Below, in pieces: positions 1 to 29,199 of a stretch of 29,199 nucleotides of DNA. The notes under the pieces were generated by a model that was given only the letters and a program-made list of their open reading frames with translations, had not been told where the DNA came from and did not search any database. Both the position numbers and the translations under genes were made by a program. How positions within the stretch are numbered: position 1 is the first letter of the stretch; every line of letters begins with the position of its first letter. This DNA is from a virus: the IMG/VR virus record IMGVR_UViG_3300032217_000353, positions 1-29,199 of that record; one strand, given 5' to 3'.

Positions 1-213
1 TGAAAAATTAGAAATTGCAATGTGGCAAGGTACTACTGCAACTGCTAACACTAACCCTAACACCAACAAATTTGATGGCTTGTTAAAAGTTATTACTGAT
101 AGTGCTGCATTTGTAAGTGGAAATACTGGTTCAGTAACTGCGGTAACTTCTACCAACATTGGTACTATTTTGGATGCTATCTACGCAGCAGTACCAGCAC
201 GTATTGCAGACAA
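1..213. repeat. Imperfect terminal overlap, left copy
   Basis: These 213 bases align without gaps to 28987-29199, with 19 mismatches by manual count (about 91% identity). The mismatches fall in 14 codons of the major capsid gene; 12 codons are synonymous and two change conservatively (Thr/Ala and Leu/Ile). Two serine and arginine codons are swapped by multi-base changes (TCA/AGT and CGT/AGA), so sequencing error is unlikely. It reads as a circular genome closing on a diverged variant, or as a second capsid gene copy. Confidence 0.85.
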
Positions 214-556
214 AGACAATATCAAATTATTTATGGGTGTAGACAACTTCAAATTGGCTTTGGTTAACTTGAAAAATGCTAACCTTTACCACTACGTTGC
301 AGATGCTACAAGTGAGTTGAAATTCATCTATCCTGGTACTAATGTAGAAATCATTGGTGTAGGTGGTTTGAACGGAACAAACAAAATGGTTTGTACTAAC
401 TTGGACAACTTGTTTATAGGTACTGACCTTGCACACGAAGAAGAAGAAGTTAAAATGTGGTATTCTATAGATAACGACGAAGTTCGTTTTAGAATGACTT
501 GCAAATATGGAGTTCAGATTGCATTCCCTGACCAAGTAGTTTATTTCGCACTTTAA
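2..556 (+). CDS. Major capsid protein, C-terminal part (5' end cut by window)
   Basis: The reading frame enters the window at base 2 without a start codon and runs 184 residues to TAA. The first ~70 residues match the end of the capsid gene that begins at 28610, and the two pieces join in frame through the 213-base overlap into a 310-residue protein, a normal size for an HK97-fold capsid protein. It would form the icosahedral shell. The assignment rests on position directly after the protease and scaffold-like genes and on overall character (Ala/Thr/Asn-rich, no membrane segment), not on a catalytic motif. The M at base 20 is internal, not a start. The next gene begins 12 bases after the stop, as expected for a late structural operon. 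Confidence 0.75.
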   Translation, partial: EKLEIAMWQGTTATANTNPNTNKFDGLLKVITDSAAFVSGNTGSVTAVTSTNIGTILDAIYAAVPARIADKDNIKLFMGVDNFKLALVNLKNANLYHYVADATSELKFIYPGTNVEIIGVGGLNGTNKMVCTNLDNLFIGTDLAHEEEEVKMWYSIDNDEVRFRMTCKYGVQIAFPDQVVYFAL

Positions 557-568
557 TATTATAGATAG

Positions 569-1075
569 ATGCCTTGTTTATTAACCCAAAGTATAGCCCT
601 TGATTGCAAAGATGCAATCGGGGGTATTAAGTCTATTCACCTTGTGAATTGGGCTAAAACTGGATTCACTGTTGCAAGTGGTGAGGTAACTGCTACAACT
701 ATTGCAAGTGGTGATGTTTATACCTATGACATTCCAAAAGCAACTGGTTCTATGACTAACACTACTAATGTAAGTGTTGAAAACGGAACATCTTTTAACA
801 CTGCTGACGTAGCATTTAAGTTGCGCAGAATGTCAACAACCAAAAGAAACGAAATGAAATTGTTAGCACAAGGTAGAACTTTCTGCATTGTAAAAAACAA
901 TAACGATGAGTATTGGTTGGTAGGTAAAGATAGTGGATGTGATGTAAGTGCAATGACCGCACAAACTGGAACTGCATTTGGTGATGCCAATGGCTACCAA
1001 ATTACACTTCAAGCAATGGATAGCGAACAACCATACAAATTGAGTGGTGCAGTAGTTACTACCTTAGGAATTTAA
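569..1075 (+). CDS. Structural protein, probable major tail tube protein
   Basis: 168 residues. It is rich in Thr, Ser, Ala and Gly, with alternating hydrophobic pattern typical of a beta-rich virion protein, and has no signal peptide or membrane segment. It starts with ATG 12 bases after the capsid stop codon and is followed by an intrinsic terminator, so it closes a short capsid-tail transcription unit. Size, composition and position just behind the capsid gene fit a tail tube subunit, which is needed in high copy. A head decoration or head-completion protein is the main alternative. I recognise the general family from Bacteroidota phages but see no diagnostic motif. Confidence 0.5.
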   Translation: MPCLLTQSIALDCKDAIGGIKSIHLVNWAKTGFTVASGEVTATTIASGDVYTYDIPKATGSMTNTTNVSVENGTSFNTADVAFKLRRMSTTKRNEMKLLAQGRTFCIVKNNNDEYWLVGKDSGCDVSAMTAQTGTAFGDANGYQITLQAMDSEQPYKLSGAVVTTLGI

Positions 1076-1103
1076 TTATTGTTTTTCATATGGTCTGAAA
1101 AGG

Positions 1104-1129
1104 GGTAGCGTAAATGCTACCTTTTTTTT
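1104..1129 (+). terminator. Intrinsic terminator after tail tube candidate
   Basis: A 6-bp stem GGTAGC (1104-1109) and GCTACC (1116-1121) with a 6-base loop is followed at once by eight T residues (1122-1129). It sits 29 bases after the stop of the 569-1075 gene. It probably sets a higher transcript level for the capsid and tail-tube genes than for the minor structural genes that follow. Confidence 0.85.
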
Positions 1130-1166
1130 ATTGTAACAAATTTGTAAAAATGCTAATTTAATAATA

Positions 1167-1538
1167 ATGCTACTAATAACTAAAGGACAAACAAAGAATT
1201 GGATATTGACACTTACAGAAAAAGTGACAATTGCAAATCCTAAATTTCTATTTAGTTTTAAACATCGTGTTACTGAAGTTCAAACAAATGTTCTTATAAC
1301 GGATATTTCTGCATACACGGACAGATACAATAAATTTGCAGTAACCGAAGGCAGCACATTTACTTTGGATTGTGGTGAATATAATTACTTTGTATACGCA
1401 CAAACATCAAGTGTAAACACAAACCCTTTATTGGCAAATCAACTTGTTGAAGAAGGATTATTAAAAGTTTTACTGGGTACTTTAACAATAAAACAATATC
1501 AAGTTGATTTAAACGAAAAAATATATGAAATTAATTAA
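1167..1538 (+). CDS. Conserved phage structural protein of unknown role
   Basis: 123 residues with no signal peptide and no membrane segment. The composition is beta-rich (many Thr, Val, Tyr), with an aromatic-rich stretch EYNYFVYAQ near residue 71. Such short proteins often occur beside adhesin and tail-fibre genes in Bacteroidota phages, and here it lies upstream of a probable lectin-like adhesin. The ATG at 1167 is preceded by CTAATTTA at 1153-1160, an 8-mer also found before three other structural genes. A role in tail tip or fibre attachment is an inference from neighbours only. Confidence 0.55.
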   Translation: MLLITKGQTKNWILTLTEKVTIANPKFLFSFKHRVTEVQTNVLITDISAYTDRYNKFAVTEGSTFTLDCGEYNYFVYAQTSSVNTNPLLANQLVEEGLLKVLLGTLTIKQYQVDLNEKIYEIN

Positions 1539-1595
1539 TTTAATAAATAATTGTAAAAAAATAACTTTATCATAAAAAAAACTAAATAAAAAAAT

Positions 1596-1865
1596 ATGAG
1601 TATCTCAAACGAATTTATGGCTGGTTTTACTGGTTGCAAAGTAATCAGTAACACGTCTGCAAACACTGGCAGATTTAGAGGTTTTGTCGTTAATAGCGAT
1701 GCAGTTGTTTCTGCAATTTTAGACCAAAATGCGTCCTCTTTAATGACAGTACTTGGTTTAACTGGTGTAACCTTAAAGCAAGGAATTTTTATTTCTTTGC
1801 CACAAGACAAAATCATCACATCAATTACGCTGACAAGCGGTTCAATCGTTTTATACAACGAGTAA
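1596..1865 (+). CDS. Small beta-rich structural or fibre-associated protein
   Basis: 89 residues with alternating hydrophobic and polar residues (for example ITSITLTSGSIVLY near the C-terminus), suggesting a small beta-sandwich. There is no signal peptide. The stop codon overlaps the start of the next gene, so translation is probably coupled to the adhesin candidate at 1865. A head fibre, decoration or fibre-cap protein is plausible, but nothing in the sequence decides. The start ATG at 1596 follows a 57-base A-rich spacer with no Shine-Dalgarno sequence, normal for Bacteroidota. Confidence 0.5.
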   Translation: MSISNEFMAGFTGCKVISNTSANTGRFRGFVVNSDAVVSAILDQNASSLMTVLGLTGVTLKQGIFISLPQDKIITSITLTSGSIVLYNE

Positions 1866-2653
1866 TGTTTGGTGTTCGATTAGGTATTGTTGTAGGTAAT
1901 ACCAGTATTTCAGGTGCTGGGTTTGACGCAGATGCACAAGCGTATTTTGATAGGGTAACGGCTGCGGGTGGTACACTTACAACTACCGAACAAACTGCCG
2001 TAAATCAATTGGTAATTGATATGAAAGCCAATGGAACGTGGACACCTATGAAAGCCATTTACCCAATGGTAGGTTCAAGTGCAGCAGCGTGTGCGCAGAA
2101 CTTAAAGAGTTCAAGTTTTACGGGTACTTTTACAAGTGGTTGGACTTTTGCGAGTACTGGGGCTACACCAAATGGAACGAGTGCGTATATGGAAACAAGT
2201 TATGTTCAAACCAATGTACTTTTTGGTTTATCATTTTACAATCGTACAAATTCAAATCAAACTGGTTACGACATAGGTCAACAAGATGCAGTAAGTGGGG
2301 CTTGGACTCATCTTTTAATGGGTTTAGGAACTTTATCTATGAGAGCAAGAAATAATACAAATGCAAATATTGATTATATTTATGCTACTACAAATGTAGG
2401 TTTTTGGCAAACAAATAGAGTTGGAACGTCTACAAATGGATGGAATGTAAATTACAATGGAACTGTGGTTGCTCAAAATAGTTCTTTTGGGAATGTACTT
2501 CCAACGGCTACAGTTAAAATTTCAGGTGTTTCACCATATTCAAATAGACAATGTGCATTTGCATCAATGCACGATGGACTTTCAAACACTCAAGCATCTA
2601 ACCTTTACACTGCAGTACAAGCGTTTCAAACAACTTTATCACGTAACGTATAA
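1865..2653 (+). CDS. Probable adhesin / tail-fibre protein with lectin-like fold
   Basis: 262 residues. Residues ~20-65 form a helical part (DADAQAYFDRV, TTTEQTAVNQLVIDMK), followed by a motif with TPMKAIYPMVG near residue 60. The rest is Ser/Thr/Asn/Gly-rich with regular aromatic positions, as in concanavalin A-like or LamG-type beta-sandwich domains. The C-terminus has a helical segment (NTQASNLYTAVQAFQTTL). I recognise this layout from Bacteroidota phage virion proteins thought to bind surface glycans. It overlaps the previous and next genes by one base. Receptor binding is an inference. Confidence 0.5.
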   Translation: MFGVRLGIVVGNTSISGAGFDADAQAYFDRVTAAGGTLTTTEQTAVNQLVIDMKANGTWTPMKAIYPMVGSSAAACAQNLKSSSFTGTFTSGWTFASTGATPNGTSAYMETSYVQTNVLFGLSFYNRTNSNQTGYDIGQQDAVSGAWTHLLMGLGTLSMRARNNTNANIDYIYATTNVGFWQTNRVGTSTNGWNVNYNGTVVAQNSSFGNVLPTATVKISGVSPYSNRQCAFASMHDGLSNTQASNLYTAVQAFQTTLSRNV

Positions 2654-2871
2654 TGATAGCATACATTTTAACCACCGAACAATACAACCAAGTACAAGGT
2701 GAATTTATAAACCCTTATCAGTTTATCAACTGCGTAATGGATATTAACGATGTATGGTTTTTCTTCGGAAACGACCAAGACAAAGAAGCATTCAAAGAAT
2801 CTGAATATATGTGGTTGTTTGATTTACCACAAGAAGAGTACATACCACCAATCCAAAATGAAAAACCTTAA
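2653..2871 (+). CDS. Small acidic hypothetical protein
   Basis: 72 residues, acidic and aromatic-rich (several Tyr, Phe and Trp), with a proline-rich end (EEYIPPIQNEKP). No membrane segment or motif is recognised. The start overlaps the adhesin stop (TAATG) and the end overlaps the start of the holin-like gene by 14 bases, so it is clearly inside the operon. It may be a chaperone or partner of the adhesin, as small proteins directly behind fibre genes often are, but this is only positional. Confidence 0.45.
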   Translation: MIAYILTTEQYNQVQGEFINPYQFINCVMDINDVWFFFGNDQDKEAFKESEYMWLFDLPQEEYIPPIQNEKP

Positions 2872-3031
2872 CGACACATCAGCAGACGGACTTGCAACAA
2901 CGTCTATAATCTCTTTTATAGCTACATTGTCAACGCAACTACAACCTATTATTACGGCACTTGCTGGTTTGATTGCAATTGTAAGTGGTATATTTGCAAT
3001 ACGATATTACTATATAAAATCAAAAAAATGA
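2858..3031 (+). CDS. Small membrane protein, holin candidate
   Basis: 57 residues. Residues 16-49 are nearly all hydrophobic and may hold one long or two short membrane helices around a Gln-Pro turn at 29-30. The C-terminus is basic (YYYIKSKK). Size and charge layout match small holins. I chose ATG 2858 because it gives an ATG-started protein overlapping the previous gene by 14 bases; upstream in-frame codons would add a hydrophilic stretch lying inside that gene. The next gene, also a membrane protein, overlaps by 4 bases. The endolysin and spanin-like genes are 3-5 kb downstream. Confidence 0.5.
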   Translation: MKNLNDTSADGLATTSIISFIATLSTQLQPIITALAGLIAIVSGIFAIRYYYIKSKK

Positions 3032-3216
3032 GACTAAAAGGATATTTCCAACCAACACCAAAAAGATTCCGTGTACTCGGTGATTCACTTGCAGCGATGT
3101 CTTTATTTATTGCTGGGTTAAACGTAGACAATCCTAAGTTTATGTTGGCTTGTGGAATATGTGGTGCAGTTGGCAAATTCATAACAAACTTCTTTACCGA
3201 TGGAAAACAAATTTAA
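3028..3216 (+). CDS. Small membrane protein, second holin-like candidate
   Basis: 62 residues with a basic N-terminus (MRLKGYFQPTPKRFR), a hydrophobic segment at 19-31 and a second at 38-56 (FMLACGICGAVGKFITNFF), so probably two membrane helices. It starts by ATGA overlap with the previous membrane protein and overlaps the portal start by 17 bases. Two adjacent small membrane proteins suggest a holin with partner or antiholin, but they sit before the portal rather than beside the endolysin, so the lysis role is unproven. Confidence 0.45.
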   Translation: MRLKGYFQPTPKRFRVLGDSLAAMSLFIAGLNVDNPKFMLACGICGAVGKFITNFFTDGKQI

Positions 3217-4936
3217 CTTACACAGACTTTCGTTTCTTGACGATAGTTTACCAATATTCAAAGAGAATAAGGCAAAGGGTTATATGACTTACGGGTTAGA
3301 TAATCTTTATCCACAAGAACTTATACGCTTATATAATAGCAGTCCAAAACACAACGCCATTATTAACCAAAAAGCAGCATACATTGTAGGTGCAAACACC
3401 GATTTAAAAGGTGGTAACACAGAAGATATTGCAATTACTGAAGACTTTTTGGCAAATATTAACGCATACGAAGACTTTGAAAACCTTAAATCTAAATTAG
3501 CACAAGATTATGAGCTATTTGATGGGTTTGCATTAGAGGTTATTTGGAATAAAGCCAAGACCAAACCCGCAGAATACTATCATTTACCATTTCAAAATGT
3601 TAGATTAGGTAAAAATTGTGCATATTATAGTGAAGATTGGCAGAACCAACGTCAAGAAATATGTGAATATCCTTACTTTAACGCTAACACACGTGAGAAT
3701 AAACAAGTATTTTACTTTAAATTGTATCGTGCGGGACAAAAAGAATACCCTTTGCCATCGTATATCGGTGCATTAAGGTACATTGAGATTGATAGCGAGA
3801 TTCAAAACTGGCATTTCAATTCAATCAAAAACGGATTTTCAGCACAAACTTTAATTCAGTTCTTCAAAGGTATACCAACACCTGAAGAAATGAGAATCAC
3901 CGAACGAAGATTCAAACAACAAAAGACTGGCACACACAATGCTGGTGGAATGATTATTGGATACAATGAGCCAAGTGAACGTGCAGCAGAAATAACTAAC
4001 TTACAACCAAGTGATTTTGACAAACAATTTTTACAACTAAACGATACCGTACGTGATGAAATATTTGTTGGTCATCGTATATCTAACCCCGTTTTATTTG
4101 GTATTTCTACTGCGGGTGCTTTGGGACAAAGGAACGAACTTATTGAGGCATATGAATTGTTTCAACAAGCGTATATTGAACCAAGACAAAAGCAATTTGA
4201 TTCAGCGTTAAATAGCATTCTTAAATATGCCTTACCTTGTCAAGTTGTAACCATTAACAAACCACCAATTGGTCAAGACTATGTAGATTTGTACACAAAA
4301 GGTGTAATCACTCAAAATGAAGCACGTATTGAATTAGGTTTTGAACCTATTGAACCAGTACAACAAGCAATGTCAAAATCTTATACCGAAGACGATGTTG
4401 TAAATATGTTTATGGAATGTGGCGAAGACAAAGAAAACTTTGAAGATGTTAAAATGGAATTTGCTTCTGCAATAGAAACTGCAATTTTGCAGCTACTAAA
4501 CGCAAACGATGGTACTACAACGGGTGAACTTGCAAAGTATTTGAAGATAGACACACAAAAAGTAGTCGATACTATTGCACAGATGACTTCTAACGGACTT
4601 ATAGACGATGTTAAAGGTAAACTATCAGTTTCAAAATTGGGTACAACAGAACTTAAAAAAGTAAGTGACCAACAAATTGAGATACGTTATGAATATGCAC
4701 TTGACCCAGCATTTAGTGGTGAACGTAAAATCATAAAAACATCACGTGAATTTTGTAGGCAATTAGTAAGTGCAAATAGATTGTATTTACGTAGTGAAAT
4801 TGACACAATTAGCGCACGTGTAGGTAGGGATATTTGGACAGAACGTGGTGGATGGTACACAATACCCGATACAACTGTTCACATTCACCATTGCCGTCAC
4901 ATTTGGAATAGTAAATTAGTACGTAAAAAGATATGA
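3200..4936 (+). CDS. Portal protein with C-terminal winged-helix-like and MuF-like regions
   Basis: 578 residues. The first ~395 residues have portal character: an N-terminal part with a YGLDNLYPQEL motif near residue 31, and HRISNPVLFGISTAGALGQR near 293 followed by a long helical segment, as in HK97/SPP1-type portals. Residues ~428-485 look like a winged-helix fold (TTTGELAKYLKIDTQKVVDT). Residues ~493-578 resemble the C-terminus of Mu gpF-type head morphogenesis proteins: EFCRQL, VGRDIWTERGGW, and a final CRHIW. The portal forms the dodecameric DNA channel at the capsid vertex; the extra domains may act inside the head. It overlaps the next gene by 4 bases. The portal call is firm in context; the two extra domains are motif-level calls. 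Confidence 0.75.
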   Translation: MENKFNLHRLSFLDDSLPIFKENKAKGYMTYGLDNLYPQELIRLYNSSPKHNAIINQKAAYIVGANTDLKGGNTEDIAITEDFLANINAYEDFENLKSKLAQDYELFDGFALEVIWNKAKTKPAEYYHLPFQNVRLGKNCAYYSEDWQNQRQEICEYPYFNANTRENKQVFYFKLYRAGQKEYPLPSYIGALRYIEIDSEIQNWHFNSIKNGFSAQTLIQFFKGIPTPEEMRITERRFKQQKTGTHNAGGMIIGYNEPSERAAEITNLQPSDFDKQFLQLNDTVRDEIFVGHRISNPVLFGISTAGALGQRNELIEAYELFQQAYIEPRQKQFDSALNSILKYALPCQVVTINKPPIGQDYVDLYTKGVITQNEARIELGFEPIEPVQQAMSKSYTEDDVVNMFMECGEDKENFEDVKMEFASAIETAILQLLNANDGTTTGELAKYLKIDTQKVVDTIAQMTSNGLIDDVKGKLSVSKLGTTELKKVSDQQIEIRYEYALDPAFSGERKIIKTSREFCRQLVSANRLYLRSEIDTISARVGRDIWTERGGWYTIPDTTVHIHHCRHIWNSKLVRKKI

Positions 4937-5508
4937 GCAACTTTGTATATTTAATTTCGACCACTTATCTTAAGGATAATAGTCCAATAAACGAAAACGT
5001 AGACGATAAATTGCTAAAATCGGCAATAAAAGAAGCACAAGAAATCTACATTCGTGATGTTATTGGTAGTGGAATCTATAATGAGTTACAAACACAAGCG
5101 TTTGCTAATACTTTAACGGGTGCGAATACAACGCTTTTAGACATTTATATTGCACCTTGCTTGAAATACTACACGTTGACTGAATCGATGTTGCCTATGA
5201 CGTTTAAAATGCTAAATAAGACGCTTGGAACACGTACATCGGACAACACACAACCAGTTACTATTGATGAAATGACATTGGTTGAACGTAGGTATAGGGA
5301 TAAAGCCGAATATTATGCTAATAGATTGAGAGAATACCTACAAGCTAATAGCACTATTTATCCTTTGTTCTTTAATCCAGGTTCTACCATCGACACAATA
5401 AGACCACACAACACCCAAATATTTGGGGGAATATATTTACCACCTAACTACAATGAAGATTTTAGATACTATGACTTCCCAAAAGGGGAAAGTCCGATTA
5501 AAGAATGA
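4933..5508 (+). CDS. Head-tail connector (adaptor) protein
   Basis: 191 residues, mostly helical, starting by ATGA overlap with the portal stop. Its N-terminal half has the usual adaptor pattern (YLISTTYLKDNSPI, then helices such as LKSAIKEAQEIYIRDVIG near residue 28). It probably attaches under the portal ring to close the packaged head. The assignment rests on position after the portal, size and helical character; I recognise the family as common in Bacteroidota phages but cannot place it in a named Pfam family with certainty. Confidence 0.6.
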   Translation: MSNFVYLISTTYLKDNSPINENVDDKLLKSAIKEAQEIYIRDVIGSGIYNELQTQAFANTLTGANTTLLDIYIAPCLKYYTLTESMLPMTFKMLNKTLGTRTSDNTQPVTIDEMTLVERRYRDKAEYYANRLREYLQANSTIYPLFFNPGSTIDTIRPHNTQIFGGIYLPPNYNEDFRYYDFPKGESPIKE

Positions 5509-5531
5509 AACTAAACTTTTAAACTTTCTCA

Positions 5532-5966
5532 ATGACATTAAATCAAATAATATCGACAATTCAAACTGCATCGGTAAGCCACAAGCAAGTAAATAAATTT
5601 ATTGTTGGTGAAATTGACTTTACAGAAGAGAATTTAAAATTTTACCCATTGGTTTGGTTAGTACCTAATGGGTTTAACTTTGATACAGAAGGTAAAAAAG
5701 TCGTTTACAACTTTATGCTTATGATTTTGGACAGACATTTTGAAAGCCAAACAAATATGATTGAAGTTTTAAGCGACACGGCACTAATTTTGCAAGACAT
5801 CATAACACTATGTAAACGCAACACCTACCAAGATGAAGTGTTTTTTAGTGTGAATGGCAACGCAGAAGCAATAATGGATAACAAAGCTGATATATTAGCG
5901 GGATATGGAGTTGAAATCAATTGTGAAATACCTTATAGCGAGTCTTATTGCGACATTCCTCTTTAG
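5532..5966 (+). CDS. Tail terminator / head-tail joining protein candidate
   Basis: 144 residues of mixed alpha-beta character with no signal peptide. A central motif (PLVWLVPNGFNF near residue 39, then VVYNFMLMILDRH near 57) resembles tail terminator proteins, which have a strand-rich core after an N-terminal helix. The position after the portal and connector fits. The gene starts 23 bases after the connector stop. A head-closure protein is the alternative. The 3' end overlaps the next gene by 62 bases. Confidence 0.5.
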   Translation: MTLNQIISTIQTASVSHKQVNKFIVGEIDFTEENLKFYPLVWLVPNGFNFDTEGKKVVYNFMLMILDRHFESQTNMIEVLSDTALILQDIITLCKRNTYQDEVFFSVNGNAEAIMDNKADILAGYGVEINCEIPYSESYCDIPL

Positions 5967-6204
5967 TTTATTGTATTGCTATGCTCACAGTGTTATTAAG
6001 CACTATGACACCATTAGCGATATTGATACATTATACAAGTGGAAGGAAAAAATCATTACCAAAGAAAAAGAAAAACTTAAAGTAAAATATGACACTATCG
6101 AAATACATTTGCGTGATTCTTTTTACTCTACCGATTTTCTGCAAAGGGCAATCGATTTGCATAGATTCATCGACAGTCAAGAACGTAAACCTTTATTTAA
6201 TTAA
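5905..6204 (+). CDS. Inner-membrane spanin-like protein (Rz-like) candidate
   Basis: 99 residues. Residues 7-27 form an N-terminal membrane helix (VKYLIASLIATFLFSLLYCY), followed by a periplasmic, charged, helix-prone part rich in Lys, Glu and Asp. That is the layout of i-spanins, which link inner and outer membrane during lysis. The 3' 116 bases overlap a second out-of-frame gene that also has an export signal, and nested or overlapping pairs are typical of Rz/Rz1. No sequence motif proves the role. Confidence 0.5.
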   Translation: MELKSIVKYLIASLIATFLFSLLYCYAHSVIKHYDTISDIDTLYKWKEKIITKEKEKLKVKYDTIEIHLRDSFYSTDFLQRAIDLHRFIDSQERKPLFN

Positions 6205-6409
6205 AGGCGCAAAAGCACGTGAAGATAATAGAATCTTGAAAGCAAAGATTCAAAATGATAGTACGCACATAAATTTTTTGGATAGTACAATCACAGATTT
6301 GCAATTTGGCATTTGTGAAGTTGCTCAAGAAAACAAACAATTAAAAGAAAGATTTTACACCGTCACATTTTATGCAATAATTGTGACAATATTTTATTTC
6401 TTCAAATGA
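6089..6409 (+). CDS. Exported coiled protein with C-terminal membrane helix; u-spanin or o-spanin candidate
   Basis: 106 residues. The N-terminus is a signal peptide (about residues 1-17) ending at LPIFC with Cys18 as a possible lipidation site; the lipobox is not canonical, but Bacteroidota lipoboxes are loose. The middle (about 30-85) is hydrophilic and helix-prone. The last ~18 residues form a strong membrane helix (FYTVTFYAIIVTIFYFF). A lipoprotein N-terminus plus C-terminal anchor is the design of single-protein u-spanins. It overlaps the Rz-like gene out of frame and the phosphoesterase start by ATGA. Confidence 0.5.
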   Translation: MTLSKYICVILFTLPIFCKGQSICIDSSTVKNVNLYLIKGAKAREDNRILKAKIQNDSTHINFLDSTITDLQFGICEVAQENKQLKERFYTVTFYAIIVTIFYFFK

Positions 6410-7251
6410 AAAACAACGTACATAAATTTATTGTACCTTTTGAAAACAAAAAGGTTCTTTTGCTCTCGGATTTGCATTGGGATAATCCCAAGTGTGATAG
6501 GGTACTATTGAAAAAGCATTTAGATTTAGCACTTGCTGGTAATAACGATGTGTATTTAAACGGAGATACTTTCTGTTTGATGCAAGGGGCATATGACCCA
6601 CGAAAAAGCAAATCCGACATACGACCTGAACACAACGTAAACAACTATTTAGATGCCGTTGTAAACGATGCAATTGAATGGTTTAAACCTTATGCAAAAA
6701 TTATTAAAGTTGTTGGTTATGGTAATCACGAAACCAACATTATAAAACGTCAAGAAACAGATGTTATACAACGCTTTGTTTTTGGTTTAAATCGTGAATG
6801 TAACACCACAATTGAAACGGGTGGATATGGTGGGTGGATAATTTACAATTTTTTAGATAATAAAATTTTTAGAAAATCATTTAAAATAAAATACTTTCAC
6901 GGAAGTGGTGGTGGTGGACCAGTAACACGTGGTGTAATACAGTTCAATCGAATGTCTTCATTTATAGAAGGTGCAGACTTAATATGGATGGGACACGTAC
7001 ACGAATGTAATGAGGTAATTTATACAAATGAATATTTAGATTCAAAATTTAATATTAGATTGCGAAATATTTTGATGGTTAGAACTGCAACCTATAAAGA
7101 AGAATATAATAATGGTCTTGGTGGATGGCACGTAGAAAGAGGTGCAACGCCAAAACCTTTGGGTGGAAGATGGCTTGAACTTTGCCCCGAAAGAAAGGTA
7201 ACAAATGGAATTGAACACACAACAATAAACGCATTTACATATCGTGCCTAA
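6406..7251 (+). CDS. Calcineurin-like metallophosphoesterase
   Basis: 281 residues with all metal-binding motifs of the family in order: SDLHWD (D22, H24), NGD (D54), GNHE (N107, H108), a later His (H165) in FHGSGGGG, and GHVHE (H197, H199). These residues bind two metal ions and hydrolyse phosphomono- or diesters; the substrate is unknown. There is no signal peptide, so it acts in the cytoplasm. It starts by ATGA overlap with the spanin-like gene and overlaps the next gene by 8 bases. Phage enzymes of this type may process DNA ends, RNA 2',3'-cyclic phosphates or signalling nucleotides; nothing here decides which. The family call is firm. Confidence 0.88.
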   Translation: MKNNVHKFIVPFENKKVLLLSDLHWDNPKCDRVLLKKHLDLALAGNNDVYLNGDTFCLMQGAYDPRKSKSDIRPEHNVNNYLDAVVNDAIEWFKPYAKIIKVVGYGNHETNIIKRQETDVIQRFVFGLNRECNTTIETGGYGGWIIYNFLDNKIFRKSFKIKYFHGSGGGGPVTRGVIQFNRMSSFIEGADLIWMGHVHECNEVIYTNEYLDSKFNIRLRNILMVRTATYKEEYNNGLGGWHVERGATPKPLGGRWLELCPERKVTNGIEHTTINAFTYRA

Positions 7252-7456
7252 AATTAAATGTAATATCGTTGTACTTGCAGATTCAGTCTATGAAGACAAA
7301 GAGCAATCGTGCGAGTTTTTAGAAGAAGCGATTTTAGATACTGGTTACATTATTGCAGCCAACCAACATTGGGATTATACCGAAGTACATTATATAAGTG
7401 GTCATACATTTGTAATTGATATGGATTTTAACGAGTTTTGTAACAAATGGATGTAG
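7244..7456 (+). CDS. Small acidic hypothetical protein
   Basis: 70 residues with a beta-strand-like start (KCNIVVLADSV) and an acidic remainder. GTG at 7244 is the only upstream start that gives the full frame; it overlaps the phosphoesterase end by 8 bases, and the gene's end overlaps the DUF3310 gene by 10 bases. No motif recognised. The N-terminal strand and alternating pattern suggest a small alpha-beta fold. Confidence 0.45.
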   Translation: MPKIKCNIVVLADSVYEDKEQSCEFLEEAILDTGYIIAANQHWDYTEVHYISGHTFVIDMDFNEFCNKWM

Positions 7457-7650
7457 TAAATAAACCAACACACTACGAAGGTAGTATTGAGTGCATAGAA
7501 GCAATAAAAAGTTCAATGTCAAATATGGCATTTAAAGGGTATTTAAAGGGCAACATAATTAAATATGTTTGGCGATACGACAGAAAAAATGGACTTGAAG
7601 ATTTACAAAAGGCACAATGGTATTTAAATAAACTAATAGAAAATTCGTGA
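7447..7650 (+). CDS. DUF3310 family protein (SaV-like nucleotide kinase-related)
   Basis: 67 residues covering the whole short DUF3310 pattern: NKPTHYEG near the N-terminus, ECIEAI, then GNIIKYVWRYDRKNGLEDLQ and a final helix with the WYL motif. The family is very common in phages of many hosts, often annotated as nucleotide kinase-like or SaV-like, but its biochemical role is not settled. It overlaps the gene before it by 10 bases and the endolysin start by 4 (GTGA). Confidence 0.85.
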   Translation: MDVVNKPTHYEGSIECIEAIKSSMSNMAFKGYLKGNIIKYVWRYDRKNGLEDLQKAQWYLNKLIENS

Positions 7651-8240
7651 AACAAGTACAAGAATATTTAAACAGATGTGGATGCAATTTGATAGTTGAC
7701 GGAATCATTGGCGAAAAAACAAAAGCAGAATTAAAAAAGTATGTTTTTAACCAAACCAAAGGTATAACTTGGGTACGATGCGACAGAAAATTAACCAATA
7801 CTTTTGATGACTTTGGGGTATTGTGGTTAAACGATGATATTGCAGAAATATTCCCGTGTTCAACAACTGCTGGTAAGCACTACATTCAAAATCCAATCAC
7901 TTATGGTGGGGTTACTGGTACTGCAATTGCTGCTGCGCAATATGTTTTGGGTTCACATCAATTTAAAACGTCATCAAATTGGAAAACTTTGTGGTTAGGT
8001 TGTCCATACTTTCAACAAATTAAATCTATTCAAATATTTCGTGATGGGAATAAAGATGGTAATTTGGATGAGAAGGTAATTCAAAAGGGTTTGTTTGGCA
8101 TAAACTTTCATCAAGCTGGATTAGGTAATTTTATCGACAATTGGTCGGCTGGATGCCAAGTTGTACCGAAAGCATATTGGCTTAAAGTAATACCATATTT
8201 TAAAAATGGTGAAATTATAGATTTTAGTTTGCAATACTGA
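7647..8240 (+). CDS. Endolysin-like protein: peptidoglycan-binding start and L,D-transpeptidase-like core
   Basis: 197 residues. Residues 1-33 resemble the second half of a PG_binding_1 domain (VDGIIGEKTKAELKKYV). The C-terminal half carries H155 in GINFHQAG and S167-A-G-C170 in NWSAGCQVV, the His and Cys layout of the YkuD/L,D-transpeptidase-like active site. Between them, D133, N135, D137, G138 and D141 (RDGNKDGNLDE) form a calcium-loop-like motif. It probably cleaves or remodels peptidoglycan at lysis. No signal peptide is present, so export needs a holin. The start is GTG in a GTGA overlap. Its last base is the first base of the next gene. Confidence 0.7.
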   Translation: MKQVQEYLNRCGCNLIVDGIIGEKTKAELKKYVFNQTKGITWVRCDRKLTNTFDDFGVLWLNDDIAEIFPCSTTAGKHYIQNPITYGGVTGTAIAAAQYVLGSHQFKTSSNWKTLWLGCPYFQQIKSIQIFRDGNKDGNLDEKVIQKGLFGINFHQAGLGNFIDNWSAGCQVVPKAYWLKVIPYFKNGEIIDFSLQY

Positions 8241-8746
8241 TGGCAAAAGAACCTGATTTTCTTAAAGGCATTGGAATAAAAAATATCACCGAAGAAATTA
8301 AAAGTGGTGGTGTTAATTCTATTATACAAGATTGGGGGAATAAGTTAATAGCAGCGTTACGTACAAAGTTAAAAAATAACAAATCAAATGCAAGTGGTTC
8401 GCTATCGGCTAACATACAACCTAAAATAGAACCAACCAGTAAAGGCGAAAAACTAATAATCACGATGAATGATTATTGGATAGGTGTTGAAGAAGGTCAA
8501 GAACCTGGTACAAATGTTTCGGTAAAGGACATTGCACAATGGATGAAAGAAAAACGTAGGTATGGTGCATTTGCAAGTGCATTTAACAACAAAATAGAAA
8601 ATGTTATTGCCCGTATAATCAAAAAGAACATATTAAAGAGTGGTACAAAGGCAAGACCATTTATAAAACCTACGTTAACCGAACAAAAAATAAACCAGTT
8701 AAGCCAAAACGTAGCAGATTATTTTGCTGCAAACTTATTTAAATAA
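8240..8746 (+). CDS. HK97 gp10-like head-tail / tail completion protein candidate
   Basis: 168 residues, basic and helical with a beta-rich centre. SLSANIQPKIEP followed by KGEKLIITMNDYWIGVEEGQ and then KARPFIKPTLTE near residue 140 match the general plan of gp10-like neck proteins, which often end in a 'RPFI.P' motif. It would act in tail completion or neck assembly. It follows the endolysin directly (shared base), and is the last gene before the 8.75-kb promoter region, so it probably closes the late operon. Confidence 0.55.
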   Translation: MAKEPDFLKGIGIKNITEEIKSGGVNSIIQDWGNKLIAALRTKLKNNKSNASGSLSANIQPKIEPTSKGEKLIITMNDYWIGVEEGQEPGTNVSVKDIAQWMKEKRRYGAFASAFNNKIENVIARIIKKNILKSGTKARPFIKPTLTEQKINQLSQNVADYFAANLFK

Positions 8747-8764
8747 ATTATTTTGTAAAATAAA

Positions 8765-8795
8765 TTTGTTATATTGAAAACTATTTGTATATTTG
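8765..8795 (+). promoter_or_regulatory. Bacteroidota-type promoter for the HTH gene
   Basis: TTTG at 8765-8768, a 19-base spacer and TATATTTG at 8788-8795 match the known Bacteroidota primary sigma consensus (TTTG-N19-21-TAnnTTTG). The expected transcription start, a few bases after the -7 box, falls on or next to the ATG at 8800, so the mRNA may be leaderless. TTTGTAAAA at 8752-8760, just upstream, recurs before other genes and may be an operator half-site. Confidence 0.85.
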
Positions 8796-8799
8796 TGGT

Positions 8800-8988
8800 A
8801 TGGATATACAAGAAGTTATCAAACAAATCAAGTTACACAAGAAGCACGGCATAGTTTCAAAGGTCGCTGCACGTACTGGCATCTCTATGCCAACTGTTCG
8901 TAAATACCTAAATGGTGATGTTATACAACCAAAGGTATTAATCATTTTAAACACTGCTATCGACATTATCAATGAAGACTCTAACTAA
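8800..8988 (+). CDS. Small helix-turn-helix DNA-binding protein (Cro/XRE-like)
   Basis: 62 residues from ATG 8800. Residues ~17-40 form a clear HTH: GIVSKVAARTGISMPTVRKY, with the usual small residue and Gly at the turn. It is likely an early regulator of phage transcription. I prefer ATG 8800 to the upstream TTG at 8785 because the promoter -7 box (8788-8795) covers that region and could not be transcribed. It heads the early operon and overlaps the next frame by 17 bases. There is no divergent partner repressor, so a lysogeny switch of the classic type is not seen. Confidence 0.75.
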   Translation: MDIQEVIKQIKLHKKHGIVSKVAARTGISMPTVRKYLNGDVIQPKVLIILNTAIDIINEDSN

Positions 8989-9277
8989 TCTTATGGATGC
9001 AAATTTGGTGCGCTTAAAGAAGCTGCAAATGAGTGCAAATTTCTTTGAAGGTAAATTACATTTCTTTGATGGTTTTAACGATTACGAATTTGACGAAGAA
9101 CTTGTCAAAGATTTACTAATCGAAAACGAAGAAGATTTGGTAAACGAGTTTACACACTACGAAGAAGACGAAGACGGCTCACCAACTACACATATTATGT
9201 GGGCAATTATGGAAGACTTTGCACAATATTCTTTGTGTGATGCAATTGACAAATTAATAACAGATAAAAAAATATGA
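8972..9277 (+). CDS. Acidic hypothetical early protein
   Basis: 101 residues, strongly acidic in the middle (repeated Glu and Asp around residues 30-70), with no membrane segment or known motif. The start may be ATG 8972, overlapping the HTH gene, or ATG 8993, five bases after that gene's stop; the second would drop seven residues. Its stop overlaps the ERF start (ATGA). Very acidic early phage proteins sometimes mimic DNA to block host nucleases, but that is only a composition-based idea here. Confidence 0.5.
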   Translation: MKTLTNLMDANLVRLKKLQMSANFFEGKLHFFDGFNDYEFDEELVKDLLIENEEDLVNEFTHYEEDEDGSPTTHIMWAIMEDFAQYSLCDAIDKLITDKKI

Positions 9278-9813
9278 AAGAACTATTTAACGCAGTAAGC
9301 AATTTCCAGGCAGAATGTCCGAAGATTAGCAAAGACGCATCTAACCCTTTTTTCAAAGGTTCAAAGTATGCAACACTACCACATACTCAATTAGTGATTA
9401 CACCATTATTGAGAAAACAAGGTTTATTATTAGTTCAACCAGTTATTAATAATTGTGTTGTAACAAAATTAATTCACATTGAAACTGGTCAAACTTTAGA
9501 AAGTATTTATGAAATTAAATGCAAAGACGATACCAACCCACAACATTTTGGTAGTGCAGTAACCTATGCACGAAGATATAGTTTAGCTGCTATTTTAGGT
9601 TTAATTATTGACGATGGCTCGGACGATGACGGCAATATTGCTACCGGTAATAACGGGACACCTAAACAAGTTGCAAAAGAAGATTTAAACCCAAAGCATA
9701 GCAATTGGGCAAAAGCAAAAGAACATTTGCAAACGGGTGGTTTAATGGAAGACATCGAAAGAAAGTACACTATTAGTGCAGATAATAAAAAGTTGCTTAT
9801 AGCAATGAAATGA
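9274..9813 (+). CDS. erf: ERF-family single-strand DNA annealing protein
   Basis: 179 residues. The family signature is clear: an N-terminal FQAECPKISKDA with SKYATLPH, then GSAVTYARRYSLAAILGL near residue 93 and an acidic DDGSDDDGN directly after. ERF proteins form rings that anneal complementary strands for phage recombination and genome circularisation. It starts by ATGA overlap with the previous gene and is followed 17 bases later by a YqaJ exonuclease, the expected partner. The C-terminus carries a short helical extension (SNWAKAKEHL). Confidence 0.9.
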   Translation: MKELFNAVSNFQAECPKISKDASNPFFKGSKYATLPHTQLVITPLLRKQGLLLVQPVINNCVVTKLIHIETGQTLESIYEIKCKDDTNPQHFGSAVTYARRYSLAAILGLIIDDGSDDDGNIATGNNGTPKQVAKEDLNPKHSNWAKAKEHLQTGGLMEDIERKYTISADNKKLLIAMK

Positions 9814-9830
9814 AACTTTAATTTAGAACT

Positions 9831-10469
9831 ATGGAAATTACAATAACACACGATGAAAGTAAATGGCTATCTTTACGTGAAGGTAGATTTACAGCATCTG
9901 AAATTCACAAGCTAATGGGTACTCCGAGAAACAAATCGGAGTACTTAAGCGAAACGGCAAAGTCATTTGTCTATGAAAAAGCAAGTGAACTACTAACGGG
10001 CATTCGCAAACCAATTTGGGGTGAAGCATTGACGTGGGGGACTGAAAACGAAAAAGAAGCATTTGAAGTATTCCAATACAACCAAGATGATTTTTACACT
10101 TATTATGGTGGTGAAACGTACACGTTTATTCCTTATGGTGAGTATTCTGGTTATTCACCCGATGCACTTGGTAGTAATTGCTTGGTAGAAATTAAAAACC
10201 CTTTCAATAGTGGCATACATTTAAAGAATCGGTCAATCAAATGTGCTGAAGATTTGCTAAAAATACACCCCGAATACTATTGGCAAATGCAACTTGGTAT
10301 GATAGCAAGTGCAGTTGAGTTTGGTTACTTTGTTTCGTACGATAAACGTATGCCAGGTACTCACAATTTATTCATAGCACACATAGAACTTGAAGATGTC
10401 AAAGAAATCATTGACGAAAAACTATATTATGCAAATGAGTTACTACAGTCAATTGTCACGTTATTGTAA
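9831..10469 (+). CDS. YqaJ-type viral recombinase (lambda-exonuclease-like)
   Basis: 212 residues. It has the YqaJ/lambda exonuclease pattern: WLSLREGRFTASEIHKLMG at 12-30, WGTENEKEAFEVF near 67, SPDALG with a catalytic Asp and VEIKNPF with Glu-x-Lys (D, E and K of the PD-(D/E)XK core), and YYWQMQLGM near 150. The enzyme resects double-stranded ends so that the ERF protein can anneal the single strands. It lies just downstream of ERF, forming a two-gene recombination unit. TAATTTA at 9819-9825 lies 5 bases before the ATG. Confidence 0.9.
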   Translation: MEITITHDESKWLSLREGRFTASEIHKLMGTPRNKSEYLSETAKSFVYEKASELLTGIRKPIWGEALTWGTENEKEAFEVFQYNQDDFYTYYGGETYTFIPYGEYSGYSPDALGSNCLVEIKNPFNSGIHLKNRSIKCAEDLLKIHPEYYWQMQLGMIASAVEFGYFVSYDKRMPGTHNLFIAHIELEDVKEIIDEKLYYANELLQSIVTLL

Positions 10470-10471
10470 TA

Positions 10472-10492
10472 TTTGTAAAATATTTTTACAAA
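10472..10492. repeat. 21-bp perfect inverted repeat
   Basis: TTTGTAAAA (10472-10480), a 3-base centre and TTTTACAAA (10484-10492), right after the YqaJ gene. The left arm also occurs at 8752-8760 and 1141-1149 in intergenic sequence. No T-run follows the stem, so an operator for a dimeric regulator fits better than a terminator. Confidence 0.6.
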
Positions 10493-10528
10493 ATTGAAAA
10501 AATAATTTTCAAGTATGGAAAATCGTTG

Positions 10529-10536
10529 TATATTTG
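10529..10536 (+). promoter_or_regulatory. Promoter -7 box TATATTTG
   Basis: TATATTTG matches the TAnnTTTG Bacteroidota -7 element. The -33 region is weak (TTTC at 10507-10510 with an 18-base spacer). Transcription would begin near 10541, giving a ~16-base A-rich leader before the ATG at 10557. Confidence 0.65.
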
Positions 10537-10556
10537 TATCATAATAAAAAAACAAT

Positions 10557-10772
10557 ATGAAAAACGAAACAAACATCAATCAAAAAATTAACGGCAAATT
10601 GTACACAAAATTATTTAGCCATTGTATCAAACAGTATAAAGACATTGTAATTATTTACAAAGCTTATATTGAAAATAATCAAGTATATGGTATTGATTAT
10701 GTAGATTCAAAAGGATTACAACATATTGCTTGTAATACTGCTATTGCAAATAAAATAATAACTTTCAACTAA
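10557..10772 (+). CDS. Small hypothetical early protein
   Basis: 71 residues of basic, mixed character with no membrane segment. The central part (KDIVIIYKAYIENNQVYGIDYVDSK, split here only for description) looks like a short beta sheet, with Cys at 23 and 63. It has its own promoter and is followed by a GC-rich hairpin, so it may be a single-gene early unit. I do not recognise the family. Small early genes with their own promoter often act on host or anti-phage functions, but no evidence points to a target. Confidence 0.5.
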   Translation: MKNETNINQKINGKLYTKLFSHCIKQYKDIVIIYKAYIENNQVYGIDYVDSKGLQHIACNTAIANKIITFN

Positions 10773-10782
10773 AAATAAAAAT

Positions 10783-10800
10783 GGGGCTTTAATTAGCCCC
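10783..10800. terminator. GC-rich hairpin between two small genes
   Basis: GGGGCT (10783-10788) and AGCCCC (10795-10800) form a 6-bp stem with loop TTAATT. On the + strand only TTT follows, so termination is probably partial; on the - strand the stem is followed by a longer T-rich tract. It lies 10 bases after the 10557-10772 gene and 12 before the next ATG and could also act as an mRNA end-protecting hairpin. Confidence 0.6.
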
Positions 10801-10812
10801 TTTAAAAACAAT

Positions 10813-11001
10813 ATGGAAAACAAAACAACAATTATCCAACAATTCCCAACAATGGCAGATGCCTTTGAATGGGTAGCTTTTAAGATGTTAGATGCAACAG
10901 TAGGCAATTTAACAACAACGGTGCAGTATCAAGGTACAGATGCAATTATCGGTGTATGTGATGACATCACTTATGTAGGACTTTTTAACGTACAACTATG
11001 A
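10813..11001 (+). CDS. Small hypothetical protein
   Basis: 62 residues, rich in Thr, Ala and Gln, with a helical first half (PTMADAFEWVAFKMLDA) and a beta-like second half. No membrane segment. It follows the hairpin at 10783-10800 by 12 bases and overlaps the next gene by ATGA, so it begins a three-gene run of small proteins. Family not recognised. Confidence 0.5.
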   Translation: MENKTTIIQQFPTMADAFEWVAFKMLDATVGNLTTTVQYQGTDAIIGVCDDITYVGLFNVQL

Positions 11002-11234
11002 TAACGATTTGGGATGCACTTGCAATGATGGGACTAACCATAAGCGTATTATTTTGCGCTTGGTGTATTATAGTTGCACATCAAACTTTAACAAAATTTG
11101 AAGAAGTTGAACACAAACCAATGCCTGAAGTAAACGACTTACCTAATTGGGATAAACTTAATCCAGTAGGTAAAATGGCAAACAAAGAATTGAAGAAAAT
11201 GTACAAAGGTAAAATGAAGGGGCAAATGGTATGA
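10998..11234 (+). CDS. Small membrane-anchored protein
   Basis: 78 residues with one N-terminal membrane helix (residues ~5-29, WDALAMMGLTISVLFCAWCI) followed by a hydrophilic cytoplasmic or periplasmic part with a basic C-terminus (KKMYKGKMKGQMV). Both ends overlap neighbours by 4 bases. It is in the early region, away from the lysis genes, so superinfection exclusion or replication-membrane attachment are possible, but no motif supports either. Confidence 0.5.
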   Translation: MITIWDALAMMGLTISVLFCAWCIIVAHQTLTKFEEVEHKPMPEVNDLPNWDKLNPVGKMANKELKKMYKGKMKGQMV

Positions 11235-11527
11235 GTTTACTAATTATAAACGTAGTTAAACAACGTCTTGAAACAAGCACTAAAATGCGTGACGATGATG
11301 CGTTATTGATGGCAGACATTTGGCGTGAGCAACTTGAACAAATGGGTGCAAAGTCAATGTACGATGTTTTAAATGCTATTGCATCACGAATGGTGCATAG
11401 TCCTGAATCAATCAGACGTTCACGTCAAAAACTACAACAAGAAAATCCAAATCTACGTGGCAAAGTTTACCAGCTACGAATGGAAAAAGAAGAAGAAGTT
11501 TTGAAAGAATTAGGATATATAAAATAA
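11231..11527 (+). CDS. Helical hypothetical protein, possibly DNA-binding
   Basis: 98 residues, highly charged and almost fully helical. The middle holds a possible DNA-binding helix pair (YDVLNAIASRMVHSPESIRR around residues 43-62), followed by a basic helix (RRSRQKLQQENPNLRGK). This resembles phage proteins of the replication region in size and charge, but the family is not recognised. It starts by ATGA overlap and its stop lies just 7 bases before the promoter of the structured RNA. Confidence 0.5.
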   Translation: MSLLIINVVKQRLETSTKMRDDDALLMADIWREQLEQMGAKSMYDVLNAIASRMVHSPESIRRSRQKLQQENPNLRGKVYQLRMEKEEEVLKELGYIK

Positions 11528-11533
11528 ATAATA

Positions 11534-11541
11534 TATATTTG
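11534..11541 (+). promoter_or_regulatory. Promoter -7 box of the structured RNA
   Basis: TATATTTG fits the TAnnTTTG consensus. A -33 element is weak: TTAG at 11510-11513 with a 20-base spacer. The predicted transcription start (about 11545-11547) coincides with the first base of the 5' hairpin, which supports the promoter and the RNA boundary together. Confidence 0.7.
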
Positions 11542-11546
11542 TATTG

Positions 11547-11641
11547 TTAAGTGGAATGTTCAGGATTCCGATTACTTAAAAGATATTGGCTCAATTAAAA
11601 TAGTCGCACCTGAACTGCACTATTTTGGTTGGGCTTTTTTT
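11547..11641 (+). ncRNA. Putative structured RNA with two hairpins and a kissing-loop
   Basis: About 95 nt. Hairpin 1: TTAAGTGGAAT (11547-11557) pairs with ATTCC (11565-11569) and ACTTAA (11574-11579), with a 4-base bulge at 11570-11573 and loop GTTCAGG (11558-11564). Hairpin 2: 11588-11607 pairs with 11617-11635 (19 bp including G-U pairs, one bulged C at 11605); loop 11608-11616 contains CCTGAAC (11609-11615), the exact complement of the first loop. Seven T residues follow. Promoter, two stems, loop-loop complementarity and terminator together argue for a real RNA. It may be a trans-acting small RNA, or a leader regulating the 11646 gene. A 7-codon frame (11556-11579) lies inside hairpin 1. 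Confidence 0.72.
11588..11641 (+). terminator. Long-stem intrinsic terminator just before the nuclease-like gene
   Basis: A 19-bp stem (outer arm GGCTCAATT with GGTTGGGCT, inner arm AAAATAGT with ACTATTTT, then GC with GC) closes a 9-base loop and is followed by T at 11635-11641. The ATG of the next gene is at 11646, so that gene can only be transcribed by read-through, which suggests attenuation. Confidence 0.8.
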
Positions 11642-11645
11642 ATTT

Positions 11646-12131
11646 ATGAAATTTTTAGAAAAAGATTTAGAAACAATCATCTATGAATCTGGAAGGGATT
11701 TATTAGACGAAAGAGGTTTAGCCATTGAAGGTAAACTTTTAAGACAAGTGAAAATTGGTAATTATGGAATTGCTGATTTAATTTATTATTCACGTCCGTA
11801 TTACAAGGGTAAAAAATTATTCTTTCCTGGACAAGTAACTATTATTGAATTAAAGAAAGAAAAGATTGGTATTGCATCATTTTTACAATCAATTCAATAT
11901 GTAAAAGGAGTAATTACTTATTTAGAATCTAAAAATGTATCACATTTATTTGATATAAATATTAAATTAATTGGTAAAGAATTAGATACACAAGGTAGTT
12001 TTTGTTTTATTACTGATTTATTAAATGTGCAAGGGTGTGGAACAATTGAATTTTATACTTATGATTTTAAAATTGATGGTATAAATTTTAATCTTGAAAA
12101 TGGTTATGATTTAACAAATAGAGGATTTTAA
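11646..12131 (+). CDS. PD-(D/E)XK-like nuclease candidate
   Basis: 161 residues from ATG 11646; the longer frame from TTG 11625 would start inside the terminator and is rejected. The core pattern is a nuclease fold signature: GNYGIADLIYY (conserved Asp near 45), then VTIIELKKEKIG (Glu-x-Lys near 67-69), then a helix FLQSIQYVKGV. This is the layout of restriction-endonuclease-like proteins of the NucS/Endonuclease VII-like kind, often involved in recombination or DNA repair. Codon choice here is more A/T-ending (TTA, TTT, ATT) than in the genes around 9-11 kb, hinting at separate acquisition. The gene is followed 2 bases later by the replisome organizer. Confidence 0.6.
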   Translation: MKFLEKDLETIIYESGRDLLDERGLAIEGKLLRQVKIGNYGIADLIYYSRPYYKGKKLFFPGQVTIIELKKEKIGIASFLQSIQYVKGVITYLESKNVSHLFDINIKLIGKELDTQGSFCFITDLLNVQGCGTIEFYTYDFKIDGINFNLENGYDLTNRGF

Positions 12132-12133
12132 TT

Positions 12134-12823
12134 ATGGCAATATTTAGAAAAATTCATACATCATTTTGGAGTGATACATTTATTCAAGACCTGGATAATG
12201 AACATAGATTATTTTATTTATACCTTTTGACAAATGAACGCACTAAACAATGTGGCATCTACGAAATCAGTAAAAAACAAATGTCTTTTGATTTAGGATA
12301 CAGTATAGATAGAGTATCTAAACTTATTAAATACTTTATAAAAATAGGTAAAATTCTATATTCCGAAGATACAAAAGAGATTGCCTTAAAAAATTGGAAC
12401 AAATATAATGGTTCTTCAAGTCCAAAAGTTGTAAGTTGCATTCAGTCAGAACTTAAACAAATAAAAGATAGAGTATTGATAGAGTATGTAAATGGTATGT
12501 ATACTGCATCACAAGAAGAACAAGAACAAGAAGAAGAACAAGAAAAAGAAGTATTTGATATTAGTGTATTTGAAGAATTTTGGAATTTGTATGAAAAGAA
12601 ATTAAACAAAGAAGAAAGTTTAAGTGCATTTAAAAAAATAAAATCAAGTGAATATGATTTAATTAAATCACATATTCCTATTTTTGTCAAGCAATTTAAA
12701 GACAAACAATTTCAACCATACTTTTCAACATACTTAAATAAAAAAAGATGGCAAGATGAAGTTCAAATACAAACACAAGTTATAACAAACAAACCTAAAT
12801 TTGGAACATTAGAAGATGAATAG
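12134..12823 (+). CDS. Replisome organizer / helicase loader-like protein (DnaD-like)
   Basis: 229 residues in two parts. The N-terminal ~105 residues form a winged-helix-like domain (FWSDTFIQDLDNEHRLFYLY, then QMSFDLGYSIDRVSKLIKYF). A Glu/Gln-rich linker lies around residues 118-136. The C-terminal part has the pattern of phage replication protein C-termini: FEEFWNLYEKKLNKEES, then a helix and FQPYFSTYLNKKRWQDE. It probably binds the replication origin and recruits the DnaB-type helicase encoded next, which it overlaps by 8 bases. The codon usage is A/T-rich like the preceding gene. Confidence 0.75.
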   Translation: MAIFRKIHTSFWSDTFIQDLDNEHRLFYLYLLTNERTKQCGIYEISKKQMSFDLGYSIDRVSKLIKYFIKIGKILYSEDTKEIALKNWNKYNGSSSPKVVSCIQSELKQIKDRVLIEYVNGMYTASQEEQEQEEEQEKEVFDISVFEEFWNLYEKKLNKEESLSAFKKIKSSEYDLIKSHIPIFVKQFKDKQFQPYFSTYLNKKRWQDEVQIQTQVITNKPKFGTLEDE

Positions 12824-14042
12824 AGAACATTATATTATCGGAACGTTTTTAATGGACAAAAAAACACACGTATTTTTACCTAAAATTAACCACAAATGGT
12901 TTAAAGGGTGGAATGCAGAAATAATTGCCTTTATGCAGTTATGTTATTTAAATAATCAACCCATTGACTTACTTAATTTATCACGCCAATTTAAAGGCAA
13001 GGCATTTGAGCTATCACAATTTACCAATTCTTATGCACATAGCACCGATTTAAAGCATTATCTATTTGAATTGGATATAATGTACAAGAAAAACAAGTTA
13101 GTTCAACAGATAGCAAATTTAGACGTACACAAAGAATTAGATTTGATACTAAAAGATTTGAGTTTAATTACAATCGAAGCACAAATAACAATTGACAAAG
13201 AGCCATTACCAATGTCAAAAGTAACTGGTAAGGTAATTGATGACCTTGAAGAAAAAATGAAACGTGGAACAAAGTTAATGGGCTTAACAACGGGTTGGCA
13301 AATGTTAGACAAGTATATTGGTGGTTGGAATAAAGGTAATTTAATTATCATTGCTGGTAGACCAGGTTCAGGTAAAACTGCAATAGCATTGTCGTTAACA
13401 ATTAACGCATCAAACGTGGCAAAGGTTTTATTTATGTCACTTGAAATGAGCAGCGAAGAATTGGCAAAGCGTTATATTAGTTACTTTGCAAATATTGAAA
13501 ACTATAAAATTCGTAGTGGCAATTTAAAAGTAAACGAACACGAACACATTGCAAATAGCTTATACCAACTGACTACTGATTTCTATGTAGATGACGATGC
13601 AAAGAGTAGCATAAACGATATACGTGCAAAAGCACAACTACACAAAGCAAAACACGGGTTAAACATTTTAATCATAGATTATTTGCAATTAGTAAAAGGA
13701 ACAAAGGCAAATCGTGAACAAGAAATAGCAGAAATTTCACGCAACTTAAAAATCATTGCAAAAGAATTAGATATCACAGTTATTTGTTTGGCGCAGTTAA
13801 ATAGAAATAGCGAACAACGTGCTGACAAAAGACCTATGCTTTCCGACTTGCGTGAAAGTGGTTCAATAGAACAAGATGCCGATGTTGTTATGTTCCCGTT
13901 TAGACCACAATACTATGAGCAAGAACAAATGGATATTGAGAGTGATGCTGAATTAATTATCTCAAAAAATAGGCACGGGAGTACAGTCACAATACCAGTT
14001 ACATTTGAAGGCAAGTACACAAAATATACGGAAAGAATATGA
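12816..14042 (+). CDS. dnaB: DnaB-type replicative DNA helicase
   Basis: 408 residues. RecA-fold motifs are complete: Walker A GRPGSGKT (181-188), MSLEMS with Glu210, Walker B ILIIDYLQL (284-292), the CLAQLNRNSEQR motif (324-334) and SDLRESGSIEQDADVV (343-358) with the arginine finger region. The N-terminal ~130 residues are a short version of the DnaB N-terminal domain, so the protein is shorter than bacterial DnaB (about 450-500). It unwinds DNA at the phage fork as a hexamer. It overlaps the loader-like gene by 8 bases and the DnaA-like gene by 4. Confidence 0.93.
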   Translation: MNREHYIIGTFLMDKKTHVFLPKINHKWFKGWNAEIIAFMQLCYLNNQPIDLLNLSRQFKGKAFELSQFTNSYAHSTDLKHYLFELDIMYKKNKLVQQIANLDVHKELDLILKDLSLITIEAQITIDKEPLPMSKVTGKVIDDLEEKMKRGTKLMGLTTGWQMLDKYIGGWNKGNLIIIAGRPGSGKTAIALSLTINASNVAKVLFMSLEMSSEELAKRYISYFANIENYKIRSGNLKVNEHEHIANSLYQLTTDFYVDDDAKSSINDIRAKAQLHKAKHGLNILIIDYLQLVKGTKANREQEIAEISRNLKIIAKELDITVICLAQLNRNSEQRADKRPMLSDLRESGSIEQDADVVMFPFRPQYYEQEQMDIESDAELIISKNRHGSTVTIPVTFEGKYTKYTERI

Positions 14043-14491
14043 ACACAAAAGAAACCGATTACTTTGAAAGATACTTAACCTATCGCAAAAAGCACACAAA
14101 CTTATTAAAGAAGCAAGAAACAACAATTGCAAAATACGAGAAAGAAATATCCCGTTTGAAAAACCTACTCACAAAACCAATTGGCAAAGAAAAAGAAGAT
14201 GTGAAACTAATAATGATTTTAGAAGCAGTATGCAGCACAACCGAGATAATACCACACGATATTTTAGCACAGAATAGGCAACGTAACATTAGCATCGCAC
14301 GTCATTTGTTTTGCTATGTGGCATATAAGCATTATGGTTATTGTTTAACCGCAATTGGTAGGTTTTTAAACAAAGACCATAGCACTGTAATTAATAGCAT
14401 TTGCAAATATCAAAACTTTTTAGACTGCAATTACAAATTAGAAACAAATCACTATGCACAATGTAAAAGAATCTTATCAATTGGTGCTTAA
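14039..14491 (+). CDS. Stand-alone DnaA domain IV-like DNA-binding protein
   Basis: 150 residues. The N-terminal ~50 are charged and coiled-coil-like. Residues ~60-140 resemble the C-terminal DNA-binding domain of DnaA: RNISIARHLFCYVAYKHYG, TAIGRFLNKDHSTVINSI, including the K/RDHSTV signature that contacts DnaA boxes. The AAA+ ATPase part of DnaA is absent. The gene lies behind the helicase (ATGA overlap) and probably helps origin recognition, or blocks host DnaA by competing for DnaA boxes. The DnaA-IV identification is strong; the role is inference. Confidence 0.8.
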   Translation: MNTKETDYFERYLTYRKKHTNLLKKQETTIAKYEKEISRLKNLLTKPIGKEKEDVKLIMILEAVCSTTEIIPHDILAQNRQRNISIARHLFCYVAYKHYGYCLTAIGRFLNKDHSTVINSICKYQNFLDCNYKLETNHYAQCKRILSIGA

Positions 14492-14606
14492 TAAAGGCAA
14501 AGAAAGTGTAACCTGGTGTTTGCATACTTTAGAAGAAGTGGAGTACTATAGAAAAAAATATGAAAAAAAAGGATGGAAATTTTTTAATTTGAAAAAAGTT
14601 TTATAG
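14454..14606 (+). CDS. Short basic protein overlapping the DnaA-like gene end
   Basis: 50 residues, ATG 14454 to TAG 14606, in another frame than the DnaA-like gene and overlapping its last 38 bases. It is basic and aromatic (HTLEEVEYYRKKYEKKGWKF), with a Lys-rich C-terminus. Without it there would be a 117-base gap in an otherwise gapless operon, and the next start follows 2 bases after its stop, so the gene looks real. No family recognised. Confidence 0.5.
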   Translation: MHNVKESYQLVLNKGKESVTWCLHTLEEVEYYRKKYEKKGWKFFNLKKVL

Positions 14607-14608
14607 TT

Positions 14609-15112
14609 TTGTGTATCAAAGATAAAATTTTAATAGAAGTTGCCACATCAGAATGGTTAAAACAAGCAGCAAAAAACATTTGCCCATTACACCACGAAGA
14701 TTTGCAGCAGCACCTACTTTTAATTTTATGTGAGATGCCTGAATTTAAACTTATAGATTTACATAAAAACGGATATATAAAATACTTTTGCGTTAAAGTT
14801 ATGTTCAATCAAACTAAAAGTCCAAGACAAGCATTTAACAGACTGTTTGCGACTATTGGTGAATATGATGTAAATAGTTTAGATTTACAAGAAATAAATA
14901 GTTTAGAAGACAAAATAACAAAAGAGAACCAGTTAACCACGATTGAAAATGTAGTAAGCAAAAACCAATGGTACGAAAGAGAAATCTTCACCCAATGGTC
15001 AAATGGTAATTCAGCACGAAGTATCCATAGGCAAACGAAAATCTCATTACGTGAAGTGTTACGGGTAATTAAAGAAATAAAAGAACAAATAAACAATGAA
15101 TATAGCGATTGA
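14609..15112 (+). CDS. Sigma-factor-like protein
   Basis: 167 residues. The N-terminal half (EVATSEWLKQAAKN, HHEDLQQHLLLIL, IKYFCVKVMFNQTKS) resembles region 2 of small sigma factors, including the 'DLxQ' type helix that binds core polymerase. The C-terminal half ends with a region 4-like HTH (WSNGNSARSIHRQTKISLRE). Phages of Bacteroidota often carry such sigma-like proteins. The only reasonable start in this frame is TTG 14609, two bases after the previous stop; an ATG is not available early. It could redirect host RNA polymerase to phage late promoters, though it may instead be a terminase-like or DNA-binding protein with similar helices. Confidence 0.55.
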   Translation: MCIKDKILIEVATSEWLKQAAKNICPLHHEDLQQHLLLILCEMPEFKLIDLHKNGYIKYFCVKVMFNQTKSPRQAFNRLFATIGEYDVNSLDLQEINSLEDKITKENQLTTIENVVSKNQWYEREIFTQWSNGNSARSIHRQTKISLREVLRVIKEIKEQINNEYSD

Positions 15113-15320
15113 AATTTTAGGCATATCATCACTTGGATTTATATTTTCAAGTGTAGTAACACCAAACCTACCAAAGTGGTTTAAACGCAAACCATTGACT
15201 TGTGAAAGTTGTTTATCGTGGTGGTTAGGCATTGGGTATTTTTACGGACAATACAATTTAGCAGCAATTGTACCAGCAGCAATATGCTTTGTAGTTGCAT
15301 CTTTAATATGGAAATTATGA
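15096..15320 (+). CDS. Small two-helix membrane protein with CxxC motif
   Basis: 74 residues. It has an N-terminal membrane helix (about 4-22), a basic loop (KWFKRKPLTCESCLSWW) with a CxxC pair, and a second hydrophobic segment at ~50-70. A short 'KPxxCxxCxxxW' membrane protein is common in phages of aquatic hosts; role unknown. It overlaps the sigma-like gene by 17 bases and the next gene by ATGA. A holin role is possible but the lysis genes are elsewhere. Confidence 0.5.
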   Translation: MNIAIEILGISSLGFIFSSVVTPNLPKWFKRKPLTCESCLSWWLGIGYFYGQYNLAAIVPAAICFVVASLIWKL

Positions 15321-15628
15321 CAAACGAACAAATAGACTACATCTTAAGCGTAGAGCATCATCTACACACATTTAGAAAAACACAAGTGTTTAGATTAACA
15401 CCTGAAGAATCAATCAAAGTAAAAACCATTTACCACGAAGTAATGGGCAGTCCTATGCCAAGTTGTAGTACTTGTTTTATTGAACACTTTACATCAATAA
15501 TCATTCGTGCAAGGGCGATGAAAGAACAACAGATTCCAACCATTGACGATGTGCAACAAAAGGCATTGGAGTTGGCACAACTATCTGATGACGAACAAAA
15601 GATTACACCGATAAGAAAGAAGAAGTAA
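15317..15628 (+). CDS. Hypothetical helical protein
   Basis: 103 residues from ATG 15317, chosen because it overlaps the preceding stop as ATGA; ATG 15308 is possible and adds three residues. The sequence is helical with a Cys pair (PSCSTC) near residue 49 and a basic C-terminus (ITPIRKKK). No family recognised. Its stop shares a base with the HNH gene start (TAATG). Confidence 0.5.
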   Translation: MTNEQIDYILSVEHHLHTFRKTQVFRLTPEESIKVKTIYHEVMGSPMPSCSTCFIEHFTSIIIRARAMKEQQIPTIDDVQQKALELAQLSDDEQKITPIRKKK

Positions 15629-15888
15629 TGCAAAAACACACACAGATTTATATGCAACATTTCGGCTATGACTTATCCGATTTCTTGTGTTGTGAAATTT
15701 ATAGATGTCAAGCAGTAGATTTACACCATATCGAAGCAAGGGGAATGGGTGGTTCAAACGAACGTGATGTGATAGAAAACCTAATGGCACTATGTCGTGG
15801 TCACCATATATTTTACGGAGATAAAAAACAATACAAACAAATGTTAATAGATACACATTTAAAATTTATGCAAGAAAATGGAAAATAG
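15628..15888 (+). CDS. HNH endonuclease
   Basis: 86 residues. Zinc-like Cys pair CEIYRC (residues 22-27), then VDLHHIEARGMGG (His pair of the HNH motif at 33-34), then Asn in ENLMALCRGHH and the final His. This is a compact HNH nuclease. Such enzymes near the terminase genes, as in HK97 gp74, often take part in DNA packaging; a homing function is the alternative, but it is not inserted in another gene. It overlaps the methyltransferase start by 11 bases. Confidence 0.8.
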   Translation: MQKHTQIYMQHFGYDLSDFLCCEIYRCQAVDLHHIEARGMGGSNERDVIENLMALCRGHHIFYGDKKQYKQMLIDTHLKFMQENGK

Positions 15889-16447
15889 TTTTGGTGGGTT
15901 ATGGGATGATAAAAAATGCTTTGACTACGAAATGGCAAATCAAATACGTTTAGACAACGAAGGATTTGTCAATATGTTTCGTGCGACTGCAAACAAAGTA
16001 GCAGAACTTGTAGAATTTAAAACTTTTGCTGACATCGGTGGTGGTGTAGGTACGTATTCACTGGCGATGAAAGAAATAGACAAGCACGTGACTTACTACG
16101 ATTTAAATCAACATCACTTACATTATGCTATGTTACACGGTGTCGCAAATGTTTACAATAAATGCGACATCACAGAAACAAAAATCACGGCAGATTTAGT
16201 AGCTTGTATTGAAGTAATGGAACACATCACAGATGACAAACTACATAGAATGCTATACAACATAAATTGCAAGTACTTTCATTTTAGCAGTACACCACAT
16301 TTAAGCAATTTTGACGAAGAATGGGGACACATTAACATCAAACAAGAAGCAGAGTGGATTGCATTTTTTGAACTGCACAACTACGAATTATTAACTAAAA
16401 TTGAAGTGCCTACAACCTGGTCACTTTTATTCAAGAAAAACAATTGA
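15878..16447 (+). CDS. Class I SAM-dependent methyltransferase
   Basis: 189 residues with the SAM-binding glycine loop FADIGGGVGTYSL (about 49-61), an acidic ribose-contact strand end (VTYYDLNQ) and a post-motif III region (DLVACIEVMEHITDD). The target is unknown: the motifs of DNA adenine (DPPY/NPPY) or cytosine methylases (PC) are not visible, so it may modify a small molecule, sugar, or protein. The C-terminal part (TPHLSNFDEEWGHIN) resembles methyltransferases in surface-glycan clusters, which fits the glycosyltransferase 1.2 kb downstream. Overlaps the HNH gene by 11 bases. Confidence 0.78.
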   Translation: MENSFGGLWDDKKCFDYEMANQIRLDNEGFVNMFRATANKVAELVEFKTFADIGGGVGTYSLAMKEIDKHVTYYDLNQHHLHYAMLHGVANVYNKCDITETKITADLVACIEVMEHITDDKLHRMLYNINCKYFHFSSTPHLSNFDEEWGHINIKQEAEWIAFFELHNYELLTKIEVPTTWSLLFKKNN

Positions 16448-16457
16448 AAAACAACTG

Positions 16458-16838
16458 ATGGCAGATAGATTAGACAACCTAAAAAAAGCAAGTGGATTTG
16501 ATAAAAACCCACAGAATATTAACACACAAGGTAGACCAAAGAAAATAGTTACCAAACTAAAAGAATTGGGATATTCTAAGGACGATATAAATCAAACTTA
16601 TATGAATATGTGTGCAATGAATAGGCAAGAATTAGAAGGCATTGACAAGGACAAAACTGGTCAATACACAATTATTGAACAAATCATTGCGGGTTCACTT
16701 ACAAAAGCCCACGATAAAAATTCATTGTACAATCTTGAAGCATTGGTAACACGTGTACACGGCAAACCAAAAGAAACAGTTGACAACAATATTAAAACAG
16801 ACGAACCGATTACCATCACTTTAAACTTGAAGCAATGA
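16458..16838 (+). CDS. Small terminase-like DNA-binding protein
   Basis: 126 residues from ATG 16458; the longer frame from 16401 would overlap the methyltransferase and adds no motif. The N-terminus (SGFDKNPQNINTQGRPKK) is typical of DUF5681-like and small terminase-like phage proteins, where a 'GRPK' basic motif precedes helices. The C-terminus (GKPKETVDNN, then a Thr-rich end) is also common in this group. It probably recognises phage DNA for the large terminase about 2 kb downstream. Genes between the two are small. The call is good by position and motif but not certain. Confidence 0.65.
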   Translation: MADRLDNLKKASGFDKNPQNINTQGRPKKIVTKLKELGYSKDDINQTYMNMCAMNRQELEGIDKDKTGQYTIIEQIIAGSLTKAHDKNSLYNLEALVTRVHGKPKETVDNNIKTDEPITITLNLKQ

Positions 16839-16978
16839 CCGAAAAAGAAGCAATTATAATTTTGACGTATTACAACGACTGGCGAATGGGTGAAGATATT
16901 CCAATGCAAGAACCAGCAGTAATAACCGAAGCATTAAAAACTATTATACAAGCATATTATAAAAACTTAACAAAATGA
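16835..16978 (+). CDS. Very small hypothetical protein
   Basis: 47 residues from ATG 16835, overlapping the small terminase-like stop (ATGA) and overlapping the next start by ATGA. It is acidic and helical (TYYNDWRMGEDIPMQEP, then EALKTIIQAYYKNL). The tight overlaps at both ends are the main evidence that it is real. No family recognised. Confidence 0.55.
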   Translation: MTEKEAIIILTYYNDWRMGEDIPMQEPAVITEALKTIIQAYYKNLTK

Positions 16979-17202
16979 CAGAAACAATTTATTTAGGCAA
17001 TGCGTGGGAAGACCAATATGGTTTGAACGTATCAATCAATCTTGAAAAACTAAACCAAGCAATCTCAACTGGCAAACTTGAAAAGAACCAGTATGGTGAT
17101 GTGAAAATAAGATTAGGCAAACTTAAGCAACCAAACGAAAAGTCTAAAGCTACTCATTATGTGGCAGTACCTAAACCAAAGAATGATAGTCTACCGTTCT
17201 AA
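16975..17202 (+). CDS. Small hypothetical protein with SSB-like C-terminal tip
   Basis: 75 residues. The centre is beta-like (NVSINLEKLNQAIS, KNQYGDVKIRLGK), followed by a basic part and a final NDSLPF. That tip resembles the acidic-Pro-Phe ends of single-strand DNA-binding proteins (DDIPF type), which recruit partners, though it has only one acidic residue. A small single-strand binding or replication accessory protein is possible. Start by ATGA overlap. Confidence 0.5.
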   Translation: MTETIYLGNAWEDQYGLNVSINLEKLNQAISTGKLEKNQYGDVKIRLGKLKQPNEKSKATHYVAVPKPKNDSLPF

Positions 17203-17204
17203 TG

Positions 17205-17219
17205 TCAGTTTAAAACTGA
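17205..17219. promoter_or_regulatory. Perfect 15-bp palindrome, operator candidate
   Basis: TCAGTTT-A-AAACTGA fills the 27-base gap between two genes that otherwise belong to a tightly packed run. There is no T-run on the + strand, so a terminator is unlikely. It may bind a dimeric regulator. Confidence 0.45.
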
Positions 17220-17229
17220 TAATACTACT

Positions 17230-17451
17230 ATGGAAGCAATATTAAAATACAATTTACCTGATGACCAATTAGACTTTGATACGGCAGTCAATGGTGCAAA
17301 ATGGATGGCTGCAATGTGGCAACTTGACCAATGGTTAAGGGCACAAACTAAACACGCACCCGATACAATGAGTGCAGATACATTTACGTCATTTGAACAA
17401 AGCCGAGATATGCTACACGAAATACTACAAGAAAATAGTTTAAAGTTATGA
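17230..17451 (+). CDS. Small conserved phage protein of unknown function
   Basis: 73 residues. The pattern (KYNLPDDQLDFDTAVNGAKW, then MWQLDQWLRAQTKH) is a widely distributed short phage protein that I have seen in many siphophage genomes without a known role. It is helical, with tryptophans at regular spacing. It begins 10 bases after the palindrome and overlaps the next gene by 4 bases. Confidence 0.6.
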   Translation: MEAILKYNLPDDQLDFDTAVNGAKWMAAMWQLDQWLRAQTKHAPDTMSADTFTSFEQSRDMLHEILQENSLKL

Positions 17452-17633
17452 AAGTATCTTGGAGATTAACCAGCGAACAATTACCAAGCGATGACCGTGA
17501 AGTATTAGGCATTTTTATGTATTGCAAAAAACTATGCTACTTTGATGGGGATATTTGGGTTGATTCTATTTCGGAGATTATAATACCACCACCGATTTGG
17601 TGGATGCACATACCATTAACACCAGGTGAATGA
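17448..17633 (+). CDS. DUF551-like protein
   Basis: 61 residues. It matches the DUF551 pattern: WRLTSEQLPSDDREVLGIF at the N-terminus, a Cys-Tyr-Phe-Asp strand (LCYFDGDIWVD) and WWMHIPLTPGE at the C-terminus. The domain is common in phages and prophages; its function is unknown. It overlaps the previous and next genes by 4 bases each. Confidence 0.8.
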   Translation: MKVSWRLTSEQLPSDDREVLGIFMYCKKLCYFDGDIWVDSISEIIIPPPIWWMHIPLTPGE

Positions 17634-18649
17634 AGATATTAGTATTAATGGATAATACAAGTGGGGTAAGTTTTCATAGACTATTTACCCCATATGCTAA
17701 AATGCAGCAAGATTATGACATTCAAGTAGACGTTTCACAACTGCCAACCGATTGGATAAACATAGACTACACCCAATATGATGTAGTTATATTCAATAGA
17801 TGGTGTGGAATTTACCAATACAACGTATTTGAAGCAATATTAAAGGCAAAGTGTAAGTTAGTATGCGACATAGACGATTATTGGGTTATCCCACGTTCAA
17901 ACCCAGCATTCAAGTTCTACAAGAAAGTTATCAAGAACTGCGTAAAAGATGCAATGGGACTTGCAGATATTGTCACGTGTTCAACTGACCACCTTGCAAG
18001 TAAGGTAAAAGAATTTAACGAAAATACAATCACGTTTCCCAACGCTTTAAACTTAAAGGATGAGCAATGGAATTTACCAAAACAAAAGGGTGATAAACTT
18101 CGTGTTGGATGGGTTGGTGGTATTACACACCTTGAAGATTTAAGATGCGTAGGTGATGCAGTAAAACAATTCTGCGAAGACTTTGATGCTGAATTTTATA
18201 TGTGTGGGTATCATAGCGATTCTGTAGAATGGCATCAATGCGAAAAGGCAATTACTGGTGTAGGTTTAGACCAACGTCCTGAATGGTTTAAAACAGTACT
18301 TGGTACACGTGCAGATTTGTACGGACAATCATATGCGTTATTTGACTTTTGTATTGCACCATTGCGTGAAGATAATTTCAATCAATATAAAAGCGAATTA
18401 AAAATAGTAGAAGCAGCAGCATATCAATTGCCTATAATTTGTAGTGATGTCAAGCCATACAATTTCCACGCATTAAATAGTGGCATTTTGCTTTGTCCAA
18501 ATACTTTTGAGAATTGGTATTCTTATTTAAGACATATGAAAGCTACAATTGAACGTGGGCAATTAAATACAGACTACTGCAATAAACACCACAACTTAAA
18601 AACCATCAATGAGCAACGATATAAAATGCTTGTAGAACTATGCAAATAA
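17630..18649 (+). CDS. GT4-like glycosyltransferase
   Basis: 339 residues of GT-B fold. The N-terminal domain starts MKILVLMDNTSGVSFHRLF, with a Gly-x-x-x-His-Arg pattern, and includes DIDDYWVIPRSNP near residue 84. The C-terminal domain has LRVGWVGGITHLEDL around 162 and the nucleotide-sugar motif SELKIVEAAAYQLPIICSD, with the E-x7-E type pattern. It transfers a sugar from an activated donor to an unknown acceptor: phage virion protein, phage DNA or a host glycan. There is no signal peptide. It overlaps the terminase start by 10 bases, and the methyltransferase upstream could modify the same glycan. Confidence 0.8.
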   Translation: MKILVLMDNTSGVSFHRLFTPYAKMQQDYDIQVDVSQLPTDWINIDYTQYDVVIFNRWCGIYQYNVFEAILKAKCKLVCDIDDYWVIPRSNPAFKFYKKVIKNCVKDAMGLADIVTCSTDHLASKVKEFNENTITFPNALNLKDEQWNLPKQKGDKLRVGWVGGITHLEDLRCVGDAVKQFCEDFDAEFYMCGYHSDSVEWHQCEKAITGVGLDQRPEWFKTVLGTRADLYGQSYALFDFCIAPLREDNFNQYKSELKIVEAAAYQLPIICSDVKPYNFHALNSGILLCPNTFENWYSYLRHMKATIERGQLNTDYCNKHHNLKTINEQRYKMLVELCK

Positions 18650-19827
18650 ACTATCAAAGACCATTTTTAACGACTTACCAACAAGCTATCTTGGATGCAC
18701 CTGAACGCTACACGATAACGGCAGCAGCAACCAAGTGTGGTAAAACGGCAAGTCATATCATATGGATTTTTGAACAAGCATTGCAATTAAAAGACAATCA
18801 GTCGGTATGGTGGATTGCACCAGTTTACCAACAAGCAGAGATTGCATTTCGTAGAATGAAAGCGCAAGTAAGTGAAAAGGACTTCTTTATTTCAAACGAA
18901 AGTAAATTGACATTGATATTACCAAATGGTGCAAGAATAGAATTTAAGAGTGCGGAAAAACCCGACAACTTATATGGGGATGACGTGTATGCAGCAGTGG
19001 TAGACGAGGCAAGTCGTATGCGTGAAGAAAGTTGGTATGCACTACGTACAACACTAACCGCAACCAAAGGCAAGTGCAAAATGATTGGTAACGTAAAAGG
19101 CAAAAAGAATTGGTTTTACAAATTGGGTGAACGTGCAAGACTTGGCGAACCTGATTACAAGTTTTTTAAGATAACGGCATACGATGCTGCAAAAGAAGGC
19201 ATTTTAGATATCGAAGAAATAGAACAAGCAAAGAAAGATTTACCCGAATTTGTATTTAGGGAACTTTATTTGGCAGAACCAAGCGATGACAATAGCAATC
19301 CATTTGGATTGGACAATATTCGTAAATGCTATGCACCATTATCTACTGGTACACCAATTGCATTCGGCATAGATTTGGCAAAATACACGGATTGGACTGT
19401 CATAACGGGGTTAGATAATCAAAATAGGGTTTGCTATACTGAAAGATTTCAAGGTGATTGGATGCAAACTAAACAAAAAATCATTAATGTCGTAGGTAGA
19501 ATACCAGCACACATTGACGCAACGGGTGTAGGTGACCCAATTGTAGAAGATTTGCAACGCATTTTGCCAAATATCAAAGGGTTTAAATACACAAGTCAAA
19601 GCAAACAACAATTAATGGAAGGTTTAGTGATGGAAATACAACAACATAGTATATTTTTTCCTGAAGAACCATACGGATTTGAGTTAGAAAACTTTGAGTA
19701 TGAGTACACACGTACTGGAGTTAAGTATTCTGCACCGAGTGGAATGCACGATGACGCAGTAAATAGCATTGCATTAGCAAACGATTGTAAAAAACATAAC
19801 CGCAAAGGTACATTTGCATTCTCATAA
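18640..19827 (+). CDS. terL: Terminase large subunit
   Basis: 395 residues. ATPase motifs: Walker A-like TKCGKT (31-36) and Walker B AAVVDEAS (118-125). Nuclease (RNase H-like) motifs: GIDLAK (Asp245), HIDATG (Asp293) and MHDDAVNS (Asp371/372). The protein pumps DNA into the head through the portal and cuts the concatemer. Length is near the lower end for the family. It overlaps the glycosyltransferase by 10 bases and shares one base with the tail chaperone-like gene. Confidence 0.93.
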   Translation: MQINYQRPFLTTYQQAILDAPERYTITAAATKCGKTASHIIWIFEQALQLKDNQSVWWIAPVYQQAEIAFRRMKAQVSEKDFFISNESKLTLILPNGARIEFKSAEKPDNLYGDDVYAAVVDEASRMREESWYALRTTLTATKGKCKMIGNVKGKKNWFYKLGERARLGEPDYKFFKITAYDAAKEGILDIEEIEQAKKDLPEFVFRELYLAEPSDDNSNPFGLDNIRKCYAPLSTGTPIAFGIDLAKYTDWTVITGLDNQNRVCYTERFQGDWMQTKQKIINVVGRIPAHIDATGVGDPIVEDLQRILPNIKGFKYTSQSKQQLMEGLVMEIQQHSIFFPEEPYGFELENFEYEYTRTGVKYSAPSGMHDDAVNSIALANDCKKHNRKGTFAFS

Positions 19828-20381
19828 TGATAACGATACAACAATTACAAGAACTAAAAGAGATTGAAGACTACAATCCATTAGAAAAAGCCATTCACAC
19901 TATTTGCATAGTTGACAATAAGATTATTGACGATGTCGAAAATATGACTGTCAAAGATTTGTTTGCACGATTCAATCAAATAGATATTACACCACGTGAA
20001 AACTTGAAGTTTAATTTTAAGTTAAAAGGTAGACGTTTTAAAATGATTCCCAATGCAACGGAAATGCAAGGACAACACTTTATTTCTTTGCAGCAATATA
20101 GTAGCGATGAGATAGTAAACAACTTGCACAAAATAATGGCAATGCTAACTACCGAAGTCAATATATTTGGCAAACCTAAAAAAGTTAAAAACCTTGCAAA
20201 GAATTTTGAAGATGTAAGTGAACTATTTTTGTCGATGCCATACGACATTGCAAATACTTATTCGCTTTTTTTTTCGCAACTTTATCCGAAGTTGTTGGAA
20301 AGTACTCAGGACTTTTTGATAGCGAAGGTGAAGGAAATGGAACAAGAAGCAATCCAATTCAAAGCTGGTTTGAAATCGTAG
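19827..20381 (+). CDS. Tail assembly chaperone-like protein, short form
   Basis: 184 residues in frame 0. It is helical with a central basic beta motif (KFNFKLKGRRFKMIP near residue 62). I recognise this type from Bacteroidota phages. At 20266-20274 there are nine T residues, after which the -1 frame stays open to 20554, a layout like the lambda G/GT pair. The frame-0 product ends 36 codons later. A chaperone would bind the tape measure during tail assembly. The tape measure here is 4 kb downstream, with two baseplate genes between, so the position is not classical. Confidence 0.6.
   Translation: MITIQQLQELKEIEDYNPLEKAIHTICIVDNKIIDDVENMTVKDLFARFNQIDITPRENLKFNFKLKGRRFKMIPNATEMQGQHFISLQQYSSDEIVNNLHKIMAMLTTEVNIFGKPKKVKNLAKNFEDVSELFLSMPYDIANTYSLFFSQLYPKLLESTQDFLIAKVKEMEQEAIQFKAGLKS
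20266..20274 (+). other. T9 slippery run, candidate programmed -1 frameshift site
   Basis: The coding frame reads C-TT TTT TTT T-CG through nine T residues. Two tandem TTT codons allow re-pairing after a one-base backward slip. The -1 frame is open from about 20218 to 20554, and a product of 242 residues (149 + 93) would result. A homopolymer length error in the assembly would give the same picture. Confidence 0.6.
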
Positions 20382-20554
20382 ACAAGGTTTGTAGTGGCAG
20401 ACGTGAACAATGGGATAGCATTTTAACTATGGATTTGATTGAATTTTTAAACACAGTAAGTTTTTACACAAGCCAATGGAATGACTTTAACAAAGAAATG
20501 AAACGAGTTACCACATTTGAGGGTGCAGTTATGTTGTATTTAACAAAAATATAG
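20273..20554 (+). CDS. -1 frame extension of the tail assembly chaperone (GT-like)
   Basis: 93 codons in the -1 frame after the T9 run, with no good start codon of their own before residue 53 (an internal ATG). The peptide looks like real protein: IQSWFEIVDKVCSGRREQWD near residue 29, then LTMDLIEFLNTVSFY and a final helix, similar to the T domain of G/GT-type chaperones in which a Trp-rich helical segment follows a flexible Gly/Glu/Asn-rich linker. It fills what would otherwise be a 170-base gap after 20381 and ends exactly before the next promoter -7 box. Translation by frameshift is inferred. Confidence 0.6.
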   Translation, partial: FATLSEVVGKYSGLFDSEGEGNGTRSNPIQSWFEIVDKVCSGRREQWDSILTMDLIEFLNTVSFYTSQWNDFNKEMKRVTTFEGAVMLYLTKI

Positions 20555-20562
20555 TATATTTG
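20555..20562 (+). promoter_or_regulatory. Promoter -7 box TATATTTG before the control region
   Basis: The box begins at the base after the frameshift extension stop. A -33-like TTG lies at 20534-20536 with an 18-base spacer. The transcript would start near 20567 and meet an intrinsic terminator after about 55 nt, so it is either a tiny RNA or an attenuated leader for the tail operon. Confidence 0.65.
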
Positions 20563-20589
20563 TATTAATCTTTCCATATTTTTTCCATA

Positions 20590-20622
20590 CCCTTGTAGTC
20601 TAATTAGCTATGAGGGTTTTTT
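20590..20622 (+). terminator. Intrinsic terminator in the control region
   Basis: CCCTTGTAG (20590-20598) pairs with CTATGAGGG (20608-20616), nine pairs including two G-U, followed by TTTTTT (20617-20622). The 9-base loop contains CTAATTAG, itself a palindrome. It terminates the packaging/chaperone transcript and the short transcript from the promoter at 20555. Confidence 0.85.
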
Positions 20623-20720
20623 ATGTTACAAAATGACGGGTTTATGCTACATTAAAGGCACATTATGGTGCTAATGTATGGTATTGCATTCGTATATTTA
20701 CCAATATTTGCGTAGTAAAA

Positions 20721-20780
20721 TATATGCGATAAGGTATAATATACATTGACAATGCAATTTTATATGCAATAGGGTATAAA
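20721..20780 (+). repeat. Two 20-bp direct repeats with 40-bp spacing
   Basis: The copies at 20721-20740 and 20761-20780 differ at three positions. A start-to-start distance of 40 bases is close to four helical turns, so proteins bound to both copies would lie on the same DNA face, as with iterons or tandem operators. Confidence 0.7.
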
Positions 20781-20795
20781 TGTAACCAGTTACAT
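20780..20795. promoter_or_regulatory. 16-bp perfect palindrome, operator candidate
   Basis: ATGTAACCAGTTACAT is fully self-complementary except the CA centre. It starts at the last base of the second direct repeat and ends 37 bases before the GTG of the tail protein gene. A dimeric regulator site is likely. Confidence 0.6.
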
Positions 20796-20832
20796 CAAAG
20801 CAACAAAAAACACTTTTTGCTAATTTATTAAT

Positions 20833-21972
20833 GTGAGTATAACAGTTAACCAAAAACCTGACAACAATAGTCCAGCTTATAACGACTTGAATTTTGTTAT
20901 TAGTGAAAGTTCAGGTGCAATTTATGGCAGTCCAAACTTCAAATACATTGCCGATGTGTACAATAATAGCACACTTTTAGCACGTTTAAAAGCACCCGTT
21001 TATCCTAATAGCACAAACAAAGGGGTATTTAACATATCACGTTTGATTGAAAACTTTGTAACCTACGATTGGAATATCAATGATGTATCAGTAAGCGGAT
21101 GTCCTAATAGTGCATTCTTTTACAACGTCAAATTCGGTTACGAATATTCTACTGGTAGTACATCACCAATGATTACTTCAAGTGGTTTGACAAACGTCAC
21201 GGGATTAACTGCTTATAATATGGCTTTACACCCTATTGACTTTGCTACCTTTGTAGAAAACGATTACAATATAAACACGTCAACAAACGCAGAGTTTTTA
21301 ACAACGATGCGAAACAAGACCATACACCGAACACAAAAAGACTGGTTATACTTTTGGAAAGGTAGTGCATTGGCAGTAAGTATCAAAACATTCCCAGCAG
21401 CTACAACGCAAAATATTGTTGTGACTGGAATATTAGATTCAGTTATACGTATTCCAATTATACCAAGTAGTGGTGCTACATATTTAGAAATTAAAGCAAC
21501 GGGTACTGGTGCAACAAGTGAAACATACACAATTTACATAAAAGACGAATGCAGCAAATATGATACAAATGACATTTATTTCCTTAACCGATACGGGGCA
21601 GTCGAATCATTTCGTTTTGATAGGGTGCGAAGAGACAAATTTAATGTGGCACGGAAACAGTACAAGCAAACACCTTACACTTTACAAGGTAGTTCGTACA
21701 CTTACGGAACAGACGCAAAGTCAAAAAGTAACTACGATACACAAGCTAATCAAACCATAACGCTTAATTCCAACTGGATTACCGAAGAAGAAAGCACGTG
21801 GCTAAAAGAACTTGTAATGTCACCTTATGTGTGGTTGTTAGATGGTGGAGTATTAAAAAGCGTTAATGTTTTAAATAGCGATTACGAAACTAAAAAAGTT
21901 ATCAACGACAAAGTATTTAATTTGACAATTGAGTTAGAATTATCATTTACCGATAAGATTCAACGCTTATGA
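20833..21972 (+). CDS. Tail tip / baseplate structural protein
   Basis: 379 residues, beta-rich (many Thr, Ser, Asn, Val) without signal peptide. Motifs such as KDWLYFWKGSALAVSI near residue 169 and IYFLNRYGAVESFRFDRVRR near 250 recur in a Bacteroidota phage tail protein family. GTG 20833 is used because the ATG at 20831 is followed at once by a stop. CTAATTTA lies at 20820-20827, 5 bases before the start. It overlaps the large baseplate gene by 4 bases. It is probably a distal-tail-like or baseplate hub partner; the exact role is inferred. Confidence 0.6.
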   Translation: MSITVNQKPDNNSPAYNDLNFVISESSGAIYGSPNFKYIADVYNNSTLLARLKAPVYPNSTNKGVFNISRLIENFVTYDWNINDVSVSGCPNSAFFYNVKFGYEYSTGSTSPMITSSGLTNVTGLTAYNMALHPIDFATFVENDYNINTSTNAEFLTTMRNKTIHRTQKDWLYFWKGSALAVSIKTFPAATTQNIVVTGILDSVIRIPIIPSSGATYLEIKATGTGATSETYTIYIKDECSKYDTNDIYFLNRYGAVESFRFDRVRRDKFNVARKQYKQTPYTLQGSSYTYGTDAKSKSNYDTQANQTITLNSNWITEEESTWLKELVMSPYVWLLDGGVLKSVNVLNSDYETKKVINDKVFNLTIELELSFTDKIQRL

Positions 21973-24686
21973 TAAACTTATTTGTTAACACAGTCCTTAT
22001 GGATTTGTCGGATGACTTCGACTTGTTAATTACACGTTCAATTGCTGACATTAAAAACCCTGAACAACGTACAAGTGATTGGAGTAAAACAGTTGTGTTG
22101 CCAGGTACAAAAGCAAACAATGTTTTGTTCGGTAATATTTTTGAAGTTGACCACACAGTTTTAGGCAATGGTCAATTCAGTCCAAACTTCAACCCGAACA
22201 AAAAAGCCGATGTACTTGTTTTAGTCGATGGCTTTGAGCAATTACGTGGATTTATACGACTGATTCAAATAAACGTATTAGACAACGATACAATTGAATA
22301 TGAATGTTCACTACACGGACAGACTGCTGACTTGTTTACAACGCTTGGAAATGCAAGATTGAGTGCATTGAACTTTGACGAATACAACCACGTTTTAAAT
22401 AAAGATAATGTCACCAATTCTTGGGACACATCTATAATTAAAAATAATGTTTCACAAGCATTTCAATATGGTGAAGGTTATGTATACGCACAGATGCTAT
22501 CAAAGTATGGCAGTCAAAATAATAATACCAAACAATGGCGAGTAGATGACCACGTACCAAGTTTGTATGCAAAGACTGTCATAGATAAAATATTGGCAAA
22601 TACTGGATACCAGTACACAAGTGATTCTTTTTTTAATACTGAAAGGTTTAAAAGATTAGTCATTCCTTACAATAATTTTGGATTTGAGGCAGATGAAACT
22701 GCATTGACTACACGTTTGTTTCAGGCGCAATTAAGTACAAATCAAATTAATATAAAGACATATTTACCATTTAACAATGATTCAAGTGGTGGTAATTTTG
22801 ACAATGGTAGTAATTTTAATACTTCTACTTATAAATATGTAGTTCCTAAAGGTGGTGCTTATGATTTTTATTTAAATTTACAAGCTAATGCATCTGTTGG
22901 AATACCAGTGCCACGTACTTCATATGCATCTATGTCTTTTTTAATTTATAAAAATGGTATACTTGTTAAGTCTTTGACTTTATTATCCAATAACACAAGT
23001 ACAACAAGTTGGGATTTTAATACTTTTGGGGGTGTTCAGGTTATTTGTAACGGAGGTGATGAAATACAAATAAAATTTGATTATGCTACTGCATCATTTT
23101 TTGCAAATCCTTATAATCCCACTTGGACTATATTTTCAACAACGCAATTTTACAATCACGTTGATGCTTCAACATTTGCATACAACAATACAATAGACTT
23201 CGGTTTGTTCTTTGCTGGTGATGATTTGCAAAAAGATATGCTATCCAACTTTGTCAAGATGTTTAACTTGTACATTGAACAAGATATTTTAAACCCTAAA
23301 CTTTTACGATTTGTACCACGTGATGAATTTTACAATGGTAGCACAAAAGATTGGACAAAGAAATTAGATTACTCACAAAATGTGACGATAGTACCAATGG
23401 GTAATTTAGAAGCTAACCCGTATACGTTTACATTTAAAGAAGGTCAAGACCAGTACAACAAAGACTACAAGCAAAGTACTTCACGAATTTATGGTGATAG
23501 GATTATACGTATTGACAATGACTTTGTAAAAGAGGAAAAGAAAATAGAAGTAACTTTTGCACCAACCATTTTATTTCAGGCAGACGATTCTAAAAGATAT
23601 TATTCATACATATTTAATAGCAATAACGATAAAGGACAATTAAGATGTCTTTACTTTGGTGGTGTAAAAACTACACCTATTTACGAAGTTTACGAAACAA
23701 ACCCAACCAACGTACCAAACTATACGAAATATCCTTTAACACTACACGTAGACGATGTAGACAATATGCAATTTGATTTAAACTTTGGAATGCCATTAAA
23801 CGTAATTAGTGGAAAGGGTTTAAGTTACTCAAATCAAAACCTTGTAAATGTATATTGGTACAAAACAATTCGGGAAATTACCGATAAGAATAGCAAAATT
23901 CTACGTGCATATTTTAGGATTACACCATACGACTGGTACACTTTACAGTTTAAAGACTTGTACTTTTTTGAAGGTCAATATTGGCGATTGAACAAAATAA
24001 GCGATTACAATCCATTGCAGAATGGTGTGTATATGTGCGAGTTTCTTTTAGTTACTTATTACGAACCGACAACGGCAACCAAAAAGAATGTCGGCATAGG
24101 TAGTGTAGATGTATTAAGTGATAAATTTCCAAAAGGAATACCAATAGGATTTGTTGCAGTTAGTAGTGGGGGTTTAAACATAGGCAATAGCGCATTAGAT
24201 AGTTTAGATTCAATCACCGTAGGCAACGACAATATAAGCAATGCAGCGTATTCAATTATTATAGGGCAAAAAGTAAACATTCCAAGTGGCTTTGAATACG
24301 TAACGGCAATCAATTGCAACGATTTTAGTGCAGTTGAAAGCAACAAAGTCTACATTGAAAACTTTCCACAGATAGGTGCTTATAGTTGTGGTGGTAACGT
24401 AATTGAAATAAACAATACAAATAGTCCTTACACGTGCGTTTACGATGACTACTTAATCGTAGGCACACCAACAAGTGGTATTATATCTGTAATTCTACCA
24501 ACCCCGTCAACCAACAAAGGCAAAATATTTGTTGTTAAAAAGTTAGGCAATCCACACAAAATAACAGTAAGTGCTGGTGATGGTTCTATTTTAATAGACG
24601 GAGCAACAACACACGACATATCAAATGACAAAGAATCACATCAATTTATTTCCACTGGCACAAAATATTACGTAATCGTACCTTAA
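21969..24686 (+). CDS. Large baseplate / tail-tip protein with possible receptor-binding domains
   Basis: 905 residues. The N-terminal ~250 residues (NPEQRTSDWSKTVVLPGT near 31) resemble tail-tip platform proteins that form a ring on the distal tail. Residues ~270-395 are a Ser/Thr/aromatic-rich insert (KYVVPKGGAYDFYL, MSFLIYKNGILVKSL) that looks like a C1q- or carbohydrate-binding beta-sandwich, with more A/T-ending codons than the flanks. The C-terminal ~80 residues look like a fibre tip domain (SVILPTPSTNKGKIFVVKKL, then a Gly/Asp-rich end and YYVIVP). It probably binds the host surface. It overlaps the previous gene by 4 bases; the tape measure starts 9 bases later. Confidence 0.65.
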   Translation: MINLFVNTVLMDLSDDFDLLITRSIADIKNPEQRTSDWSKTVVLPGTKANNVLFGNIFEVDHTVLGNGQFSPNFNPNKKADVLVLVDGFEQLRGFIRLIQINVLDNDTIEYECSLHGQTADLFTTLGNARLSALNFDEYNHVLNKDNVTNSWDTSIIKNNVSQAFQYGEGYVYAQMLSKYGSQNNNTKQWRVDDHVPSLYAKTVIDKILANTGYQYTSDSFFNTERFKRLVIPYNNFGFEADETALTTRLFQAQLSTNQINIKTYLPFNNDSSGGNFDNGSNFNTSTYKYVVPKGGAYDFYLNLQANASVGIPVPRTSYASMSFLIYKNGILVKSLTLLSNNTSTTSWDFNTFGGVQVICNGGDEIQIKFDYATASFFANPYNPTWTIFSTTQFYNHVDASTFAYNNTIDFGLFFAGDDLQKDMLSNFVKMFNLYIEQDILNPKLLRFVPRDEFYNGSTKDWTKKLDYSQNVTIVPMGNLEANPYTFTFKEGQDQYNKDYKQSTSRIYGDRIIRIDNDFVKEEKKIEVTFAPTILFQADDSKRYYSYIFNSNNDKGQLRCLYFGGVKTTPIYEVYETNPTNVPNYTKYPLTLHVDDVDNMQFDLNFGMPLNVISGKGLSYSNQNLVNVYWYKTIREITDKNSKILRAYFRITPYDWYTLQFKDLYFFEGQYWRLNKISDYNPLQNGVYMCEFLLVTYYEPTTATKKNVGIGSVDVLSDKFPKGIPIGFVAVSSGGLNIGNSALDSLDSITVGNDNISNAAYSIIIGQKVNIPSGFEYVTAINCNDFSAVESNKVYIENFPQIGAYSCGGNVIEINNTNSPYTCVYDDYLIVGTPTSGIISVILPTPSTNKGKIFVVKKLGNPHKITVSAGDGSILIDGATTHDISNDKESHQFISTGTKYYVIVP

Positions 24687-24695
24687 AACAAAACA

Positions 24696-26909
24696 ATGGC
24701 AAAATCAACCGCAGCAATAGAAATAGAAGTATTACCAAAAGGTGGTGCAGATACAGTAGTAAAGAACTTTAAGCAACAGTTAAAGGATGCTAAAAATGAA
24801 GCGCAACAAATGGTTATTACATTTGGTGAGTTTTCTAATGAGGCATTAAAATCTCAAAAGAAAGTTGCAGATTTAGCTGATAAAATGGAAGACTTTAACG
24901 ACAGAGTTAAAGCATTAAACCCTGATAAGTTTGCCAAAGTTCAAACAGTTGTGAATGGTGTTGCAAGTGGTTTTGCAGCAGCACAAGGGGCAATGGCATT
25001 ATTTGGTAGTGAAAGCGAAGACTTACAAAAGACACTTGTAAAAGTTCAAGGTGCAATGGCACTTGCACAAGGACTTGAAGGACTTGGAAAAGTTCAACAA
25101 CAATTTACAACACTTGCAAAAGATTCATTACAAGCAGTTATCAAAGCATTTGGTACTTTACGTGGGGCAATTATAGCTACGGGTATTGGTGCATTAGCAG
25201 TTGGGTTAGGTTTATTAGTTACATATTGGGATGACATACAAGAAGCATTAGGTGGTGTATCAAAAGAGCAAAACAAAGTAAATAATGCAATGCGTGATGC
25301 GGTTGCATCCGAACAAGGTAATATTTCTAAATTACAATCTTATCAAAAACTAACACAAGACACTTCACTTTCTTTAGCGGAACGAAAAAACGCTTTAGGT
25401 GAATTAAATAAATTAGGAATTGAAACACGTGACATTGACGTAACAAGTGCAGCATCAATGAACATTTTAAATGGACGTATTCAAGAAAATATAAAATTAA
25501 TTCAACAAAGAGCAAAAGCAACTGCACTTGAAAAAATCATTGCCGAAGAAAGCGAAACAATATTTAAAGCAAAAAATTCATCAACTGAAGAACAATTAAA
25601 TTTGTGGGATAAATATAAAGCAAGTTTATTTACTTTTACCGCTGCACAATATAATGCAAACAAAGCTCAAATTGCTCAAGAAAAAGAAAGTACAACTATT
25701 ATTAAATCACAAAAAACTTTAAATACTGCAACCAGTGAATATAGTGTACTTTTACAAGATTTAAACGCAACCAATACTAAAGTCGCAGATACTACAACAG
25801 AAGTTAATGATGCCTATGAAAAACAAAGTTCAATTTTACAAAATAAATTAATTGCGCAAACTACTGCACTTGACAAAGCAAAGGCAACAGAACTTTCAAA
25901 TCTAAATTTAACAGAAAAAGAAAAACTTGAAATTGAAAACAAATATGCAAACTTGTCAATATCTGCAAAACAAGATTCAATTAAAAAAGAACAAAAAATT
26001 ACGGGTTTAATAACCGACCCAAAACAAAGACTTGCACAAGAAACTAAATTAAAACAAGATTTGGCAACATTAGATGTTAATGTTATAACACAAAAAACAT
26101 CGTATTCACAAAGTTTAAAAGATTTAGCAGATAAAGAATATCAAACAAACGAACGTAATAAACAAGCATATATTAATGGGCAAAATGAAGTTATTGATTT
26201 AACTACACAATCTCAAATTGATATTATTAAATTACGTGATAGATTTTTAAAAGATAGAACAAAAACAGAAAAAGAAATTGCTGGTGTTGAATTAAAAGGA
26301 TTAGAAGATAAATTAAAAAATTATGCTGTTGGCTCAAAAGAATATATTGCTATTTCACAACAAATTTCAGACAAAGAAACTGAATTCCATAATAAGAAAA
26401 TTGCAGAAAAAGACATTGAATTAGCAAAAGAAAAAGAAATACAAGCAGCCAAATTTAAAGCAGTCAATGATTCATTAAATGCAATAACTGATATTTATAC
26501 TGCATTTGCAAGTTCAAGCGAAGAAGACCAAAAGAAAGCATTTGAAGTAAACAAAGCAGCACAAATAGCACAAGCCATTGTAAATACTTATCAAGGGGTA
26601 ACGGCTGCATTAACATCAGTACCTTTATTTCCTGGTCAACAATTTATAACTGCTGGTTTAGCCCTTGCGACTGGTATTGCAGCAGTAAAGAAAATTAGTG
26701 ATACACAATATCAAAGTAAATCTACAAGTGGTTCTACCCCATCACAATCAAGTGGTCAAGGCACTATGCAATCATTTGCCCCACGTATGAGCAGTTTAAA
26801 CCAAAATGAATCACTTACACAAAATCGTAAAGTGTACGTTACCGAAGGCGATATAACACGTACACAACGTAGGGTAAGCAACAATCAAGCAATAAGCGTA
26901 GTAGAATAA
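24696..26909 (+). CDS. Tape measure protein
   Basis: 737 residues, rich in Ala, Lys, Gln and Glu and largely coiled coil. Hydrophobic segments lie near residues 155-175 (AIIATGIGALAVGLGLLVTY) and 625-670, flanked by helical Lys/Glu-rich stretches. The C-terminus (STSGSTPSQSSGQG) is low complexity. This is the usual design of siphophage tape measures, which set tail length and enter the host envelope during DNA delivery. From the usual ~1.5 angstrom per residue rule the tail would be around 110 nm. It lies downstream of the baseplate genes, not before them as in most siphophages. Confidence 0.85.
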   Translation: MAKSTAAIEIEVLPKGGADTVVKNFKQQLKDAKNEAQQMVITFGEFSNEALKSQKKVADLADKMEDFNDRVKALNPDKFAKVQTVVNGVASGFAAAQGAMALFGSESEDLQKTLVKVQGAMALAQGLEGLGKVQQQFTTLAKDSLQAVIKAFGTLRGAIIATGIGALAVGLGLLVTYWDDIQEALGGVSKEQNKVNNAMRDAVASEQGNISKLQSYQKLTQDTSLSLAERKNALGELNKLGIETRDIDVTSAASMNILNGRIQENIKLIQQRAKATALEKIIAEESETIFKAKNSSTEEQLNLWDKYKASLFTFTAAQYNANKAQIAQEKESTTIIKSQKTLNTATSEYSVLLQDLNATNTKVADTTTEVNDAYEKQSSILQNKLIAQTTALDKAKATELSNLNLTEKEKLEIENKYANLSISAKQDSIKKEQKITGLITDPKQRLAQETKLKQDLATLDVNVITQKTSYSQSLKDLADKEYQTNERNKQAYINGQNEVIDLTTQSQIDIIKLRDRFLKDRTKTEKEIAGVELKGLEDKLKNYAVGSKEYIAISQQISDKETEFHNKKIAEKDIELAKEKEIQAAKFKAVNDSLNAITDIYTAFASSSEEDQKKAFEVNKAAQIAQAIVNTYQGVTAALTSVPLFPGQQFITAGLALATGIAAVKKISDTQYQSKSTSGSTPSQSSGQGTMQSFAPRMSSLNQNESLTQNRKVYVTEGDITRTQRRVSNNQAISVVE

Positions 26910-26930
26910 TGCAACAAATTCACAATAATA

Positions 26931-26938
26931 CTAATTTA
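26931..26938 (+). promoter_or_regulatory. CTAATTTA leader element (copy before the protease gene)
   Basis: CTAATTTA lies 6 bases before the ATG at 26945. The same 8-mer is 6 bases before 1167, 5 before 20833 and 7 before 28036. This is the position of a Shine-Dalgarno sequence, but it is not complementary to the usual anti-Shine-Dalgarno. Confidence 0.45.
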
Positions 26939-26944
26939 TAGAAT

Positions 26945-28018
26945 ATGGATTTACCAATATACAAATTATCAATTGACGAATTTGATTTTGAAAGTGGCAT
27001 AGACTTTATTTCACTTGTTGAAAATCCAGCCATACAAAAGAACTTTTTAGCATTTAACAAAATAGAATTTTTACAACCAACACAAGGCGAAACAAAAGAA
27101 GAATTTATTCCTAAGTGCATAAAGTATGTAATTGACGAAGGCAAGGATAGTGAACAAGCAGTTGCTATTTGCAATTCAATGTGGGATAACAAAAACTTCG
27201 CACAAGGCGACAAAGTAAGTTTTGATTATGATGATACCTTATCAACTGCACACGGCAAAGAACTTGCAAAACAAGAAATAGAAAGTGGTTCTACTGTTTA
27301 CATTATTTCTGCACGTGATAATAAAGAAGGAATGTTAAGTGTTGCAAACGAACTTGGCATTGCAGAAAGCAGAGTTTATGCAACTGGTAGTAATAGTGCA
27401 AAGGTTGATAAAATCAAAGAACTTGGGATTACCAAACACTATGACAATAACCAAGACGTAATAGATGCAATTGGTAGTGTAGGTGCAAAGTTTGACATCA
27501 TTGTCAAAGATTTACCTAACTATATTAAGCAAATTAAAAAGATTAAAACAAAGTTTGCTATTCAAAACGAAGAAAAACGCATCATTACTGGTGCTGCTAT
27601 GTATGCTGATTTGCCTATTTACAGACGTGATGAAGAAAAAGGTGAATATTATGTAGTGTTTGACAAAGAAACTATCTTTAAAATTGCAAAAAAGTGGGCT
27701 TTAAACAACAAATACAACGCAGTTAATGTCGACCACGCACAACCTATTGATGGATGCACACTATTTGAAAGCTATTTGTTAGACTTTGAACGTGGTATTA
27801 TGCCACCAAAAGGATTTGAAGATGCCAAAGATGGTAGTTGGTTTGTTAGTTACTTGGTAGAAGAAGATGGAATTTGGGCAAAATGCAAAGATGGTACTTG
27901 GAATGGGTTCAGCGTAGAAGGATTCTTTAATTTCCCTGTTAATGCAGAGATACAATTTCTTTCACAATTAAAAGATATTTTACAAAAGCACATAAAAAAT
28001 GCAACAAAAAACACATAA
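26945..28018 (+). CDS. XkdF-type serine protease with inserted HAD-like domain
   Basis: 357 residues in three parts. Residues ~52-83 carry a short phage motif of unknown role (IPKCIKYVIDEGKDSEQAVA). Residues ~91-182 look like a HAD phosphatase domain: VSFDYDDTLS (Asp94, Asp96), IISAR (Ser122) and HYDNNQDV (Asp167). Residues ~206-335 match XkdF-type putative serine proteases: AAMYADLPIYRRDE, NVDHAQ (His264) and WNGFSVEGFF (Ser323). The protease would mature the prohead; the next genes are scaffold-like and capsid. It starts after CTAATTTA. The XkdF part is a confident call; HAD activity is inferred from motifs. Confidence 0.78.
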   Translation: MDLPIYKLSIDEFDFESGIDFISLVENPAIQKNFLAFNKIEFLQPTQGETKEEFIPKCIKYVIDEGKDSEQAVAICNSMWDNKNFAQGDKVSFDYDDTLSTAHGKELAKQEIESGSTVYIISARDNKEGMLSVANELGIAESRVYATGSNSAKVDKIKELGITKHYDNNQDVIDAIGSVGAKFDIIVKDLPNYIKQIKKIKTKFAIQNEEKRIITGAAMYADLPIYRRDEEKGEYYVVFDKETIFKIAKKWALNNKYNAVNVDHAQPIDGCTLFESYLLDFERGIMPPKGFEDAKDGSWFVSYLVEEDGIWAKCKDGTWNGFSVEGFFNFPVNAEIQFLSQLKDILQKHIKNATKNT

Positions 28019-28035
28019 AACTAATTTATATAAAA

Positions 28036-28599
28036 ATGAACACAAAAGATTTAATTCAAGAAGTTAGAGATTTGATGTCAAAATTCAAATTCAATAACGA
28101 AGAAGTCAAAATGGAAAGTGCCGTTTTGACCGATGGAACAGTCATCAAATGGGATGGCACACTTGCAGTTGGTACTATGATTATGGTAGAAACTGCTGAA
28201 GGCGATATTCCAGCACCTGATGCTACACACGAAGTAGAAGGTGGTGTACTTATTACTACTGTTAACGGTATAGTAACCGAGATTGTAGAACCAGCTGAAA
28301 TTGAAACACCTGGTATGCAACCTGCAGCCGAAATGGCAAAAGAATTTGCAACCGTTGAACATTTCAATGAAGTAATTGCAAGTTTAGAAAGCAAAATTTC
28401 TATGTTGACATCAGCATTTGAAAGCGTAGTTGCTAAACTTGAAAAGCAAAGTGAAGCATTCAGCAAGACTGTTGATTTGGTAGAAAGAGTTGCTAATCTT
28501 CCAAGTGAAGCACCTATTAATGTAGACCAAACTAAATTGTCTAAAAAAGACCAACAATTTGAAAATATCAAAAGATTCGCACAACAACTAAAAAAATAA
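28036..28599 (+). CDS. Scaffold-like / capsid assembly protein
   Basis: 187 residues. The N-terminal ~30 are helical. Residues ~30-90 form a small beta region (VLTDGTVIKWDGTLAVGT, then EGDIPAPDATHEVEGG). The rest (~105-187) is a long coiled coil (HFNEVIASLESKISML) with a basic end. It lies between the protease and the capsid gene, the standard place of a scaffold. CTAATTTA is 7 bases before the ATG. Scaffold proteins are often cut by the prohead protease during maturation, which fits the neighbour. Confidence 0.65.
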   Translation: MNTKDLIQEVRDLMSKFKFNNEEVKMESAVLTDGTVIKWDGTLAVGTMIMVETAEGDIPAPDATHEVEGGVLITTVNGIVTEIVEPAEIETPGMQPAAEMAKEFATVEHFNEVIASLESKISMLTSAFESVVAKLEKQSEAFSKTVDLVERVANLPSEAPINVDQTKLSKKDQQFENIKRFAQQLKK

Positions 28600-28609
28600 A
28601 AATAAAAAT

Positions 28610-29199
28610 ATGTCATTCTCTGTAACTGGTTTAACTAACTATACCAATGAGCAATCTACGGACTTGTTGGTAAAAGCATTATTTAGCGGCAAGACTGCTA
28701 AATTATTGTACGATGCTGGTCAAGTACAAGTAGGTGTAAAATCTGCTTCTGCTTTGAACATTCTCTCTTCTGATGTCTACTTCCAAACTGATGGTTGCGG
28801 ATATTCTCCAAGTGGTGTTACTAACTTTACACAACGTGTAATCACAATTGGTAAAATTAAAGTTGAAGAAACTTTATGCCCTAAAACACTTGAAGCAAAA
28901 TGGATGCAAACACAAATTGCACCAGGTTCACCAACTGAAGTTCCATTTAGCGAACAAATCGGTATGGAAAAATCAAAAGTAATTGCTGAAAAATTGGAAA
29001 TTGCAATGTGGCAAGGTACAACTGCAACTGCTAACACTAACCCTAACACGAACAAATTTGATGGTTTGTTAAAGGTTATCACTGATAGTGCTGCATTTGT
29101 AAGTGGAAACACTGGTAGTGTAACTGCGGTAACTTCTGCAAACATTGGTACAATCATTGACGCTATCTACGCAGCAGTACCAGCAAGAATTGCAGACAA
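28610..29199 (+). CDS. Major capsid protein, N-terminal part (3' end cut by window)
   Basis: It starts with ATG 28610 (MSFSVTGLTNYTNEQSTD) and runs past the window end with 196 residues visible. The final 213 bases match the window start at 91%. Joined through that overlap the protein has 310 residues. It follows the scaffold-like gene by 10 bases. The N-terminal part has a 'YTNEQSTDLLVKALF' arm and a central KLEIAMWQG helix typical of HK97-fold capsid proteins of this host group. The fold assignment is by context. Confidence 0.75.
   Translation, partial: MSFSVTGLTNYTNEQSTDLLVKALFSGKTAKLLYDAGQVQVGVKSASALNILSSDVYFQTDGCGYSPSGVTNFTQRVITIGKIKVEETLCPKTLEAKWMQTQIAPGSPTEVPFSEQIGMEKSKVIAEKLEIAMWQGTTATANTNPNTNKFDGLLKVITDSAAFVSGNTGSVTAVTSANIGTIIDAIYAAVPARIAD
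28987..29199. repeat. Imperfect terminal overlap, right copy
   Basis: Partner of 1-213 with 19 mismatches and no gaps. It lies inside the capsid gene in the same reading frame as the left copy. The distance between the copies gives a unit of 28,986 bases. Confidence 0.85.

Follow-up and report, generated by a model that had tools for sequence, protein, structure and literature searches.

The window, i.e. the whole stretch of 29,199 nucleotides that was analysed (IMG/VR virus record IMGVR_UViG_3300032217_000353, positions 1 to 29,199), carries on its plus strand a promoter element, two hairpins and a U-tract, located immediately before three genes that encode a nuclease-like protein, a DnaD-like replication initiation protein and a DnaB-like replicative helicase (Table 1). 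The promoter, both hairpins, their loops and the seven T residues had been described in a sequence-only reading of this DNA, and a sequence check found all of them in place. Transcription had also been predicted to start at the foot of hairpin 1; since the TAnnTTTG element of Flavobacterium psychrophilum spans -12 to -5 (PMC9723704), the predicted start falls one base ahead of the first paired base. The virus presumably infects a Bacteroidota host, because both the promoter type and the relatives point there. Further TATATTTG promoters are present in intergenic gaps of the window (10529-10536, 8788-8795 and 20555-20562), with no kissing leader behind them.

Table 1. Features of the leader element and of the genes behind it in the window.
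Feature	Position	Strand	Evidence or remark
Bacteroidota -7 promoter element TATATTTG (TAnnTTTG)	11534..11541	+	Sequence; same place in nearly all relatives
Predicted transcription start	11546	+	From promoter geometry in PMC9723704
Hairpin 1	11547..11579	+	MFE fold; outer stem, internal loop, inner stem, loop
Hairpin 1 outer stem TTAAGT/ACTTAA	11547-11552/11574-11579	+	
Hairpin 1 inner stem GGAAT/ATTCC	11553-11557/11565-11569	+	
Kissing loop 1 GTTCAGG (RNA GUUCAGG)	11558..11564	+	Watson-Crick with loop 2 in relatives
Hairpin 2, long intrinsic-terminator stem	11588..11635	+	MFE fold; two-sided changes
Kissing loop 2 CCTGAAC (RNA CCUGAAC)	11609..11615	+	Exact reverse complement of loop 1; covaries
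Terminator U-tract, seven T	11635..11641	+	Sequence; conserved
PD-(D/E)XK-type nuclease-like protein, first gene behind the leader	11646..12131	+	Predicted fold NucS/EndoMS-like
DnaD-like replication initiation protein	12134..12823	+	PHROG 6251/1701
DnaB-like replicative helicase	12816..14042	+	PHROG 19; tblastn to phage helicases

No open reading frame explains the stretch occupied by the element, in agreement with the earlier claim that no protein gene accounts for it, and the conserved start of the next gene is the ATG at 11646. No Pfam or PHROG family was found for the nuclease-like product of this gene, which shares an invariant AD/ELK motif with its relatives and whose structural model (pLDDT 85) gave a VIA Z of 10.2 to 2vld over 105 residues. 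This undescribed protein family has 80 or more relatives in viral contigs, always near replication genes. The first gene behind the RNA varies among relatives, being nuclease-like, DnaD-like, HTH, GIY-YIG-like or other, usually with a DnaB-like helicase gene next. A leader tied only to the nuclease-like gene was ruled out, the RNA being found also before DnaD-like, HTH, helicase-type, portal and yopX genes. In contig L174 promoter and RNA match those of the window exactly, against 76-87% identity in the nearby genes and unrelated adjoining ORFs; the RNA is therefore considered a unit of its own.

The leader region folds with a minimum free energy of -31.4 kcal/mol (z = -4.7), and none of 200 shuffles folded equally well. 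Each of the two 7-nt words makes up an entire loop, and a complementary loop pair with this spacing occurs once in the window and in 0 of 100 shuffles. In the window clade the loop of hairpin 1 often starts with AUG followed by an immediate stop (UAG, UGA or UAA; 6 of 9 loop types), and in the window the AUG in 11556-11561 opens a 7-codon ORF (MFRIPIT); by eye this was not seen outside the window clade, and it was taken as incidental.

Members of the RNA family were collected among relatives of the downstream gene from viral contigs and with a DNA pattern that leaves the loops free. A sequence alignment of 23 distinct members, made with MAFFT and not fitted to structure, has revealed that all 161 of 161 cells of the loop-loop helix are Watson-Crick pairs with no G-U, that 5 of the 7 pairs change on both sides, and that the signal is lost when the partners are slid or shuffled. 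A clean compensatory change was found between GTCGCAT/ATGCGAC in L010 and GTCGGAT/ATCCGAC in L013. Every genuine full-length pattern member retains the full 7-nt loop complement, which is missing from the chance matches of the same pattern in coding DNA and from all 8 matches in cellular genome contigs, likewise attributed to chance; these chance matches act as an internal control. The inner stem of hairpin 1 is paired in 99% of cells among the 23 sequences and is nearly invariant in the window clade, where the loops vary freely; the outer stem is TTAAG/CTTAA in the window and TTAAC/GTTAA in most relatives. Hairpin 2 shows two-sided changes at 10 of its 19 pairs, with 89% of cells paired in the same 23 sequences, and its approximately 70 G-U cells fit an RNA of the plus strand rather than a DNA element. 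The proposal that the two loops pair was borne out, the complementarity being exact, beyond chance and kept by covariation, and the pairing is retained in relatives that keep the genes. At the level of sequence, a real loop-loop interaction in this RNA is strongly supported, as is the earlier description of a putative promoter-driven structured RNA ending in an intrinsic terminator.

The architecture was also sought in upstream regions that were new to the analysis. A deeper protein-alignment search gave 80 loci, with 49 new and distinct upstream regions of the downstream gene family, and a strict descriptor set in advance (a terminator hairpin plus a complement of its loop of at least 7 nt located upstream) was applied to them. 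The descriptor fitted 30 of the 49 regions vs 0.6% of shuffles and, when TAnnTTTG was included, 25 of 49 vs 0.0% of shuffles. Several of the 19 non-fitting regions contain, by eye, a shorter or weaker-framed version, such as GTGGAGG/CCTCCAC in L251, CTCTCCAC/GTGGAGAG in L270 and GTAGGAGC/GCTCCTAC in L288; no version was seen by eye in the upstream regions of L280, L281 and L290. The descriptor undercounts because weak first hairpins are missed, that of phage phi19:3 having only about 3 bp. A relaxed complement scan was discarded, as it often detects the terminator stem itself.

Spacing is nearly constant over 43 distinct word pairs, a few of which may be chance: the median distance is 22 nt from promoter to first word (IQR 18-24), 53 nt from word to word (30 of 43 between 46 and 56) and 18 nt from second word to U-tract (IQR 17-21). 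Nearly all members of the window clade have their start codon 0-7 nt past the U-tract; elsewhere this distance is about 18-50 nt. A same-strand ORF follows within 45 nt in 11 of 12 elements (phage JQ included, one distance being taken from the annotation) vs 11 of 35 other intergenic terminators, a small control (p = 3.5e-4). As there is no space for another promoter between the U-tract and the ATG, the operon must be reached through the leader terminator. The GC skew, inspected for signs of an origin, does not turn in the vicinity of the RNA.

Elements of this architecture, unrelated in sequence, recur in phages cultured on Cellulophaga, Olleya, Tenacibaculum, Flavobacterium and Riemerella. 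Elements in the replication module were found in Cellulophaga phages phi19:3, phi13:2 and Nekkels_1, Olleya phage Harreka_1, Tenacibaculum phage JQ (whose element has TATATTAG) and Flavobacterium phage elemoA. Hairpin 1 is not conserved in sequence beyond the window clade; a blastn search with one member against cultured phages gave no match, and the relatives there were located by position. In ten flavophage genomes that were scanned, 9 promoter-linked matches were found vs 0.67 expected, and the descriptor with promoter, run over approximately 1.5 Mb of further viral loci, matched almost only family members. Most elements precede replication genes; others, among the 9 matches of the scan, stand before the portal gene (second copy in Nekkels_1), before yopX (second copy in phi19:3) and before a gene adjoining the antirepressor gene (Riemerella phage RAP44). 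The scan also found a copy in Flavobacterium phage 11b, and contig L023 has two copies 2 kb apart. Loops are never shared within a genome in the two phages and the contig with two copies, so that two leaders in one genome would not cross-pair. Bacteroides phage BF1-TP2 has the gene, with no convincing element. In 0.3 Mb of two host genomes 3 promoter-linked matches were found vs 1.0 expected, none of them compact; a covariance model gave no match in 395 Bacteroidota genomes, a set that held no genome with a known match and therefore shows little. Structure, loop-loop covariation, constant spacing, position before operons and spread over several phage families are documented by sequence comparison.

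The functions initially proposed were a trans-acting small RNA, a decoy and a leader, and among these the leader is favoured by the location at operon heads, the proximity to the start codon and the recurrence before unrelated operons. We lean towards the view that the element is the 5' leader of a phage replication operon and would act in cis as a conditional transcription terminator (attenuator). Host RNA polymerase would start at 11546 from TATATTTG, and hairpin 1 would fold and expose its loop. The terminator hairpin would be made about 45 nt later, and its loop, 15-21 nt ahead of the U-tract, would leave the polymerase at the U-tract; only then could loop 1 pair with loop 2. The 7-bp loop-loop helix would bias, by helping or hindering, the completion of the terminator in time. 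Terminated transcripts would yield an RNA of about 95 nt protected at both ends, while read-through transcripts would allow expression of the nuclease-like, DnaD-like and DnaB-like genes; a protein, a competing RNA or the replication state might be the signal for read-through. The loops would serve as a private address, for which any complementary pair suffices.

Timing counts towards this preference for a conditional terminator. Since loop 2 ends about 18 nt before the U-tract and RNA polymerase covers roughly 14 nt of RNA, the loop-loop helix would first be able to form at the U-tract, which is the moment of the termination decision; judging from this timing, the helix probably sets that decision. 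We infer that the element is transcribed and terminated in vivo and that read-through is regulated. Controlled read-through, or a short RNA that is itself the end product, would explain why a promoter feeds only a terminator before replication genes; copies within a genome differ in their loops, which is consistent with private pairing in cis and speaks against cross-talk. The fold of the window leader showed no alternative antiterminator pairing, and the kiss alone would not exclude the terminator by base pairing, because loop 2 lies outside the terminator stem. A rough length estimate (about 105 A for 38 bp stacked coaxially vs about 55 A for the 8-nt linker) suggests that full stems together with the kiss would be strained, a strain that an opened outer stem of hairpin 1 or a bent complex would relieve. 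Given the linker lengths, a kiss alongside complete stems may or may not form, and the locking of both hairpins suggested in the sequence-only reading is at most a possibility.

An autonomous small RNA is considered unlikely. The terminated product of about 95 nt, locked by the kiss and protected at its ends, would target, in trans, RNAs or proteins of the host or the phage, and the downstream genes would be expressed by leakage. The strong promoter, the 5' end at the first base pair and the intrinsic terminator are in its favour, and an independent trans-acting RNA would likewise account for the near-identical RNA that L174 carries amid unrelated neighbours; in the window clade, moreover, the inner stem GGAAT/ATTCC is near-invariant while the loops vary, as if a protein read the stem. 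However, no unpaired seed is conserved, the variable part being paired with itself, a close same-strand gene is always found behind the element, copies within one genome share architecture and not sequence, and the lack of conservation of hairpin 1 outside the window clade also speaks against a molecule of this kind.

A plain terminator or insulator, which would block upstream transcription with no switch and in which the kiss would only stabilise the RNA or speed terminator folding, appears decidedly improbable, even though hairpin 2 is a strong terminator with a U-tract of 5-8 nt. The 7-bp helices between 7-nt loops of ColE1 RNAI and RNAII coexist with intact stems, which was counted for this reading. 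In ColE1 the 7-nt loops pair along all 7 bases, as proposed here; the kiss there is intermolecular, between antisense transcripts, whereas the element has both loops in one transcript. An insulator would not need a promoter of its own 100 nt upstream and would cut the sole route into the operon, and other strong terminators in the same genomes are devoid of the partner hairpin.

Self-regulation in trans as in plasmid copy control, by which terminated leaders would pair with nascent leaders on other genome copies and alter termination, so that the replication genes would be tuned to genome number, is very improbable. The location before replication genes and the hypervariable complementary loops recall plasmid copy-control RNAs, and the interior loop of hairpin 1 is like that of the pT181 sensing hairpin (PMC4878617). 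Intramolecular pairing should nevertheless outcompete intermolecular pairing, portal and yopX genes also have leaders, and a search confined to TAnnTTTG found none on the minus strand between 11456 and 12406; an antisense attenuator of the pT181 type was rejected on this last ground. There is hardly any likelihood of a multimerising RNA in the manner of phi29 pRNA, with intermolecular loop pairing leading to dimers or rings in a structural role, because the two complementary loops per molecule, their rapid compensatory change and the apparent strain that the short linker imposes on a coaxial intramolecular kiss with complete stems are opposed by the absence of an Rfam pRNA match, by the operon-head location with several non-identical copies per genome and by the near-constant word spacing expected for pairing within one RNA.

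Searches against Rfam 15, which includes phi29 pRNA (RF00044), C4 (RF01695), 6S-flavo (RF01685) and Flavo-1 (RF01705), gave no match at gathering score in the window and only one tRNA in 16 related loci, and at E values up to 10 only chance-level matches far below the gathering scores were found; the element had not been recognised as a known RNA class in the sequence-only reading either. It consists of a promoter, a leader and an intrinsic terminator directly before a gene, which is the arrangement of attenuator leaders. In the pT181 attenuator, a leader hairpin with an interior loop is followed by a terminator, and loop contacts set the specificity, with orthogonal loop pairs (PMC4878617). 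The likeness includes the interior-loop hairpin, the terminator before a replication gene and the loop-loop specificity (PMC4878617); the pT181 system differs in that it uses a separate antisense RNA and an antiterminator that sequesters the terminator stem, whereas the element carries the partner loop on its own terminator hairpin. By analogy, the element would work most like plasmid attenuators such as pT181. Phi29 pRNA resembles it in having two mutually complementary loops that change in step between phages, but those loops pair between molecules and the RNA is part of a packaging motor, whereas here one loop is carried by a terminator and the copies stand at operon heads. The C4 antisense RNA of P1, P7 and relatives is likewise made ahead of the gene that it controls, as part of one transcript with it, and contains complementary words. 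The C4 words, however, pair around the downstream ribosome-binding region, whereas both words of the element are in the leader, and no Rfam match to the C4 family (RF01695, listed in PMC2864571) was obtained. Metabolite riboswitches (e.g. purine) share the leader RNA before a gene, the loop-loop tertiary contact and the terminator, but in the element whole loops pair by at least 7 Watson-Crick pairs and vary freely; a riboswitch was discarded because there is no conserved ligand-binding core and the architecture is kept without shared sequence across phage families. A type III toxin-antitoxin system (ToxN/TenpN/CptN-like) was also discarded, the RNA being without repeats and the downstream gene varying (DnaD-like, HTH, helicase and portal among others).

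A literature search restricted to open-licence papers yielded no description of such an element, and the RNA family is regarded as undescribed and as being of the attenuator-leader kind. Pairing letters that covary and differ from virus to virus point to a widespread RNA control element in Bacteroidota viruses. The wider proposal, plausible if on balance a shade doubtful, is that self-kissing attenuators form a new and widespread class of RNA switches in Bacteroidota phages, in which an upstream hairpin would capture the terminator loop at the polymerase exit and gate replication, structural and other operons, freely evolving loop pairs keeping the switches apart. Little is understood of how gene expression is timed in these phages, and the same open-licence papers yielded no description of a comparable regulatory RNA for them; an RNA element that covaries, heads replication operons and occurs in cultured phages of at least 5 host genera offers a concrete handle on that timing. 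If the loop-loop helix decides termination, it would be a simple natural gate with interchangeable addresses, of interest to RNA engineers. With the descriptor, annotators can also place the promoter, the leader and the beginning of an operon in flavophages that otherwise have no annotation.

Some members present additional structures. In L237-L297, upstream of the gene start, and in L185 (Nekkels_1, about 3980-3999), a small second hairpin overlaps the start codon of the nuclease-like gene; these hairpins (ATAC-GGAAN-GTAT(G), ATAAC-GGAAT-GTTAT(G) and AATTC-GGAAT-GAATT) have a constant GGAA loop and a changing stem, resemble a translational operator and are absent in the window clade. An extra side hairpin on the terminator arm of L185 has a loop, GTTAGAC, that complements an upstream single-stranded GTCTAAC (3874-3880 and about 3922-3928), which would give a second tertiary helix. 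The RAP44 copy, next to the antirepressor gene (L198, 13711-13863), is a variant in which the complement extends to 14 nt (GTTAATCCAAGTGC/GCACTTGGATTAAC) and the terminator hairpin is larger and branched. In the second Nekkels_1 leader (L194, 13540-13680, before the portal gene), the 5' arm of hairpin 1, GTCCACTAC, could pair instead with the linker GTAGTGGAC, and a T-run stands directly behind hairpin 1 as well, so that by eye mutually exclusive structures appear possible.
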